A stretch of 64,000 bases of DNA, taken from assembly GCA_012840015.1 (NCBI GenBank), contig DUMF01000015.1:1-64000 (forward strand). Reading direction: 5' to 3'. Shown here piece after piece: positions 1 to 64,000 of this stretch; within the stretch, counting starts at the first letter, position 1, and every line of letters starts with the position of its first letter. A program made the translations under genes and the position numbers. A model generated the notes under the pieces. It was not told the DNA's origin and ran no database searches. It was given only the letters and a program-made list of their open reading frames with translations. Source of the stretch: Bacillota bacterium (lineage in GTDB: Bacteria > Bacillota > Sulfobacillia > DUMF01).

Positions 1-419
1 CATCTCTCCTTTTGTGTCGTGGGCAGTCGGTAGGTGCCGTCCTCACTGACCTTCCTCATGAAGGCGACGTACTCCAGAGCTTTGCGAAGAAAGGCCATAT
101 TGGACTGATTGATTCTACGTACGTCCTCAAAGTGCATCGCTATTCGTTCACAAGCCCGGTCAAGCTCTTCCTTCATGTCATCGGGCGCCTGCTCACAAGC
201 CCTTCTGAGGCCGGACTCGCTAACCAACCGGGGTACTTTCATGAACGAAGCGCCCACACACAAAAGCCCCCGTTCAGAATCCATGATGCGCTCTATACGG
301 GGTATGTCGGCGCTTACGAGGGCCTCATGCTTTTCCTGACTGAGCCGCAGAAGCTCTGCAGCAAAGCTCTCTAATTGCGTTACATACTCTTTAAGATCGT
401 GCCACTCTTCGCCGGTCAT
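1..419 (-). CDS. flgN: FlgN-family flagellar chaperone (partial, 3' end outside the window)
   Basis: Translating the minus strand from an ATG at 419 gives an open frame beginning MTGEEWHDLKEYVTQLESF that runs off the left edge. It is highly charged and helical, as in FlgN, the export chaperone for the hook-filament junction proteins FlgK and FlgL. The start sits 8 bases after the flgM stop behind GAGGAA, so the two genes are co-transcribed and probably translationally coupled. Primary sequence in this family is weakly conserved, so the assignment rests on length, helical character and the flgM-flgN order known from Bacillota. Confidence 0.75.
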   Translation of the reverse strand, partial: MTGEEWHDLKEYVTQLESFAAELLRLSQEKHEALVSADIPRIERIMDSERGLLCVGASFMKVPRLVSESGLRRACEQAPDDMKEELDRACERIAMHFEDVRRINQSNMAFLRKALEYVAFMRKVSEDGTYRLPTTQKER

Positions 420-426
420 TTCCTCA

Positions 427-744
427 TCATTGCCCCATCAGGCGGTCCACGAGTATCCTTCCAAGCATTTTCTCAGCCACCGCCATAGAATCTATCTTGT
501 ACCGGCCTTCGGCTATGGCCTTTTTTAGCTCCTCCACGCGGTCTTTTCTCACCTCAGGAGCACGCTTCACCGCCTCTACCGCTCGTTTGAACTCCTCAGT
601 ATTCGTGGACAACCTTACTGAATCAGAGCTCTTTTCGGCCCTGATAACCGCAGCTTCCACTGTCCCTTTTCCCGCGGTCCGCTCTACAGGCGAAGGGAGG
701 ATCGAATTGAACGCTCTGTTGATCTGCTCGCGCGAAATCTTCAC
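427..744 (-). CDS. flgM: FlgM, anti-sigma-28 factor
   Basis: This 105-residue protein has the FlgM layout: a polar N-terminus and a helical C-terminal half (VEELKKAIAEGRYKIDSMAV) that in the family binds the flagellar sigma factor. FlgM holds sigma-28 (SigD) inactive until the hook is complete and is then exported. I chose the GTG at 744 (MKISREQINR) because GGAGGTGA stands 6 to 7 bases upstream. A TTG at 759 is the longer alternative. A sigma-28-like promoter lies just upstream at 780-806, which would make the gene autoregulated. flgN follows directly. Confidence 0.88.
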   Translation of the reverse strand: MKISREQINRAFNSILPSPVERTAGKGTVEAAVIRAEKSSDSVRLSTNTEEFKRAVEAVKRAPEVRKDRVEELKKAIAEGRYKIDSMAVAEKMLGRILVDRLMGQ

Positions 745-779
745 GGGAGTCACCTCCAAACTACTCCCTACTGAGCTTA

Positions 780-806
780 TTATCGATGCGGGAACGCCCT
801 AACTTA
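780..806 (-). promoter_or_regulatory. Sigma-28 (SigD)-type promoter for flgM
   Basis: The minus strand reads TAAG, 15 bases, then ATCGATAA, close to the flagellar sigma consensus TAAA-N15-GCCGATAA. It overlaps the 3' end of comFC and lies about 35 bases upstream of the flgM start. A SigD promoter ahead of the gene for the SigD inhibitor is the normal feedback arrangement. The match is by eye. Confidence 0.6.
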
Positions 807-1590
807 ATGCAGACCTCAAAACTACGGCAGATATTGCAGGGACAGCTGCGGCAGCGAGTACATCTACTCTCGCCGCTCCCGCCTTTTTGAGAACTTCCGC
901 GCACGCTTCGACGGTGGTCCCGGTGGTAATCACGTCGTCTACCAAAAGAACGTTCCTCCCCCAGAACAGCCGTGGTTTCACCACTGAGAAAGCCCCAGCC
1001 AAGTTACACAGTCGCTCATCTCTCCCAAGCTGCTTCTGTGCTTGAGTTGGCCTATGCCTCCTGAGGACCTTCAGCACGGGAATGCCTCCCCACTCCCTGG
1101 ACACCGCCAAAGCAAGGCATTCTGCTTGGTTGAAACCCCTATGTTTCAGCCTGGAGGGGTGAAGCGGCACGGGCACGATCACATCGGGATAAGAACAGCT
1201 GGCAGCAATCAACTCCAAAAGTCGCCAGCTCATGAGCATACCGAGTGGTGCAGATAACGATACGTCCCCTGCGAACTTAAAACGGTATATGACCTCTTTG
1301 AGCGGGTACTCGTAACAGCCCGCCGCGCGGGCCATATCGAACGGACGATGGGCAGTACAATCTATGCACAGCGTACTCTCCGTATCCGCTGTTCGCAAGG
1401 GACGCCCGCAGCGCAGGCACACTTTACGGTATCCCGCGGCAATGGCATCGCGACACGCACGGCACACGACGCTACCTTCAGGTGTCTCCCCACCGCAAAA
1501 GGCACACAGAGCTTGACGAGGGAAGGCAAGATCTAATATCCCTCGCACTAGCTGTGACCCTAGTTCCGGGAGAAATCCTTTCAATACCAT
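799..1590 (-). CDS. comFC: ComF-family phosphoribosyltransferase-like protein
   Basis: The 263-residue protein has an N-terminal zinc-finger region with several CxxC pairs (CAFCGG, CRAC, CLRCGRPL, CIDC) followed by a type I phosphoribosyltransferase fold. The PRPP-loop motif LLVDDVITTGTT is near residue 220. This is the ComFC architecture; ComFC takes part in handling incoming single-stranded DNA during competence, though many non-competent bacteria also keep it. The start overlaps the end of the upstream diguanylate cyclase by 10 bases, implying one transcript. In Bacillus comF also lies just upstream of flgM-flgN, so the neighbourhood is conserved. Confidence 0.9.
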   Translation of the reverse strand: MVLKGFLPELGSQLVRGILDLAFPRQALCAFCGGETPEGSVVCRACRDAIAAGYRKVCLRCGRPLRTADTESTLCIDCTAHRPFDMARAAGCYEYPLKEVIYRFKFAGDVSLSAPLGMLMSWRLLELIAASCSYPDVIVPVPLHPSRLKHRGFNQAECLALAVSREWGGIPVLKVLRRHRPTQAQKQLGRDERLCNLAGAFSVVKPRLFWGRNVLLVDDVITTGTTVEACAEVLKKAGAARVDVLAAAAVPAISAVVLRSALS

Positions 1591-3185
1591 TCCTTAGAGG
1601 CGCCTTTTTCCAGATACATCGCCCTGTCAGCAGCATCTATAAGCTCTGCTTCAGTAATACCGTCATCCGGATATGTGGCTATTCCGATGCTCATGCTGAT
1701 TTTGACCGCAAGTGTATCGGATACCTGGAACCTTTTTCTCCGAAACTCCGCCTGCAAGCGCGCGAGCACTTTTTTCGCATCCTCGCGGCCGGTGGCTGGT
1801 AGGACAATCACGAACTCGTCTCCTCCATACCTGCATGGGATGTCCTTCTCTCTAACCGCACGCCGGATGACTCCTGCCACCTCCCTGAGCACACTGTCGC
1901 CAGCGAGGTGACCGAATGTATTGTTGATCTCTCTAAAGTTGTCGAGGTCGATGTAAAGCAGAGAGAGCCTCTCGCCCAGTGAGTCGGCATGCCTCATCTC
2001 CTTAGCCAGTGCAGAAGTAAGATACCGATAGTTATAAAGCCCGGTCATGGGGTCGCTCATGGCGAGTTTTGCCACTTGCCTGTAACTGAGCGCATTGTTA
2101 AAGGCCACAGCCACCTGACTCGACAGAATAGTCATCAACTGAGCATCTTCGTTGGAATATCTGCCTGGTTCCGGGTGGGCCACTACCAGCACACCCGCCA
2201 CTTGTTCTTCGTGGGCGAGGGGTACCGCTAGAACTGACCTGCACTGCTTTACCTCGCTATCACTTTCCACCACGCATCTCTTCTCCGCAATAGCTCTCTC
2301 CAGAATCGGTCTCAAAGCGCCCACTGCATCAATGGGGTGATCGGAAGGACGCTGTCCAACGCTAATCATCTGTCTGCCAATACTGTCATACTGCACGAGA
2401 GCTAAGAACTCGCCGCCTACCAGCTGATGTATCGCATTATGCAGCTCATCCATTAGCCTGTTCAAATCCAGGCTACGGTTTACTATCACGGCGACATGGT
2501 AAAGTATTTGCATGATGGAGTTTTTCTCGCTCACTTGCTGTGATTCTCTCACAAAGTAAGCAGCTAGGACCGTGCACGCCATAACCGCCAAAAAGGGCTG
2601 CAAGCCGCCCCGCTGGTAAACAGTTGCTGCTCCTATCCCAGAAGGAACTGCTACCGCGTAGTTTACGATGTCCAACCTGGCAACCTTGAGCACTTTACGC
2701 CAGTCTACCTCTCTTAGGCACAGGAACAAACCCCAAACAAGGAGGTAATTCAGCAAAAAGAAGGCGACTATGTAAAGAACCAATGGGCACAGAGCAGGTA
2801 GATTGGGATGTTCGTTAGCCCACGAGTAGACGCGGCCGGCCATTACGGAGGAAATTGCGTACTGTCCGGCGTTGAAGAGCCATCTAGGGCTACGCCAGCC
2901 ATGCTTGACAAGGTTGTGTATGGCAGAGGATGTCACGGCCAGGATAGACGCTGAAACCGGAGAGCTAATCATGAGAGCCGCTACCATCGGGCCCATCGTC
3001 ATTGACACGGTAGGGCCTCCGGGTAGTGACACGCTGGCAAACTCCAACACGGTGGCGAAAACAAGCAAACAAAGTAGCAAGCCAGCTTCTGGTCCCGGGG
3101 CTTTGGTTGTCTCGAGGGTCAACAATCCGAGACCAAAACTGGCCACGCCCCAAACGTAGAACTTTGCCGGGAAGGTCTTCGCCAT
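1581..3185 (-). CDS. Membrane diguanylate cyclase (multi-TM sensor, GAF, GGDEF)
   Basis: The 534-residue protein has about seven membrane segments (residues 10-215), a GAF domain (about 230-365) and a GGDEF domain (about 370-534). The active-site GGDEF is at 454-458. An RxxD inhibitory-site motif (445-448) stands exactly five residues before it, so the enzyme should make c-di-GMP and be feedback inhibited. The membrane part (about 52-120, with LPGG, LFNAGQ and a final AGRVY) resembles the same region of the HD-GYP protein encoded at 6729-8027. The ATG start follows AAAGGATGGAGAG. It lies 11 bases after a small membrane-protein gene and overlaps comFC downstream. Confidence 0.92.
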   Translation of the reverse strand: MAKTFPAKFYVWGVASFGLGLLTLETTKAPGPEAGLLLCLLVFATVLEFASVSLPGGPTVSMTMGPMVAALMISSPVSASILAVTSSAIHNLVKHGWRSPRWLFNAGQYAISSVMAGRVYSWANEHPNLPALCPLVLYIVAFFLLNYLLVWGLFLCLREVDWRKVLKVARLDIVNYAVAVPSGIGAATVYQRGGLQPFLAVMACTVLAAYFVRESQQVSEKNSIMQILYHVAVIVNRSLDLNRLMDELHNAIHQLVGGEFLALVQYDSIGRQMISVGQRPSDHPIDAVGALRPILERAIAEKRCVVESDSEVKQCRSVLAVPLAHEEQVAGVLVVAHPEPGRYSNEDAQLMTILSSQVAVAFNNALSYRQVAKLAMSDPMTGLYNYRYLTSALAKEMRHADSLGERLSLLYIDLDNFREINNTFGHLAGDSVLREVAGVIRRAVREKDIPCRYGGDEFVIVLPATGREDAKKVLARLQAEFRRKRFQVSDTLAVKISMSIGIATYPDDGITEAELIDAADRAMYLEKGASKEWY

Positions 3186-3196
3186 CTCTCCATCCT

Positions 3197-3634
3197 TTAA
3201 ACTCGGCGACTAGCTAACCAGTTCAGCAGGTCCCCCAAGCAAAGAACGTTAATGAGGTCGTCCGTACACGCACTCAAATCGCACAAAACCAATGGGCAGG
3301 GTGTTTTGTCCAAATGTAACTCATCGATCCGGTCCACATCCGTGACGGTCATGCACTCGCGATGCCTGGCAAGCAGCTCGAGAATCTGTACCGTCTCGTC
3401 CCTTGATCCTTTATCAACTGCTATCACGTGGAGTGGTATATTCCAGCGCTCGCCCCAGCTGAAAATCGTCCCGATTATGTCTTCGACCAAATTGGCAGCG
3501 TTTCTAAGGAGCAAAGTCAAAACCAACGTACGCCTAGGATCGCGGCGAGACTTAACCAGTCTTGCCGTTTCCATGACAGCCAGGATGGCTACCACCAAGC
3601 CGTAAACAGTAAGGCAATAGACTAACACTCCCAT
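3197..3634 (-). CDS. Small membrane-anchored protein with a GT-A-like segment, function unknown
   Basis: I do not recognise a named family. The 145-residue product starts with one clear membrane helix (about residues 2-22), then a basic stretch (RLVKSRRDPRRTL). The rest is a soluble alpha/beta domain whose middle (HVIAVDKGSRDETVQILELL) recalls the nucleotide-binding beta-strand and loop of family 2 glycosyltransferases (VVDxGSxDxT). It is far too short for a complete transferase. It sits between metK and the diguanylate cyclase on the same strand, 11 bases ahead of the latter, so they probably share a transcript. Confidence 0.6.
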   Translation of the reverse strand: MGVLVYCLTVYGLVVAILAVMETARLVKSRRDPRRTLVLTLLLRNAANLVEDIIGTIFSWGERWNIPLHVIAVDKGSRDETVQILELLARHRECMTVTDVDRIDELHLDKTPCPLVLCDLSACTDDLINVLCLGDLLNWLASRRV

Positions 3635-3682
3635 CGCTGATTAGGCCCCCTGGACCATCTTATGAGGGCCCTGCTGGGCGTG

Positions 3683-4849
3683 CTACGTTAGCTTTAAATC
3701 AGTTCTTTCCCATGGCAAATCCAGGTCGTCTCGGCCGAAATGACCATATACGGCCACCTGTCTGTATATGGGGCGTCTCAAATCGAACCTCTCTATTATC
3801 GCACCCGGTCTGAAGTCGAAGTTCTTTTGTATGATGGCCTCTATTTCCTCGTCCGGAATGCTTCCTGTTCCAAACGTATCCACCATGAGCGATACGGGGT
3901 TCGCTACCCCGATCACGTAGGCCACCTGTACCTCACACTTCTTGGCTAGGCCCGCGGCCACCACGTTCTTAGCCACGTACCTTGCCGCGTAAGAACCAGA
4001 CCTATCAACCTTAGTGGGGTCCTTACCGGAGAAAGATCCCCCACCGTGTCTTGCGTACCCGCCGTAGGTATCTACGATGATCTTTCTACCACTCAAACCC
4101 GAATCACCTTGAGGCCCTCCGATAACGAATCTCCCGGTCGGGTTGACGTAATACCTCGTCTTTTCGTCAAGAAGCTCAGGTGGGATTACTGGAGCGATGA
4201 CGTGCTGAAAAATGTCCTTGTGAATCTGATCCTGCTCCACGTCTGGAGCATGCTGCGCCGACACTACCACAGCATCTACCCGCGCTGGAACGCCATCTTG
4301 GTACTCTATGGTGACCTGCGTTTTCCCATCTGGTCTGAGGTACGGGAGCTCACCCGACTTCCGTACCTGCGCCAGCCGCCTGGCAAGAGAATGCGCAAGG
4401 TGTATAGGCATAGGCATGAGCACAGGAGTCTCGTCACAGGCAAAACCAAACATCAGTCCCTGATCCCCAGCCCCGAGCACCCCTTGGTAGCTCCTCCCTT
4501 CCCGTACCTCGAGTGCCTGGTTAACACCTTGGGCGATATCCGGAGACTGCTCCTCGATAGCCGTAAGCACCGCGCACGTATCACAATCGAAACCGTATTT
4601 AGCCCTGGTGTACCCGATGCTTCTGAGCGTCTCACGCGCTAACCGGGGCATGTCCACGTAACACTCAGTGGAGATCTCCCCCGTTATGAGCACAAGACCC
4701 GTTTTGAGCGTGCACTCGCATGCCACTCTGGCCAAGGGGTCTTTCTCGATAATAGCATCAAGTATCGCGTCGCAGATCTGGTCCGCGACCTTGTCGGGGT
4801 GCCCTTCCGTGACGGACTCTGAAGTAAAAAGGCGTTTTCCACCCAACAC
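3683..4849 (-). CDS. metK: S-adenosylmethionine synthetase
   Basis: The 388-residue protein makes S-adenosylmethionine from methionine and ATP. Family motifs are all visible: [12 protein letters not shown] near residue 16 (ATP and metal binding), [12 protein letters not shown], and the glycine-rich [16 protein letters not shown] loop. The start is GTG at 4849 behind GGGGGTG. Length matches the family. The gene has its own sigma-A promoter (4905-4934), and its leader begins with a strong hairpin (4877-4898). No SAM riboswitch core is present. Confidence 0.97.
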
Positions 4850-4876
4850 AATTCACCCCCGGGCAAACACACTGAA

Positions 4877-4898
4877 ACCTCCTCCAATCGGAGGAGGT
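4877..4898 (-). promoter_or_regulatory. 5'-terminal hairpin in the metK leader containing a buried Shine-Dalgarno-like arm
   Basis: A perfect 9-bp inverted repeat with a 4-base loop lies right where transcription from the promoter at 4905-4934 should start. On the mRNA the first arm is ACCUCCUCC and the second GGAGGAGGU, so the hairpin buries a strong ribosome-binding-like sequence that does not belong to the metK start (4849). It may stabilise the 5' end or be a control element. It lacks a U-tract, so it is not an intrinsic terminator. Confidence 0.55.
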
Positions 4899-4904
4899 GG
4901 CTTT

Positions 4905-4934
4905 ATGATATCTCTCCCTCCCGCGCGCTGTCAA
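4905..4934 (-). promoter_or_regulatory. Sigma-A promoter of metK
   Basis: The minus strand carries a perfect TTGACA -35 box (4929-4934), an 18-base spacer and a TATCAT -10 box (4905-4910). Transcription would start near 4898, giving a leader of about 50 bases. The rest of the 4850-5231 gap, apart from this promoter, the leader hairpin and the hpf promoter, shows nothing I can name. Confidence 0.7.
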
Positions 4935-5175
4935 CTCAGTGTACTGGTTCACCGCGGTTTATTCAGGCTGACAAACTTCCCTCTTCGCTGGCTTTGCGGA
5001 CCAGGTGGGTCACTGCCGTCGGTATCCAGGTGCTGGCGAATCCTGGAACAGGCTGATGGCAGATTGTGGTTTGCTCATCCTGTACCATTCGGCAAGTTGA
5101 GCTTTTCAAGGTTCATGGGACAACTTTGTCAGCAAAAACTACCTACTGAAATTGTACACTCCCCCGAGATTCGTT

Positions 5176-5204
5176 CCCTGGCGAAGTGTCGGATATAATA
5201 TAAT
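5176..5204 (+). promoter_or_regulatory. Probable promoter of hpf
   Basis: Two overlapping perfect TATAAT boxes (5194-5199 and 5199-5204) lie about 30 bases upstream of the hpf start. The -35 region is weak: TTCGTT 18 bases before the first box is the best candidate. The duplicated -10 could give two start sites. Confidence 0.5.
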
Positions 5205-5231
5205 CAAAAACTCTAAAGGAGCGGGTGTGAA

Positions 5232-5741
5232 ATGCGCCTGAGTGTCCGGAGCAAGGACCTCGAACTGACGGAGAGCATGCGAGAGTACCTGGAGAAGAGG
5301 CTATCCAAGCTCGACAAATTGTTGGACCAGGACTTCACCGCCCAGGTAGAGTTCATCGTACAGAGAGGGAGACATAGAGTAGAAGTTACTATGCCTCTCA
5401 ATGGGATGCTGATTCGAGGCGAAGAAGAAGCGGGAGATGTTTTCTCTTGCATAGATTTGGTCACTGATAAACTCGAACGGCAAATTGAGAAGTATAAAGC
5501 CAGGTTCACTAAGAAAGGAAGACCTCAGGGGTTCACACCGCAGCCCGAATCTAGCGAAGATACATCTAAAGTGGTAAAGGTGAAAAAGTTCGCCTTCAAA
5601 CCCATGGACATCGATGAAGCCATCCTTCAGATGAATTTACTCGGGCACGACTTCTTCGTGTTCCAGAACGCTGAGACCGAAAGCACTTGTGTGCTTTACC
5701 GCAGAAAAGATGGCAACTACGGCTTGATAGAACCCGAGTAA
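5232..5741 (+). CDS. hpf: Ribosome hibernation promoting factor, long form
   Basis: This 169-residue protein has the two parts of long HPF: an N-terminal S30AE domain (about 1-100) that binds the ribosomal decoding region, and a C-terminal dimerisation domain (about 110-169; KFAFKPMDIDEAI and a final YGLIEPE) that pairs 70S ribosomes into inactive 100S dimers. The ATG at 5232 follows AAAGGAG. The gene stands alone between a double -10 promoter and a hairpin terminator, and transcribes away from metK. Confidence 0.95.
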   Translation: MRLSVRSKDLELTESMREYLEKRLSKLDKLLDQDFTAQVEFIVQRGRHRVEVTMPLNGMLIRGEEEAGDVFSCIDLVTDKLERQIEKYKARFTKKGRPQGFTPQPESSEDTSKVVKVKKFAFKPMDIDEAILQMNLLGHDFFVFQNAETESTCVLYRRKDGNYGLIEPE

Positions 5742-5766
5742 GACACAAGCTCTATCGACTGTTGCA

Positions 5767-5793
5767 CCCGGGAGGCTGCCTCCCGGGATTTTG
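5767..5793 (+). terminator. Intrinsic terminator after hpf
   Basis: A 9-bp perfect stem (5767-5775 with 5779-5787, three-base loop) is followed by a short T-rich stretch (ATTTTG). The stem is very GC-rich, but the T-tract is only four bases, so termination may be partial. Confidence 0.65.
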
Positions 5794-5830
5794 CTTAAGA
5801 TAGACTGGAAAGAGAGGAAAATGCCTCCCA

Positions 5831-6517
5831 TTGGCGAATGTTTTTCTCGTAAACACGCTGAAAACAAAGGATGGGCGCCTTTTGGACATTAAGAAGTGCG
5901 AATCATTGCTGAAGAGAATCAAGGGGGTAATTGCAGCAAAAGTCGCAATAAACGAGCAGGATCACACGTGCGAAGCATATATCCTGGCAGGGCCAGCTAG
6001 GTCCACAAACCAAATAGAAAAAGATGCTCGCACAGTGATCGAAGGTGCCTTCGAAACCCACGTACCTGCAAAAATCGTGGTTTGTCAGATCCATCAAGCT
6101 TTGGAGTCGGTAGTCTTAAAGGAAAGAATCCGCTTATGCGAAGTCACCACAAAGCTCGTTGAAGATGCCGCGGAAGTAGCTGTAAAGCTGGCTCTCGAAG
6201 ATAGACACACGTGCGCTTCATGTAGGGGAACTGGGGGACAGACCAGTATCGCACGGCTAGCGTGCGCGGCCACGCTCGCAGGAATAGAGAAACTGGTACC
6301 AGGCACCCGGCTGAGCATTGCTGAAGTCAAGTTTATTCAGTTTTCTAACTACAGCATCGTTACCGCGTTGGTCCAAGCGGAAATCTCGGGAGCAGAATGC
6401 AAAACGTTCCTAGGGAGTTGCTTGGTGGACAGCGGAACCTATGCGGGAATTGCAGTAGGGGGCGCCCGATCGGTGCTCAATGCACTCAATCGGGTGATAG
6501 AAAAAGCAATCAGATAA
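5831..6517 (+). CDS. Conserved-looking hypothetical protein
   Basis: The 228-residue product is not one I can name. The N-terminal 80 residues look like a small alpha/beta domain (KGVIAAKVAIN..., then AYILAGPARSTNQI). The remainder alternates strands and helices and contains a CASCRG segment with GTGG. There is no signal peptide or membrane helix, so it is probably cytosolic. The start is TTG at 5831 behind AGAGGAAA. It precedes a 26-codon ORF and two HD-GYP genes on the same strand. A role in c-di-GMP signalling is only a guess from position. Confidence 0.65.
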   Translation: MANVFLVNTLKTKDGRLLDIKKCESLLKRIKGVIAAKVAINEQDHTCEAYILAGPARSTNQIEKDARTVIEGAFETHVPAKIVVCQIHQALESVVLKERIRLCEVTTKLVEDAAEVAVKLALEDRHTCASCRGTGGQTSIARLACAATLAGIEKLVPGTRLSIAEVKFIQFSNYSIVTALVQAEISGAECKTFLGSCLVDSGTYAGIAVGGARSVLNALNRVIEKAIR

Positions 6518-6612
6518 CTACAAGTGTGGGCCGGTAGCCGTCATTAATGCAATAGCGGAGAAACCAGGGCAAGCTAGCGGAGGTAGCCCATGGCCTGAAG
6601 AGGAGTCGTACC

Positions 6613-6693
6613 ATGAGGAAAATCATCAAGGCCATCTTGGCACTTGCTGCGCTGGTGTTAGCTGGCGGTTCTACCTTTAAGTGGATTCCATAA
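6613..6693 (+). CDS. 26-residue hydrophobic peptide
   Basis: A short frame ATG...TAA encodes MRKIIKAILALAALVLAGG followed by STFKWIP: two positive charges, one membrane-length helix and a short polar tail. An AGAGGAG Shine-Dalgarno lies about 6 bases upstream. It fills the gap between the hypothetical gene and the HD-GYP gene and would end about 35 bases before the latter's preferred start. It may be a small membrane peptide, perhaps a partner of the membrane HD-GYP protein, or a leader that couples translation. Evidence is composition and ribosome site only. Confidence 0.5.
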   Translation: MRKIIKAILALAALVLAGGSTFKWIP

Positions 6694-6728
6694 TCGGGTG
6701 GCTGCCGGCCCCTTTTGGGGGACAAGCG

Positions 6729-8027
6729 GTGAACGGCTCAAGCACCAGGCTTAATGCATATATCAGGGCATGCGTGATCCTCGGTGGCTTGCTCCTCGTG
6801 GTGTATCAGCCCTTTCCACTAAATACTCAACATTTGCCGGGTCTAGCGGTCTTGGGCTTACTCATTTTTGTGAGTGAATACCTGGCGGTACCCCTCCCGC
6901 GAGGCGGGGGAAGCGTTTCTGTTAGCTCACCTTTGATCTACACCGCAATCATCGTATATGGAATCCGTGAAGCCACATGGCTGGCCTGCGTTGCGTCCAT
7001 ATCAATAAGTGAGCTTTCTGCTCGTCTTCCTTTGACGGCCTTTCTGTTCAACCGGGCTGCAATTACCATCTCCACGGTAGCCGGTGGTATTGCGTATGAA
7101 CTTTCAAATGGCCAGCCAGGTTCGCTCGACCTGAGACATGGGTTCGGTCCGCTTTTTGTGTGTGCGCTCACCTACACAGCGATCAATGGCGGCCTCGTCC
7201 TGCTGGCAATGATGATCCAGAAGGGAAAATCTGTGACGTCGCTGTGGGTAACCAATTTCCGTTGGAGTCTTCCGAGCCTGCTGGCCGTAACCCCCCTCGC
7301 GGGAATAATGGCGTTCGTTCTCATCCGGTCTGGTCCTATGAGCATCGCTTTGTTTTTCTTGCCCCTTTTAGCGGCCCGGCACTCTTTCGGACGATATGTT
7401 GAATTGCGGAAGGTATTCATCCAGACCATAAAGGCACTCGTTCAAACCCTGGACGCCAAAGATCCGTATACACGTGGCCATTCTGAGCGAGTGGCTTATT
7501 GGGCTTCAACTATTGCTCGGAAACTCAACCTGCCAGAGCAGGATATAGAATTGTTGGAGTATATCGGCCTGCTGCACGACGTGGGTAAGATTGGCATCAG
7601 CGATGCCGTGTTGAAAAAACCCGGCATTTACACGAAGCAAGAATACTCAGAAATGAAAGCGCACCCCGTTTTAGGAGCCGAAATCATTTCGGGGATCACT
7701 CTTCTGGGCAAAGGAGCCACTTGGGTCAAGTACCACCACGAAAGGCACGACGGCACAGGGTTCCCTGAGGGCCTGAAAGGGGACGATATACCGTTGGGCG
7801 CGAGAATAATCGCCGTCGCAGATGCTTTCGATGCAATGACTTCAGATCGCCCGTATAAGAACGCCATGTCCCTGGAACAGGCGAGGGAAGAACTCAAAAG
7901 ATGCTCAGGCTCTCAGTTCGATCCGAGAATCGTACAGGTAATGCTCACTTGCACAGAAGGACTTCAGCAATGCGAGGATAAGACAGATGCAGTTCCCAAA
8001 ACATCCCATCAGTATACAGAGATATAG
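6729..8027 (+). CDS. Membrane HD-GYP c-di-GMP phosphodiesterase
   Basis: The protein (432 residues from GTG 6729) has an N-terminal multi-helix membrane sensor (about 10-225) and a complete HD-GYP domain (about 250-385). The catalytic residues are visible: HSERV at 251, HDVGKIGI at 283, H312, HH at 336-337, GTGFP at 342-346 and VAD at 363-365. It should hydrolyse c-di-GMP. The sensor (LPRGGGSVS, LFN, AGGIAY at residues 54-123) matches that of the diguanylate cyclase at 1581-3185. I preferred GTG 6729 because GGGGGA precedes it; an upstream GTG at 6681 has no ribosome site and would overlap the small ORF. Confidence 0.9.
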   Translation: MNGSSTRLNAYIRACVILGGLLLVVYQPFPLNTQHLPGLAVLGLLIFVSEYLAVPLPRGGGSVSVSSPLIYTAIIVYGIREATWLACVASISISELSARLPLTAFLFNRAAITISTVAGGIAYELSNGQPGSLDLRHGFGPLFVCALTYTAINGGLVLLAMMIQKGKSVTSLWVTNFRWSLPSLLAVTPLAGIMAFVLIRSGPMSIALFFLPLLAARHSFGRYVELRKVFIQTIKALVQTLDAKDPYTRGHSERVAYWASTIARKLNLPEQDIELLEYIGLLHDVGKIGISDAVLKKPGIYTKQEYSEMKAHPVLGAEIISGITLLGKGATWVKYHHERHDGTGFPEGLKGDDIPLGARIIAVADAFDAMTSDRPYKNAMSLEQAREELKRCSGSQFDPRIVQVMLTCTEGLQQCEDKTDAVPKTSHQYTEI

Positions 8028-9333
8028 TAGCTTCCATCGATATGCGTTGGCAGCTGTCGCCTCGAGTATCGCGGCTTTTGGCGCAACACGCTTGACCCTA
8101 AAAGGGTTGAACGTCGTGGTAATGTTTACCCTAATCCACGGCATGGCGAACTTGACTCCTTTGGAACTCGGATTTCTGCCGAAAACAAGTATCGGCCCCA
8201 GTGCTTGTATAGCATCGGTGTTCGTTCTTGACCCGTGGAGCGGAGCGCTCAGTACCTTCTGTTCTTCAATGCTAGAGCTCGCTGCCAAGCCCTTCCAGGA
8301 GGTAGCACCCAGTATGTCTAAGGCCGTCCTTTCGGTTTTTATGGGCGGGATCTGTCGCCATTGGGTCCTCCGGGTAGGGGGGTCCCATGTCTTGGCGGCG
8401 GCAGCTGCTGTCCTCGTCTTCCTCACCTGTTATACATTAATACCAGGTTTTCTCGAGATGGCCCGGTTGCGATTGCCACTTCTACCTGCTTGGGGCAAAG
8501 AAATCCGCACGCTGGCCCCGAAACTTCCAGTGATCTTGGGGCTTGCCTTCCTGCTACGCGAGGTTCTGGTCGCCAATGTCTCGAGCGGCTGGGCTTGGGT
8601 GCCTGTACTCTTTGTAATCGCTGCACTTGCAGTTTATGCTTCCACGATGTCCAGACGAATGGAAGAGCTCTTCTCCAGCACGCTTACGACGCTGGTACCC
8701 ATAATTTTGCGAAGTGGGGGCATACACGGGGATCGGATATTCGTTCTACGGGTGGCTTCTCACGCTGCCGCTATCGCCCAAAAGCTCTTACTGCCAGAAC
8801 CGTACGTGAGGTCCGTTTATTATGGCGCCCTTCTTCATGACATTGGCTTCGTGGCCGAAGGGAAAGATGAATCGGAGCACGTCCAAATCGGGTATGAGAT
8901 CGTTAAGGGAATCGACACCCTGAAGGACGCAGCCAGCTTCGTCTTGCACCATCACGAGCGCTTTGACGGGAAAGGCTATCCGCTCGGCCTTTCAGGAAGA
9001 GACATTCCTCTCGGTGCCAGGATCATCGCCGTAGCCGACCGTTACGTGTCGCTTACTACTGCCCCCCCAAATGGACACTCCGTTTCCATTCAGGAGGCTC
9101 TGAAAACGATGCGGGCGTCCGCAGGGGTACAATTTGACCCCGATCTCGTGGAGTTGATCACGGAAACCGCCGAGGAAGAGGAGGAATTAGGGTTTGCTGT
9201 TTTTTTTGACAATTATTGCTTCGGTTCTAGTAGGAATCCTCAGAGGTGGAAAGCTGAGTCGCCTGGGCAACATATCTGTCAAATGGTGGTGGGCATTGAT
9301 TCTAGCCCTGGCGATAAGACTGTCTCTTCATAG
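7987..9333 (+). CDS. Second membrane HD-GYP protein, with a degenerate c-di-GMP pocket
   Basis: This 448-residue protein overlaps its upstream homologue by 41 bases. It has a membrane sensor (about 15-220) and an HD-GYP domain with metal ligands kept (HD 284-285, H298, HHH 321-323, GKGYP 328-332, D351). HDxGK has become HDIGF, however, and the segment between HD and the next histidine is 15 residues shorter than in its neighbour, removing the KxGI..PG stretch that contacts substrate. It may have altered specificity or act as a receptor. The last 47 residues are encoded in the region that also encodes the start of the DUF5317 gene, so the natural C-terminus or the local sequence is doubtful. 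Confidence 0.82.
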   Translation: MQFPKHPISIQRYSSFHRYALAAVASSIAAFGATRLTLKGLNVVVMFTLIHGMANLTPLELGFLPKTSIGPSACIASVFVLDPWSGALSTFCSSMLELAAKPFQEVAPSMSKAVLSVFMGGICRHWVLRVGGSHVLAAAAAVLVFLTCYTLIPGFLEMARLRLPLLPAWGKEIRTLAPKLPVILGLAFLLREVLVANVSSGWAWVPVLFVIAALAVYASTMSRRMEELFSSTLTTLVPIILRSGGIHGDRIFVLRVASHAAAIAQKLLLPEPYVRSVYYGALLHDIGFVAEGKDESEHVQIGYEIVKGIDTLKDAASFVLHHHERFDGKGYPLGLSGRDIPLGARIIAVADRYVSLTTAPPNGHSVSIQEALKTMRASAGVQFDPDLVELITETAEEEEELGFAVFFDNYCFGSSRNPQRWKAESPGQHICQMVVGIDSSPGDKTVSS

Positions 9334-9772
9334 ACTTGCCGGGAGTGGCCTAATAGGGAGTTCCGGTGCCGCCGCTATGAACCTGGCATCTTACGCCTTG
9401 CTACTGGTGGCAGCAACTTTAAACATAGAGGCCTTCCCTGGCCTGGGATGGATACTCATAGGAGTTGCTGCCAACGGATGGGTCATCTTCATAAACGGAG
9501 GCAAAATGCCCATTTCCCCTTCTGCCCTGGCAGTACTGGGGTTGGACAGAACGCCCGAATATGCCCAGCTAATCTCAGGTGCGAGTTATACTCATAAGCT
9601 GGCTGCAGCTGATACCAAACTACGATTCCTGGGCGACATCATACCATTGTGGCTCCCGTTTACGCAGCCGGTTGCAGCGAGCCTGGGAGATATCGCCATA
9701 TGTATTGGAGGTTTTATATTGATTCAGAGGCTGATGTTAGATACCAAGAGTAAATGGGGGAGCGAAAAGTGA
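9194..9772 (+). CDS. DUF5317 membrane protein
   Basis: The 192-residue product is a multi-pass membrane protein starting MLFFLTIIASVLVGILRGG and carrying the family-type INGGKMPISPSAL and FLGDIIPLWLPF segments. Its function is unknown. The start is TTG at 9194 behind GAGGAGG at a good distance. The first 140 bases overlap the 3' end of the HD-GYP gene in another frame, although the N-terminus looks genuine for the family. It ends in a GTGA overlap with the MreB homologue, so the four genes probably form one operon. Confidence 0.78.
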   Translation: MLFFLTIIASVLVGILRGGKLSRLGNISVKWWWALILALAIRLSLHRLAGSGLIGSSGAAAMNLASYALLLVAATLNIEAFPGLGWILIGVAANGWVIFINGGKMPISPSALAVLGLDRTPEYAQLISGASYTHKLAAADTKLRFLGDIIPLWLPFTQPVAASLGDIAICIGGFILIQRLMLDTKSKWGSEK

Positions 9773-10773
9773 GCGTGGGCATAGGAGTAGACTTGGGGAC
9801 CGCTACCGTATTGGTGTACATACAGGGTAGAGGGATAGTACTCAAGCAGCCATCCGTCGTTGCCATCGACGCATCGACGAGAAAAGTGTTGGCGGTAGGA
9901 GATGAGGCCAGCAAAATGCTTGGGAAAACCCCTGGCAATATTTTGGCTATACGGCCATTGAGGAGCGGTGTTATCGCTGAATATGACGTTACGGAGGCGA
10001 TGCTACGCCACTTCTTACAGAACGCCTGTAGCGGCATTCTGAAACCAGATATCGTGATCTCTGTGCCTTCGGGTGCGACTTCTGTGGAGAAGAGAGCAGT
10101 TGTAGAAGCCGCAAAGCAGGCTGGAGCGCGAAAGGCGCTCGTGCTTTATGAGCCGTTGGCCGCTGCATTAGGTGCAGGATTGGATGTTTCGGCACCAAAA
10201 GGCCACATGGTAGTGGACATCGGTGGAGGGACCACCGAAATGGCCGTAATCTCGTTGGGGGGCATTGTGGTCTCGCGATCTATAAGAGTGGCCGGTGATG
10301 CTTTCGACGAAGCAATTATCCAGATGGTTAAGCGGGAGCACAACGTACTGATCGGCGAACGATCGGCCGAAGAAGCCAAGATCAACGCCGGCTCTGCAGT
10401 TCACGGGCGCACAGATGAGTTCGAAGTGCGTGGGCGAGACCTAGTAACGGGTCTTCCCCGAAACGTTACCCTTTCTTCAGAGGCGATACTTTACGCCATC
10501 AAGCCCGCGCTCGAAGAGATATGTTCCGGCGTAATTGACATGTTGGAGACGACTCCACCGGAGCTTTGCGCCGATATACTTGACTCGGGCATCACCCTAA
10601 CCGGTGGAGGCAGTCTCTTGTATGGGATGGACGCATTACTTTCCGAGAAGACTGGTATTCGGGTAAATAGGTTTGAAGATCCTGTGGCGGCTGTCGCTTT
10701 GGGGTGTGGGCGAGCACTGGATTTCCCAGAGATTCACGAGGGGCATGTTGCGGTACTTCGTAGACTCGCATGA
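9769..10773 (+). CDS. mbl: MreB/Mbl-type bacterial actin
   Basis: The protein (334 residues from GTG 9769) belongs to the actin-like MreB family that guides lateral cell-wall synthesis. ATP-binding motifs are visible: GVDLGTATVLVY at the N-terminus, VDIGGGTTEMAV in the middle and LTGGGSLLYGMD near the C-terminus. The GTG lies behind GGGGGAG and overlaps the upstream stop; an in-frame ATG at 9754 is possible. In Bacillus the paralogue mbl is next to spoIIID and flhO-flhP, and here all of these lie within 6 kb, which favours Mbl over MreB proper. A strong terminator follows. Confidence 0.9.
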   Translation: MSVGIGVDLGTATVLVYIQGRGIVLKQPSVVAIDASTRKVLAVGDEASKMLGKTPGNILAIRPLRSGVIAEYDVTEAMLRHFLQNACSGILKPDIVISVPSGATSVEKRAVVEAAKQAGARKALVLYEPLAAALGAGLDVSAPKGHMVVDIGGGTTEMAVISLGGIVVSRSIRVAGDAFDEAIIQMVKREHNVLIGERSAEEAKINAGSAVHGRTDEFEVRGRDLVTGLPRNVTLSSEAILYAIKPALEEICSGVIDMLETTPPELCADILDSGITLTGGGSLLYGMDALLSEKTGIRVNRFEDPVAAVALGCGRALDFPEIHEGHVAVLRRLA

Positions 10774-10778
10774 TTTTA

Positions 10779-10818
10779 AGCTGGGAAAAGGTAATAACCT
10801 TTCCCAGCTCGCCTTTTT
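10779..10818 (+). terminator. Intrinsic terminator after mbl
   Basis: A long stem (AGCTGGGAAA... pairing with TTTCCCAGCT, 10779-10809, AATA loop) is followed by a CTTTTTG tract. The minus-strand side lacks a clear U-run, so it mainly ends the plus-strand operon rather than the convergent DUF1657 gene. Confidence 0.8.
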
Positions 10819-10830
10819 GCTGTCTCCCGG

Positions 10831-11091
10831 CTATCTTCTGGTTTGACCCTGGCCATGCTGGCCCTGTTGCTCCTGGGTCTGACCGAATACCTTGTACGTG
10901 GGCTCCTGAGCTTCGACGTTTGACACTCTAGCCCTCAGGGGTCTGATCACACTGTTCTCGAGAGCGTCCGCCATCTGAGTGAAAGCCTGTTTGGCAGCCT
11001 GGTCTTGGGTGTCCAGAGCAAAGGATTTCAATTGGCTGTGTATCGACTCAGATTGAGTGAGACACTGGTGGAGTTTTTCCCCGACAGTCAC
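10831..11091 (-). CDS. DUF1657 protein
   Basis: This 86-residue helical protein starts MTVGEKLHQCL and has the DUF1657 pattern (two helices, ALDTQDQAAKQAF, then a conserved EPTYKVF near the end). DUF1657 proteins often occur in spore-formers next to SpoVA-type genes; their function is unknown. I chose the GTG at 11091 because AAAGGAGA lies 8 bases upstream; a longer frame to 11139 would overlap the CPBP gene. The C-terminus is a short Gln/Gly-rich tail. Confidence 0.85.
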   Translation of the reverse strand: MTVGEKLHQCLTQSESIHSQLKSFALDTQDQAAKQAFTQMADALENSVIRPLRARVSNVEAQEPTYKVFGQTQEQQGQHGQGQTRR

Positions 11092-11125
11092 TGTACTTCT
11101 CTCCTTTCTCGTACTGTCGTTTGTA

Positions 11126-11950
11126 TTATTCCAATCCACCCTGCCGGGCTATTCTTTTAAAACTACGAACCAATAAAACGGCAATTACTGCCGTTACGAT
11201 TATCGTAGCCTCCGGACCGTATCCGCCGCCCGTCAAAAGCGTGGGAACACCCGCTCTTTCTGTAAACACTACCAACCCCTGGAATCTGCTGCCCTGCGGC
11301 GGCACCACCTCCAAAAGAGTCATCTGCACCCAGTTCCAACCGAGATGAAACCCGATGGCAGACCACAGGCTGCCCGATTCGGCCACCATCAAGACCAAAA
11401 GCACTCCAATCGCAAAGACGTTGATCAAAACGAGCGGCGCATAACCGGGGTTTACGTAGTGAATCACGCTGAATACCAGGGAAGATACCACCATGGCGGG
11501 AATGAGACCGTGCCGGCGCCGAAGCATTTGCATTATATAACCCCTGAAAAACAGTTCTTCCCCAAATGCCACGCCAGCAGACCTGAAAAATCCAGACAAG
11601 GGGATCGCCCACGTGAAAGCGGCCACCCGCTGGTAGGTGACGGCCCCCACAAGCCACTGTACTATGGGAACTATGGCCATCGCACCTCCACCAACCAGTG
11701 TACCGCGAACTACCCTTCTCCAGGCTGCCCCGGGCGAAAGCTTCAGCCCGATTTCGGCAAATCGTCTTTTGTCAAAAAACGACTGAAGTATAAACACGAA
11801 AAGCAGCGAGATTCCGACATAGGCAAGCGCTCCCACCAGCTCTGCCAAAGGAGGTTTTAACGTGCTGTATACAGTCGCAGATTCGGCGAGTAGTGCAGCC
11901 ACGAGAAAAACAGCAAGCCCCATGGCGGTCCTGTTAATGCTCCTCAACAC
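11126..11950 (-). CDS. CPBP-family (CAAX-like) intramembrane metalloprotease
   Basis: The 274-residue protein has about eight membrane helices and the CPBP/Abi glutamic-type signature: GEELFFRGYI (EExxxR), FSVIHYVNPG (histidine) and a final HLGWNW. Family members cleave or process prenylated or small membrane peptides; the substrate here is unknown. The start is GTG at 11950. It lies 14 bases downstream of the SDR-like gene and 34 bases ahead of the DUF1657 start, so the three may be co-transcribed. Confidence 0.9.
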   Translation of the reverse strand: MLRSINRTAMGLAVFLVAALLAESATVYSTLKPPLAELVGALAYVGISLLFVFILQSFFDKRRFAEIGLKLSPGAAWRRVVRGTLVGGGAMAIVPIVQWLVGAVTYQRVAAFTWAIPLSGFFRSAGVAFGEELFFRGYIMQMLRRRHGLIPAMVVSSLVFSVIHYVNPGYAPLVLINVFAIGVLLVLMVAESGSLWSAIGFHLGWNWVQMTLLEVVPPQGSRFQGLVVFTERAGVPTLLTGGGYGPEATIIVTAVIAVLLVRSFKRIARQGGLE

Positions 11951-11964
11951 AATACGAATCCCCC

Positions 11965-13077
11965 CTACGAGGCATAGATCTTATCCAACACCGCAATGAA
12001 CGCCTTCAATATTTCTTCGCGTTCCAGAGCTACCCTAGATACCTCCCTTAAAGCATCGGGATCTTTTGTAAACCTCGCCGCTTCTTCGGGAACCCGCCTA
12101 CAGTATTCTACCAGCCTGCTTATTAACCTCTTCAACTCCGGATATTCAGAGCGAAACTGATTCAATGCCAGCTGATCAGAGGCTTCGATTTTCTGGAGCC
12201 GCGCTAAAAGATCGGCAGCCAAGCGCGCCCAAGCACTTATGGACATCCCTGTCGCCGCTTTAAATTGTGCTTTGGCAATGGGCCTCAAGAATATAGGCAA
12301 CCTGTTGAAATCTGCCTCGGTGAATTGGATGACCTCCTGAAAACGTCGTCCGAGATCCACGGCTCGACGAAGCGTTCGCTCTGGTACCAATTCGATCAAG
12401 AAAAGCGGTCTTGCCTGCGCGGCTTTATCGAGTACAGTGCTGCCGTCCACTACTTTACCGTGGTATTCGGATGCCAAAGCGACGGCTAAGTAGGCCGCAG
12501 CAGCCCCCACGAGTCGCGGAGGAATCGAACCTGTGTCCAATGCCACGATATGCACACCCGCTTTCTCGTGCTGCAGCTCAGCCGCGATACTTCTGGTGAG
12601 GCCCACTATTCCCTGCGTTGAAGCGATAAACGCGCTCATACGCGGCCTTGCCTCGGTTGATACCATGTTGATTATAGTACCACGTCCCATAGCCAACATT
12701 CCCGGCAGAAACCCTTTGCACGTCAGGAAAGCCCTGCGCAAGTTAACTGCAATCATGCTGTCCCATAACGCCACACTGGTCTCGAGGAAAGGCTCGCCTG
12801 GACTGATGGCCAAACTGTTTACCAACAAGCTCACCGGCCCTAAAGTCTCTCGGACCCGCTGGGCTACGTGGGCAACGTCCTCTTCTCTCGACACGTCGCA
12901 CTCAACGAAAAGAGCCCTACCGCCGCCCTCTCTGATTGAGCTGGTAATCGCTTCACCCCTACCCGATACGTCGCAGATAGCTACCGCCGCGCCGAGCCTC
13001 CACAGAGCTCGTGCGACTCCCTCGCAAACATCTCCAGCCCCGCCTGTAACAAACGCTACTTCCCCTAGCAGATCCAT
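11965..13077 (-). CDS. Short-chain dehydrogenase-like pseudoenzyme with a C-terminal helical domain
   Basis: Residues 1-215 follow the SDR Rossmann fold closely (VAFVTGGAG, ECDVS at 59-63, VNLRRAF at 111-117, GLTRSIAAEL at 159-168). All the signature motifs are broken: TGxxxGxG is TGGAGDVC (11-18), NNAG is NSLA (87-90), and catalytic YxxxK is FIAST, with Phe150 for Tyr and Thr154 for Lys. Ser140 remains. Dehydrogenase activity is therefore unlikely. Residues 225-370 form a charged helical extension (IQFTEADFNRLPIFLRPIA...) not typical of SDRs. The gene is transcribed away from the c-di-GMP-controlled flagellar genes. A structural or sensory role is inferred. Confidence 0.75.
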   Translation of the reverse strand: MDLLGEVAFVTGGAGDVCEGVARALWRLGAAVAICDVSGRGEAITSSIREGGGRALFVECDVSREEDVAHVAQRVRETLGPVSLLVNSLAISPGEPFLETSVALWDSMIAVNLRRAFLTCKGFLPGMLAMGRGTIINMVSTEARPRMSAFIASTQGIVGLTRSIAAELQHEKAGVHIVALDTGSIPPRLVGAAAAYLAVALASEYHGKVVDGSTVLDKAAQARPLFLIELVPERTLRRAVDLGRRFQEVIQFTEADFNRLPIFLRPIAKAQFKAATGMSISAWARLAADLLARLQKIEASDQLALNQFRSEYPELKRLISRLVEYCRRVPEEAARFTKDPDALREVSRVALEREEILKAFIAVLDKIYAS

Positions 13078-13341
13078 AGACCTTCCCCCTCTGACGCCTG
13101 CTCTTCCTACACAGTATTAGGAATCCGCCTTTCCGGTCACCCAGAAAACAACGGGGTTCTGGTTTTGAGTGACTAACCCTCAGACCAGGGATCAGGGCCC
13201 GCCTTAAGGCCATTCACCTCTTACTTTCACGTCGCATGCATCCTGGCATGCGATCAGACTTCGTCGCAGAAAACGGTTTGGCCATTCATCATGGCAAAAT
13301 GATCCTTCCCCAAGAAGGATTTTGAAGGAGCTTGGCGAAGA
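13078..13341. other. Intergenic stretch without a gene, upstream of the riboswitch
   Basis: This divergent region must hold the promoters of the SDR-like gene (minus) and the flagellar transcript (plus), but I see no convincing -35/-10 pair on either strand. One 7-bp hairpin (13302-13308 with 13314-13320, loop CCCAA) ending in TTTT lies just before the riboswitch and might be a weak terminator or part of its fold. Confidence 0.4.
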
Positions 13342-13344
13342 CAT

Positions 13345-13437
13345 ACTCAGTCCGACAAAGGCAAACCCGTCGAAAGGCGGCGACGCAAAGCCACGGGTCT
13401 AAAGCTTTCAGCCATGACCGCCGGGCTGCCGAAGATA
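13345..13437 (+). ncRNA. Cyclic di-GMP-I (GEMM) riboswitch
   Basis: The stretch has the conserved elements of class I c-di-GMP aptamers in the right order: AAAGGCAAACC (13357-13367), a hairpin CCGTC-GAAA-GGCGG with GNRA tetraloop (13367-13380), CGACGCAAAGCC (13381-13392), the tetraloop-receptor-like GGGTCTAAAG (13395-13404), and a second arm with ACCGCCGGGCTGCCG (13417-13431). It is directly followed by an intrinsic terminator and then flhO. By analogy with clostridial examples, c-di-GMP binding probably favours termination and lowers flagellar expression. The window also encodes one cyclase and two HD-GYP proteins. Confidence 0.9.
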
Positions 13438-13440
13438 CGG

Positions 13441-13478
13441 ACCTTCTGGTGCGTCTGCTGCCGGAAGGTATTTTGTTT
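13441..13478 (+). terminator. Riboswitch-linked intrinsic terminator ahead of flhO
   Basis: A 9-bp stem (13441-13449 with 13461-13469, one G-U pair) is followed by ATTTTGTTT. It ends 26 bases before the flhO start and begins 3 bases after the aptamer, the usual layout of a transcriptional expression platform. Confidence 0.75.
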
Positions 13479-13504
13479 CCGGGAGGAATTCAGGGGGGAA
13501 AGAC

Positions 13505-14263
13505 ATGATAAGGGGCATATACACCTCGGCTTCCGGAATGACGGCCGAGCTATTCCGCCAACAAGTGACCACGAACAACATGGCTAACTGCACGAGCCCC
13601 GGTTTCAAGCGGGACCTGGCAGTAATTCAATCTTTCCCGGAGATGGAGCTTTACGAAACTCGAACGATGGCTATACCTCAAAAGCCGGTGGGAAGGTTGA
13701 GCACGGGCGTTGCCGTCGGAGGAGCGTACCTTGATTCCAGCAGCGGCCCTCTTCAGCCCACTGGTAGGGACCTGGATATAGCCTTATCAGCCCCGAATAC
13801 GTACATAGCCGCCTCCAGAGGCGGGAGTACTGTTTACCTGCGTACGGCCTCCCTGCGAGTGGATTCTTCCGGCTATCTGATAACCGCTGGGGGAGACATG
13901 GTGCAGAGTAGCAGCATGTCACCGATCTACGTCGGCCAAGGCGAGACTCCATGGATAGATGAATCGGGTCACGTGCACTCCGCCTCCGGGCTCCGGGGCT
14001 CGTTGCGCCTGGTTCAGTTCCCAAATCCGCGTGGGCTTCAGAAGGTAGAGGGTGGAGCGGTAGTACAAACCGATTCCAGCGGCTCCCCCTACCCGGCAGA
14101 TGTGAAGGTGCTCGTGGGGTACCTGGAAGCGTCCAACGCCTCTCCTGTGAAGGAAATGGCAGAGCTCATTTCAATCATGAGGGCTTACGAAGCCAATCAG
14201 AGGGCGATACATGCGCAAGACGAAACACTCGACAAGGCGGTGAACGAAATCGGCCGAGTGTAA
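13505..14263 (+). CDS. flhO: Flagellar hook-basal body (rod) protein, FlhO/FlgF type
   Basis: The 252-residue protein has the N-terminal rod motif (IYTSASGMTAELFRQQ..., NNMANCTSPGFKR) and the C-terminal helical motif (ASPVKEMAELISIMRAYEAN) shared by axial flagellar proteins. The next gene is a paralogue, giving the flhO-flhP pair that in Bacillus follows mbl and encodes distal rod components. The ATG is preceded by a long GGGGGGAAAG site. Expression should depend on the c-di-GMP riboswitch upstream. Confidence 0.92.
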   Translation: MIRGIYTSASGMTAELFRQQVTTNNMANCTSPGFKRDLAVIQSFPEMELYETRTMAIPQKPVGRLSTGVAVGGAYLDSSSGPLQPTGRDLDIALSAPNTYIAASRGGSTVYLRTASLRVDSSGYLITAGGDMVQSSSMSPIYVGQGETPWIDESGHVHSASGLRGSLRLVQFPNPRGLQKVEGGAVVQTDSSGSPYPADVKVLVGYLEASNASPVKEMAELISIMRAYEANQRAIHAQDETLDKAVNEIGRV

Positions 14264-14296
14264 CGATATGCAACACAACACCGGGAGGGTTGAAGA

Positions 14297-15085
14297 ATGA
14301 TCAGATCGCTATGGACGGCGGCATCGGGGATGCTGGCCCAGCAAATCAGCATGGACACCATCGCGAATAACCTCGCCAACGTGAATACCTCCGGTTTCAA
14401 AAAGAGCAGAGTGGACTTCAAAGATCTCATTTACCAAAAGCTAGGGGACAACGGCTTGGGAACTCTTCAGACGCCTGGAAGCGAAAACGCACAGGTGGGC
14501 AACGGAGTAGCTCCCGTCATATCCGGCAAGCTATTCGACCAGGGGACGCTCGAGAACACAGGCAGGCCTTTAGACGTGGCGATTCAAGGAGAGGGGTTCT
14601 TTGCAATAAGGCTGCCGGATGGCCGTACAGGTTACACCCGCGACGGCTGCTTTCATATAGACTCCCAGGGATACCTCGTGACCAGCGACGGCAACTACGT
14701 CCTATATGATGGCGGAAACCGCCTCTACATATCTCCAGAGCAAGCAAGTGGAGAAATCAGTATTTCGCCGGACGGAAGGTTCACCATCGGCGGAACATCA
14801 GGGGTATATCAGCTCAAGCTCTTCAAGTTCGCGAATCCTGAGGGTCTCACTGCGGTGGGTCAAAACTGTTTTGTAGAATCGCCCTCATCGGGATACGCGA
14901 TTTCGGGGATTCCCGGGTCCAGAGGATACGGTAACGTAGTGCAGGGATGCCTAGAGCGTTCAAACGTGTCAGTCATCGAAGAAATGGTGAGGATGATCAC
15001 CGTGCAAAGGGCATACGAACTCAACTCAAAGGCAATCCAGAGTTCAGACGAAATGCTGGGCATTGCGAACAACTTGAGACGATAA
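14297..15085 (+). CDS. flhP: Flagellar hook-basal body (distal rod) protein, FlhP/FlgG type
   Basis: The 262-residue protein starts MIRSLWTAASGMLAQQ and contains the canonical NNLANVNTSGFKKSRVDF segment, the FlgG-type GRPLDVAIQGEGFF core and the C-terminal VSVIEEMVRMITVQRAYELN helix. This is the full FlgG/FlhP architecture for the distal rod. It lies 33 bases after flhO behind GGGAGGG and 12 bases before the flgJ-like gene, so the three are one transcript under the riboswitch. Confidence 0.95.
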   Translation: MIRSLWTAASGMLAQQISMDTIANNLANVNTSGFKKSRVDFKDLIYQKLGDNGLGTLQTPGSENAQVGNGVAPVISGKLFDQGTLENTGRPLDVAIQGEGFFAIRLPDGRTGYTRDGCFHIDSQGYLVTSDGNYVLYDGGNRLYISPEQASGEISISPDGRFTIGGTSGVYQLKLFKFANPEGLTAVGQNCFVESPSSGYAISGIPGSRGYGNVVQGCLERSNVSVIEEMVRMITVQRAYELNSKAIQSSDEMLGIANNLRR

Positions 15086-15097
15086 GGAGGGGTCGCC

Positions 15098-15436
15098 TTG
15101 CGGGTTGAAAGGCCAACGACGGGTGCGGCTGCCAATGCTGCCAAAGCCGGTGAGGCCCGAACCATAAATAATGCCGAACTGAAAAAGGCCTGCAAGGAAT
15201 TCGAGGCGATTTTCCTGCTCGAGCTCCTTAAGCAAGCCAGGCTCAAACTCCTCGCCGATACCGGGGTAGACACACCGGGGAAAGCGCTGTTGGAGCAATT
15301 CGCTCTCGAGGAGCTGAGCCAAACATTGGCTTGCTCGGGCACGGGGATATCCGACCTCGTGTACGAAGCCCTCAGCCGTGCTGGTCTGCAGCGCGCAGAG
15401 TCATGTACTTACGGCGCGTCGCCTCACCGCCCCTGA
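15098..15436 (+). CDS. flgJ: FlgJ-type rod-binding protein (N-terminal domain only)
   Basis: This 112-residue protein corresponds to the rod-capping N-terminal domain of FlgJ (ELKKACKEFEAIFLLELLKQ, then GKALLEQFALEELSQTLA). It lacks the C-terminal muramidase domain of proteobacterial FlgJ, as is common in Bacillota. It should help assemble the rod encoded by flhO and flhP. The start is TTG at 15098 behind AAGGAGGGG. Its last 65 bases overlap the 3' end of spoIIID on the other strand. Confidence 0.85.
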   Translation: MRVERPTTGAAANAAKAGEARTINNAELKKACKEFEAIFLLELLKQARLKLLADTGVDTPGKALLEQFALEELSQTLACSGTGISDLVYEALSRAGLQRAESCTYGASPHRP

Positions 15437-15641
15437 GGTGCCTCTCTGCCTTATTGCGCTCGAGAATGCATTTAACCTTGGCATACAGCTGAGGATTGAT
15501 TTTAGGTAAACGTTCGGTCATGTCCTTATGCACGGTACTTTTCGATACGTTAAACGTCTTCGCTGCTTCCCTTACAGTCGAGCTGGACGATGCGATGTAC
15601 CCGGCGATCTCCAGGACCCTGTTCCAGATAGCATCGTTCAA
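15372..15641 (-). CDS. spoIIID: Sporulation transcription regulator SpoIIID
   Basis: From TTG 15641 the protein has 89 residues, the family length, with the SpoIIID helix-turn-helix (FNVSKSTVHKDMTERLP) and the basic ERHLRGGEATRRKYM tail. SpoIIID acts in the mother cell, switching part of the sigma-E regulon toward sigma-K. The TTG lies behind AAGGGGG; a longer frame to 15740 adds residues not seen in the family and runs into spoIIQ. The 3' end overlaps flgJ on the plus strand. Confidence 0.93.
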   Translation of the reverse strand: MNDAIWNRVLEIAGYIASSSSTVREAAKTFNVSKSTVHKDMTERLPKINPQLYAKVKCILERNKAERHLRGGEATRRKYMTLRAADQHG

Positions 15642-15726
15642 GCCGAGAACCCCCTTCCCGGCTGTGCGCGGTATATGAAGCACTGCTACAGTATATTGGG
15701 GGTTCTTCCTAAAGATGAATGTCCGT

Positions 15727-16389
15727 TTACCTCGTCTCAATGTAACGCGCTGGATCCAGTTGCTCCCCTCCTTTCCACACTTCCAGGTGCAGGTGGGGAG
15801 TTCCCGGTTCCGCCGCAGGCGCCCCAGTTAACGTCCCTATGGCATTGCCCCTCAACACTTTTTCCCCTTTCGATACTTTTGCCGCAGATAAACCACCATA
15901 GCGCCAGCGCAACCCCTCGCCTGATGATACTTCCACTACCACTCCCATAAACTCATCTTCTTGCACTTCTTGGACCATTCCGCTTGTGCAGCAATATACA
16001 GTTACCGGGCCGGACTCGGTAGCGGGCTCTATGTCTATCCCTCCGTGGTACCGCCAGTCTCGATAAAACTCCGACCAGTACCAATCCATGGTCCTGGTAA
16101 TCTTACCGTCTTTCACTGGAAAAGCCCCCAGGCTGACCTCAGCAGCAACCACGGGAACCACCTCTACGGCTTCCACCAGACCTTCCCCCGCAGTTGGTGA
16201 CTGCCGCGCCACCTGTTGAGCCGGTTGTGGCGTGACTGGCGGGCTCACCTCCGTTAGAGATACTGGCGGCTCATTGTCCGAAGGCAAAGGAGCTACCGCG
16301 GTCATGCGCCTGTATGTGCCGACAATGCCGAAAAGGACGATCGCCAAGATGAGGACCTTGTTTAAATTACGGAAAAACGACTTCTTCAT
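15727..16389 (-). CDS. spoIIQ: SpoIIQ-type forespore engulfment protein (LytM/M23 domain)
   Basis: The 220-residue protein has one N-terminal membrane helix (about 10-25), a Pro/Val-rich linker (30-85) and an M23 domain. The zinc ligands look complete: H115 and D119 (HGGID) plus HLH at 199-201. Bacillus subtilis SpoIIQ lacks one ligand, whereas clostridial ones such as that of C. difficile keep them. The protein spans the forespore membrane and pairs with mother-cell SpoIIIAH across the engulfment space. It lies between spoIID and spoIIID, the usual cluster, which favours SpoIIQ over a generic M23 peptidase. Confidence 0.88.
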   Translation of the reverse strand: MKKSFFRNLNKVLILAIVLFGIVGTYRRMTAVAPLPSDNEPPVSLTEVSPPVTPQPAQQVARQSPTAGEGLVEAVEVVPVVAAEVSLGAFPVKDGKITRTMDWYWSEFYRDWRYHGGIDIEPATESGPVTVYCCTSGMVQEVQEDEFMGVVVEVSSGEGLRWRYGGLSAAKVSKGEKVLRGNAIGTLTGAPAAEPGTPHLHLEVWKGGEQLDPARYIETR

Positions 16390-16442
16390 GTTTAACCCAC
16401 CCCGCAGGTTATTATTACCAGCAAGGCGAGTAGTATACAGCG

Positions 16443-17450
16443 TTACTCCGAAAAGAGGTGTTTGATCTCCACTCCGCTGTAGTAGTAGTTAATGATTTCC
16501 GCGAAAGAAAGCCCTTTCTGCGCCAGGCCGTTCGCTCCCCATTGACACATACCTACGCCGTGCCCGTTGCCTCGAACCTCGAAAGTGACTTGGTCTCCAC
16601 TCAGGCTCACCGTGAACTTGGTGGACTTCAGCCCCAGCGCTTTTCTAAGGTCCACCCCCGAGACTCGAAGCGTGCCGGCCACGATATCTCTAACGCGACC
16701 TGTTGATGTCGTCACCGTCGAAACACCCGTTCTGAGAGCTGCAACTGGAATAGTTCGGCCTTGCCCGAGTTTGGACAAAAGATCGGAGAGCTTGAAGCTA
16801 ACTTTCTGGGGCTTATAGTACGGGGAGGCAGCACAATAGTCACACGGGACGCTCTTGAGGTAAGGGTATGAAGAACTCCAAACTTCCGCGGGGTCCTCGG
16901 TGGGGCCTGCCGAGGTGGAATGGTATGGAGGGTCTATTACCTTACCTTGATACATGACCACGAGACCTTCAGTCTCTTGTACCGCCTGAGAAACCTTCTT
17001 CCACATTTGTTGGTATTCAAGCGGCCCCCACTTTTCCTTCAGAGCCTCCTCTGGGAGCCACGCTTGCGCGTGATCCGGGCTATCGCAAATATCCGCTCCA
17101 CGTGCCTCATCTGACCCCTTACCGCCAAAACTCCTCATACGGCTCACTACATAGCTACGCGCGACTACAGCTTGTGCCTTAAGGGCTTCCAGTTCGAAGT
17201 TCGCAGGCATTTCCGCGGCAACCACGCCTTTTACGTATTCCTCTAGAGGTAGCTCTACGACCTGCTGCTTCGAATGCACAAATAAACGTACTTTTGGCGA
17301 CAGGTAGGTCGCTATACTCGTTTGGGAACCCACATCCGGGCTCGCTTTGGGCAGTATCGCTCCTGGACGTCCAATACCTATGATCATGCCTGGGACTGCA
17401 ATGATAGCCATAAAAAGAAAGGAGACAGTGGCCAGAAATACTCTCGTCAA
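16443..17450 (-). CDS. spoIID: SpoIID peptidoglycan lytic transglycosylase
   Basis: The 335-residue protein starts with a membrane helix (residues 3-25). It has the SpoIID core motifs LPLEEYVKGVVAAEMP and LEALKAQAVVARSYV, followed by YHSTSAGPTEDPAEVW and the C-terminal GNGHGVGMCQWGANGLA. SpoIID cleaves stripped glycan strands during engulfment together with SpoIIP and SpoIIM. It lies between murA and spoIIQ on the same strand. Confidence 0.95.
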   Translation of the reverse strand: MTRVFLATVSFLFMAIIAVPGMIIGIGRPGAILPKASPDVGSQTSIATYLSPKVRLFVHSKQQVVELPLEEYVKGVVAAEMPANFELEALKAQAVVARSYVVSRMRSFGGKGSDEARGADICDSPDHAQAWLPEEALKEKWGPLEYQQMWKKVSQAVQETEGLVVMYQGKVIDPPYHSTSAGPTEDPAEVWSSSYPYLKSVPCDYCAASPYYKPQKVSFKLSDLLSKLGQGRTIPVAALRTGVSTVTTSTGRVRDIVAGTLRVSGVDLRKALGLKSTKFTVSLSGDQVTFEVRGNGHGVGMCQWGANGLAQKGLSFAEIINYYYSGVEIKHLFSE

Positions 17451-17477
17451 GGTTCTTCCCTCCGCTTCCCCAATAAG

Positions 17478-18734
17478 TTATGGGGAAGCTTCGCCTTGTA
17501 TGTCTGCACCCAATGCCCTAAGCTTGCTGGCGAGGTCACCATATCCCCGGTTTATATGATGAACACCTGTCACTTGTGTTACGCCTGACGCAACGAGTCC
17601 CGCAATCACGAGAGCTGCACCCGCACGCAGATCGGCTGCCTTTACTGCCGCCCCGGTTAGCTGAGTGACTCCCTTTATGAGGGCCGACCTGTCTTCTACT
17701 TTTATGGAGGCCCCCATCCTTTTGAGTTCGTCTACGTGGCTAAACCTGTTTTCAAAGACTGTCTCGGTCACCAGGCTCGTACCTTCGCACACCGCAAGTA
17801 ATGACATCATCGGTGCCTGCAGGTCCGTAGGAAACCCAGGATAAGGCATCGTCTTTACGTCTACGGCCTTGAGTATCTTATCTCCACGCACGTGGATCAA
17901 GGATCCATCTTCCTCAACCGAAACTCCTGCTTCCCTGAGCTTCGCGGACACCGCTTTAAGATGATCGGGAATGACGTTCTTCAGAACGACGTCTCCACCG
18001 GTGACCGCAGCCGCAATCATAAAAGTGGCCGCTTCTGCCCTATCTGGTATTACCTCGTGGGTGGTCCCTTTCAAGCTTTCCACGCCTTCGATTCTGATCG
18101 TCTTCGTGCCTGCCCCACTGACGCGCCCTCCCATCGAATTGATCATATTAGCGAGGTCCACTACTTCTGGCTCTTCCGCAGCGTTCTCAATGTAAGTGAT
18201 TCCTTTCGCCAAGGATGCGGCCATCATCAAGTTTTCTGTGGCTCCAACACTCGGGAAATCCAGGTACACGGTAGCTCCTCGTAACGAGTTGGCAGTTAGC
18301 TCTATCCTGCCGTTATCCAGGGATACACGAGCCCCCATAGCAAAAAAGCCCTTGAGGTGAAGGTCAATGGGCCTCGGGCCTATCGCACAACCTCCGGGTA
18401 AGGCCATCGACGCCCTGCCAAACCTCGCAAGCAGCGGGCCAGCCACGAGAAAAGAAGCGCGCATCTGCCTGACCAGCTCGTAGGGCGCTTGGTAATGTTT
18501 CACCGCACCCGCATCGATGGTCAAACTGCAATTATCCGACCGGACGCTACAACCCAAGTTGGCAAGTACTTCAACCATGGTATAAACGTCCTGCAGTTTT
18601 GGAACACCACGCAACACGCAGGTCTGGTCAGTAAGTAGGGTCGCACTTAAAGCCGGAAGAATGGCGTTTTTGGCACCGTCCACCGTGACGACACCATGCA
18701 GGCGATTTCCGCCGCGAATTACTAATTTATCCAT
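17478..18734 (-). CDS. murA: UDP-N-acetylglucosamine 1-carboxyvinyltransferase
   Basis: The 418-residue enzyme transfers enolpyruvate from PEP to UDP-GlcNAc, the first committed step of peptidoglycan synthesis. The substrate-binding GAKNAILP is at residues 20-27, and the reactive cysteine is present as C116 in [17 protein letters not shown], so it should be fosfomycin-sensitive. The ATG lies behind AGGAGG. The gene heads the murA-spoIID-spoIIQ-spoIIID run and follows the V-ATPase operon terminator. Confidence 0.97.
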
Positions 18735-18810
18735 GAGTGCAGCCTCCTAAAACAGGCCACCGATAATAGATTGTCTTTTGAAACCTGGCCGTATACTGGT
18801 GATTTGAATG

Positions 18811-18846
18811 GAAAAAGAAACGTCCTTCCCCAAATTGGGAAGGACG
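18811..18846 (-). terminator. Terminator of the V-ATPase operon
   Basis: A 10-bp perfect stem (18821-18830 with 18837-18846) is followed on the minus strand by TTTCTTTTTC. It lies 20 bases after the subunit D stop and separates the ATPase operon from murA. Confidence 0.88.
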
Positions 18847-18866
18847 CTAACCAAAAAATGCCGCTT

Positions 18867-19487
18867 TTAGTGAGCCCTTACTATATCCTTGATTTTCATC
18901 AGTCGCGACGCGTTGGACCGTTCAATTTCCGCAAGCCTCATCTCGATACTGTTCACTGTTGACTCCAATTCAGGTATCAGCACGTACTCAAGAGCATTCA
19001 CGCGCCGCCGTGTCTTTTCGATTTCCCCTGCTAGCACTTCGACGGTACGCTCCATCTCAGCCAGCTTGATAAAGTCCGGCATGAGCGCGCTGAAATTGGC
19101 GAGTGCTTCGTCCAATTCGGCGGAAGTATCCGCCAGCCCGTATGAGTAGATGTTGCCCTTCTGTACTGCTTCCAGAACCGGTATCTCGGCGTTCATGATG
19201 GTGCGTGTTCCTGCCTTGAGCTCAAGCTTTGCAGTAGGGGACATCAAAGCTTCCTCCAGCACCTGAGGGTCCATTGTAGACCTCGCAACCAGGAAGCTGG
19301 AGTAAGCAGCACTGAGCTTCTCTTCCACTCTTTGTCTCAGCTGCCTGTTGTCCTTCAACAGCTGCATGAAGATGCGCATCAGCTCGTCGCGCTTATCCTT
19401 AAGAAGCTTATGTCCCCTCTTCGCCATCCGGAACCTGTTCTTGAGCCGCATCAGCTCTTGGCGGGTGGCGTTCACTCGTATTTCCAT
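18867..19487 (-). CDS. ntpD: V-type ATPase subunit D
   Basis: The 206-residue protein is a long antiparallel coiled coil (VNATRQELMRLKNRFRMAKR at the start, MRLAEIERSNASRLMKIKDI at the end), the central shaft that turns inside the A3B3 head. It overlaps the subunit B stop by one base and is the last gene of the operon before the terminator. Confidence 0.96.
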   Translation of the reverse strand: MEIRVNATRQELMRLKNRFRMAKRGHKLLKDKRDELMRIFMQLLKDNRQLRQRVEEKLSAAYSSFLVARSTMDPQVLEEALMSPTAKLELKAGTRTIMNAEIPVLEAVQKGNIYSYGLADTSAELDEALANFSALMPDFIKLAEMERTVEVLAGEIEKTRRRVNALEYVLIPELESTVNSIEMRLAEIERSNASRLMKIKDIVRAH

Positions 19488-20899
19488 TAGGCCGTGGCCT
19501 CCTTAGCTGAAGCCTCGTCTTTCTTCGGCAGGTACTTCTCCGCCATCTTGTCGGAGATTCTCTTGAGTTCGGTGCGCGGTACCAGCGTCAGTAATTCCCA
19601 CCCTATGTCCAGGGTCTGTTCGATGGTTCTATTCTCGTTCTCCCCTTGCTTCACGAACCGTGCCTCAAACTCATCCGCGAACTTGAGGAACTTCTTGTCC
19701 GCTGGCGTAAGTGCAGCTTCGCCGAGCACTACCGCGAGCTCCCGCGCTTCCTTGCCCCTATCGTAAGCGTCGGATAGTTGGTTCAGTACCTCCGCGTGGT
19801 CTTCCCTCGTCTTGCCCGGTCCGATACCTTTATCCTTCAACCTCGAGAGCGAAAGCGACACGTTAATCGGCGGGTAAATGCCCTTCTTATGCAACTCCCT
19901 GCTCAACACGATCTGACCCTCGGTAATATACCCCGTGAGGTCCGGAATGGGATGCGTCTTGTCGTCTTCGGGCATAGTCAAAATGGGGATCTGTGTGATG
20001 GACCCATTCTTGCCCTTTATGCGGCCGGCTCGTTCGTAAATCGTAGCCAGGTCAGTATACATGTAGCCAGGGTATCCGCGCCGTCCAGGCACTTCCTTTC
20101 TGGCTGCAGACACTTCACGCAGAGCCTCGCAGTAGTTAGTCATGTCCGTCAGAATGACGAGCACATGCATTTCTTTCTGGAACGCCAGGAACTCCGCCAC
20201 CGTCAAGGCCATCCTCGGAGTAGCAATTCGCTCGATGACGGGGTCATTGGCCAGGTTGACGAACACTACGGCCCTTTCGATGGCCCCGGTCTTCCGGAAA
20301 TCCGAAATGAAGTAATCTGCTTCTTCAAATGTGATGCCCATCGCGGCGAATACCACTGCGAACTTTTCGCCCTTGCCTCTCACCTGCGCCTGGCGGGCAA
20401 TCTGTGCAGCTATCTGCGGATGCGGTAGACCTGCGCCAGAGAAGATCGGCAGCTTTTGGCCTCTGACCAACGGGTTCATGCAGTCTATAGCGGAAATACC
20501 TGTCTGGATGAACTCCGACGGATAGGCACGAGCGTAAGGATTCAATGGGCTCCCTGTTATTTCCAGCCGGGCTTCGGGGATGATCCGCGGCCCACCGTCT
20601 ATCGGGTGACCGAAACCATCGAATACGCGGCCCAGCATATCACCGGAGACGGGCAACTCGACTACCCGCCCTAAGAACCTGACACGGCTCTGAGTGACAT
20701 CCATGCCCCTCGTTCCTTCGAAGAGCTGCACTAGTGCTCTGCCTTTATGAGCCTCCAGCACTTGCCCCCGCCGGACCTGTCCATTTGGTAGCTCCACTTC
20801 CACGAGCTCGTTATATTGCACCTGGTCCACGTTCTCCACGAAAATGAGCGGGCCAGACACTTCCGATATGGTCCTGTACTCCTTCAGCAATTCCTTCAC
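19487..20899 (-). CDS. ntpB: V-type ATPase subunit B (non-catalytic)
   Basis: The 470-residue protein begins [17 protein letters not shown] and carries the B-subunit nucleotide region [20 protein letters not shown] in place of a true P-loop, plus the [20 protein letters not shown] segment. Three copies alternate with A subunits in the head. It lies 12 bases after ntpA. Confidence 0.97.
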
Positions 20900-20911
20900 C
20901 CCCTTACGCTC

Positions 20912-22663
20912 TTAGCTCGCTTTGGGCATTTGCCGTACTACTTCTGCCTCAATGTCGTCGATGCTGTCTACCTGGTCTTCCGGTATGAACCGGGCCCTCG
21001 CGATCCTCTCACGCACGGGTAGCTCTAAGATTTGATCCAGCCTGGCTCCACCCTCCAGTGCCTCCAAGGCTACCTCATGGAAGCGAAGGATCAGCTTTAA
21101 AAGCTTATACTGTTTCCTCATCGAGCAGTAAGTGTCGACCTCATGAAATGCGCTCTGGTACAGGAAGTCTTCTCTCAACGACTTGGCTGTCTCTAGCGTA
21201 AGCCTTTGTTGAGGCGAAAGCGCATCTATGCCCACCAGACGAACGATCTCCTGAAGTTCCGCTTCCTGCTGCAACAGGCTCATCGCTTTTTCACGCAGCT
21301 TTGGATAATCCGAACCCACCTGCTTCTCGAAATACTCACCCAGCCGATCTGCGTAAAGCGAGTAACTCGTCAACCAGTTTATCGCGGGGAAATGTTTCCG
21401 CGCTGCCAACCTATCATCCAAGCCCCAGAAGGCCTTTACGATCCTGAGGGTGGATTGGGTTACTGGTTCGGAGAGGTCGCCTCCCGGAGGCGATACAGCC
21501 CCCACCGCGCTGAGTGCGCCTTCTCTCCTATCCGAGCCCAGGCATACTACCCGGCCGGCCCTTTCGTAGAACTCTGCAAGCCGTGAGCCCAGGTAGGCGG
21601 GATATCCTTCTTCGCCCGGCATTTCCTCCAACCGACCCGAAATCTCGCGCAGTGCCTCAGCCCAACGCGAGGTCGAGTCGGCCATCAAGGCCACCGTGTA
21701 ACCCATGTCCCTGTAATACTCCGCGATCGTAATGCCCGTATAGATCGATGCCTCTCTAGCGGCCACGGGCATATTCGAAGTATTCGCCACCAGCACCGTG
21801 CGCTTCATCAAGGGCTCGCCGCTGCGTGGGTCTTTCAACTCCGGGAACTCGATCAACACGTCCGTCATCTCGTTCCCGCGCTCGCCGCACCCGATGAACA
21901 CGATGATGTCTACGTCCGACCACTTGGAAAGCTGGTGCTGGATCACCGTTTTGCCGCTTCCAAACGGCCCAGGCACGCAGGCCGTACCGCCCTTCGCGAT
22001 CGGGAAGAAAGTATCGATTACCCGCTGACCGGTGATCATCGGTGCGACAGGAGGAAGCTTTTCCTTGAAAGGCCTCGGCCTACGCACCGGCCATCTCTGG
22101 ACCATTTTGATCTCCTGCAGCACCCCGTCAGCTTCCACTACGGCCACAGTATCGTCAACCGTGAATTGCCCCTTCTCGATTCGCTTCACCACACCGGGTT
22201 TAGCGTCCGGAGGCACCATCACCTTATGCTTAACCAAGACTGTCTCCTGAACCGTACCGATCTCGTCACCCGGCTCAACTCGTGCGCCCTCAGCCACGCT
22301 CGGCGTGAATTCCCACTTCTTCTCATGGTCCAGGCCCGGCACGTCTATCCCTCTGGTGATAAAATCACCGGCAATCTGGTTAACCAACTGAAGCGGCCTC
22401 TGTATACCGTCGAAGATCGAGCCCATCAGCCCCGGTCCCAACTCGACGCTCAAAGGAAGTCCGGTGCTCACCACCGGCTCCCCAGGACCAAGGCCGGAGG
22501 TCTCCTCGTAAACCTGAATCGAAGCTTTATCGCCCTTGAGCTCTATGATTTCTCCGATCAGTTTACGCGTACCAACACGCACTACATCGTACATCTTCGC
22601 GTCTGCCATACCTTCGGCTACAACCAGAGGGCCGGACACTTTCACGATGCTACCTTGTTTCAT
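20912..22663 (-). CDS. ntpA: V-type ATPase catalytic subunit A
   Basis: From ATG 22663 the protein has 583 residues and begins [19 protein letters not shown]. The Walker A motif GPFGSGKT is near residues 232-239, followed by [12 protein letters not shown]. The insert of V/A-type A subunits (about 110-200) is present, separating it from F-type beta. It hydrolyses or makes ATP. A longer frame to 22696 lies inside subunit F and lacks homology. The start overlaps the subunit F stop. Confidence 0.97.
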
Positions 22664-23000
22664 GCTCTCGTCCCTCTTCCCTGAATAGGATGTCAACTCC
22701 TATGGCTTTTTCTACGTACTCCTTCATTCTCTTAAGACCGATACCCAGCCTTTGCCTGTTATCGGGTATCACCGCAACGGTAATCCCCGTCCTCTCGGTC
22801 AGATCCTTGAGCTCCGGATTCAAGGCCAGAGCCAGCTTTTCCGTGATATATATCACTGCGCATCCCTGCTTCTTGGCATCAGCCAATGCCGCCAGAGCCT
22901 GTTCCCGCGTTTCCGCAGGATAAGTAACAAAACCGACCGATTTGAAGGCAAGCACTGAGTCACGGTTACCAATTACGGCTAAACTAGGCATAGACATCAC
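22650..23000 (-). CDS. ntpG: V-type ATPase subunit F
   Basis: The 116-residue protein has the subunit F Rossmann-like fold ([36 protein letters not shown]). It binds the central shaft and completes the stalk; in Enterococcus hirae the equivalent gene is ntpG. It overlaps subunit C by 17 bases and subunit A by 14, indicating coupled translation. Confidence 0.94.
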
Positions 23001-24023
23001 GTAGCCTTTCGCGGATCATATCCCCTGGCAGGCCATTGAGTTTTCCAGTGAGTATGATCCTTAAATTCTTGATCTCGGTTTCCTTGGCTACGGCATAAGC
23101 TACTATCGGTTCGGGCCCGAACGCCAGATGTCTCCCTCTCTGAATGAGCCCGGCCAAGTAACTGTCAGCCCACTTTTCCAGTTCCGTAAACGCGATCGAA
23201 CCCTTTTCGGTTTTCACGAATTTGGATAAGGCTTCACTATAGGGAGAGCGAGCCCAGAACTCCAACCATTCTTCGATTCCTTCACCGGCCACTGCCTTTA
23301 AGCTCTCGATGCTCACCTTGCCCCCGGGTATCAAGGCTAGCTGCAGCTTGTTCTTATCCATCCCGAGCTTCGAGCCCCTGAGGCTTATCTTCATATTGGC
23401 GATGTCCACCGCGGCTTTTACCCAATCCTGCAACACTTCTCTACCACTCGCTCGCGCCAACGCCACCCTCGTCTGGTGGTAGCATTTGTCCGCAATCAAA
23501 TCTATCAACTGCGGATCCTCTCGAACGCTAGGCTCTCTAAGCACTTCTTTTATGCATTCGAGAAGGCCCTCCGGTAACGTTTTTGACCGTATCTCAGTCG
23601 CACCTTCGATGGCTGCACTAACAACCGAGCTCATCACATCCACCGGAGTAGTGCCCCAATCGTAAAGTGCACCGGGGTTTGGCTCGAAGTTCAAGAGCTT
23701 CGCTTTGAGCACGACCTTCAAATTATGAAAGTCGAACCTGAGCCGGAGCAGGTCCAACACAAAGCTATCGGGCATAAAGCTGGCCAGATAGTCGTATACC
23801 CACTTCAGATGTGCGGTAAGCCCCTTCTCGAAATCATACACATCCCCAGCCTCACTGGCAGACTCCGCATACTCTGTTTCCATTAGGATATTGAAAGCTG
23901 CCTGAGCGCTCTCCGCGTCAACCATCCTTTGAAGGGTAGCCCTATCGAGCAAGTGCGTCTCGAGAACCCTGACGCGAGCAACTGCGTAGATGTACTCATG
24001 TTCATCCCTAGGCACTGCTACGC

Positions 24024-24027
<4 letters not shown>
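22984..24027 (-). CDS. ntpC: V-type ATPase subunit C (AC39-type)
   Basis: This 347-residue, largely helical protein (YIYAVARVRVLETHLLDR at the start, TEIKNLRIILTGKLNGLPGD near the end) is the funnel-shaped subunit that joins the central shaft to the membrane ring. The start overlaps the subunit E stop by 4 bases. Confidence 0.94.
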
Positions 24028-25219
<1,192 letters not shown>

Positions 25220-25241
25220 TTATACCTCCATTTCTTCTTAG

Positions 25242-27224
25242 TTACTCCTCTTCGACTGTAATGTATTTGTTATCAACCTTGAACGGTTGAAACCCTTTTC
25301 CTTGACCCTCAAAAAACTTGGTAAAGAACTCGACGAACTGAAGCCTGCCGGAGTGGATGAAGCTACCCAGCACGTTAATGAGCAGGTTGAACACGTGTCC
25401 ACCGGCCAAAACCACCACGGCGAAAATCCAGCCAAGAATCGGTATACCTTTACCCAACAGCGCGATTTGGTTGATAACATTCCCGATAACGCCCGTGGCC
25501 AGGCCCAAAGCCAATAGCCGCATATAGGACAGTGTATCGCTCAGGTAACCTACACCTCCGTACAGCCCGTAAAGACCGGTGAAGGGCTTCAACAGGATGT
25601 TTTTCTGAGCCCTGCTCGAAGCCACTACAACCCAAATGGCTCCCAGGATAACCAAGTATTTGGCTATCGTCGTACCGATCACAGTGCCAACGGCCGAAGT
25701 AACGGCGAACAGCGCCACACTTGCGATCAGAACGAGCCAGCCGCCCTGGTCCAGCACAGCGTCTTTGACTGCCCCGGCCTTTATCCCGCTCAGCATCTTT
25801 AGCAGGATACCGAACCATATTTGGATCACGCCAAGGGCTAGGCAAATGACGAGGAGTTTCAACGGGTCGTTCATCGGGTCCAGCACGAAAAACCGCTGCT
25901 TGAACTCCCTCAGACCAGGTACCGCAAGCACGTCGAATAAGTTCCCGAACCAGCCACCCATCATGGCTCCGAAAACTATAGTGGAAACGGCACCATATGC
26001 CAGCAGGCGGAAAAGCTTCTTCCCGCTCGGCGCCATCTCCACCTTTTTCAGGAAGTAGATGCTGGCCAGGAGGAGCATAATCCCATATCCGGCGTCGCTA
26101 AGCGCAAGCCCGAAGTAGATCGTGAAGAACGGTGCCAGAAGCGGTGTTGGATCTACCTCGTCGTAACCGGGGAAGCCGTATATGTTCGTGACCACTTCGA
26201 AAGGCTCCAACCATTTACTGTTCTCCAGAATGATCGGCACTCTATCGCCCGGCTGAGGGTCTTCTGCCAGTACTTCAATATCAGTACTTATTTCCGCCAG
26301 CCTGCTCTTCAACTGGTCTACCTGACTTGCCTTAATCCAACCGCCCAGTGCGAAGGCCTCGCGTGTCCCGAGGAATCGCCCCTGTGCCTGCTTTCTGGCC
26401 AAAGCTGCCGCATAGTGGTCGGAAAGCACAAGGAGGCTACGCCGGTGTTGCAGCACTGAACGGCCTTCCTCTTCAATCCGCTTCTCTTCTTCCCTCAGTT
26501 CGCTCAATTGCCTTTGACAACTCTCGACGATATCACTTGGCTTACCCTTCAGGTCTCCGAAGCTCACCCGGTTTATCTCGGCCGATCTCATCCCATCAGC
26601 GGCGTCTTCGTCGTCCTTGAAGTAAGCCGCCAGGAAGAAGACGGTCTTCCCTTCTTCAGCCACTTTCTCGAGAGCAACTGCATGTTCTTCACAAGCTAGC
26701 TTCAGCTTCTCGAATTTTGAGACGTGGGCAGTGAATGGTACCACTTCCACACCGTGAGTTGCATATGGAAGCAGTTCCACAGGGATATCCATCTGTACCC
26801 ATGGCGACACGAGTTCCAGTTGTGACTCCAATCGGGCTGCCTGATTCCGGATATCGGACAACCGGGCCTCCATTTCGGAGATATGCCGGTATACTCCCTC
26901 GAGATCGAATCCCTCCAATATCTCTCGATACTCGCTAAGAGGCACGTGAATCTTGGCCCCAGTGAAGCTTTCGATAAAGCCCTTTGCAGGTTTGCCGTAC
27001 GCAGAATCGAGATATTTGAGGCAGTAGTTGACCTTATACGATTTAGCCTCGAGGTCAGGGTCATCGACGCCTGCCAGAGCGTACTTGCTGGCGTCTTCAT
27101 CGGAGAGGTTCGATCGGAGATCAACCAACTGTACTGCGGAAAGATCTTGAAGGGTCTCAACGACCTTTTCGCGAACGGAGTTATGGCCAACCACGGTTAC
27201 TTTCTTCATCCGTGCAACTGCCAT
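25242..27224 (-). CDS. ntpI: V-type ATPase subunit I (stator membrane subunit)
   Basis: The 660-residue protein has a cytoplasmic half with coiled coils (about 80-130 and 215-300) and a membrane half of about seven helices (from LAPFFTIYFGLALSDAGYG near residue 365 to the end). It forms the ion half-channels against the K ring and anchors the peripheral stalks. It follows the small H subunit without a gap. Confidence 0.95.
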   Translation of the reverse strand: MAVARMKKVTVVGHNSVREKVVETLQDLSAVQLVDLRSNLSDEDASKYALAGVDDPDLEAKSYKVNYCLKYLDSAYGKPAKGFIESFTGAKIHVPLSEYREILEGFDLEGVYRHISEMEARLSDIRNQAARLESQLELVSPWVQMDIPVELLPYATHGVEVVPFTAHVSKFEKLKLACEEHAVALEKVAEEGKTVFFLAAYFKDDEDAADGMRSAEINRVSFGDLKGKPSDIVESCQRQLSELREEEKRIEEEGRSVLQHRRSLLVLSDHYAAALARKQAQGRFLGTREAFALGGWIKASQVDQLKSRLAEISTDIEVLAEDPQPGDRVPIILENSKWLEPFEVVTNIYGFPGYDEVDPTPLLAPFFTIYFGLALSDAGYGIMLLLASIYFLKKVEMAPSGKKLFRLLAYGAVSTIVFGAMMGGWFGNLFDVLAVPGLREFKQRFFVLDPMNDPLKLLVICLALGVIQIWFGILLKMLSGIKAGAVKDAVLDQGGWLVLIASVALFAVTSAVGTVIGTTIAKYLVILGAIWVVVASSRAQKNILLKPFTGLYGLYGGVGYLSDTLSYMRLLALGLATGVIGNVINQIALLGKGIPILGWIFAVVVLAGGHVFNLLINVLGSFIHSGRLQFVEFFTKFFEGQGKGFQPFKVDNKYITVEEE

Positions 27225-27536
27225 CTAGCTCACGACCCTTTCTACGATATATTCCGCAGCTCGTTTCAGGTTCTGTTCAGCCCTGCTTTTCAAACTCAGG
27301 ATTTCCTTCTGTAGTGATTCCCGTTCCTGCGATGCTAACTTCTCTGCTTCTTCTCTCGCGGTTGCCACTATCTTCTCTGCTTCTGCCCTTGCATCTTTTT
27401 CCGCTCGATCCATCAGCTTCTGGATCTCCATTTTGGTCGTTTCGACTAAGTCCGCAGCTTGTTTTCGTGCCAACTCAACTGTTTTCTTTGCTTCTTCCTC
27501 TGCTTGTCTGATCTCATCCAATATCTCCACAGTCAC
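27225..27536 (-). CDS. ntpF: V-type ATPase subunit H/G (peripheral stalk)
   Basis: This 103-residue protein is one continuous charged helix (EILDEIRQAEEEAKKTVELA... to RAAEYIVERVV), as expected for the stalk partner of subunit E. The start is GTG at 27536. It is the first gene of the operon, 68 bases downstream of a strong promoter. The gene order H-I-K-E-C-F-A-B-D matches the Enterococcus ntp operon. Confidence 0.9.
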   Translation of the reverse strand: MTVEILDEIRQAEEEAKKTVELARKQAADLVETTKMEIQKLMDRAEKDARAEAEKIVATAREEAEKLASQERESLQKEILSLKSRAEQNLKRAAEYIVERVVS

Positions 27537-27603
27537 TACCTATTTCACCACCTCTGCTTTTCGAATTGGCTGAAGCTAATGGTTGCTCTGACTACTGCTA
27601 TTT

Positions 27604-27632
27604 ATTATATAACCCCAAAATTCGCCAATCAA
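27604..27632 (-). promoter_or_regulatory. Sigma-A promoter of the V-ATPase operon
   Basis: The minus strand reads TTGATT, 17 bases, then a perfect TATAAT (27604-27609). The spacing is optimal, and the site lies in the only gap upstream of the nine-gene operon. Confidence 0.8.
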
Positions 27633-27670
27633 TTATTCGTGAAAATTTGCTCGAGCTGCACGAGGTTCAA

Positions 27671-28258
27671 TTAACTGCCCTGCCCCCGCTCTAGCAGCAG
27701 CGCCGCTTTGAACTGCTCCTCACTCTGGTAACCTATCAGCTTGGATGTCACCGAGCCGTCTTTTGCAATAACATAGCTCACTGGGATCGCGCTTATTTTG
27801 TAGTCAGCCACGATCTTCTCTACCGCGGCACGATCCCCCACCAGCGCGGTAAAACGGTATCCTTCCTTCTTGAACAACTCGCCCACTTTCGAGCGGTCAT
27901 CGCCGAGATTTACTGCCAGTACCTTTAGGCTAGTGCCGTAAGAATTCTGCAGCTTCTCAAGCGTGGGGAGCTCCTTCATACACCATGGGCACGAGGTGGT
28001 CCAGAAGTTCAGCAGCACGACGGCCCCTTTGAAGTCAGTCAGTCGGACCTTCCTCCCCTCCAGGTCGGAGAGTTCAAAATCGGGCGCCGGCGACTTCGCT
28101 GAAGGCGAAGGAGCTGTGGTAAAGTCTTTCGGCGGTGTAGGAGCCAGCTCTGGGCGTCTCAGCCGGATGCACCCACCTGCCAGTACCGTGACCAGCACAA
28201 ACCCACAAATTGCCGTAACAGCCGCCAGAAATCCCTTCCTTCTAATCAGCGTTATCAC
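27671..28258 (-). CDS. TlpA/ResA-like membrane-anchored thiol-disulfide protein
   Basis: From GTG 28258 (overlapping the ccdA stop as GTGA) the protein has 195 residues: a basic N-terminus, a membrane helix ending in LAGGC that could serve as a lipobox, a Pro-rich linker, and a thioredoxin fold with the active site C90-P-W-C93. The conserved cis-proline IPVSYV follows. It should reduce exported disulfides, with electrons supplied through the adjacent CcdA. A longer start at 28294 lies inside ccdA. No c-type cytochrome genes are near, so the target is unknown. Confidence 0.9.
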   Translation of the reverse strand: MITLIRRKGFLAAVTAICGFVLVTVLAGGCIRLRRPELAPTPPKDFTTAPSPSAKSPAPDFELSDLEGRKVRLTDFKGAVVLLNFWTTSCPWCMKELPTLEKLQNSYGTSLKVLAVNLGDDRSKVGELFKKEGYRFTALVGDRAAVEKIVADYKISAIPVSYVIAKDGSVTSKLIGYQSEEQFKAALLLERGQGS

Positions 28259-29010
28259 GGTAAGGACCCCCATTTGCCCGTTGCCCACAGCCAACCGACG
28301 ACCAATAGCAACGCGCCCATTGATTTATGTATCAGGTTTAGTACGCCATGCAGGCGCCGCAGTTCAGGAATCATGCGGTCGTAAAAAGCTGCTGCTACGA
28401 GGAACGGTAAAGCCATGCCTGCCGCGTAGCAGAATAACAGCATTGCTCCTACCACAACGCGGCCACTCGATGCAGCTAGCGCAAGTATCGAAGCAAGGAT
28501 GGGGCCAGTACAAGGTGTCCATGCCGTTGCTGAGACAATACCCAAGACGAAGCTCCTGCTCCAGTCCCATCTCTTCCCACTACCCAAATCGTCACCCGCT
28601 TTTCCTGGTAGAGCCGTCGCGGGAGCAAACGGTCTCCACTCTCGCGAAAGCAAATTCCATCGGAGTAACCCCAGTATCGAAACTCCCATCACCGCCATGA
28701 AAATACCGCTGACTTGCTGAATTATTCTCCGGTGGCTCACCAGCAGCATACCGATTGTGGTTGAGCTGAGGCCCAGCGCAGTGAACAGGATTACGAACCC
28801 CAAGCAATACCAGGCAGCTGATTTTACGAGTTCCCTGCGTCCCCCGTTACGGAGAGATATCACATTTAGTTGCAGAGCGCTTGCACCCAGGTTGCCAAAA
28901 TAGATCGGCAGCAAAGGTAGTATACACGGTGAGAAAAAAGAGGCCAGCCCCGCCCCGAAACTCACCGCGATCTCCAAAGCAAAGTTGGGCTGTCCAACGA
29001 TTGCCCTCAC
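28255..29010 (-). CDS. ccdA: CcdA-type transmembrane thiol electron carrier
   Basis: The 251-residue protein has six membrane segments and the paired redox cysteines of CcdA (SFFSPCILPLLP near residue 28 and ATAWTPCTGPIL near 160). It carries electrons from cytoplasmic thioredoxin across the membrane to extracytoplasmic thioredoxin-like proteins. The overlapping tlpA-like gene is the likely acceptor. The start is GTG at 29010. Confidence 0.93.
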   Translation of the reverse strand: MRAIVGQPNFALEIAVSFGAGLASFFSPCILPLLPIYFGNLGASALQLNVISLRNGGRRELVKSAAWYCLGFVILFTALGLSSTTIGMLLVSHRRIIQQVSGIFMAVMGVSILGLLRWNLLSREWRPFAPATALPGKAGDDLGSGKRWDWSRSFVLGIVSATAWTPCTGPILASILALAASSGRVVVGAMLLFCYAAGMALPFLVAAAFYDRMIPELRRLHGVLNLIHKSMGALLLVVGWLWATGKWGSLP

Positions 29011-29705
29011 CTCACTCTGCCCTTTACACTCTCCGTGCTAGCACTCTCCATAACCTTGCGCTTTTAATCTTGCCCCTAAAACGGGCTTCGATGCTTGCTG
29101 GCGTGCCCAGTACTCCTACCGGTATAACCATACCCCGCGGGGTATTTCTTGGTTTCAAATTTAAACCCACGTCATCTATCAGGTCAAGTACTCGTTCAAA
29201 TAAGTGATTCCTGCTAACATGGGGTGTCCGAATGAGGCCGGGCACGGTCATAAAGTGCGTGAAGAGGCAGCCTCTTATGGCGCCTCGATGAATGACCTCG
29301 TTGTCGCTGCCCCCGAAAAAGAGGTCTCAATGAGAGAACAGCTTCTTTCTTAGAGCAGATCGAGAAGGAGCGCCTGATTCTGATAAGGCAGCCCAGAATG
29401 GGGACATGGCGCCGTGGCCGGGTGCACTTGTTGCCCCGATACCAGTGTCCCGAGGAAGGCAGCGCTAAAGCTGCCAGCCTCTTAAAGCGTGTGATTAGCG
29501 TGGCTCACAGACTGACTGACTGATTCCTCCTGCTCTTTTGCCCTTCCTCCATGTATTCTATGCTGCGGCTTTTCCAGCGACTGTCGAGGCCTCCGCAAAG
29601 GAAACGCAAGGCGTGGTCGAGTTCTGTATTGCCGATCGCCAACTGCTCAACAGCCCGGGACAGCAGCCACCGTACGTTCGCCTGCTATAACGAGCGAGGT
29701 AGCGT
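29011..29705. other. Long intergenic stretch without a confident gene
   Basis: About 700 bases separate divergent ccdA and rpmE. One minus-strand frame at 29024-29251 (75 codons, containing KPRNTPRGMVIPVG) ends 13 bases before ccdA but has no recognisable relatives or clear ribosome site. The remainder has stops in all frames, no tRNA-like fold and no repeat I can support. It may be decayed coding sequence. The rpmE promoter lies at its right end. Confidence 0.4.
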
Positions 29706-29734
29706 TTGTGGCTTATGCGAAAACATGGTATACT
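29706..29734 (+). promoter_or_regulatory. Promoter of rpmE
   Basis: TTGTGG (29706-29711), a 17-base spacer and TATACT (29729-29734) form a reasonable sigma-A promoter. The rpmE start is 31 bases further on. Confidence 0.6.
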
Positions 29735-29764
29735 CCTAATGTTAACAAAGGGGGATCCGAAAAG

Positions 29765-29962
29765 TTGAAGCCGAAAATCCATCCCAAATGTGAGAAAACG
29801 ACTATCACCTGTGCCTGTGGCGCGGTATATCATGTCAGTTCCACGAAAAAGGACATCAAAGTAGACATCTGTGCTAAGTGTCATCCCTTGACCACCGGAG
29901 TGCAGAAAATCATCGATACGGGGGGCCGTGTGGAGAAGTTCCGTAAAAGATACGGATTGTAG
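29765..29962 (+). CDS. rpmE: 50S ribosomal protein L31, zinc-binding form
   Basis: From TTG 29765 the protein has 65 residues and starts [19 protein letters not shown], the normal L31 N-terminus. The cysteines CxC near residue 16 and CAKC near residue 37 make it the zinc-containing (C+) type rather than the zinc-free paralogue made under zinc starvation. The ribosome site is AAAGGGGGA. A longer frame from 29708 reads through the promoter and is not real. A terminator follows immediately. Confidence 0.95.
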
Positions 29963-29977
29963 GGTAGGTCTCAAGCG

Positions 29978-30001
29978 GAGCCCTCGGGGCTCTTCTTTTT
30001 T
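29978..30001 (+). terminator. Intrinsic terminator after rpmE
   Basis: A stem GAGCCC-TCG-GGGCTC (29978-29992) is followed by TTCTTTTTT. It lies 16 bases after the rpmE stop and 27 bases before the DUF1385 start, so part of the transcription probably reads into the prfA operon or a further promoter exists. Confidence 0.85.
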
Positions 30002-30027
30002 CGTGTGTGCACGGGGAGGTGAACGCG

Positions 30028-30912
30028 GTGAAGCGCACGAGATACGGTGGGCAGGCAGTCATCGAGGGTGTGATGATGCGCGGGCCGACAAGAGTGGCGG
30101 TGGCCGTCAGGAAGCCGGATGGCAGCATCGCCATCAAGGTGGAAAACCGTCCTAGTGCGGCCAGTAAATACGCCCTAGCCAGGCTACCTATAATACGCGG
30201 AGTTGTATCCCTTTATGAATCGCTGGTATTGGGAATAGGTGCCCTGCTCTATTCAGCGGAGGTATCGGCAGGCGAAGAAATCAACAAGAGGGATGAACTG
30301 TTCGCTCTCCTGTTGGCGGTCGCCGTTGCGGTCGGCCTGTTCATGGTGTTGCCTACCATCGTTGCGTCCGCCATCGCCAGGGCGCTCGTGGCAAAACCGT
30401 GGCTCATGAACCTGCTCGAGGGCATGACGCGCATGGTCGTGCTCCTCTTATACGTAGCCTCAATTAGTAAAATGCAGGACATTCGTAGAGTGCTTGAATA
30501 CCACGGTGCTGAACATAAGGCAGTTCACACTCAGGAGGCAGGCCTGCCGCTTGAAGTGGACAACGGGCGCAAGTTCAGCACGCTGCACCCGCGTTGCGGT
30601 ACTAGCTTTTTGTTGTTCACAGTGTTGGTAAGCATCCTGCTCTTCTCCTTTTTCGGTTGGCCGAATTTGATAGCTCGCGTGTGTACGAGGATAACATTGC
30701 TACCGCTGGTAGCAGGTGTGTCTTACGAATTCATACGTCTCGCGGGGGAATCGGCGAATCCCGTAGTCAGGGCTTTGAGCTGGCCGGGCCTCTTTCTACA
30801 GCGGATGACCACGCGTGAACCAGACGATTCCCAACTCGTCGTGGCATTTGAAGCGCTTAAAGCTGTGCTTGTGCCGGCCTCCAGCGGAGGTGAGGGCTCA
30901 TGCGAGAGTTAA
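30028..30912 (+). CDS. DUF1385 membrane protein (YqhQ-like)
   Basis: The protein (294 residues from GTG 30028 behind GGGGAGGTG) starts [19 protein letters not shown] and has the other DUF1385 hallmarks, [16 protein letters not shown] and [12 protein letters not shown], with about four membrane helices between and after them. The function is unknown. It regularly precedes prfA in Bacillota genomes, and here its last 13 bases overlap the prfA start. Confidence 0.93.
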
Positions 30913-31988
30913 GGCAGTCTCTCGCCGAAATCGAGCACAGGTATGGTGAGTTGGAAGCCGCACTGAGCGACCCGTCAATTATACAAGATAGGGAAAAATA
31001 TGAGCGGCTCACGAAGGAGTATGCTCATCTCGGCAAGATCGTGGCTCTTTACGATGAGTTGAAAAGCATCGATAAGCAGCTCGCCGACGCCAAGGATCTG
31101 GAGAAAGAAGCGGCAGGCGATGCGGAACTGATAGAGCTCGTCGCTGCAGAAATGACCCGGCTCAACCACAAGAGAGGTGAAGTCGAATCCGCTATCGAGG
31201 AGGCGCTCACTCCTAAGGATCCCAACGACAATAAGAACGTCGTGATGGAAATCCGGGCGGGTACGGGAGGCGAAGAAGCAGCGCTCTTCGCAGCGGATCT
31301 TTACCGGATGTACACAAGGTACGCAGACCGTAAAGGGTGGCATACTGAAGTAATGAGCTGCACCCCCACCGACCTGGGCGGATTCAAAGAAATCGTATTT
31401 ATCATCGAGGGTAAAGGGGCCTATTCCAGGTTGAAGATGGAAAGTGGAGTACACAGAGTTCAGCGAATACCTATCACAGAATCCTCTGGGCGAATCCACA
31501 CTTCAACCGCAACGGTCGCAGTGCTGCCAGAAGCCGAGGAGGTGGAAGTGGAGATTGATCCGGATGAGCTGAGAATAGACGTGTTCTGTGCGAGCGGGCA
31601 CGGCGGGCAAAGCGTGAACACCACCTATTCTGCCGTGAGGATCACTCACCTTCCCACAGGGCTAGTGGTTTCATGCCAGGACGAAAAATCTCAATTGAAG
31701 AACAAGGAAAAAGCCATGCGCGTACTAAGGTCCAGGCTGCTGGAGCTCAAAAAGCGGGAACAGAGCCAGGAATTAGCCAGCGCCCGGCGCTCACAGGTCG
31801 GAACGGGCGAAAGAAGCGAGAAAATCAGGACCTACAACTTCCCGCAAGATCGAGTGACAGATCACAGGTTGGGCGTCACGCTCCATAACCTCGAGGCTAT
31901 CCTGGATGGGGAGATAGATGCCCTCTTGGAAGCGGCTTCAAAGACACCGAAGGAGGAGGCCTGCCACGACGGTACGGCAAGCGCTTGA
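30900..31988 (+). CDS. prfA: Peptide chain release factor 1
   Basis: The 362-residue protein has the class-1 release-factor architecture. The GGQ motif ([14 protein letters not shown]) triggers peptide release, and the stop-codon-reading tripeptide is PIT in [14 protein letters not shown], the PxT form of RF1 rather than the SPF of RF2. It therefore reads UAA and UAG. prmC, whose product methylates the GGQ glutamine, follows and overlaps it. Confidence 0.97.
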
Positions 31989-32838
31989 AAACGGCATCGC
32001 CAAGCTAAGAGTGAAGGGCCTGCCGAACCCAGCGCTCGATTGCTCACTTCTTCTTGCCGCCGCAATGGGGACAAATCGTTATAAGGTTTTGTCGGACCCA
32101 TATCGTGCGGTACCCGCTGAAGCTTTATCACTCTACAGTTCGTACTTGCACAGAAGAGAGCGGCTCGAACCGATGCAGTATATACTGGGCGTTCAGGAGT
32201 TCATGGGGTTACCCTTGGCGGTCAGAACAGGGGTATTCATACCGAGGCCCGAGACGGAACTGCTCGTCGAGACGCTGCTGGATGAGCTGCGCCGCCGTCC
32301 CGAGAGGGCTCCTCTCTTGCTGGACCCTTGCACAGGTAGCGGGAACATCGCGATCTCCGTCGCCAAATTCGTGCCTGACTGTCACGTGCTGGCAACCGAT
32401 ATCTCGGCCGAAGCGTTGGCAGTAGCAACCAGTAACGCCTTCGCACACGGCGTCAGCGAGCGCATCAGGTTCGTCATGGGGCATTTGCTGGAGCCAGCAA
32501 TAGCCGAAGGGCTAGAGGGAAAGGCTACAGCAGTAGTTTGCAATCCACCGTACATACCCATCGGTAGAATGCGGGACCTCCCTCCAGAAGTGAAAGAGTA
32601 TGAGCCGTATATGGCGCTCTGTGGCGGGCAAGATGGTTTAGATTATTACCCTCCCCTTACTTCGCAGGCCGCCGTGCTATTAAAAGCAGATGGTTTATTG
32701 GCATTCGAAGTTGATTGTGACGGAGCTCGGGCAGTTGCGGATATAATCCAACGCCAGGGCTGCTTCTATGACATCAGGGTATTGCGCGATCTCGCGGGGC
32801 TGGACAGGGTTGTCGTTGCCCGGAGGATCCCCAGATGA
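31918..32838 (+). CDS. prmC: Release factor glutamine methyltransferase
   Basis: The 306-residue protein has the SAM-binding [13 protein letters not shown] and the catalytic NPPY (VVCNPPYIP) of N5-glutamine methyltransferases. It should methylate the GGQ glutamine of RF1 and RF2. The only canonical start near the conserved N-terminus is ATG 31918, 71 bases inside prfA, behind GGGGAG. A stronger AAGGAGGAGG at 31950-31959 stands before an in-frame ACG (31966), which would give the more usual N-terminus [10 protein letters not shown]. Confidence 0.93.
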
Positions 32839-33896
32839 AAACAGTCGTTTATAAGATGGATCCTGAACACCCAGATCAACAAGCGGTTAAGGCGGCGGCG
32901 GAGGTCATCCGGCGAGGAGGGCTGGTGGCCTTCCCCACCGAAACGGTGTACGGGTTGGGTGCCAACGCCTTGGACGGCACAGCGGTCAACTCAATTTTCG
33001 CCGCCAAAGGTCGGCCACATGACAATCCACTCATAGTGCACGTGGCACGTATCGAACAGGTAAAACCACTCGTAACAGAAGTAAGCCCCACGGCCGAACT
33101 GCTGATGAAACGCTTCTGGCCTGGCCCGTTGACGTTGCTCTTCCCCAAATCTGATCTGGTGCCTCCCGAAGTATCAGCGGGCCTGGACACGGTAGCCATC
33201 AGAATGCCCCGCCATAAAGTCGCCCTTTCACTAATACTGGAGTCTGGCCTTCCCATAGCCGCACCGAGCGCAAATTCTTCCGGAAGGCCGAGCCCAACGC
33301 TTGCGCGTCATGTTCTGGAAGACCTGGAAGGGCGTATTGACGTCGTGCTGGACGGCGGACCCACCGGGATAGGCGTGGAGTCGACCGTGCTAGATATAAC
33401 CAGCACTCCAGCAGTGGTTTTACGCCCAGGAGGAGTAACCCTGGAGCAATTGCAGGAGGTTCTCGGAGAGAATTCGGTAAAACTTCACGAGGCCGTATTG
33501 CACCCTTCGAGGTCCCCGAAAAAGGTGACGTCCCCAGGCATGAAATACAAGCATTATGCTCCAAGAGCTGAGGTGCTCCTGGTTTCGGGCAATCTGCCCG
33601 ATGTGGTCAGGCGTGTTACCCAGCTTGCGTATGAAATGGCGGCTGCCGGCAAGAAGGTGGGAATTCTGGCCTGCGCAGAGACGGCCCACCTCTATCCGCC
33701 CGAGTTCAAGGTGCTCCAAACAGGCAGCCGGGATGCTTTAGAAGAGGTGGCTGCATCCCTTTTTTCCAGGCTAAGAGAGTTCGATGAATTGGGCATGGAT
33801 GTGATCGTGGCCGAAGCCTATCCCGAAAAGGAAATGGGGGTTGCCGTGATGAACAGGCTAATCCGTGCCGCGGCGGGGAGGTTGATCCGCGCATGA
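32835..33896 (+). CDS. ywlC: L-threonylcarbamoyladenylate synthase (YwlC/Sua5)
   Basis: The 353-residue protein combines a YrdC domain (residues 10-205; GLVAFPTETVYGLGANA, KGRPHDNPLIVH, AAPSANSSGRPSPT) with a C-terminal Sua5 domain (from about 225; SPGMKYKHYAPRAEVLL). It makes threonylcarbamoyl-AMP for the t6A modification of ANN-decoding tRNAs. The start overlaps prmC by four bases. Confidence 0.96.
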   Translation: MKTVVYKMDPEHPDQQAVKAAAEVIRRGGLVAFPTETVYGLGANALDGTAVNSIFAAKGRPHDNPLIVHVARIEQVKPLVTEVSPTAELLMKRFWPGPLTLLFPKSDLVPPEVSAGLDTVAIRMPRHKVALSLILESGLPIAAPSANSSGRPSPTLARHVLEDLEGRIDVVLDGGPTGIGVESTVLDITSTPAVVLRPGGVTLEQLQEVLGENSVKLHEAVLHPSRSPKKVTSPGMKYKHYAPRAEVLLVSGNLPDVVRRVTQLAYEMAAAGKKVGILACAETAHLYPPEFKVLQTGSRDALEEVAASLFSRLREFDELGMDVIVAEAYPEKEMGVAVMNRLIRAAAGRLIRA

Positions 33897-34360
33897 AAGT
33901 GCTCATCGTGTGCTCCGGCAACACGTGCAGGAGCCCCATGGCAGCAGCCATCCTTCGCAAGCTAGCCGCAGAGCAGGGGCTCGAATTGCAGGTCGAGTCA
34001 GCCGGCACAGATGCCTTTGAAGGCCAACGTGCCCACGAGCACGCGCTGCAGGTAATGAAAGAGAAGGGTTTGGACATCAGTTCCCATGAAGCGAGACGCC
34101 TTAGCCCTGAGCTGGCGGAAGAGGCCGATCTGATTCTCACCATGACGCTGGGAAACAAACGGCAAATCGTCTCCCAGGTGCCGTCCGCCGCGGAGAAGAC
34201 GTTTACTCTTGCGGAATATGGAATGGCTCACGGGGAAGAAGTCGCAGATCCGTTCGGTAAGGATGTCGAAGTGTACCGCCGTACCGCGGAGCAGCTCGAG
34301 CGACTCTTAACGGAGGTGTTACGCAGGTTACGTAAGGGCGCCGATGGGGCGCACACCTGA
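33893..34360 (+). CDS. ywlE: Protein-arginine-phosphate phosphatase (YwlE type)
   Basis: The 155-residue protein is a low-molecular-weight phosphatase with the P-loop C7-SGNTCR-S and the acid DPFG near residue 118. Position 11 is threonine, as in Bacillus YwlE, where this residue selects phosphoarginine over the isoleucine of tyrosine phosphatases. It would counteract an McsB-type arginine kinase, not seen in this window. It overlaps ywlC by four bases, the conserved Bacillota order. Confidence 0.92.
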   Translation: MKVLIVCSGNTCRSPMAAAILRKLAAEQGLELQVESAGTDAFEGQRAHEHALQVMKEKGLDISSHEARRLSPELAEEADLILTMTLGNKRQIVSQVPSAAEKTFTLAEYGMAHGEEVADPFGKDVEVYRRTAEQLERLLTEVLRRLRKGADGAHT

Positions 34361-34388
34361 TATATAATTGGAGCGAGGTTTAACGTAG

Positions 34389-34868
34389 ATGAGAATAGCG
34401 ATCGGATCAGATCACGGTGGCTTCGAGTTAAAGCAGACTATCCTATCTTTTTTGCACGAGATGGGTACAGAGGCCGTAGATTTTGGTACCTATGCGCCGG
34501 AACCGGTCGATTATCCGGATATCGCTCGCAGCGTTGCGCTTGCCGTAGCGAAGGGCGAATTCGACCGCGGCATTCTCCTGTGCGGCACCGGTATCGGAAT
34601 GTGTATTACCGCGAATAAGGTACCCGGCATCCGCGCAGCGCTCTGCCACGACGTATTCTCGGCCAAAGCCACTCGAAACCACAACGATTCAAACATCCTG
34701 TGCATGGGCGGAAGGGTGATCGGCCCCGGTCTCGCCAGGGAAATCGTGAAAACCTGGTTGGCCCAGGAGTTCGAAGGCGGGCGACATAAACGCCGCGTTG
34801 ACAAGATAGCTGCCGTGGAAGAGGAGTTTCTGGCCAGCAGGGAGCGTGATACAAGTGGCAGATGCTAA
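34389..34868 (+). CDS. rpiB: Ribose-5-phosphate isomerase B
   Basis: The 159-residue enzyme interconverts ribose 5-phosphate and ribulose 5-phosphate. It has the RpiB motifs IGSDHGGFELK, LLCGTGIGMCITANKVPGIR (catalytic cysteine) and RNHNDSNILCMGGRVIG. It lies in the ywlC-ywlE-rpiB-ywlG order typical of Bacillota. Confidence 0.96.
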   Translation: MRIAIGSDHGGFELKQTILSFLHEMGTEAVDFGTYAPEPVDYPDIARSVALAVAKGEFDRGILLCGTGIGMCITANKVPGIRAALCHDVFSAKATRNHNDSNILCMGGRVIGPGLAREIVKTWLAQEFEGGRHKRRVDKIAAVEEEFLASRERDTSGRC

Positions 34869-35460
34869 CCCGCAAGTCATGCCCGGTCTGGACGAAATCC
34901 AAGCACAGGTGGGACAGGCGCTTAACGGCTTGCTGGAGGTGGCTCGCCTGAAACCCGGCCAAATACTGGTGGTAGGTTGCTCAACCAGCGAAGTGCTGGG
35001 TAAGCGCATCGGCTCGGCGGGTAACACAGACGTCGCGAAGGCGATCCTCGAGGTGCTCATGCGCGCAGCTCGTGAGAAAGGGTTCTTCCTCGCGATCCAA
35101 TGTTGCGAACATCTCAATAGAGCATTGGTGGTCGAAGAAGAGTGCGCCGAAAAGTATAATCTCGAGCCCGTGACAGTCTACCCTGTCCCCAAGGCAGGAG
35201 GGGCCACGGCTGGCATGGCCATGCAGATGTTCCAGCATCCCACTGTCGTCGAATCCATTCGAGCACATGCAGGGATGGACATCGGAGACACATTCATCGG
35301 GATGCATCTGCGGCCGGTAGCCGTGCCCGTAAGGTTGCCCATAAAGTCAATCGGATATGCCCACCTCACGATGGCGAGGACTCGGCCGAAGCTCATCGGT
35401 GGACAACGAGCGGTGTATAAGAAAGACGATATAGAAGATAAATTCGGCAAGGGAGTATGA
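34855..35460 (+). CDS. ywlG: YwlG/TIGR01440 family protein
   Basis: The protein (201 residues from GTG 34855) matches the UPF0340/TIGR01440 family: LVVGCSTSEVLGKRIGS near the start and CCEHLNRALVVEEECA in the middle. The biochemical role is not established. GTG 34855 has AGGGAG at a proper distance; an in-frame GTG at 34846 is too close to it. It overlaps rpiB by 14 bases. Confidence 0.93.
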   Translation: MADANPQVMPGLDEIQAQVGQALNGLLEVARLKPGQILVVGCSTSEVLGKRIGSAGNTDVAKAILEVLMRAAREKGFFLAIQCCEHLNRALVVEEECAEKYNLEPVTVYPVPKAGGATAGMAMQMFQHPTVVESIRAHAGMDIGDTFIGMHLRPVAVPVRLPIKSIGYAHLTMARTRPKLIGGQRAVYKKDDIEDKFGKGV

Positions 35461-35464
35461 CTGA

Positions 35465-36106
35465 ATGACACGCGAATGGAAACAGGTGCATCTTCTTGAC
35501 CACCCTCTTATCCAGCACAAGCTCAGTTACATCAGGGATGAGAATACCGGAGTTAAAGAATTTCGTGAACTCGTGGAAGAGCTGGCCATGCTAATGGCAT
35601 ACGATGCCACCCGGGATCTGCCGCTTGAGGAAGTAATAGTAAAAACCCCTATCAGTGAGGCTGTATCTCATGTTATTTCCGGCAAAAAGCTAGGAGTAAT
35701 CGCAATACTTCGAGCGGGCCTAGGTATGGTCCCAGGTGTTTTAAGACTCATCCCTGCAGCCAAAGTAGGGCACATCGGTCTCTACCGGGATCCTGATACG
35801 CTGAAGCCTGTGCAATACTACTGCAAGCTTCCTGCAGACTCAGCCGAACGGGATCTGATCGTAGTGGACCCCATGCTGGCAACCGGCGGTTCGGTTGCGT
35901 TGGCTTTAGACCTGATCAAACAGAAAAGCCCTCGTTCCATAAAAGTCATGTGCCTGATCGCTGCACCGGAGGGCCTTGACGTAGTGGTTTCGAAACATCC
36001 CGATGTCGAAATCTACTGTGCAGCCATCGACGAGAAGCTGAACTCTCACGGTTATATAGTGCCGGGTCTGGGTGATGCCGGAGATAGGTTGTACGGGACC
36101 AAATGA
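35465..36106 (+). CDS. upp: Uracil phosphoribosyltransferase
   Basis: The 213-residue enzyme salvages uracil to UMP with PRPP. The PRPP loop [17 protein letters not shown] and the upstream ILRAGLGM segment are canonical, as is the final [13 protein letters not shown]. In Bacillus glyA lies between ywlG and upp; here it is missing and upp follows four bases after ywlG. It overlaps the deaminase start. Confidence 0.97.
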
Positions 36107-36591
36107 ACGCCAAACGCCCCTCTTGGGATGAATACTTCATGGAAGTGGCAAGTGTAGTAGCCAGAAGATCTACCTGCCTGCGACGCTGTGTTGGTGCAGT
36201 AGTTGTCAAAGAGAAGAGGATACTTGCCACAGGGTATAACGGCGCTCCCACGGGGTTGCCTCATTGTAGTGAAGTGGGTTGCTTGCGGGAGCAGCTAGGA
36301 GTGAAGCCGGGGGAGCGGCATGAGATTTGCCGGGGGCTGCATGCCGAGCAGAATGCACTGGTGCAAGCCGCAAGGTACGGTATCAGCGTAGGCGGTTCTA
36401 TTATTTACACCACTACGGAGCCGTGCGCGCTTTGCGCCAAAATGCTAATCAATGCTGGGATAGTTAAGGTGGTATATGCGGAACCGTACCCAGACGATCT
36501 CGCCCGCGAGTTGCTTTCAATGGCAGGGGTGGTAACGGTTCATTTCTCTGAAGTGGCCGGAGCAGCGGCCGAAGAGGAGGACCAAAAGTGA
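36103..36591 (+). CDS. dCMP/deoxycytidylate deaminase family
   Basis: The 162-residue protein has the zinc motifs of deoxycytidylate deaminases: HAEQNAL (HAE) and [11 protein letters not shown] (PCxxC), plus the N-terminal [14 protein letters not shown] and an extra CSEVGCL pair. It should deaminate dCMP to dUMP for dTTP synthesis, fitting its place after upp and before a MazG-like protein. The start overlaps upp as ATGA. Confidence 0.9.
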
Positions 36592-36908
36592 AGGGTAGAG
36601 TTCAAACGAAGACAATATCGCTTCCCAGACCAAACAAACTTAACCCATCGCTGGAATCAACAGCCCTGAAGCTGATGGAAGAGGCAGGCGAGCTTGCGGC
36701 AGCCATTATCCGGTTTCGTGGCATAGACCGTGAAAAAGCGGAGATCGGCCCCGATCAGGCCATGGCCCTGAGCCTAGAGCTCCTGGACGTCGCTCAGACA
36801 GCCGTTACCATGATGTTCGTGCTCGAGGAGCAGTACGGCATCGATATGAGTGCTGCACTGGACGAGCATATAGCCAAACTAATGAGAAAGGGCTACTTGG
36901 CCATATAG
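36588..36908 (+). CDS. MazG-like nucleotide pyrophosphohydrolase
   Basis: This 106-residue all-alpha protein has the MazG metal-binding pattern: [12 protein letters not shown] (ExxxE) and a later [14 protein letters not shown] (ExxD). It probably hydrolyses a nucleoside triphosphate to the monophosphate, perhaps dCTP or dUTP given the deaminase next to it; the substrate is not shown. The GTG start overlaps the deaminase stop by four bases. Confidence 0.82.
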
Positions 36909-36974
36909 CTACCCCAGGAAGAGTAAAAGAATGGTTACGCTGGTTGACTTAAGTGGGGCAATGGGGCTAGAATT

Positions 36975-38051
36975 ATGGGCGTTCGGGGTGGGACAGAATT
37001 GCCTGGTTATGTATACCCGTTGTTGGTAGCTTTTTCTCTCACATCGCTCCTTACACCGCTCGTACGTGCGGCGGCATGCAGGGCAGGCCTTTTGAAGTTG
37101 CCTTGCGAGAGAAGTGTACACGACCTGCCAGTACCCAACATGGGCGGTCTCGCAATGATCGCAGGGTTCGTTTCGGCTTGCCTTCTTTACGTGAAAGCCG
37201 AATCGATCGCAGTGGTCCCCATTCTCATCGGGTGCTTGCTATCCCTGCTGCTGGGGATGTTGGACGACATCCGTCCGCTGAAAGCCGGAACCAAGTTTGC
37301 CCTTCAAATTCTAATAGCTGTCTTAGCCTGGCACATGGGCATTTCTATAGACTTTATCACGAGGCCTGGAGGTGGCTTAATCCTTCTGGGCTGGTTGAGT
37401 CTTCCGATCACAGTGCTCTGGATCGTCTCCGTCATGAATGTGGTTAATCTAATCGACGGCCTGGACGGCTTGGCCGCAGGCATTGTCGCGATTGCTTGCT
37501 CTGCCTTGCTAATAGTGGCGTTACAGGCAGGGCAAGCCGATGCGGTGCTAATAACCGCGAGTCTTGCAGGTTGTGCACTCGGCTTCCTCCCATACAACTT
37601 CAACCCGGCCAAAATCTTTATGGGCGATACCGGCTCCATGTTTCTGGGGTTTGCCCTGGCCGCCGTTTCCATAGAAGGCACGTTGAAATGCGCCACTGCC
37701 ACGGCTCTCGCGGTACCCGTGCTCACGCTGGGCGTGCCGATTCTGGACACAGGATTTGCGCTAATCAGGCGCGTTCTCAACGGTAAGCCCATCGGCCAAG
37801 CAGATAAAGGGCACATACATCACCAATTGCTCCGCAAAGGCTTCAGTCAACGCAGCGCTGTGCTCACTCTCTATGCTGCCTCCCTGTTACTCGCAGTCGG
37901 TGCCATAATAGTATTTCGTTCGAGCTTCGTGAAAGGCACGTTGCTCACCTTTTGCCTCAGTGGCAGCCTGATCATCGGTGCCACAAAGGTAGGAGTGCTG
38001 GATTTCCACGAAGCGGGCGAAAAGGCCAAGAGGAGCCACCAACATCGGTGA
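36975..38051 (+). CDS. tagO: Undecaprenyl-phosphate GlcNAc-1-phosphate transferase (TagO/WecA type)
   Basis: The 358-residue protein has about ten membrane helices and the family motifs LGMLDDIRPL, NVVNLIDGLDGLAAG, KIFMGDTGSMFLG and DKGHIHHQLLRKG (the HIHH motif of WecA/TagO). It attaches GlcNAc-1-phosphate to undecaprenyl phosphate, starting a secondary wall polymer. The next gene makes UDP-ManNAc, so a ManNAc-containing polymer such as an S-layer-binding glycan is plausible. Confidence 0.95.
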   Translation: MGVRGGTELPGYVYPLLVAFSLTSLLTPLVRAAACRAGLLKLPCERSVHDLPVPNMGGLAMIAGFVSACLLYVKAESIAVVPILIGCLLSLLLGMLDDIRPLKAGTKFALQILIAVLAWHMGISIDFITRPGGGLILLGWLSLPITVLWIVSVMNVVNLIDGLDGLAAGIVAIACSALLIVALQAGQADAVLITASLAGCALGFLPYNFNPAKIFMGDTGSMFLGFALAAVSIEGTLKCATATALAVPVLTLGVPILDTGFALIRRVLNGKPIGQADKGHIHHQLLRKGFSQRSAVLTLYAASLLLAVGAIIVFRSSFVKGTLLTFCLSGSLIIGATKVGVLDFHEAGEKAKRSHQHR

Positions 38052-39208
38052 TTCCCTTAAACGTAATGTGCGTCTTCGGCACGCGCCCCGAGGCCATAAA
38101 AATGGCGCCAGTCATAGCTGAATTAGGGAAGAGCCCCCTCGTCAAGGCTTCTGTCGCAGTCACTGCCCAACACAGAGAAATGCTCGATGGCGTACTTCGC
38201 CATTTCAATATCGTGCCCGATTATGATCTCGACATAATGCGCCCTAGCCAATCCCTGACTGAGGTCTCGGTGAGAGCCATTGCGGGCCTGTCTGAAGTGT
38301 ATGAGGCTTCGTCCCCGGATGTGGTACTGGTCCACGGCGACACTGCTACCACTTTCTGCGCTTCGCTAGCAGCTTATTATCACAAAATCAAAGTGGGGCA
38401 CGTGGAGGCTGGCCTGCGCACGGGTGACAAGTACGCCCCGTTCCCCGAGGAGGTCATGCGCAGGCTGTGCGACAGCATTTCCGATATGCACTTTGCCCCC
38501 ACTCAACAGGCCAAGCTGAACTTGCTCGCGGAAGGCATCCCTGAAACCAGCATCTACGTTACCGGCAATACGGCCATAGATGCCCTCCTCATGACGGTCA
38601 AGGAGGAGTATGAGTTCTCCGACCTGCGACTTCGCGAAATGAACCAGCGTGGAGAGTTTCGGACCAAACGGATCGTCCTGGTCGAAGTCCACCGCCGGGA
38701 AAACTTCGGCGAGCCGATGGACAAGGTGTTCAGTGCATTGGCCAAGCTGGAAAGGGCCATGCCAGACGATGCTCTTATGATGATTTCTCTCCATAAGAAC
38801 CCCGAGGTGCGCGGCCCGGCACTTCGACATTTACACGAGTCTTCACGTCTTATCATTTTTGAACCGGTAGATTACCCAGACTGGGCTAACCTCATGGCCC
38901 GCTCCTATTTCCTAATTAGCGATTCAGGCGGAGTCCAGGAGGAGGCCCCGGCAATCGGAAAGCCAGTATTGCTCACACGCGAGAAGACAGAAAGACCCGA
39001 AGCAGTTCAAGCTAATACAGTTAAGCTTGTGGGAACCGACCCCGCACAAATCTTCGGCGCTGCCATGCGCCTTTTCGACGATCCGGAACTTTACCATTCG
39101 ATGTCTCACGCCGCAAACCCTTACGGGGATGGGAAAGCAGCGGTCCGCACAGTAGCAGGCTTGCTACACAGTCTGGGGCTCGGGCCGAAGCCTCCCGATT
39201 TCCGCTGA
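38048..39208 (+). CDS. mnaA: UDP-N-acetylglucosamine 2-epimerase (non-hydrolysing)
   Basis: From GTG 38048 (GTGA overlap with tagO) the protein has 386 residues beginning MIPLNVMCVFGTRPEAIKMAP. Other motifs are AQHREMLDG, HGDTATTF and SDSGGVQEEAPAIGKPVL. It makes UDP-ManNAc. A longer frame from 37952 lies inside tagO. The stop is only three bases from the convergent rho stop, with no hairpin between them. Confidence 0.96.
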   Translation: MIPLNVMCVFGTRPEAIKMAPVIAELGKSPLVKASVAVTAQHREMLDGVLRHFNIVPDYDLDIMRPSQSLTEVSVRAIAGLSEVYEASSPDVVLVHGDTATTFCASLAAYYHKIKVGHVEAGLRTGDKYAPFPEEVMRRLCDSISDMHFAPTQQAKLNLLAEGIPETSIYVTGNTAIDALLMTVKEEYEFSDLRLREMNQRGEFRTKRIVLVEVHRRENFGEPMDKVFSALAKLERAMPDDALMMISLHKNPEVRGPALRHLHESSRLIIFEPVDYPDWANLMARSYFLISDSGGVQEEAPAIGKPVLLTREKTERPEAVQANTVKLVGTDPAQIFGAAMRLFDDPELYHSMSHAANPYGDGKAAVRTVAGLLHSLGLGPKPPDFR

Positions 39209-39211
39209 CCG

Positions 39212-40489
39212 CTACTTAAGCTCCTTCTGAAGCATCCCAAGAAACTCCTTGTTAGATTTCGTCTTGCTCAACTTGTCGATTATCATCTCAAGTACCACTC
39301 CGGGATCTCTGTCGTTGGTCACCTTACGTAGCGCCCACATCACTTCCAGCTCGTCCGGCCTTAGAAGTAGTTCTTCTTTGCGTGTACCGGATCGCTTTAT
39401 GTCGATCGCCGGGAAGATCCTTCGCTCAGCAAACTTGCGGTCAAGATGTAGCTCCATGTTGCCGGTACCCTTGAATTCTTCGTATATTACGTCATCCATC
39501 CTGCTACCTGTGTCAATAAGAGCCGTCGCGATGACGGTCAGGCTGCCCCCTTCCTCTACTTGCCTTGCAGCCCCAAAGAAACGTTTGGGTTTATGAAAGG
39601 CTGTTGGGTCCATGCCGCCAGTCAGCGTCCGGCCGCTGGTAGGCACCACCAGGTTGTAAGCCCTCGTCAGGCGAGTAATGCTATCGAGCAGTATCACGAC
39701 GTCCTTGCCGCATTCCACAAGCCTCTTGGCCCTTTCCAACACCATTTCCGCCACCCTGATGTGGTTTTCCGGTACCTCGTCGAACGTCGAACTCACCACC
39801 TCTCCCCTCACCGATCGCTCCATGTCCGTCACTTCTTCTGGCCGCTCATCCACAAGCAGCACGATCAAGTGTACGTCCGGTCGGTTGGAAGCTATGCCGT
39901 TGGCTATCTTCTTGAGTAGAACGGTCTTGCCAGCCTTGGGGGGAGAAACTATGAGCCCACGTTGGCCGCAACCAATGGGAGCAACGAGATCGATGAGCCT
40001 TGTGGAAATCTCTTCGCGTACAGTCTCAAGATAAAGCCGTCGGGTTGGGAATATTGGGGTCAGTCCTTCGAAATAAGCTCGTTCCCGCGAGAGTTCCGGG
40101 TCCTGCCCGTTTACCGCTTCCACTCGGAGCAGCCCGTAGTACTTCTCATTCTCTTTAGGCGGCCTTACCTGACCGGTGATTAAATCCCCCGTCCTCAAGT
40201 CGAAGCGCCTTATCTGTGAAGGCGAGACGTAAATATCCTCTTTGCTGGGAAGGTAAAAGTTCGGTCTCAGGAACCCGAACCCCTCCTGCATTATTTCTAG
40301 AACACCTTCGGCGAAAATCAGGCCCCCCTGCTCGGTTCTCGCTTTGAGGATCTCGAAGATCAACTCCCGCTTCCTCAAAGTGGAATACCCGGTGAGATTG
40401 AGCTCCCTCGCGATTCGTTGCAATTCGCTGAGGGTTTTTTGCTCCAGCTGGCTGAAGGTAAGCTGGTTTTGTTCTTCTGTGCTAGGCAT
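39212..40489 (-). CDS. rho: Transcription termination factor Rho
   Basis: The 425-residue protein has the N-terminal Rho domain ([23 protein letters not shown]), the RNA-binding cold-shock fold ([20 protein letters not shown]) and the ATPase core with Walker [14 protein letters not shown] and the [13 protein letters not shown] and [13 protein letters not shown] segments. Length is normal. It has its own promoter and a leader of about 150 bases. In Bacillus rho also lies near tal and rpmE. Confidence 0.97.
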
Positions 40490-40518
40490 TGGATCACCTC
40501 ATCAACAAGTTAAGGAAC

Positions 40519-40538
40519 CTAAGGTTGAATCTAAGGTT
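40519..40538 (-). repeat. Short direct repeat in the rho leader
   Basis: The octamer CTAAGGTT (plus-strand view) occurs twice with a period of 12 bases (40519-40526 and 40531-40538), and the first copy is part of the imperfect palindrome AACCTAAGGTT. It lies about 30 bases upstream of the rho start. Many rho genes are autoregulated through their leaders, so it may be functional or chance. Confidence 0.35.
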
Positions 40539-40647
40539 ACCCGAGGAAAGTGGGGCAAGTGAAGTATGCCCAAAAACGGATGTCTCATCCAAGAAAAGAC
40601 AGATCCTTCAACATGGGGATGCCACCGCAGAGATGAAACCCGAGCAT

Positions 40648-40676
40648 AAGATAATATGTCCCTCTGCAGAAGTCAA
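40648..40676 (-). promoter_or_regulatory. Sigma-A promoter of rho
   Basis: The minus strand has TTGACT (40671-40676), a 17-base spacer and TATCTT (40648-40653). It begins one base after the stop of the upstream M20 peptidase gene, so rho can be expressed separately from that operon. Confidence 0.7.
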
Positions 40677-41825
40677 TTATTTAGCTGTGTTTGTGAAATC
40701 TAAAGCGGCTTTGGCCAACACGTCTGTCGCAGTCACGAGCTGCTCTACATCACAGTATTCTATAAGCCCGTGCAACCCCCCACCGCCTGGCCCGAAAACC
40801 ACCGTAGGAATCCCGGCCCTCCTAAGGATGGCTGCATCAGTCCAAGCGCTGAAACCGCCCAGCTCCGCCCTAAGTCCCGTAACCTGCTGGAACGCCCGGC
40901 TCAGCGTTTTAACTATATCCTCTTCGGGAGATACCTCAAAGGCTTCGCGGTAAAAATATGTCTCCACATTACCATTGAAAGCCGTCCAGTGCCGACAGGC
41001 AGCTTCGCCCAGAAGTTCGAGCATTTCCTGTTGTACCTGGTCTTCGGTCTCGCCTGGCAGCGTACGCCTCTCCAGATGAAGTTCACACCTATCGGGGTAG
41101 GAGGACAGTTCCCGGCCGCCTGAGATGAGAGAAGCATGAACGGAAGGAGACCCTAACCAGATATGCCTACGCTTTGACAGCACCTCCTTCTCATAGCGCC
41201 CCATGCAGCTGAGGAAAGTCCCCATAGCGGCAATCGCATCCAGTCCTTCTTCAGGCCGGCTGCCGTGTGCTGCCCGGCCATTGGTGGTTACTTTGATCCA
41301 ACAGAAGCCTTTGTGCGCAATAGCTACGTTCAACTCGGTCGGTTCGCACACCACCGCGCCATCCGCCTTGTAGTCCCGGATTAGCCCTTCCGAACCGGCG
41401 CTTTTATACTCTTCGTCCACAACTCCTGCGAAAATGATATCCCCACCGTGTCGTTCCCCCGAACTTACTATGCTCTGGATCGCTCCGGCCATCGCAGCTA
41501 GTCCGCCCTTCATGTCCTGGGCGCCGCGGCCGAAAACTTTCCCATCCTCCAAGCGTGGGGTAAACGGAGACTCAACCCGTTCTACGCCGACCGTATCCAG
41601 GTGACCGTTGAACATGATGGAGCGATACCTTAAAGGGTCCGAACCGCGAGCGATACCGATCACATTCGGCCTCCCGGGGATAATTTCCTGCAGTCGAACC
41701 TCCAGCCCCATATCGCTCAGCACACCCGCAAGGTATCGGGCCGCCTCAGCTTCGCCCGCATGCCCGGAAACAAGCTCAGGGTTGACCGAGTCTATCGAAA
41801 TGAGGTCCTGGAGCACTTTCAGCAC
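40677..41825 (-). CDS. M20 family (ArgE/DapE-like) metallohydrolase
   Basis: From GTG 41825 the protein has 382 residues. Di-zinc ligands are visible: FNGHLDTVG (H, D), [10 protein letters not shown] (D), [13 protein letters not shown] (catalytic Glu pair), EPTELNVAI and [12 protein letters not shown] (last His). Family members hydrolyse N-acyl amino acids or peptides; the substrate cannot be read from sequence. AAGGGA precedes the chosen start, which overlaps the tal stop by seven bases. A longer frame to 42014 runs inside tal. Confidence 0.9.
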
Positions 41826-42484
41826 GAAGTCCCTTGAGATCGTTGCTTCACCTTCTCCCAGTCCTCCAAAAACCTCTGGATCCCGATGTCCGTCAAGGGA
41901 TGACTTACCATCTGCCGAAGGACCCTGAACGGCACCGTGGCGATATCTGCCCCTGCTGCGGCCGCTGCTGTTACGTGCATGGGATGACGTATGCTTGCCG
42001 CAATCACCTGGCACTTTATCGAGTGCCTGTGGAAAATCTCCACGATATCGCGCACGAGCTGCATCCCATCTGCTCCTATGTCATCGAGCCTGCCAATGAA
42101 TGGGCTGACGAAGTCCGCACCCGCGAGAGACGCCAGAAGGGCCTGGTTAACCGAAAAGACCAGGGTGCAATTTGTACGTATCCCCTCTGAGGAAAGGGCT
42201 TTTATCGCTTTAAGTCCCTCTATGCACATGGGCACCTTGACAACGATGTTCTTCGCCAGCGCTGAGAGCCGCCTACCTTCTATCACCATGTCTTCCGCCT
42301 TGGAGCTCACCACTTCTGCGCTCACGGGCCCGCGTACGAGCTGTGCTATTCTTCTCACCATGTCTTCGAAACTACCGGTCTCTTTCGATACCAGGCTGGG
42401 ATTAGTGGTGACACCGGACACCACACCCCAGCTGACTGCTTCTTCGATCTCAGAGATATTTGCGGTATCTAGAAAAAGTTTCAA
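41819..42484 (-). CDS. tal: Transaldolase, short (FSA/TalC) type
   Basis: The 221-residue protein has the small-transaldolase motifs [25 protein letters not shown] and the Schiff-base lysine in NIVVKVPMC, with the C-terminal [15 protein letters not shown]. It moves dihydroxyacetone units between sugar phosphates; some close relatives are fructose-6-phosphate aldolases. In Bacillus tal follows spo0F and fba; here fba is absent. Confidence 0.93.
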
Positions 42485-42498
42485 CGTGACCCCTGCCT

Positions 42499-43167
42499 TT
42501 ACGATCTCTTGGTTTGTCCTTTGTTCACTTTCCTACGCTTGCTGAGCTTCCGCTCTTCGCGCGGCTCACCGATACATATGGACTCTATCTCCTGAATGCG
42601 CCGCAAATCATCGTCGGAAACTGCCTGAATCGTAGTGTATTGGCCACACTTCGGGCAATAAAGCCTGATCGCGGTTTCGCCTACTTTCACCTGTAACGTT
42701 TTATTGCCACATTCACACGCAAGCCGCTTGCGGTCAGCCAGATCTTCCAGCTTCCGCAAGATGCCATACACGATTTCCGGCACCTGAAGGAACTTTTCCC
42801 TTTGCGCTGCGGCAGCAAGGCTTTCCAGGCTCACCCTCCCTTTTCCCGCTTCGGCGATGACTTCATCCTCTTGGCCATAGAAGCCTATCTCCGCGCCTGT
42901 ACTGGTACAGTAAATTGGCCTAACTTCTTGCCTGAGGTAATCAGAGAAGGGAATTATGGTAAGGTGTTCCTCTTCACATAACAAGCAGTTCACTACTATC
43001 CATACACCAGATTCCCCGAGGCCCGTAATCATCTTCTCCTTGCCGCAGGAGCAGCATATCTGCATTTCCTCCCGCCCGGCCAGTTCAAACATGTTTACCC
43101 GGTGAAACTCCATCTTACCGCACGATGGGCACCGGGCTGCGATGGTTTTCTGCGTGTAATACACCAA
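42499..43167 (-). CDS. Zinc-ribbon (CpXC-like) conserved protein
   Basis: The 222-residue protein has at least four CxxC-type knuckles: ARCPSCGK near residue 12, CCSCGKE near 38, NCLLCEEE near 60, then CECGNK and LYCPKCGQ near 150-175, separated by a helical middle. The first part resembles CpXC proteins. The function is unknown; metal binding is likely. The start is TTG at 43167 behind GGGGTGTG. It lies between the Spo0F-like regulator and tal. Confidence 0.75.
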
Positions 43168-43181
43168 CTACAAGCACACCC

Positions 43182-43604
43182 CTATCTACGCGGCGCACCG
43201 CGCCGCTCTTCGTGGTTCGAGTGAGTACCCAACAATGAGTTAACCAGGTCAACCACCGTCACGACATCGAATGGCTTCTCCAAGAAAGCATCCACGCCGG
43301 CCCGCTCCAGCGCGCTCACCGCCTCAGACGAACCAGACATGAGCACGCACTTAGTAGTGGGGGATATCTGCTTTAGGGCGTCCAGCAGCTGCAACCCGGA
43401 CATCCTTCCCGGCAGCGAACAGTCAACGATCGCCACTTCGGGCATCTCGGATTTGGCCATGCCTAACGCTGAGCACCCATCTGTGGCCGCACAGACGTCA
43501 AAACCCGCTTTTTCCAAGACTCTCTCCAGCATCGAGCATATAGCCGGTCTATCGTCTACCACCAGGACCCTTTGTAACGCTCCGCCTACTTTTTTCGAGA
43601 TCAA
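43182..43604 (-). CDS. Single-domain response regulator in the Spo0F position
   Basis: The 140-residue protein is a receiver domain only: acidic pocket VLVVDDRPA, phospho-acceptor Asp in VAIVDCSLPGR, the switch residue in LMSGSSEAV and the lysine in LEKPFD. It has no output domain, like Spo0F, the phosphorelay intermediate that feeds Spo0A. Its place one gene from tal matches the spo0F-fba-tal order of Bacillus, which supports but does not prove that role. The C-terminal tail (HSNHEERRGAPRR) is extra. The start is TTG at 43604. Confidence 0.85.
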   Translation of the reverse strand: MISKKVGGALQRVLVVDDRPAICSMLERVLEKAGFDVCAATDGCSALGMAKSEMPEVAIVDCSLPGRMSGLQLLDALKQISPTTKCVLMSGSSEAVSALERAGVDAFLEKPFDVVTVVDLVNSLLGTHSNHEERRGAPRR

Positions 43605-43619
43605 TTGCCAAAACCCTCT

Positions 43620-44042
43620 TTACAAATCAATTGCATCCCTATGGTAAACATGTACCCAGCTCCAAAAATCCCCGACCCTCTCGGCAAAAACCGAATCCGC
43701 TGTCCAGATATCACACGCCAGCACCTGGGCTATAGCGAGGTATACAGCCTCCCTCCATCGCAACCGGGGCATCAGGCTCCCAGCTCTTTCGCTCACCGCC
43801 CTGCCTTGGAAAAGTTTGATTCCCAGCTTATGGTAGTTCGCCACTACCTGACGGATTTCCTCCTGGCTTTCTGCCCAAGCCATAACTTCATATTCCAGCA
43901 GCGCTGGCGCCACCAGCTCCTTGCCGCTTGCTTTCCACCGCCGAAAGAGATCTCCCGCCCCCGCATCGCCCCTCAAGGCTTCCAATACGAGGCTGGACTC
44001 GATGCATATCCCATCGCCGATGCTTCTTCTCATTTCCCTCAC
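43620..44042 (-). CDS. PIN-domain protein (VapC-like), no antitoxin gene visible
   Basis: The 140-residue protein has a PIN layout: an acidic first strand (GICIESSLVLEAL), LLEYEVMAWA in the middle, and WREAVYLAIAQVL followed by IWTADSVFAERV. Two positions normally Asp (DxS and YDAxYLALA) appear as Glu here, while the final D of TADS is kept. PIN domains are RNases, often toxins, but no small antitoxin frame adjoins it: upstream is a cysteine-synthase-like gene overlapping by four bases. Either it is an orphan or a non-toxin PIN protein. Confidence 0.75.
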   Translation of the reverse strand: MREMRRSIGDGICIESSLVLEALRGDAGAGDLFRRWKASGKELVAPALLEYEVMAWAESQEEIRQVVANYHKLGIKLFQGRAVSERAGSLMPRLRWREAVYLAIAQVLACDIWTADSVFAERVGDFWSWVHVYHRDAIDL

Positions 44043-45100
44043 GCCCTGCAGGACCCAAGCGGTCGCTTTATCACCACGAAGTCCTGCTGTCTCGAACTCC
44101 TGGCATCCGCTCCCACTAAAGGATGCTCCCTTTGGGGCACTTCAAGCTTTGTAGGTGCACTCCATAATTCCGTGGAGAGGTATTTGAAGCCAGCATCGTT
44201 AACGAATGTGACCACAGTCTTGATATCGGGGAACTCCTGGCAAAGCTTGATTGCCGCAGCCACGTTGCACCCGGACGAGATGCCACAAAAAATGCCTTCT
44301 TCTCTGGTCATTCGGCGGGCCATTTCCATGGCCTCGTCAGATGAGACCTGAATCACCCCATCCAGCACTTCCAGATCCAGTACGGGAGGTATAAAACCGT
44401 CCCCTATGCCTTCGATCTTATGCGGTCCCCAGCCTCCACCCGAAAGGATCGCACACTCTTCAGGCTCTACAGCGAAAACCCGCACGGATGGATCGCGCTC
44501 TTTCAGGAACTTCCCAGCGCCAGTCACGGTACCGCCCGTCCCAGCAGCAGCCACCAGCGCCTGTACCTTACCACAGGTCTGCTCCCAGATCTCGGGGCCT
44601 GTCGTTTCATAGTGCGCCTTGACATTATCCATGTTCGTAAACTGCCCTACCTCCCAGTATTTACCTGGATGGGCGGATTTAATCTCCTTTACCTTCTCGA
44701 TTACGAGATCCACGTCACTTTCTGCACCCTCTGTGAGCACGAGTTCCGCACCGTAGGCGCGGATCGTTTTCTTCCTTTCCTCGCTCATCCCTCTCGGCAT
44801 CACGATTGTTACGGGATAACCCAGCGCGGCCCCAACCATGGCCGTGGCGATGCCTGTATTCCCCGTGGTGCCCTCGATCAAGCGCATGCCCGGCTTAAGC
44901 TCTCCTCGCCTCTCAGCCTCAGTCACCGCCTTATACAGCACCCTGTCTTTCAGGCTGCCGCTCGGGTTGAAGTATTCCAGCTTCACGTATATTTCGGCTT
45001 CGATCGCCCCTGTCACCCGGCGCAGCCTGACCATCGGAGTAAGTCCATTGAGCTCACAGATATTGCTCGCTATTCTGCGTCTGGCCTCCCAATCGACCAC
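44039..45100 (-). CDS. PLP-dependent cysteine synthase / cystathionine beta-synthase family enzyme
   Basis: The protein (353 residues from GTG 45100) has the fold-type II signatures: PLP lysine in NPSGSLKDRVLY, the TTGNTGIAT loop, AAGTGGTVTG phosphate cradle and SSGCN near the C-terminus. It could make cysteine from O-acetylserine or a related amino acid; without the substrate loop compared to relatives I cannot say which. About 35 C-terminal residues extend beyond the usual core. GTG 45100 has GGGGG seven bases upstream. Confidence 0.88.
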   Translation of the reverse strand: MVDWEARRRIASNICELNGLTPMVRLRRVTGAIEAEIYVKLEYFNPSGSLKDRVLYKAVTEAERRGELKPGMRLIEGTTGNTGIATAMVGAALGYPVTIVMPRGMSEERKKTIRAYGAELVLTEGAESDVDLVIEKVKEIKSAHPGKYWEVGQFTNMDNVKAHYETTGPEIWEQTCGKVQALVAAAGTGGTVTGAGKFLKERDPSVRVFAVEPEECAILSGGGWGPHKIEGIGDGFIPPVLDLEVLDGVIQVSSDEAMEMARRMTREEGIFCGISSGCNVAAAIKLCQEFPDIKTVVTFVNDAGFKYLSTELWSAPTKLEVPQREHPLVGADARSSRQQDFVVIKRPLGSCRA

Positions 45101-45167
45101 ATCCACACCCCCTGAGCTCTACGGAAAGTTCATTCGCCGAAGTCCTCACAAAACCCTGCAAACGTTC

Positions 45168-45203
45168 AAAAAAACAACGAGGGCAGGCTGGTAAAGCCTG
45201 CCC
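45168..45203 (-). terminator. Terminator of the S-layer-homology gene
   Basis: An 8-bp perfect stem (45181-45188 with 45196-45203) is followed on the minus strand by CGTTGTTTTTTT. It lies about 40 bases after the SLH gene stop and upstream of the cysteine-synthase-like gene. Confidence 0.85.
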
Positions 45204-45240
45204 TGGCGTGCCTACGTTTTTTAGTTTATCGACGCAAACC

Positions 45241-46773
45241 TCATGAGGCTCCTCTAGCCGTAATCCTTACGCCTGCCACGAGCCCATTCTCCAGGCGCAG
45301 CGTAACAGTGTCTCCTGGTTTCAAGTCTGCCACCGTGAGGGGCTGGTTGCCAAAGGTGACACTGGCACCAGCTGCCAGTACATAGTTGTATTGGCTTCCA
45401 TCAGACAGCCGGATCGTGAGGCTTACGCTGTTATCGGTGGTTACTACCGCTACCAATCGCCCGCTGATCTCCTGGCTGGTGATTACCGCCACCTCGAAGC
45501 CCACGCCCTCGCGCAGCCTCACGCGGATCCTCTCGTGTAGCTGGAGTTGCGTCACAGAAATGGGCGTATCCCCGCGTTTAACTACCGCAGCGGTGGAAAC
45601 TCGAATGGTCTTCACTTCGCCGTTCGAGTCTTTCAAACTCAGAATCCAACCGTTGCCATCCCAGCTGATACCGGTTAGTTCACCTTCGACCTGAGACTCC
45701 ACCGGTGCAGGGGTGACCGGATTCACTTCTCTCGACTTGCATATCAACAATACGGCAGTACCCGAACCGTTCACGTAAAGCCTGACTTCGTAGGGCGCCT
45801 TTATGGCGCTGAGCGTCGATAGCTTCCCGTCCAGGATCACGAGCGCGTCGGCAGATACCGTGAACTCCTTGATGCTACCGGTTTTGCCGCTCTCCTGGAT
45901 TCTGATCTTGGATCCCTCGAGCCCGAGGATGGTCCCCTTGTATTCTAAATCCCCGAACTCTACGCCCTCCGATTCATGCAGCCTATCCAGAATGGTCGTC
46001 ATCTCCGCTCTCGTGACAGGTTTCTGTGGCTTGAAGGTGTTATCCGGATACCCCGCCAGTAGCCCGTGTTCTACTGCCACGCTAACGTAGCCTCTCTTAT
46101 CTGCAGGGATCGCGGATGCATCCGAGAAGGGCAGCTGGGCGTTTGCAGCTGCGAGAGCCTCTTCCTTAAGGCCCATAGCCCTGACAAGAACCATGGCCGC
46201 CCATGCCCTCGTCGCCGGAGTATTGGGCTGCAACTCGAGGGGATCTACCCAGTCCTGGTCTACTGCAAGCAGGATGTAACCCAGCGCCCAGGATAACGAT
46301 GGGCGTATGGCCCCCGCGTAAGCTAACCAGTCATCTGGCACCTTGCCCTTGAGATTACGGTTCTGCGATAGCGCAGGTATCATCCACTGGTACTCGCGCC
46401 CGATTTTGAGAGCCTCCTCTTCCAATCCGAGGGCCCTCACTACCATAACTAGCGCTTCCACTTGCTTGACTGGCTGGTTAGGCCGGAAAAGCCCATCCTC
46501 GTACCCGCGTACTATTCCCCGGGCGTAGCCTCTGGCAATGCTCTCCACCGCCCACGGGGCTTCGTTCCAATCTCCATCCTGTCCATCCTGTTGCTCGGCC
46601 TCGAAGTTCTCCAGACTTTCCTGCATCAACCGTTTCAGTTGCTGGTTGCCCTTCAGGTTCAACTTTCCGGTCACACTGTACTTCGGTGCAGCCAGAGCGC
46701 TACATGGTATCAGCGCCATGAGCGCCACCACCAAGAGGAACCCTACCGTGCGTCGTGCAGTGAGTTTACTCAA
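45241..46773 (-). CDS. Secreted S-layer-homology (SLH) domain protein
   Basis: The 510-residue protein has a signal peptide (residues 1-28, ending ALAAP) and three SLH-type repeats between about 75 and 265 (RGIVRGYEDGLFRPNQPVK, the central RPSLSWALGYILL region, and AGYPDNTFKPQKPVTRAEM). The C-terminal half is made of beta-strand segments of about 75 residues. SLH domains bind pyruvylated secondary wall polymers, so the protein should be surface-attached; tagO and mnaA in this window could supply the polymer. It has its own terminator. Confidence 0.9.
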   Translation of the reverse strand: MSKLTARRTVGFLLVVALMALIPCSALAAPKYSVTGKLNLKGNQQLKRLMQESLENFEAEQQDGQDGDWNEAPWAVESIARGYARGIVRGYEDGLFRPNQPVKQVEALVMVVRALGLEEEALKIGREYQWMIPALSQNRNLKGKVPDDWLAYAGAIRPSLSWALGYILLAVDQDWVDPLELQPNTPATRAWAAMVLVRAMGLKEEALAAANAQLPFSDASAIPADKRGYVSVAVEHGLLAGYPDNTFKPQKPVTRAEMTTILDRLHESEGVEFGDLEYKGTILGLEGSKIRIQESGKTGSIKEFTVSADALVILDGKLSTLSAIKAPYEVRLYVNGSGTAVLLICKSREVNPVTPAPVESQVEGELTGISWDGNGWILSLKDSNGEVKTIRVSTAAVVKRGDTPISVTQLQLHERIRVRLREGVGFEVAVITSQEISGRLVAVVTTDNSVSLTIRLSDGSQYNYVLAAGASVTFGNQPLTVADLKPGDTVTLRLENGLVAGVRITARGAS

Positions 46774-46873
46774 AGTAAATCCCCCCTGTTCCTTTCTCGT
46801 TATATGACTTCGATGGAGACAGAGGGGATTTCGCCAGGATCGATGGTCAGATTGGTAAAAAAATCGTTAAAAG

Positions 46874-47128
46874 CTAGGTCGTGAGTGCCATCTTCGCACG
46901 AACGCCGGGCAGGCTGCCCAGTTTACCCGTAAGTGCTCCGAGCTGGTCCATCGTGGCGTCCACGATTATCGAGATCACGCACATGTCTCGCTCGCGGTAT
47001 GGCACACCCAACCTTCCCACGATCAGTTCTCCGTATTCCGTGAGGATGTTATTTACCAGCGGTGCGCTCTTTCGCCTATTTTCTACCGTTATGCCCACCA
47101 CTGCAATCCTGCGTTCACCCTCTGCCAT
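46874..47128 (-). CDS. TM1266-family iron-only hydrogenase system regulator
   Basis: The protein (84 residues from ATG 47128 behind AGGGAG) matches the TM1266 family: RRIAVVGITVENRRKSAPLV, EYGELIVGRLGVPYRERD and ATMDQLGALTGKLGSLPGV. It has a ferredoxin-like ACT/NikR-C type fold. The family is named from its association with FeFe-hydrogenase maturation genes; here it ends the AOR operon, 12 bases after moaD, while hydG and hydEF lie 7 kb away. Regulation of either is inferred. Confidence 0.85.
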   Translation of the reverse strand: MAEGERRIAVVGITVENRRKSAPLVNNILTEYGELIVGRLGVPYRERDMCVISIIVDATMDQLGALTGKLGSLPGVRAKMALTT

Positions 47129-47140
47129 GCACTTCACTCC

Positions 47141-47398
47141 CTAACCCCCTGCAGACGGAGGTATGAATGACACTACCGCGTCTGGAGGAACATCGGTCTC
47201 AAGGCCTTGCAAAAACGCGATGTTCCTCCCGTTTACAAGGATTGACACTCCTTCGTGGAGCTTCTCCCTGAACCCTGGGAACTGCTTCTCCAGCTCAGCG
47301 AGCAGTTCCTTCACACTCCACGTCCCAACATGCTCGAGTTCAACCGAGCTCCTGCCTCCAAGTGCGCCCCTTAGAGTGGAGAAGACCTGTACTCTCAT
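47141..47398 (-). CDS. MoaD/ThiS-like sulfur carrier protein
   Basis: This 85-residue beta-grasp protein ends in GG (FIPPSAGG), the C-terminus needed for thiocarboxylate formation. MoaD-type proteins supply the dithiolene sulfur of molybdopterin or tungstopterin. It overlaps the AOR gene stop as ATGA, so it probably serves the pterin cofactor of that enzyme. Confidence 0.9.
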
Positions 47399-49203
47399 GC
47401 AAGCCCCAGGCGCTCCAAGGTTGCCTCCAGCGGCACGCCTTCGTCGCTCCAGCCGCGTAACTTGTAGTATTCAGGGAGCATCTCGCCCAATTTCACGACT
47501 AACCCCTTTGCTGGCCCCTCGGGCATGGGCTCGTTCAACAGCCTGGGCGCGAGAGTATCCTTGTCTGCCAGGATTCCTGCAGCGAGGTTAAATAACCTCT
47601 CCAGGTTCCAGACGCGCTCTCCGACCTCGAGCACTCGCTCCACCGTATAGTCTATCCCCGTGGCGTACTTCAACATATCTGCAAGCTCGGGGGCGCCTAT
47701 CGCAAACGTGGTGAACAAGCAAATCCCTGCCGAGTCCACTGCCGCGGTAAGGTCCTGGAAGGTCTTGGTCCACGCCGCTTTGTCTTTGGTGGTCAACGGG
47801 TCCAGTTTTTGGGGCGAACCCAGTATTTCGGGAGAAATCATGTAGCCCCTCACATGGCAGCCGCCTCGGTTCGAGGTGGCATAGTTCAGGCCAATTCCTT
47901 GCGCACCCCGGGGATCGTACGCTGGATACTCTTGTGCCTTGGTGGACATAGAGAGCTCCGGATGCCCAAGCTCAGAGGCCATTCTGTACGAGCCCTCTGC
48001 CAGCAGGTCACCAAGCCCTTCACGGCGGGCGGTAAGCTCGGTCGCCTTCACCAGCATCTCGCCGTCTCCCCACTTCAACTCCATACCCGCCTGTTCGCGG
48101 CTTAAGTAGCCTTTCTCATACAGCTCTATGGCACAGGCGAGCGTGGACCCGAGGGAAATCGGATCGAGGCCCAGCTCGTTGCACAGATGGTTAGCGCGCG
48201 TCACGGCAGCTAAGTCGTAGATGCCGCAGTCAGCGCCCAAAGCCCAGGCAGCTTCGTATTCAGGGCCTTCGCCGCTGCTCTTGTACTTGCCCGAAGGAAT
48301 GACCGTGGCCCGGCCACAGGAAATGGGACAGCTGAAGCAGGCCTTCTTTCTCACGAGGAACGTCTCCGCAAGCTTCTCTCCGCTGATGTCGTTTGCCCTT
48401 TCGAATATTCCGGTCCTGAAATTAAAGGTCGGGAAGATGCCGTGAGCGTTGATGACGTTCACGAGGAGGGCAGTGCCGTACGCCGGTAAACCGACGCCTG
48501 TGGTGGCATTGGGCTTGACCTTGTTCTTGAGAATGTCGAGCACGGTGTCACGGAAAGCTTTCATTTCAGCCACCTTTATACCGCCCGTACCGCGAACCAC
48601 GATAGCCTTGAGCTTCTTGGAGCCCATAACCGCGCCCACGCCCGAGCGTCCCGCCGCCCGGTTTTTGTCATTGACGATGCACGCAATCCTCACGAGTTTT
48701 TCTCCTGCAGGGCCGATGGAGAGCACCTTCGCGTCCGGATCCGTTTCACCCCTTAGGATGTCTTCTGTCTCGTGAGTACTCTTCCCCCAAAGGTGCGCCG
48801 CACTTCGAATCTCAGCGTGACCATCTTCTACCCATAGATAAACAGGCGCTTCCGAAGCCCCTTCGACGATTATCCCATCGAATCCCGCGAATTTAAGCTC
48901 AGGGCCCCAATATCCGCCCGAGTTTGAAGCAGCAATCGTTCCGGTGAGCGGCGACTTCGTAACCGCGTTGTACCTGCTCGCGCTGATGGCTCCCGTTCCC
49001 GTGAGGGCGCCGGTAAACAATAGCAGCTTGTTTTTAGGGCTAAGCGCGTCTGTTTGGGGAGGTACCTCATCGTATAAGATTTTGGAGGCTAAGCCCCGGG
49101 CACCGAGGAACTTCTCGGCCAGACCGCTGTCGAGCTTTTCTACGCTGATCTTACCCTTTGTCAAGTCAACCCGAAGTACCTGTCCAATCCAACCAAACAT
49201 CAC
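47395..49203 (-). CDS. aor: Aldehyde:ferredoxin oxidoreductase (tungstopterin enzyme)
   Basis: The 602-residue protein has the AOR N-terminal domain ([56 protein letters not shown]) and the [4Fe-4S] cysteines CFSCPISC near residue 290 with a later Cys in [10 protein letters not shown]. It oxidises aldehydes to acids, or the reverse, with ferredoxin, using a bis-tungstopterin. It overlaps the ferredoxin gene upstream and moaD downstream, forming one operon. Confidence 0.95.
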
Positions 49204-49682
49204 ACGCGCACCTCCTTCAGCGCGTCCTTCAGCCTGTTGGCGACTTGCCTCTTCTTAGCTACTGCAGCCTGATCCGCTTCCACGTACTCTATGGCGTTCC
49301 AGGGACAGAACAGAGCACACTCGGGCTCTCCGTCACACAGATCGCACTTGACCAGTTTCTTCTCCTCAGGAATATAGGAAATGGCACCGAACGGGCACGA
49401 CAGCATGCACATCCTGCATCCGACACATTTGGCCTCTTCTATAGCGACGGCGCCGGTTTTTTCATCTCTGGAGATCGCACCGGCGGGGCAAATCTCCATG
49501 CAGACGGGTTGATCACACTGCTGACACACGAGGGGCATGTAAAAATTCTCATCCAAAAAAGCGGCGACACTCACCCGGGATCTGGCTGGATTGAATTCGC
49601 CCGTATGTTTCGCCGAGCAAACCAGCTCACACCTCCGGCATGCGGTACACTTCTCCGGGTTTATCATGAGTATCTTCTCCAA
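49200..49682 (-). CDS. Polyferredoxin-type electron-transfer subunit of AOR
   Basis: The 160-residue protein has sixteen or so cysteines in four ferredoxin-like groups ([49 protein letters not shown]), enough for four [4Fe-4S] clusters as in HycB/DmsB-like subunits. It overlaps the AOR start by four bases and so should accept its electrons. The start is TTG at 49682 behind GGAGGGGGG. Confidence 0.92.
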
Positions 49683-49830
49683 TTTTATCTCCCCCCTCCT
49701 GGCCCGTCAGGCCGAGTCTCAAGATTACCAATTCTTTTACAGACTTGTTAAATCCTTCATGCTAGAATAAGCATAGCGCTACTCAATCGTACGGAACCTT
49801 TGCCGACTATATACGTCAATACAGAGCGAC

Positions 49831-50523
49831 ATGGAGAACTCTGGCAAGCCCGTTATCCAAACACGCTCCCTAACCAAAAAGTACCGCCTCGGCCAGGAAA
49901 TCGTGGTGGCTGTGAACGAGGTTAACCTCACTATCCCTCGTGGAAAGTTCGTGTGCATTATGGGTGTTTCCGGTTCAGGCAAAAGCACCCTGCTTCACCT
50001 GCTCGCCGGCCTTGACAGGCCCACAAAAGGCGAAGTGGATTTCGAGGGATACAACCTGTCAGCTATGAGCGAAAATCAAATGGCTGCGTTCCGGCGGAAG
50101 TATATGGGTTTTATCTTTCAGACGTATAATCTGATACCGGCCTTGTCGGCTCTCGAAAACGTAGCCCTACCTTTGCTCTTTGCAGGTGTGCCACAGAAGG
50201 AAAGGGATAAGCGTGCCAGAGAGCTCCTCGTGCAACTTGGCCTAGGAGACCGTCTGAAGAACCGACCTTCGCAACTGAGCGGCGGCCAGCAACAGCGGGT
50301 AGCCATAGCCAGGGCGCTCATCAATCATCCGCGTGTGGTATTTGCCGACGAACCCACCGGTAACCTGGACAGTCACACCAGTAAAGAAGTAATGGAGCTC
50401 CTAACACGTTTGGTGTACGAGAGAGGTCACACGCTGGTGATGGTCACTCACGATCCAAATGTGGCGTCTTACGCAGATTTCGTCTTCCATATGAGGGACG
50501 GCCAAATACTGAACGGAGGGTAA
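49831..50523 (+). CDS. ABC transporter ATPase, MacB/LolD type
   Basis: The 230-residue ATPase has Walker A GVSGSGKST, signature LSGGQQQRVAIARAL and Walker B VVFADEPTGNLD, with the LGQEIVVAVNEVNL N-terminus of the MacB/LolD family. It energises the permease encoded at 52307-53701. The secreted Ig-like protein gene lies between them three bases downstream, so the three form one operon. Confidence 0.95.
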   Translation: MENSGKPVIQTRSLTKKYRLGQEIVVAVNEVNLTIPRGKFVCIMGVSGSGKSTLLHLLAGLDRPTKGEVDFEGYNLSAMSENQMAAFRRKYMGFIFQTYNLIPALSALENVALPLLFAGVPQKERDKRARELLVQLGLGDRLKNRPSQLSGGQQQRVAIARALINHPRVVFADEPTGNLDSHTSKEVMELLTRLVYERGHTLVMVTHDPNVASYADFVFHMRDGQILNGG

Positions 50524-50526
50524 CGC

Positions 50527-52314
50527 ATGAGAGCCAACACCAAGAAAATCATCACCACCTTGCTGCTACCGCTCTGCGCGATTCTTTGTTTTGCTCCTAA
50601 GGGTCTAGCAGGTAGTGAGCCGGAGGACAAATCTCAGTATCAGCCGGTTTTGATCCTGGAAAATATATCCGCTGATCAGGCGGTGACCGGTGGGGATTTT
50701 TACATTTCATTCGTTATCAAGAACATAACTAAGAACCCAGCTTTTAACGTGGCTCTGGATTTTAAGGTGGCAGGAACTTCCTCACTCGCCCCATTCAGCC
50801 TGAAAGGCGGGGAGCCACCAAAGCTGGAGAAAATAGACGGCCAAGAAACACGCTCCATTACGGTCGGCTTCCAGGTGGCGCCGGACGCCCAGGCGAAAGA
50901 TTACAAAATCGAAGTGCTTCTTACTTGTCAGAACGTCTTTTTTCAGCCTGGATGTAGTACCAGCGCTGACGTAGTGGTCTCTGTCGGCACTGGCATACTC
51001 AAGCCCAGGATGGCCGTCACGGGGGTAGCATTCCGCCCAGAAGCACCCGATCCGGCAGAGCCCTTTGACGTGTACGTAACCGTCCAAAACATGGCACGAG
51101 GTGAGGCTACAAGTGTCGCCGTTGCCCTAGACGGCCTGGATAATTTCGAGGTACAGGACCTGACCAATAAGAAGTACATAAACCGGCTGCCAGGCCTGGG
51201 GATCGCCACAGTAAATTGGTCCGTCAAGGCCAAGAGCGGCAGATCGGGTAACAACGCGAAGCTCAAGTTCACCATAGACTACCAGGGAAATCAGCGTGAC
51301 GAGCAGGAAGAGACGATAAACCTGCCGTTGCCTGCACCCAAAGGCGGTGGAGGAGTGACTCCCTGGCTCATAATCGGGAAGTATACCCTCTCAGCCCAAA
51401 AAATCCTGGCGGGCAACGTCGTTACTCTAAGCCTGTACATTGAAAACACCAACCCAAAACCAGTTCGGAACATCAAGATATCCCTGGGGGTCATCGCCGT
51501 TGAGGCACAAAACCAGGGGCAGGCTGCTGGCAGCGCTCCGCTCTCCACAGGCGGTACGGTGTTTTCCCCGGTGGATAGTAGTAACTCTTTCTTCATAGAC
51601 GAAATCCCCGGGAAAACTGCGGTGGTCAAATCTATCGATTTGCTCGTCGACCCGAATGCTGCAGCGAGAACTTACACAGTTCCTGTAAAGATACAATACG
51701 AAGACGTACTTGGGAAGGCATATTCCTCGGACGAGATGGTTAACATCCCCGTCACCCAGCAATGTAAGCTGCAGGTCGTTTCCGTGGAGGTACCCACGAC
51801 GGGGTTTGTGGGGCAAAAGATCCCGGTCAACGCTGAATTCGTCAACGTCGGCAAAGCAGTATTGAGCAATTTTACAGTATATCTCGAGGGCGACTTCAAT
51901 AAGGAAAACGGCACGTATTTCGTGGGTAATCTGAGCATCGGAGCCAGCGATTTCTTCCAGGCAGCAATCCTGCCCAAGAACCCTGGTAAGCTCAGCGGCA
52001 AAGTGGTTTTCGTCTACACGGATCTTAACAATAAAGAAGTGAAAGAAGAAAGGCCGTTCGAGATCGACGTCAAACCGATGCAGCCCGGCCCACCGGGCTC
52101 GATGGAACCCGGTGGAACGATCAACAAGGGCGAATTGGTGAAGGGCATGCCCGGAGGTTCCGGTTCTGTACCAGGCGCGAGGCCCGGGCTGGTGGCTAGG
52201 CTGAAAGATAACTGGTTGCCATCCCTGCTCACTGTAGTAATAGTCGCCGAGACAATCGCGTTGATCCGAATCAGAAAGAAGAAACATGAGAGCGCCGAAC
52301 TCATCGATGAATAA
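50527..52314 (+). CDS. Secreted, membrane-anchored Ig-like (COG1361/CARDB-type) protein of the exporter operon
   Basis: The 595-residue protein has a signal peptide (1-29, ending GLAGS), several beta-sandwich repeats of about 110 residues (LENISADQAVTGGDFYISFV; MAVTGVAFRPEAPDPAEPFD; KYTLSAQKILAGNVVTLSLY; LQVVSVEVPTTGFVGQKIPV), a Gly/Pro-rich stretch (about 520-560) and a C-terminal membrane helix with a basic tail (WLPSLLTVVIVAETIALIRI). It occupies the place MacA would have in a tripartite exporter but is unrelated to it. It may present or chaperone the exported substrate, which is unknown. Confidence 0.82.
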   Translation: MRANTKKIITTLLLPLCAILCFAPKGLAGSEPEDKSQYQPVLILENISADQAVTGGDFYISFVIKNITKNPAFNVALDFKVAGTSSLAPFSLKGGEPPKLEKIDGQETRSITVGFQVAPDAQAKDYKIEVLLTCQNVFFQPGCSTSADVVVSVGTGILKPRMAVTGVAFRPEAPDPAEPFDVYVTVQNMARGEATSVAVALDGLDNFEVQDLTNKKYINRLPGLGIATVNWSVKAKSGRSGNNAKLKFTIDYQGNQRDEQEETINLPLPAPKGGGGVTPWLIIGKYTLSAQKILAGNVVTLSLYIENTNPKPVRNIKISLGVIAVEAQNQGQAAGSAPLSTGGTVFSPVDSSNSFFIDEIPGKTAVVKSIDLLVDPNAAARTYTVPVKIQYEDVLGKAYSSDEMVNIPVTQQCKLQVVSVEVPTTGFVGQKIPVNAEFVNVGKAVLSNFTVYLEGDFNKENGTYFVGNLSIGASDFFQAAILPKNPGKLSGKVVFVYTDLNNKEVKEERPFEIDVKPMQPGPPGSMEPGGTINKGELVKGMPGGSGSVPGARPGLVARLKDNWLPSLLTVVIVAETIALIRIRKKKHESAELIDE

Positions 52315-53701
52315 GTGGGATATCCTCAAATTGGCCTATCGAAACCTGTGGCGGAGAAAGGGTCGGACTATACTCACCACGCTGGGTGTGGTAATCGGCA
52401 CCGCATCCATAGTGGTGATGCTCTCCCTAGGGCTGGCCATAACCGAGAACCAACGCAAGAACATGGAGCGCTGGGGCAATTTGAATATCGTTAGGGTTAT
52501 GGCAGGGATGCGCTTCGACGACAAGGGGCAGCCAATCGGTGCGGGTAAACCCCTTAACGACGAGGCCGTGGCTGAGATCAGGTCAATGCAAGGCGTAGTC
52601 GCGGTATCCCCGGCCTACGTATTCGGTGGCGAGGTGAGGATGGAGCGCAAGAGAGGTTACATCCAGCTGGTGGGGATCGATCCTTCACAGATGCAGGCTC
52701 TAGAATTCAAGCTCAGTCAAGGGCGCTACATCACGCCCGAGGACAAAAACGCCATAATCATTGGATATCGTGTGGGGAATAACCTCAGGGACGAAAGAGA
52801 ATTGCGCAGAATGATGGCCTCGAAAGGCCGTGCAATATCGACAAAAATAATGTCTGTCAGCAGGCCCCAACCAGTCGAACCGGCGGAGCTATTGGGAAAG
52901 CGTCTCTCACTTCTGTCCAGTCCCTCCGAGGGGAATCCAATGGACGTCAGACCACTCGTTAACTTGGAAGTAGTGGGCGTTTTGGATGAGAAAGACATGC
53001 AGAGAGCTTACGAAGCGTATTGCAGTATCGATGAGCTCAAGCAGATCAAGAAAATGTTTGAAAAAACCATGCAACCCGCACAGAAGTCAGGCATACCTCG
53101 TCAACGAAATGACCCCAATCAGCCCGGTCCCGATGATTATCAGTACATAATGGTTCGTGCGAGTGACGTTGGGGAAGCGAAGAGACTCTCCGACGCACTG
53201 AAGAGAGCAGGGTATAATGCCTGGTCCATGGCGGACTCTCTGGAAGGTATCGAGAAGCAAACGCGCACTATGCGCGCCATCCTCGGCGGTATTGGGGGGA
53301 TCTCGCTCTTCGTAGCGGCACTGGGAATCGCCAATACAATGGTGATGTCCATATACGAGCGCACCCGTGAAATCGGCATTATGAAGGTGATAGGCGCTGC
53401 GGTAGCGGACATAAGGATACTCTTCCTGTCCGAAGCTTCCCTGATAGGGTTGATTGGCGGCACCTTAGGGGTAGGACTGAGCTACGTCATCTCCTATGTG
53501 ATGAACGACCTCGGTTTGCGCTTCATCGGGATGCCCGGGCCTGCCGGCCCGGGAGAAAAGATCATGGTGTCACTCATCCCACCATGGTTAGCCATAGCCG
53601 CGCTTGGCTTCGCCATCGCAGTGGGGCTCATCTCGGGCGTCTACCCCGCCAATCGTGCCGCACGGCTGCGACCCGTGAAAGCTATTCGCATGGATTATTG
53701 A
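52307..53701 (+). CDS. ABC transporter permease, MacB/FtsX type
   Basis: The protein (464 residues from ATG 52307, MNKWDILKLAYRNLWRRKGR) has one N-terminal membrane helix (TILTTLGVVIGTASIVVMLS), a large extracytoplasmic domain (about 55-320) and three C-terminal helices with the FtsX-type YERTREIGIMKVIGA. It works by mechanotransmission rather than classical transport. An in-frame ATG at 52286 is possible. Its stop overlaps the convergent hydEF stop by seven bases. Confidence 0.93.
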   Translation: MNKWDILKLAYRNLWRRKGRTILTTLGVVIGTASIVVMLSLGLAITENQRKNMERWGNLNIVRVMAGMRFDDKGQPIGAGKPLNDEAVAEIRSMQGVVAVSPAYVFGGEVRMERKRGYIQLVGIDPSQMQALEFKLSQGRYITPEDKNAIIIGYRVGNNLRDERELRRMMASKGRAISTKIMSVSRPQPVEPAELLGKRLSLLSSPSEGNPMDVRPLVNLEVVGVLDEKDMQRAYEAYCSIDELKQIKKMFEKTMQPAQKSGIPRQRNDPNQPGPDDYQYIMVRASDVGEAKRLSDALKRAGYNAWSMADSLEGIEKQTRTMRAILGGIGGISLFVAALGIANTMVMSIYERTREIGIMKVIGAAVADIRILFLSEASLIGLIGGTLGVGLSYVISYVMNDLGLRFIGMPGPAGPGEKIMVSLIPPWLAIAALGFAIAVGLISGVYPANRAARLRPVKAIRMDY

Positions 53702-56004
53702 TTGTTGAGTTCAGCATTGAAAGGCCTCAGCGCCCTGTCGAAGATCCCATGCAGATAGGCAATGAGCACGCCATAGTTAACTATGGGGACTCCAGCACGA
53801 GTCACCGCGTTCAGCCGGGAAAGCATCGCCTTGCGATTGAGCATGCATGCCCCACAATGCACCACTAATTTATATTGCTGCAGATCCTGTGGAAAATCGC
53901 GCCCGGAGCACCACGAGAAGGATAACGCCCCGCCCACCTTCCGGTTCAACCAGGTAGGGATTTTCTTCCGTCCAATGTCATCTCCTATGGGGTGGTGAGT
54001 ACACGCTTCTGCAATCAGCACTCTGTCTCCTGCTTTCAGTCCAGCCACTGCCTGAGCGCCCTTCACGAGAGTGGCCAGATCCCCTTTATGGCGTGCGAAA
54101 AGGATAGAAAAAGATGTCAAAGGCACCTCTTCGGGGACGATTCGAGATACCTTTCCAAAAGCCTGTGAATCCGTCACCACCAGACGTGGTTTTTGCGCTG
54201 CTGCCTCTAAGGTACTCAGCACTCGTTCGAGGCCATCTTCCTTCGTCACGGTAGCCACTGCACCTGCATCGAGAATGTCCCTGAGAGCCTGCACCTGAGG
54301 CAGAATCAACCGCCCTTTGGGCGCTTCTAAATCGATCGGTACGACCATCACCACCAGATCTCCCGGCTGCAACATGTCCCTCAGCAAAGGCGGCCCCTCG
54401 TAGTCGGGAGGGCAAAGCTCGATCAGGCGCCGTTTCAGCTCGTCTATCCCGCTTCGATCCCGGTTACTCACTTCGATGACAGGCACCCCGAGCTTCGATT
54501 CGATACCTTTCAGTTCAGCAGGAGACAACCGGACTAAGTCGCTCTTGGTGACCACCGCTAGCAAGGGAAGTTTCTTTTCACGGGCTAGCTCTGCCAGCTT
54601 GAGTTCGTATTCCCCCACACCGCGGACGGGATCCACGACCAAGATGGGTAGGTCCGTGGCATCGAGTATGTCGAAGGTGCGTTTGACACGCATCTCTCCC
54701 AACGCACCCACGTCGTCAATCCCCGCTGTATCTACGAGCACAACGGGACCGATAGGTAGGATCTCCATCGTCTTGAACACGGGGTCGGTGGTAGTCCCTG
54801 GCACGTCCGACACTATGGCTACCCCTTGACCGGCCAGCGCATTAATGAGGCTGGACTTGCCAGCATTTCGGCGCCCGAATACTGCTATATGCAACCGCTC
54901 CCCCCTGGGCGTCGAACTTAGCGAGGCCACGCCTGGTGCCCATGGTCCAGGTTTGGGAGAATGGCCCGGCGTGGCCTCCACAGTACGTCCAAGTCCCGCA
55001 GCCATCCGCTGCATGGTTTCCCAAGCTTCCTGGGGAAGCGCTGCGTTAGATGCCTTGCCGGGGTATATTTCGTATAATGCCGCAAACCGGTGCGGGGTTA
55101 CTGCGGGCATGATCACGTTGGCGCCACACCGTAGGGCCTTCAATCTCCCCTCCGGGTCCAGAGTAGCCAGCGCGGTGGTCCCCGGTAAGTGACAGTACGG
55201 CAACAAGAGGCGGGCGATCGCGAGCACGCGCAGGCTGAGATCGACCTCTCCAGCAGGTTGATCGTGCAAAGGCGTGTCTTCGTGTGGCACGAACGGGCCT
55301 ATGCCTGCCATTTCCACGTCGAGACGTTTCAGCAGAACGAGATCTGCGGCAAGCGAGTCAAGGCTCTGGCCCGGCAACCCTACGATGTTCCCCGAGCCCA
55401 CTTGATAGCCCAGTGCCCGTAAGTCCTGCAGGCACTTCAGCCTGCTTTCCAGAGTGCAGCCGGGCCTAAGCTTCTCGAACAACTCCCTGTCCGAAGTTTC
55501 GTACTTGAGAAGGTATCTGTCCGCCCCCGCTTCTTTTAAGGCGCGCAACTCATCGAACGGCCTTTCTCCCAAGCTCAGGGTGACTGCGATATCCTTCCCA
55601 AGCCGTGCTGCACCCCGCTTTATTGACCGGATCACGTCCGCTAAGGTGGCTGCATCGTAGTAAGGGTCTTCCCCCGATTGTAGCACCACCGTGCGGAAAC
55701 CAACCTCGACGGCAGCCAAAGCCGCCTGCACTATCTCTTCTGGTTTCATACGGTACCTGGCAAGCTTCCTGTTGGAAACTCTCAGGCCGCAATACAGGCA
55801 ATCTCGCACGCAACAGTTGGAAAATTCGACAACGGCCCGCAAGTGGATGCCGTCACCCACATATTGCCGTCTTACGTCGTCCGCTTTTAGGAAAAGCACT
55901 TCGCGTTCGGCGCTTCCTTCGCTGCGCCGCAACGCTTCGGCCACAAGTCGTTCCAACTGCGCCCAATCGGTACTGCGGGTAAGCTGATCTAACAACTCCA
56001 GCAT
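53695..56004 (-). CDS. hydEF: HydE-HydF fusion, FeFe-hydrogenase H-cluster maturation
   Basis: This 769-residue protein joins two maturases usually encoded separately. Residues 1-340 are HydE, a radical SAM enzyme with C65-VRD-C69-LY-C72 for the [4Fe-4S] cluster, GEDPYYD and GNIVGLPGQ. A Pro-rich linker (343-368) leads to HydF: Walker A GRRNAGKS (377-384), VPGTTTDPVF, VDTAGIDD, TKSD, and C-terminal cluster ligands CTH-x45-HCGAC. HydF is the scaffold on which the 2Fe subcluster is built. The reading frame is continuous. It follows hydG by 35 bases. No hydrogenase gene lies in the window. Confidence 0.95.
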   Translation of the reverse strand: MLELLDQLTRSTDWAQLERLVAEALRRSEGSAEREVLFLKADDVRRQYVGDGIHLRAVVEFSNCCVRDCLYCGLRVSNRKLARYRMKPEEIVQAALAAVEVGFRTVVLQSGEDPYYDAATLADVIRSIKRGAARLGKDIAVTLSLGERPFDELRALKEAGADRYLLKYETSDRELFEKLRPGCTLESRLKCLQDLRALGYQVGSGNIVGLPGQSLDSLAADLVLLKRLDVEMAGIGPFVPHEDTPLHDQPAGEVDLSLRVLAIARLLLPYCHLPGTTALATLDPEGRLKALRCGANVIMPAVTPHRFAALYEIYPGKASNAALPQEAWETMQRMAAGLGRTVEATPGHSPKPGPWAPGVASLSSTPRGERLHIAVFGRRNAGKSSLINALAGQGVAIVSDVPGTTTDPVFKTMEILPIGPVVLVDTAGIDDVGALGEMRVKRTFDILDATDLPILVVDPVRGVGEYELKLAELAREKKLPLLAVVTKSDLVRLSPAELKGIESKLGVPVIEVSNRDRSGIDELKRRLIELCPPDYEGPPLLRDMLQPGDLVVMVVPIDLEAPKGRLILPQVQALRDILDAGAVATVTKEDGLERVLSTLEAAAQKPRLVVTDSQAFGKVSRIVPEEVPLTSFSILFARHKGDLATLVKGAQAVAGLKAGDRVLIAEACTHHPIGDDIGRKKIPTWLNRKVGGALSFSWCSGRDFPQDLQQYKLVVHCGACMLNRKAMLSRLNAVTRAGVPIVNYGVLIAYLHGIFDRALRPFNAELNNQ

Positions 56005-56039
56005 TCAGGTCGCTCCCATCTCGCCAGTTCCTCACCTAC

Positions 56040-57428
56040 TCAAAAGTACAAATCCCGCTCCCCGGCCTCCAGGCGTTTAAGCCTGCGAAGTGTCTCGCTC
56101 CTGACCTCCTCGTTGGGAATCTCGGCCACGTGTTGTTCGATAGCCTGTTCGCCGATGCGCCGAGTTTCCGGTTCGGCATAATCTAAGAGGTACTCTTTGA
56201 ACGTGAGGATGGCGTTGGGCTGGCATAGCTCCTGAATCCGGCCTGTTTTCGCCAATGACATGAACCTGTCCCCGGTGCGTCCCCTCCTGTAGCATGCCGT
56301 GCAAAAACTGGGCAGGTAGCCCGATTGAGTGATGCTCCTCACTATTTCGTCCGGGCTCCTTCTATCCTCAACTGCAAATTGCGGCGAGCTCTCCTCCTCC
56401 GGTTCCTCGGGGAGCTCCCGATGATACCCTCCGACTCCCGTGCAGGAACCCGCGCTGATCTGGGATATGCCTAAGCGGAAGACCTCATCGCGGAAGCCCG
56501 GTTTCTCCCTGGTCGAAAGAATCATACCGGTGTACGGAACAGCTAACCTGGTGATAGCCACCACCTTCTTGAAATCGTCGTCCTTGACCAGGTAGGGAAA
56601 TTGACTCATGTCAATACCCTCTGCGGGCCTTAGCCGCGGAAAAGAAATCGTGTGAGGACCTACCCCGAATCGCGCTTCCAGATGCTTGGCGTGCATCACG
56701 CAGGCCACCACTTCGTACTTGTAATCGTAGAGACCGAAAAGCACGCCGATACCCACGTCGTCGATGCCTGCTGCCATCGCTCTATCCATAGCGGTAGTAT
56801 GCCAGTCGTAGTCTGCCTTGGGCCCGGAGTGAAGCTGGCGGTATGTGTCCCTGTGGTAAGTCTCCTGGAACAGGACGTAGGTGCCTATACCCGCCTCCTT
56901 CAACTTCTTGTAGTTCTCCACAGTGGTGGCGGCGATGTTCACATTCACCCTGCGGATCTCACCACGCCCCGAGCGGGTTTCGTAGATAGTGTGGATTACG
57001 TCCAGGATGTAGTCTATCGGGCAGTTCACCGGGTCTTCCCCGGCCTCCAGAGCGATTCTCTTGTGCCCCATGTCCTCCAGGATTGAAACCTGCTCCCTGA
57101 CTTCGTCCAGCGTAAGTTTCCTCCGGTTGAAGCGGTTGTCTCTCCTGTAGCCGCAGTACTTACAGTTGTTGACGCAAAAATCGCTCACGTAAAGGGGGGC
57201 GAAGAAGACCAACCGCTTGCCGTAGATCTGTTTCTTGATTTGTGAGGCCGCCTCGAATATTTCTGATAGTAAATCAGGGTCATCCACGTGAAGTAGGGCG
57301 GCAACTTCGTTTGGTTCGAGCCCCTTGCATTCCCGGGCCTTGGCGATGATATCGCGTATGCCAGTGGGAGATACTGCGCGGGAGTCCTCCAGTGCGGAAA
57401 AAATCGCTTCGTCGTCGATGAAGTTCAT
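56040..57428 (-). CDS. hydG: HydG, tyrosine lyase of FeFe-hydrogenase maturation
   Basis: The 462-residue radical SAM enzyme makes the CO- and CN-bearing iron synthon from tyrosine. Both cluster motifs are present: C85-VNN-C89-KY-C92 for SAM, and the C-terminal CTAC...C (FCTACYRRGRTGDRFMSLAK and a later LCQPN) for the auxiliary cluster that distinguishes HydG from ThiH. The ATG lies behind AGGAGGG. hydEF follows on the same transcript, and the sufC/sufB pair is divergent. Confidence 0.97.
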   Translation of the reverse strand: MNFIDDEAIFSALEDSRAVSPTGIRDIIAKARECKGLEPNEVAALLHVDDPDLLSEIFEAASQIKKQIYGKRLVFFAPLYVSDFCVNNCKYCGYRRDNRFNRRKLTLDEVREQVSILEDMGHKRIALEAGEDPVNCPIDYILDVIHTIYETRSGRGEIRRVNVNIAATTVENYKKLKEAGIGTYVLFQETYHRDTYRQLHSGPKADYDWHTTAMDRAMAAGIDDVGIGVLFGLYDYKYEVVACVMHAKHLEARFGVGPHTISFPRLRPAEGIDMSQFPYLVKDDDFKKVVAITRLAVPYTGMILSTREKPGFRDEVFRLGISQISAGSCTGVGGYHRELPEEPEEESSPQFAVEDRRSPDEIVRSITQSGYLPSFCTACYRRGRTGDRFMSLAKTGRIQELCQPNAILTFKEYLLDYAEPETRRIGEQAIEQHVAEIPNEEVRSETLRRLKRLEAGERDLYF

Positions 57429-57487
57429 TTGTCTTACCCTCCTGTAAGGCTTTTTCGCCCGTCATTCAGGTACTGCTTCGGCTCCAT

Positions 57488-57493
57488 TATAAT
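57488..57493 (+). promoter_or_regulatory. Probable -10 box of the sufC-sufB transcript
   Basis: A perfect TATAAT lies 38 bases upstream of sufC in the 102-base divergent gap with hydG. The -35 region 17 bases upstream (TTCAGG) is poor, so the promoter may need an activator or be weak. Confidence 0.4.
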
Positions 57494-57530
57494 ATGGTGT
57501 GGGTGTCCACAGCAAAAGCGGGGTGATTCC

Positions 57531-58268
57531 ATGAGCCTTTTCGAATTGAAGGACCTGGTAGTCGAAGTCAACGGCAATACGGTCCTGAAGGGAGTCAACC
57601 TTAAAATCGGTCAGGGTGAGACGCACGTGTTGTTCGGCCCCAATGGATCCGGCAAGACCACGCTGATCATGAGTGCCCTTGGGTTCCCAAAGTATAGGGT
57701 GGTCTCGGGTCAAATCCTATTCAAGGGGAAGGACATTTCCGGAATGAGTTTGGACCAGAGAATCCGGCTCGGCATGGGCATAGCCTTTCAGAGGCCTCCG
57801 GTCGTGCCCGGAGTGAAGTTGCGACAGCTAGCCGAAATGATTGCGCGAACTGATGGGGCGAAATTGCAGAGGGTGGCCGAAGACCTCAACGCCCTGCACC
57901 TTTTGGACAGGGATCTGAACGACGGCTTCTCCGGGGGCGAAGCTAAACGCTCGGAGCTGCTGCAGTTGCAAATGGCCAGCCCCGACCTGGCCTTCATCGA
58001 TGAACCGGAGTCAGGCGTAGACCTCGAAAGCATAGCCATCGTAGGCAGGGCCATAAATGCAATCCTCGGCAAGACCAGGGTCAAAGCTGGCAGAACCGCT
58101 TCCGCCCTCATCGTGACTCATACGGCTCACATCCTCGATTACGTCAATGCGGAGCTCGGTCATGTTCTGGTGGACGGCAGGATCGTGTGTTCAGGCAACC
58201 CGCGGGACATATTGCGGGAAGTGAGGGAGCATGGGTTCAAACACTGCGAGGTGTGCACGAATGAATGA
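57531..58268 (+). CDS. sufC: SufC-like Fe-S assembly ATPase
   Basis: From ATG 57531 the protein has 245 residues with Walker A FGPNGSGKTT, signature FSGGEAKRSELLQL and Walker B LAFIDEPESGVDLES, the SufC form. It should power the SufB-like scaffold encoded next. A longer frame from 57429 covers the promoter and is not real. Only sufC and sufB are present: no sufD, sufS or sufU. Confidence 0.92.
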   Translation: MSLFELKDLVVEVNGNTVLKGVNLKIGQGETHVLFGPNGSGKTTLIMSALGFPKYRVVSGQILFKGKDISGMSLDQRIRLGMGIAFQRPPVVPGVKLRQLAEMIARTDGAKLQRVAEDLNALHLLDRDLNDGFSGGEAKRSELLQLQMASPDLAFIDEPESGVDLESIAIVGRAINAILGKTRVKAGRTASALIVTHTAHILDYVNAELGHVLVDGRIVCSGNPRDILREVREHGFKHCEVCTNE

Positions 58269-59502
58269 CAGATTACGGGAGCTGGAACAGAAGGCTTTAT
58301 CAGCGGTAGAGAAAAGGGCTGCCTACGGTCCAGACATCGACCTGAACCGCTATCGAAACGTGGGGGAGCACGAAAAAATAGAGGCGCTGGAATCACTTTC
58401 CCGGCAGGCCAGGGAAGCCGCGTATATGGCAGGTATCGAGCAGAACCTCGAGCGCACGGCAGGAACGTACATGCAACTGGATAGTTCCGTCGTGTTCGAG
58501 CAGGTGCAACGAGCTTATGGCGGGCAGTTAGAGCTCCTCTCCACAGACGAAGCCCTTGCCAAATACGACGGCCTTCCAGAATATTGGTGGCAGGCTGTTC
58601 CGGTGGATCAGGACAAATACACTGCACGGGTTGCTTTAAACCAGACTCATGGCTATTTCATCAGGGTACTACCAGGTCAGAAGGTAGAAAGGCCGGTTCA
58701 GGCGTGCCTCCTCGTCGCAGAAAACTTTATCAGCCAGAACGTACATAACGTGATCGTGGTAGAAGAAGGCGCCGAAGTTCAAGTGATCACCGGTTGTACC
58801 TCCATAACCGGAGTTAAGGAAGGACTACACATAGGCGTGAGTGAGTTTTACGTGAAACGCGGCGCTCGCCTCACTTTCCACATGATCCATAACTGGGCAG
58901 AAAACTTCCATGTGAGACCGCGTACAGGCGTTATAGTGGAAGAAGGAGGGGTGTTCGTAAACAACTACGTCCTCGTGAAGCCTGTAGGCTCTCTACAAAC
59001 GTCCCCCAGCGTCTACCTCAGGGGAAAAGCTTCCCGAGCAGAGATCAATACAATAGCGTATGGCATGAAGCGCTCTGTGATAGACATAGGCTCCAGGATC
59101 GTACTGGAGGCACAAGACACCGCAGGAGAATCTATCTCCAGAGCCGTTGCGGACGACGGCTCCATACTCTACCTTAGAGGGATGTTGGTAGGCAAGACGG
59201 ACAAGCGGGCAAAAGCCCACCTCGACTGCCGCGGAATCTTAAAATCACCCCTGGCGAGAATCGTAGCCATTCCAGAGCTAGACGCTGATTCTTCGCCGGA
59301 GTGCGATCTGGCCCACGAAGCAGCCGTAGGCCCAATAGACCAAGAAGCCATCCTCTACCTGATGGCGCGGGGCCTAACGGAAGATGAGGCAGTAGCCACT
59401 ATCACCAGGGGGTTCATGAACATCGAGCTACCTGGATTGCCGGAAGCTCTCAGGCGCCAGATAGACCAGGTCATGGAGGCCACCCTGCATCGCGGCCTCT
59501 AG
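58261..59502 (+). CDS. sufB: SufB/SufD-like Fe-S cluster scaffold
   Basis: The protein (413 residues from ATG 58261) has a polar N-terminus and the long right-handed beta-helix core of SufB/SufD (NVIVVEEGAEVQVITGCTSI, HMIHNWAENFHVRPRTGVIV, AKAHLDCRGI), ending with the EAILYLMARGLTEDEAVATI helix. It overlaps sufC by eight bases. The two-gene SufC-SufB layout corresponds to the minimal SMS-type system of anaerobic bacteria and archaea. Its place beside hydG-hydEF suggests it may supply clusters to those enzymes, but that is inference. Confidence 0.9.
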   Translation: MNDRLRELEQKALSAVEKRAAYGPDIDLNRYRNVGEHEKIEALESLSRQAREAAYMAGIEQNLERTAGTYMQLDSSVVFEQVQRAYGGQLELLSTDEALAKYDGLPEYWWQAVPVDQDKYTARVALNQTHGYFIRVLPGQKVERPVQACLLVAENFISQNVHNVIVVEEGAEVQVITGCTSITGVKEGLHIGVSEFYVKRGARLTFHMIHNWAENFHVRPRTGVIVEEGGVFVNNYVLVKPVGSLQTSPSVYLRGKASRAEINTIAYGMKRSVIDIGSRIVLEAQDTAGESISRAVADDGSILYLRGMLVGKTDKRAKAHLDCRGILKSPLARIVAIPELDADSSPECDLAHEAAVGPIDQEAILYLMARGLTEDEAVATITRGFMNIELPGLPEALRRQIDQVMEATLHRGL

Positions 59503-59503
59503 C

Positions 59504-60715
59504 TCAGGTCTCCGCGCAAGCAGTAACTACGTCGATCAGCGTTTGTGTATCAGCTACGACGTTGTCTATGGCGGCATATTCGTTGGGGGAATGGGCTGTG
59601 CCCAATAGTGTGGACCATACCACTGCCGCCATCCCGATTCGCCTCAGGAAGGCGGCGCAAGTACTTCCACCGATACCACCGATGGTCGGCGTTCCCCGCC
59701 TCTTCTCGATGGCCGCCATAAGCTTTCGCACCACGGGCGCATCCAGAGGGGTAGGCGGCACCGCATCTGCTCTTTGCAGCACCTTGTATTCGATTTTGGC
59801 TCCGGTTTTAAATTCGTACTCGGATATCAGGTGTTCGATGTCCCCCAGGACTGAACCAAGCGGGTATTTGGGTAGCACCCTGCAGTCCATGACGAAGCTA
59901 TCCGTGCCCGGCAGGATGTTGGGACTGCTGACGTTATCGAATTTTTGCGTTATCTCGAAGGTGGAATACGGGGGCTCGAAAAGGTAGTCCCTGGCACCGT
60001 ACTTGGCTTTCAGAAGATCGTCCAGGTCCGCTCCGAAGTGAGTACCGATGGCGCTGGCGTTAATGCCCAGGTGAGGAGAAGAAGCATGGGCCTGTTTGCC
60101 CTTGATGAAAAACCTCAGCCATAGTACCGCTTTCTCGGCCACCTCGATGAACCTACCATCCGGCCTACCCGCGTCCAGCACTATGGCCTCGTCCTTTGGA
60201 TCGAATATACCCTCGTTTATGAGCCTTACGAGGCCATATTCGGAACCTGCCTCTTCATCTGCGGGAAAGCATAGACCCAGATTACATTCGGGCTGCCGGC
60301 CCGTCCGCTTCAGAGCCAAAACGGTAAATAGGCTCGACACTATAGCCTGGATATTATCCTCAGCCCCTCTACCAATGATCCTGCCGTCACGCACCTCCGC
60401 CTTGAATGGGTCGGTGCTCCAAAGACTCCTGTCGCCCTCAGAGACGGTATCCAAGTGCGCCACCAGCCACAGCACAGGTCCGTTCGAGGCCTTCCCGTCC
60501 ATCTTGAATAGGAGGCTTGGCCGCCTTTTCTGCGGCGTAAGCTCGTCAGCAACTTCGTAGATCTCGGGTTCGAGGCCCTCCCTTTTCATAAATGACGCAA
60601 TCCAGCAAGCGCGCTCATATTCCCCCCCGCCGCCATAAGCCGGGTTAACGGCAGGAATTTCGATCAGTTTGCACATAACTTCTATAATCTCGTCCCTGTA
60701 ATCAGGTAAATCCAT
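59504..60715 (-). CDS. M20 family metallohydrolase (second copy)
   Basis: The 403-residue protein has the M20 ligands VAHLDTVSEGD (H, D), IIGRGAEDN (D), PADEEAGSEYGL (catalytic Glu pair), VLDAGRPDG and LLGTAHSPNEY (last His). It is only distantly like the M20 gene at 40677-41825, so it is not a recent duplicate. The substrate is unknown; ArgE/DapE-type N-acyl amino acid hydrolysis or dipeptidase activity are the family options. ATG 60715 lies behind AAGGGGG. It converges with sufB, one base apart. Confidence 0.9.
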   Translation of the reverse strand: MDLPDYRDEIIEVMCKLIEIPAVNPAYGGGGEYERACWIASFMKREGLEPEIYEVADELTPQKRRPSLLFKMDGKASNGPVLWLVAHLDTVSEGDRSLWSTDPFKAEVRDGRIIGRGAEDNIQAIVSSLFTVLALKRTGRQPECNLGLCFPADEEAGSEYGLVRLINEGIFDPKDEAIVLDAGRPDGRFIEVAEKAVLWLRFFIKGKQAHASSPHLGINASAIGTHFGADLDDLLKAKYGARDYLFEPPYSTFEITQKFDNVSSPNILPGTDSFVMDCRVLPKYPLGSVLGDIEHLISEYEFKTGAKIEYKVLQRADAVPPTPLDAPVVRKLMAAIEKRRGTPTIGGIGGSTCAAFLRRIGMAAVVWSTLLGTAHSPNEYAAIDNVVADTQTLIDVVTACAET

Positions 60716-61233
60716 GCAGTAACCCCCTTATAGATAAGTATTCTACGGACATAGTCTCCCACCTTTCTTCGTAACGCAAAGCGGTAATCGGGTCCTGTTT
60801 TGCTAACTTGCCGGCGGGGTAAATCTCGAAGAAGAGCCCTACCTCTACTGAATCATACACCCAGCAATAGCGAGCCGCGCGTCACCACTAACGCAAGGAT
60901 CCTGGCAATCCCGATGTTTCTACTCTCCGCTGCGTGCTAGCATACCATCCGCTGGCGACAATAGAGAAGACAAGCAAGATGCAGGTATCTAGATCTCATG
61001 GGGAGTGTGCGGGAAACGCTGCGGACCCATCAGTTTGTGACGGTGCTATTTCCGCTACCAGATTGGAGGCTACTGAAGCTACGGATAGCGACGACTCGTG
61101 AGCCAGAGCACGTTGGAGATTTACAGCGCTTTGGGCATACTGACGGAACCCGTAAAGCCGAAGAAGGTGTGGGTCAGGCCGCGATAGTAACTAGCGGAGA
61201 GAACCAACCTGCGCTGATCACCCCACGTACGCC
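60716..61233. other. Intergenic stretch without a confident gene
   Basis: About 520 bases lie between the M20 gene and the decayed adaptor. A plus-strand frame at 60998-61237 (79 codons) has no recognisable domain and no good ribosome site. The minus strand has frequent stops and may continue the decay of the adaptor gene. I see no tRNA, hairpin terminator or repeat. Confidence 0.4.
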
Positions 61234-61528
61234 TTAGTCCCGGAAAGCCCTCGAGCCACGTCGCCCACGACCTGCAGGTTGGCTGGAGAGCGATCCAGCG
61301 ATAGGCACATCCACATCCAGGTTCTCCATAACCAGCACTTGCCCCACCGTACCTGCAACATTGAGGCGAACTTCGACGTTCTCTACAGTGCCCACATTTC
61401 CGCTACCCGTTACGGTTACCTCCAGCTTGCCCTTCTTCACCTGGAAAAGCGAGTTGATTGGCCACCGTGGTTTGCGAGCCAGGTCGCGATCTGATAAGGA
61501 CAGCAAGTTTTCCGATCACCCAGTTCAT
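61234..61528 (-). pseudogene. Decayed HlyD/MacA-like membrane-fusion adaptor fragment
   Basis: An ATG at 61528 overlaps the stop of the LiaF-like gene (ATGA, behind AAGGAGG) and starts a hydrophobic MNWVIGKLAVLI segment. That frame soon stops, but a neighbouring frame continues VKKGKLEVTVTGSGNV and VEVRLNVAGTVGQVLV, the pattern of the first beta-domain and lipoyl half of RND/ABC adaptors. It then degenerates and ends at 61234 with no coiled coil or second half. One frameshift and a truncation explain this best. The identification is by pattern only. Confidence 0.4.
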
Positions 61529-62484
61529 ACCCTCCTTAACACTACAGAACTCACTCCTGCCGATACCTCGATATCTAAGGAAGTACCAGGCTTACCCCAG
61601 TTAGGGCTCGTCCAATAGCCGCCGGACCAGGTCAGCCCCTCCTCTGCGAAATTGTTGCTACTCAACGCACTCGTCGCTCTTATCCTGATCCCCGCCGCCT
61701 CTGGCGCAGACAGCTCGATCTTTGATGCACCTGCTTTTATCCTTGCCTTAGTATTCATACCGGTATCCCCAAACGTAACTCGGAGGCGCGACGCACCCAT
61801 ATCCAAATCCAGCTCTTCCACCTTGAGCTCACTCATGTCCAGGTCCGCGTCGCAAGCGCCCACGTCCATTCTGACTGCGATCGGGATGGTTTTATTCAGG
61901 CTGAGATCCCAAGTTGCCGAATCCACGGCGCCCCGTTCAACGTGCCTCAGCTGAACGCGAGCCTCACCACCGCTCACGTTATAGCTGAATTCCGGTTTTG
62001 CGCCTGAGTAGCTTATCTTCCCATCGATCAGCATGTCCGTAGCTGAGCCTAGCTTGAGTCTGCCAGCACCCAGCTTGATATCGTATCTCGCCCTTTGGAC
62101 TCCGGGCGGAAGCACTTCGCGTATGGTTTGCTCCCCCGGGCCGAACCGTGGGCCGTCTGGCGGCCACATTGGCCTTTCTGGACGTTCCCTGATCCAGGGT
62201 CTGAACCAGAAAAACATCGGTTCGCTAAGCATGTAATAACCCGGTATTCGCTCTGCCCATGGCGACTTGAGCAACATTCCGCCCACCAAGACAATCAACA
62301 GGGCCAATGCCACGAGCCACCCGAAGCTAATCCTCCGCCTGACCAGGAGCTCTATTCCCGCCGCTATCAGAAGCACCGGCCAATAGAGCACGAGCATGAC
62401 CCACGCTGTCCATGGGACGTAGCCCATCGTATTTCCCAGCAAAACCAACCCTAATAAGAGGAGCAAGAAGCCACCCAACTTCAT
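61525..62484 (-). CDS. LiaF-like membrane protein (DUF5668 plus beta-rich domain)
   Basis: The protein (319 residues from ATG 62484 behind GAGGTG) has about three N-terminal membrane helices (FLLLLLGLVLLGNTMGYV; MLVLYWPVLLIAAGIELL; WLVALALLIVLVGGMLL) and a long extracytoplasmic or cytoplasmic beta-repeat domain (from about 120; GAGRLKLGS, DVGACDADLDMSE, DMGASRLRVTFGD, KAGASKIELSAPEA). This is the architecture of LiaF/YvqF-type envelope-stress proteins. It follows the PspC gene and ends the intact part of the ECF sigma operon. Confidence 0.82.
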   Translation of the reverse strand: MKLGGFLLLLLGLVLLGNTMGYVPWTAWVMLVLYWPVLLIAAGIELLVRRRISFGWLVALALLIVLVGGMLLKSPWAERIPGYYMLSEPMFFWFRPWIRERPERPMWPPDGPRFGPGEQTIREVLPPGVQRARYDIKLGAGRLKLGSATDMLIDGKISYSGAKPEFSYNVSGGEARVQLRHVERGAVDSATWDLSLNKTIPIAVRMDVGACDADLDMSELKVEELDLDMGASRLRVTFGDTGMNTKARIKAGASKIELSAPEAAGIRIRATSALSSNNFAEEGLTWSGGYWTSPNWGKPGTSLDIEVSAGVSSVVLRRV

Positions 62485-62494
62485 CCTGCACACC

Positions 62495-63007
62495 TCATTT
62501 CGAGTTTGCCTTTAGAAGCAAGGCTGCCCCACCGATGATGAGCACGAGCGGCCACCACCGCGACCATGAAAGCCACCTCAGTAACTGGTGGGGCAAAAGC
62601 ATTCTCAGCAAGAAGAATCCACCAACAGCGATTAACAAGATGGCCAGCAAGGTTGTCGTTTTGGAATCTGACTCCAACCTGGCCCCTTCGTCAGTGGCGT
62701 TTTCTCCTGTAGTCTCTGCAGGCCCCTCTGTAGTGGCCTCTGCAGGCACAGGCGTCTCTGCAGTCGTCCCCGTGGCCATCTCTGCAGCAGTCTTTATGGT
62801 GGGCCGTTTGACATGTTCTGGATGCTCAGGCTCGAGTGGCATTATTAGCCACGCGATAATATATCCCAGCACCCCCGGCCCGCCCATCAACGCCAGCAGC
62901 ACCCAGATCAGCCGCACTACCACTACGTCGACCCCAAAGTACTCCGCCAGCCCGCCGCAAACCCCTGCGATCACCTTATTGTGCCTAGACCTGTAGAGCT
63001 TCTTCAA
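62495..63007 (-). CDS. PspC-domain membrane protein
   Basis: The 170-residue protein begins with a PspC domain (KLYRSRHNKVIAGVCGGLAE, YFGVDVVVVRLIWVLLALMG). A Thr/Glu/Ala/Pro linker (about 75-115) encoded by an in-frame repeat follows, then a second membrane pair near the C-terminus (LLAILLIAVGGFFLLRML; WPLVLIIGGAALLL). PspC proteins sense or respond to membrane stress. It overlaps the anti-sigma stop by four bases. Confidence 0.9.
   Translation of the reverse strand: MKKLYRSRHNKVIAGVCGGLAEYFGVDVVVVRLIWVLLALMGGPGVLGYIIAWLIMPLEPEHPEHVKRPTIKTAAEMATGTTAETPVPAEATTEGPAETTGENATDEGARLESDSKTTTLLAILLIAVGGFFLLRMLLPHQLLRWLSWSRWWPLVLIIGGAALLLKANSK
62714..62787 (-). repeat. In-frame octamer repeat in the PspC linker
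   Basis: The octamer CTCTGCAG occurs four times (62714, 62738, 62756, 62780), spaced 24, 18 and 24 bases, all multiples of three. It encodes the Thr/Ala/Glu/Pro-rich linker and could vary in copy number by slippage without breaking the frame. Confidence 0.6.
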
Positions 63008-63522
63008 TTAGCCCACTCCTTTCGCCTCATCAGCAATACGAGACCGCCGACAGTCAGCAAAACACCCATTTGTGCGCTGATCCCGCCCATCCTCAGCCAC
63101 GACCCTGCTACGATCTCCAGTACTACACGTAAAATTCCAGTCCACCCATACGAGAGCGCTTCGAGCATCCGGGGAAGGGCCTCCACGATTGTCGATAAGC
63201 CCCCGCTCAGCGACCACGCTAAAACCCATAATCTCGCCACGTCAGTGATCCCCAGAGCGATGACGACGATGGGCATCAATGGTGCAACAGTCTTATGGCG
63301 CAATTTCATCCGGACCCTAGTTATCAGGCTTTCTGGTGCCTTTACAGAACCCCAGTATTCTACCATTCGGACGGACCTTACCAGCAACTCCAGTGCTTCG
63401 GAACACTTAGAGCACTTCGCCAGGTGTTCTTCCACCCTCAGCCGCTCGACTTCGTCAAGCTCCCCGGGCTCACCAAACGCAAAGCGGTCTAAAAGCTCTT
63501 CGTCAAGATGCTGCACGTTCAT
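63004..63522 (-). CDS. Zinc-finger anti-sigma factor
   Basis: The 172-residue protein has a cytoplasmic N-terminal ZAS domain with HxxxCxxC (EEHLAKCSKC, near residue 33) and then two or three membrane helices (LMPIVVIALGITDVARLW; MGVLLTVGGLVLLM). It should hold the ECF sigma factor encoded just upstream, which it overlaps by four bases, at the membrane until a signal arrives. Confidence 0.9.
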   Translation of the reverse strand: MNVQHLDEELLDRFAFGEPGELDEVERLRVEEHLAKCSKCSEALELLVRSVRMVEYWGSVKAPESLITRVRMKLRHKTVAPLMPIVVIALGITDVARLWVLAWSLSGGLSTIVEALPRMLEALSYGWTGILRVVLEIVAGSWLRMGGISAQMGVLLTVGGLVLLMRRKEWAN

Positions 63523-64000
63523 CTACGAAGTCCCTCCGCCATAAGTATTTCCTTCATCTTCTTACGAGCCCTGAACAGCCTGTTCTTTATCATACTGATT
63601 GGCATACCGGTCATCTCCGAAATCTCCTTGTGGCTGAAACCTTCTAGATGGAACAACACCACGAGCAACCTGCTTTCCGGATCGAGCGCGTTCAGCGCCT
63701 CCTTCACCGCCGCCCGTTCCTCCGGCTGGTCTGCCGCCTGTCCTCCTCCCCGATAATCCTTCTCTTCTCCCGACAGCACTGGCTTCTGCCTCCTCAGCCA
63801 ATCCCTACACAGGTTGAGAGTAACCGTGCATAACCATGACTTCGGCGGCTCACCGGTTGAGAAGTCCGTGAAATGCTCAAAGGCCCTAACGAAACTCTCC
63901 TGGGCGATGTCCTCCGCGTCATGCTGGTTTCGAGTCACGTGCCAGGCTATGTTATAAACCATATCCTGGTATTTCAAGACGTACTGCTCGAATGGCTTAA
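63519..64000 (-). CDS. ECF-type RNA polymerase sigma factor (5' end outside the window)
   Basis: The frame runs open to the right edge and reads KPFEQYVLKYQDMVYNIAWH before the TTG at 63977, matching sigma region 2 (FExxVxxYQxxVYNxA), so the true start lies beyond 64000. Region 2 (DAEDIAQESFVRAFEHF) and region 4 (LEGFSHKEISEMTGMPISMI) are complete. It is followed by its anti-sigma gene, PspC and LiaF-like genes, suggesting an envelope-stress regulon. Confidence 0.93.
   Translation of the reverse strand, partial: KPFEQYVLKYQDMVYNIAWHVTRNQHDAEDIAQESFVRAFEHFTDFSTGEPPKSWLCTVTLNLCRDWLRRQKPVLSGEEKDYRGGGQAADQPEERAAVKEALNALDPESRLLVVLFHLEGFSHKEISEMTGMPISMIKNRLFRARKKMKEILMAEGLRR

Follow-up and report, generated by a model that had tools for sequence, protein, structure and literature searches.

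What remains of an enzyme when its catalytic residues have been replaced and its fold has been kept? This question is raised by a gene in the 64,000-nucleotide stretch of DNA analyzed here (the window; assembly GCA_012840015.1, contig DUMF01000015.1, from a bacterium of the Bacillota class Sulfobacillia), whose product joins a short-chain dehydrogenase (SDR) half to a C-terminal helical domain (CTD). A preliminary description, made from the sequence, had proposed that the SDR half lost every catalytic residue and took on a non-enzymatic role, such as a regulator or scaffold. Pseudoenzymes are usually discovered long after the loss of catalysis. In the family described below, apparently active, dead, deleted, and missing SDR forms are found beside one retained CTD in living lineages, and the transition from enzyme to non-enzyme can therefore be followed.

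Gene structure and the SDR half

The gene, its motifs, and its surroundings are summarized in Table 1. A purine-rich stretch resembling a ribosome-binding site lies upstream of the ATG, and no start codon from which the CTD alone could be translated stands out within the gene. The SDR half matches PF00106 over residues 7-185 with an E-value of 1.9e-32 (112.8 bits against a cut-off of 26.6); at E up to 1, the only other Pfam families matching the protein are PF13561 and PF08659. In the predicted model of the full protein (pLDDT 79.4), the SDR fold is recovered, the best PDB match having a Z-score of 24.6 over 205 residues (rmsd 2.7). Profile and model thus agree with the earlier assignment of the N-terminal half to the classical SDRs. 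Relative to classical enzymes of the FabG or 3-hydroxybutyrate dehydrogenase type (PF00106), the window protein shares the profile match, the modeled Rossmann fold, and the Ser, Asn, and Asp positions, whereas it lacks the GxG and NNA motifs, the catalytic Tyr and Lys, and the substrate lid, and carries the CTD in addition.

Table 1. Features of the window gene and its neighborhood (positions in the window).
Feature	Position	Strand	Basis or remark
Putative SDR-CTD pseudoenzyme gene	11965-13077	minus	ATG start, 370 aa, single open frame
SDR half, residues 1-226, predicted Rossmann fold	12400..13077	minus	PF00106 residues 7-185 and model
Degenerate glycine motif TGGAGDVC, residues 11-18 (G16 to D, G18 to C)	13024..13047	minus	alignment
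Degenerate NNA(G) motif, N87-S88-L89-A90 (NSLA)	12808..12819	minus	alignment
F150 in place of catalytic Tyr	12628..12630	minus	Tyr in 18/18 relatives
T154 in place of catalytic Lys	12616..12618	minus	Lys in 18/18 relatives
Junction between residues 184 and 185, up to 36 substrate-lid residues missing in frame	12525..12526	minus	alignment
CTD, residues 227-370, five predicted helices	11968..12399	minus	no convincing Pfam or NCBIfam match
CPBP/Rce1-like membrane protease gene	11126..11950	minus	PF02517, E 2.3e-19; starts 14 bases past the stop of the SDR-CTD gene
DUF1657 gene, overlapping the end of the CPBP gene	10831..11139	minus	PF07870, E 8e-13
c-di-GMP-I-GGC riboswitch aptamer	13351..13434	plus	RF03167, 71.6 bits; upstream of divergent flgF/flgG-type genes

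Catalytic and cofactor-binding residues

The reported losses in the glycine motif, the NNAG motif, and YxxxK were all confirmed. Set against the TGxxxGxG pattern, the window protein retains T11-G12 and has lost both Gly of the GxG, which are present in 17/18 (first position) and 18/18 (second position) of the aligned SDR-CTD genes. The two replaced residues are presumably the Gly nearest the cofactor phosphates, and Asp and Cys at these sites would likely hinder or block binding of the NAD(P) phosphates. The statement that every catalytic residue is gone was too strong. Tyr and Lys are gone, but S140 and N112, at the Ser and Asn places of the Asn-Ser-Tyr-Lys tetrad of classical SDRs, are retained and align with conserved columns; D61 is retained as well. 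Similarly, the claim that the fold-defining segments remain holds for the core SDR fold in the model, but not for the stretch following strand 6, which covers the substrate as a lid in classical SDRs. This stretch is present in relatives and deleted from the window copy with the frame unchanged, a loss that the preliminary description had not reported.

The residues that persist bear on two other readings of the protein. Ser140 and Asn112 could serve an enzyme that has adopted an altered chemistry through other residues, although it would have to work without the lid, Tyr, Lys, and glycine motif, and no recurring replacement residue can be seen for a protein with no known close relative; such an enzyme is highly improbable. 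An NmrA-like sensor, in which the Rossmann pocket would bind a nucleotide or metabolite and the CTD would relay the signal, could draw on the cofactor-pocket residues still in place (T11, G12, D36, D61, and N87). Nevertheless, the Asp and Cys substitutions probably close this pocket to NAD(P), and no NmrA-family profile in Pfam matches the window protein at E up to 1, which leaves the sensor improbable.

The C-terminal domain

The helical extension had been described as 145 residues long. It is real and conserved, spanning about residues 233-369 (approximately 140 residues) and forming five predicted helices. Folded alone from one sequence, the window CTD gives a pLDDT of 92.6 and a pTM of 0.84. 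No convincing match to it was found among the Pfam or NCBIfam models; a small conserved domain is thus hidden behind an ordinary SDR annotation. PCP_red (PF08369) gave weak matches at E up to 1 in 4/20 CTDs (best E 5e-4), the window CTD not among them, and differs in length and context. Comparison of the CTD profile with the sequences of solved structures picked up mainly helical chains, coiled coils and designed bundles among them (best E 1.5e-4), and was rejected as reflecting composition. A Foldseek search with the predicted window CTD gave nothing at E <= 0.001. Structural alignment with VIA-align gave a best Z-score of 11.9, to a designed bundle, which is within the ordinary range for helical bundles. 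A high-ranking likeness to copper-storage proteins was given no weight because the four-helix bundle is a common arrangement.

Comparison with intact relatives

The SDR followed by a homologous five-helix CTD in one frame is the layout of a family to which the window protein belongs. SDR-CTD genes elsewhere in the phylum, such as L007, L031, and L029, have the same domain order, and their CTDs are 33-42% identical to that of the window protein. The SDR alignment comprises the window protein and 18 others keeping an SDR stretch; genes with a broken SDR (L040, L041/L064) and stand-alone CTDs were kept out. The catalytic Tyr and Lys are conserved in all 18 relatives and lost in the window copy alone. 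The preliminary description had asked whether the F/T substitution and the CTD are conserved together, and had named orthologues with an intact YxxxK as what would speak against its proposal. Such orthologues are what the alignment contains, and the two features do not travel together. As far as is visible in the aligned sequences, the catalytic loss is private to the window copy, and the SDR-CTD family would consist of apparently intact enzymes to which this copy is the exception.

The state of the window copy is that of one genome. Because all 40 relatives drawn share only their class with it, selection on this copy can be gauged only indirectly, and the tests below compare it with the family. 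Among conserved columns, 13/43 in the SDR (four through the lid deletion) and 3/10 in the CTD are changed in the window copy. The same leave-out test applied to other members gave between 1 and 19 changed SDR columns; the highest count belongs to an outlier, L036 (19/54), which nonetheless keeps Tyr and Lys.

Focal loss or general decay

Relative to family expectation, identity of the window SDR is 0.30 at 14 motif positions and 0.91 at the remaining SDR positions. The first figure is partly circular because the motif positions had been picked earlier for looking lost; the informative figure is the 0.91 outside them. The other 26 active-site positions stand at 0.90 of expected identity against 0.91 for the remainder (P 0.43), and the helix regions that pair subunits are fairly well preserved, at 0.83-0.89 of expected. 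Conserved motif columns are changed in 5/8 cases and other conserved non-gap columns in 4/31 (Fisher P 0.009), a difference that is not significant for a wider set of sites (P 0.16). An apparent enrichment over a wider active-site list (P 0.019 circular, 0.003 shuffled) was discarded, as it rested wholly on the motif positions named beforehand; that list had been drawn from general knowledge of SDRs after the alignment had been inspected. L036 was omitted from the identity test and L012s from the rate test described below.

In-frame codon bias is 0.123 in the SDR half, compared with 0.146, 0.106, and 0.092 in the CTD half and two neighboring genes. The stop-free frame is by itself weakly improbable under neutrality, with a probability of about 0.03-0.3 over the settings used. 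Uniform pseudogene decay is weakened by the focal loss, the 0.91 elsewhere, and the coding-like codon usage, because such decay, having struck most motif positions, would be expected to strike the rest equally hard. Judged by these comparisons, the SDR half does not look like plain decay, and its damage, apart from the lid, is focal.

The rate test points partly in another direction. On a fixed tree, the branches leading to the window copy are 0.888 for the SDR and 0.851 for the CTD, against tree totals of 9.42 and 15.70, respectively. Relative to the CTD, the window SDR half has thus evolved at 1.87 times the rate seen elsewhere (bootstrap 1.21-2.89; above 1 in 60/60 replicates). This acceleration is also what relaxed constraint would give. 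It bears on the main rival explanation, in which the SDR decays as a passenger: selection would act on the CTD alone, the frame would be kept by the CTD and by translation of the downstream operon, and the gene would be a stage towards a stand-alone CTD. The acceleration and the deleted lid agree with such a passenger, as do the eroded SDRs of four other carriers (G136, G297, G355, and G466) and the six genomes with the CTD alone, both detailed in the next section. Against it, the SDR still shows 0.91 of the identity expected outside the motifs and the lid deletion, and its codon bias is intact. On balance, a mere passenger is doubtful.

Distribution of the family and fates of its SDR

A search with the window protein matched 6/154 genomes of its class at E <= 1e-33, and the CTD profile matched 12/154 at E <= 0.01, some of these matches being weak and chance-like; both counts include the source genome itself, as does the CTD-profile count of 17/398 among genomes drawn from the phylum. 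Further class-wise searches at E <= 1e-10 matched 4/113, 1/7, 3/12, and 1/72 genomes, and one further class at E <= 1e-6 matched 3/20; known carriers are among these counts. The matches L024-L028 and L043 were considered chance hits. One contig scan for relatives in named genomes returned two SDRs, which match only over residues 3-190. The distribution of SDR-CTD and CTD genes is scattered.

Within this distribution, the SDR half has met several fates. Two genes carry in-frame deletions, L013 (G136) of the second SDR half and L035 (G297) of the SDR end, and in two others (L064 in G355; L040 in G466) broken SDR pieces lie upstream of the CTD. In L013, at 1126-2040, the SDR is joined straight to the CTD after helix F, which may be an assembly error. 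At least three lineages encode the CTD as a short protein without any SDR: L030/L033 (G196 and G504, one genus), L077-L079 (G258, G696, and G518, another genus), and L042 (G185). Around four of these six stand-alone CTDs (G196, G504, G258, and G185), no SDR fragments were found. Pairwise dN/dS for the SDR-less CTDs is 0.36 for the one pair in the first genus and 0.21, 0.24, and 0.54 for three pairs in the second; they are under purifying selection in both testable lineages. For comparison, five pairs of fused genes gave 0.12-0.42 for the SDR and 0.20-0.51 for the CTD. In the CTD tree, the window sequence groups with the SDR-less L030/L033 (ultrafast bootstrap 90), whose homologous helical domain is therefore that of the nearest branch. 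Loss in the family is not one-way, because in L012 (G150) two stop codons break the CTD frame that follows an intact SDR. A second partial CTD, consisting of the second half only, lies in G319 (L071, 1333-1725) about 38 kb from a full SDR-CTD gene on the same contig.

These fates allow a broader, tentative reading, in which the CTD would be a functional domain not described before, joined ancestrally to a redox-sensing or docking module, the SDR half, which several lineages went on to lose independently. The routes of loss would be point loss with the fold kept (the window protein), in-frame deletion (L013, L035), breakage (L040, L064), and entire loss (L030/L033, L077-L079, L042), and the window protein would then represent a surviving intermediate form linking the enzyme with a CTD to the CTD alone.

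Proposed role of the window protein

The reading we prefer, with a probability of roughly 0.45, is that the window gene encodes a pseudoenzyme in which the SDR half has turned into a scaffold carrying the CTD. The ancestor would have been a member of the SDR dehydrogenase family with an extra helical CTD, and the window gene would still make an intact protein. This lineage probably lost redox chemistry and normal NAD(P) binding with the GxG, the NNA, the Tyr, the Lys, and the substrate lid, while retaining the core fold and the long helices that pair subunits in classical SDRs. The SDR half may now serve as a dimerizing support on which the CTD is displayed; what matters to the cell may be the CTD itself, which is probably a helical bundle that binds proteins. 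In favor of this reading, the same architecture occurs in relatives with intact motifs, and Tyr and Lys are lost only here. Further support comes from the focal loss, the matching codon bias, the ribosome-binding-like stretch, the modeled SDR fold, the folding of the CTD alone, the dN/dS below 1 of the SDR-less CTDs, and the grouping of the window CTD with L030/L033. Dimerization, partner binding, and whatever part the shared operon of CPBP and DUF1657 genes may play are what we infer from this picture. Of the regulator or scaffold role proposed earlier, the pseudoenzyme-like loss in a retained fold stands; the loss is not a family trait, and the scaffold itself belongs to the conjectural steps.

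Retained subunit-pairing helices would also suit an inactive subunit whose active SDR partner is encoded at another place in the genome, an arrangement modeled on BbsC and BbsD. The active SDR with which BbsC pairs is adjacent to it, and BbsC is not known to carry such a CTD; proteins of its type presumably need none. At least five other SDR-type genes are present in the genome of the window protein, but none is adjacent: the Pfam-scanned neighbors are CPBP, DUF1657, and flagellar genes, and the contigs that hold the five further SDR matches are different ones. An inactive SDR subunit within a heterotetramer is already in print for BbsCD (title cited in PMC10818641), the closest precedent to judge by that title, and one in which, as here, the SDR is kept despite lost catalysis. 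Overall, a partnership of this type is unlikely for the window protein. Searches of the open-access literature for SDR pseudoenzymes, inactive SDR subunits, SDRs with helical C-termini, or Symbiobacterium SDRs returned no paper that describes this architecture, judging by title and the start of the abstract.

Genomic context

The SDR-CTD, CPBP, and DUF1657 genes likely form one operon, carried by a spore-former. DUF1657 is found in 2Duf-type spore proteins, according to the abstract of PMC10126465, and the operon may therefore be a sporulation one, a lead rather than an assignment. Carriers of the family gene are not enriched in spore-formers or in the flagellar locus, two associations that had been suggested for checking: SpoIVA is present in 24/26 carriers and 37/41 chosen non-carriers (P 1.0), and the FlgE/F/G domain in 21/26 and 38/41, respectively (P 0.25).

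The gene had also been placed beside c-di-GMP-controlled flagellar genes. The riboswitch is real, but it serves genes on the other strand. In 20 regions taken from the genomes of 19 relatives, the vicinity of the family gene contained no homologue of the window's flagellar genes. A flagellar or c-di-GMP role was rejected as unsupported, the gene being divergent from the riboswitch and showing neither a conserved neighborhood in these regions nor co-occurrence; the flagellar link is positional only. A terminator-like hairpin follows the riboswitch at 13441-13469 on the plus strand, ahead of the flgF/flgG-type genes; the region contains 6 terminator-like sites, no excess over the 5.9 of shuffled sequences. 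Near the riboswitch, two overlapping plus-strand open reading frames (6681-8027 and 7987-9333) show, by eye in their translations, motifs that we take to be of the HD-GYP type, and they are possible c-di-GMP phosphodiesterases.

A Pfam scan of 20 chosen proteins (19 neighbors of family genes and one SDR-CTD protein) revealed no shared theme. The neighbors are diverse and include a ROK kinase, an ABC transporter, a GyrI-like protein, methyltransferases, a hybrid-cluster protein, and a DNA ligase, among others. Genes for GyrI-like small-molecule-binding proteins lie near the CTD gene in L055 and L062, which belong to different families, and in L062 the two genes are directly adjacent.

Follow-up and report, generated by a model that had tools for sequence, protein, structure and literature searches.

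Does a single uncultured bacterium encode the hydrogenase maturases HydE and HydF as one protein, a fusion previously reported from green algae, or does the draft assembly merely make two neighbouring genes look joined? In the route to the H-cluster, the HydG synthon passes to HydE and the resulting diiron precursor to HydF, which holds it while the dithiomethylamine bridge is added with the aminomethyl H-protein (PMC12752695). The gene in question lies in a 64,000-nucleotide stretch of DNA from a Bacillota genome (hereafter the window). We conclude, with a probability of about 0.8, that it is a genuine in-frame hydE-hydF fusion confined to one Bacillota lineage, produced by loss of the boundary between adjacent genes. 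That it is a real bacterial instance of an already known architecture we hold at least as firmly, pending reads.

A complete HydE and a complete HydF in one frame

The preliminary description had claimed that a 769-codon frame joins a complete HydE to a complete HydF, and both the open reading frame analysis (ATG start, TAA stop, no stop inside) and the domain matches bear this out. Residues 23-345 match TIGR03956 (HydE, 323.1 bits against a cut-off of 254.6) and residues 365-759 match TIGR03918 (HydF, 555.2 bits against 325.6), both being full-length NCBIfam equivalog matches over their curated cut-offs, and a chance origin of the domain matches is excluded by the E-values. Along the protein the Pfam domains follow in the order Radical_SAM, MMR_HSR1, HydF_dimer and HydF_tetramer, and each half can be aligned over almost its whole length with solved HydE or HydF structures.

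The motifs described earlier were also found where they had been placed. In an alignment with relatives that reads through their stops, C65, C69 and C72 of the CxxxCxxC motif are invariant, and the P-loop (377-384), C668-x-H670 and H716-C717-x-x-C720 are conserved; the C-terminal cysteines for an accessory cluster are absent from the HydE part. The first half is thus a HydE by score and by CxxxCxxC, and the second a HydF by score, by its GTPase, dimerisation and tetramerisation domains, by its P-loop and by its CxH...HCxxC ligands, while the fused HydEF architecture, with both domains in one unbroken frame, is present at the level of the consensus sequence. The other two reading frames show no homology across the junction.

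An AlphaFold2 model (mean pLDDT 85, pTM 0.54) was built from an 11-row alignment in which the relatives' adjacent genes were read through their stops, purely as an alignment device. It predicts two confident folds linked by a disordered stretch, with a mutual placement of the domains that is not reliable.

Table 1. Position and properties of the fused gene, its parts and hydG in the window.
Feature	Position	Strand	Properties
hydEF fusion gene	53695..56004	-	769 codons plus stop
HydE part, residues 1-350	54955..56004	-	CxxxCxxC at 65-72; ends in native C-terminal tail GHSPKPG
HydF part, residues 365-769	53698..54912	-	GTPase, dimerisation and Fe-S (tetramerisation) domains
Junction, residues 351-366	54907..54954	-	predicted disordered (pLDDT < 50); about 10 residues without counterpart in separate HydE/HydF
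GTG codon 359	54928..54930	-	plausible former HydF start; inside hairpin arm
Perfect 11-bp inverted repeat GAGGCCACGCC / GGCGTGGCCTC	54923..54978	-	34-base loop; GC-rich; spans codons 343-361
AGGGGGGAGCGG-TTG, codons 367-371	54892..54906	-	candidate start site for free HydF within the frame; pairing -10.2 kcal/mol
hydG	56040..57428	-	TIGR03955, 653 bits; same strand as hydEF and 35 bases upstream of it

The junction and the possibility of an assembly error

The junction reads TVEATPGHSPKPG-PWAPGVASLS-STPRGERLHI. In relatives a conserved HydE tail, for example TVAQGQGHSPKPGF..., is followed by a stop and then by a HydF start such as MQTTPRG...; GHSPKPG is part of that conserved tail, so that residues up to about 351 are native HydE, and STPRGERLHI is the usual HydF N-terminus. 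What had been called a short Pro-rich linker is therefore mostly native HydE tail rather than a new Pro-rich insert, although some ten residues are indeed new. The spacing from HydE to HydF is 36 nt here, against 43-46 nt in the separate genes of L062, L080 and L116, and 43-50 nt when relatives with overlapping genes are included (L062, L080, L116, L070 and L073). The native tail of one protein and the native head of the other thus share one frame and lie nearly as far apart as in separate genes, which argues for a real fusion. Loss of the boundary would have taken a small indel, or loss of the stop or start, in the roughly 36-base spacer.

The former boundary may still be recognisable. Beside the GTG at codon 359, frame +1 contains a TAA at about codon 362, probably the arrangement from which the fusion arose, and also what an assembly indel would hide. 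The alternative to be weighed is an assembly or base-calling artefact, in which an indel of one or two bases within the hairpin merged two separate, overlapping genes. The perfect GC-rich inverted repeat sits exactly at the junction, and a single indel within it would restore two overlapping genes, the second of which, starting at the GTG, would begin MASLSSTPRGER..., like normal HydF N-termini. Moreover, the fusion is known from one draft genome only, in which no 16S rRNA gene was detected, and it was seen in no other genome searched.

Several observations speak against such an error. Pairing of the Shine-Dalgarno region of GTG 359 with the 16S 3' end reaches only -3.0 kcal/mol, while 31 genes of the window have a median of -9.8 kcal/mol and most of them pair strongly; HydF is therefore probably no longer started there, and an old start without a usable ribosome-binding site counts in favour of a real fusion. 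HydE tail and HydF head continue in frame with no evident break. The lack of a detectable 16S is itself typical of short-read metagenome assemblies, in whose consensus indels should be rare, and this too counts for a real fusion. Taken with the many relatives that are one stop codon away from the fused state, this leaves an artefact quite unlikely.

A repeat as long as the one at the junction was reached in 4 of 2000 composition shuffles, and in ten relatives the inverted repeat at this place is at most 8 bp. The surrounding 171 nt fold with no more than moderate stability (z -1.9 against dinucleotide shuffles). The idea that the linker is a mobile element or a repeated palindrome was rejected, since the inverted repeat occurs in a single copy in the genome.

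Separate genes in the Bacillota relatives

Searches with the full protein covered the 101 nearest genomes, the class with its 154 genomes, 399 Bacillota sampled evenly (231 of them with a match at the chosen threshold) and two further classes of the phylum, with 98 and 17 genomes. The search was made again with a profile. In all, about 620 distinct Bacillota genomes were covered, which include no member of the source's order or family. A scan of GTDB contigs added 80 named loci, a few of them outside Bacillota.

This search for single matches spanning both domains, which the preliminary description had proposed, recovered, among the matches listed, an unbroken fusion from the source genome only. 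No other HydE and HydF in one stop-free frame appeared among the matches listed from the approximately 620 genomes and the 80 loci, where spanning matches sort to the top and the sample outside Bacillota is small. Every Bacillota relative examined carries hydE and hydF as separate genes. In about 19 Bacillota genomes among the matches listed (loci L123-L134, L141, L152-L154, L162, L165 and L171), however, hydF follows hydE directly and shares its reading frame, so that a single match spans both, interrupted by one or a few stops and in most cases by a single stop codon. Readthrough or loss of the stop codon in such pairs would yield HydEF.

Long open frames in nine further genomes (G173, G401, G156, G241, G301, G510, G059, G263 and G512) were inspected as candidate fusions and rejected, all being separate genes. 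A plasmid search revealed no fusion, its annotated records containing separate genes or HydF alone; phyla other than Bacillota were covered by this search and by the contig scan. The open-licence literature searched describes no bacterial HydE-HydF fusion and mentions the fusion for algae only; the 'HYDEF' of Thermotoga neapolitana (PMC7039931) appears to stand for a biotin synthetase and a small GTP-binding protein that are annotated as two proteins.

A probable local and independent origin

In trees of HydE, HydF and HydG, built almost entirely from Bacillota loci and without algal rows, the source sequences lie on long end branches with no supported close sister, and the nearest rows for both halves and for HydG are Bacillota. 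The HydF part is nearest to G187 and family f96 (62-64% identity), HydG is nearest to family f96, and the best identity of the HydE part is 57% in the tree and 63% in G045. The separate, adjacent hydE and hydF genes of Bacillota, for example at the Dethiobacter-like loci L038, L040, L124 and L152, encode the same proteins (52-58% identical), show the same E-then-F order and are often in the same frame; they differ in the stop codon between the genes and usually also in a Shine-Dalgarno sequence and an ATG.

The green algal HYDEF of Chlamydomonas, Volvox and Tetraselmis likewise has an N-terminal HydE, a C-terminal HydF and a separate HydG (PMC3897525, PMC8003979, PMC12924338), a shared domain order that might point to an ancient fusion held in common with the algae, or donated to or from them. 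The gene described here, in contrast, is bacterial, has no intron, adjoins hydG in an apparent operon, and at its junction carries the native bacterial tail of HydE followed by about 10 residues. That Bacillota-type tail, the unfused state of all Bacillota relatives searched and the affinity of both halves and HydG to Bacillota (in trees without algae) all speak against a link with the algae, as do the report that algal HYDEF linkers share no common motif and the argument that the algal fusion originated within algae (PMC3897525). We regard such a link as extremely improbable.

Of the two origins left open by the preliminary description, an independent or an ancestral bacterial fusion, the first is favoured, and as a recent event, because all Bacillota relatives examined are unfused and both halves are Bacillota-like. 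The locus is best and most simply read as a Bacillota hydE-hydF pair that lost its gene boundary independently and within one lineage. This points to a HydEF architecture able to evolve more than once, in support of the domain-fusion argument for a physical partnership of HydE and HydF.

What the fused protein may do

The earlier statement that hydG is kept separate holds, TIGR03955 matching a gene of its own. No second hydE, hydF or hydG was found elsewhere in the genome, which is 96% complete and has four genes matching the [FeFe]-hydrogenase large domain (contigs C27 and C4) as well as two gcvH (GcvH) genes. With a sole hydE and hydF beside these genes, the fused gene has to do the work unless the assembly lacks some genes.

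By analogy with the known biochemistry of the families, the HydE domain would convert HydG's Fe(CO)2CN-cysteine synthon into the [Fe2(SH)2(CO)4(CN)2] precursor, which the HydF domain, on a disordered linker of about 16 residues, would hold during addition of the dithiomethylamine bridge before loading the apo-hydrogenase. The fusion would keep HydE beside HydF and might, as the preliminary description proposed, hard-wire transfer of the HydE product; if HydF acts as a dimer or tetramer, several HydE domains might surround one scaffold. Against a gain from tethering, codon-optimised algal HydEF with HydG only equalled separate clostridial HydE, HydF and HydG in maturing a clostridial hydrogenase in one report (PMC2847965, data not shown there). 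HydF's GTPase activity reportedly drives the protein off HydE and HydG (PMC7450098). A natural bacterial fusion, unable to dissociate fully from HydE, would offer a simple test of the need for GTP-driven release and of direct hand-over of the HydE product to HydF.

Tethering may be partial, however, if the real fused frame also, or mainly, yields free HydF from the TTG at codon 371, after AGGGGGGAG. The pairing at this site is stronger than at the same site in any of 123 relatives (best -9.8, median -3.7 kcal/mol). The site was noticed post hoc, TTG is a weak start, and initiation at 371 would drop TPRGER, HydF residues conserved in relatives. Among the 923 internal codons of the window's genes that resemble starts, 25 pair as strongly; internal initiation is thus at most a lead rather than a finding, and production of free HydF is rather unlikely. 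Improbable as a whole is the most far-reaching proposal, namely a first bacterial HydEF, independent of the algal one, in which the tether takes the place of a binding and release of HydE and HydF under GTP control, and free HydF is tuned through the start at codon 371. The locus looks like a natural test case without new machinery, an apparently recent local joining of neighbouring genes.

Other genes were also noted. Divergent from hydG lie a SufC-like and a SufB/SmsB-like gene (57531-59499, plus strand), both below the curated model cut-offs, which would form a minimal Fe-S assembly pair adjoining the H-cluster maturases. An aldehyde ferredoxin oxidoreductase-like gene (47395-49682, minus strand) has a gene for a ferredoxin-type Fe-S protein directly upstream, and a V/A-type ATP synthase gene cluster was recognised by eye at 18867-27224 (minus strand). 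On contig C4 of G000, inspection by eye identified tandem hydrogenase-like genes (L119 and L120), one for a 670-aa HydA that follows a NuoF-like subunit, the other for a HydA-like protein of 600 aa that carries ferredoxin motifs at its N-terminus; a gene resembling a SpoIIE-type phosphatase follows the latter.
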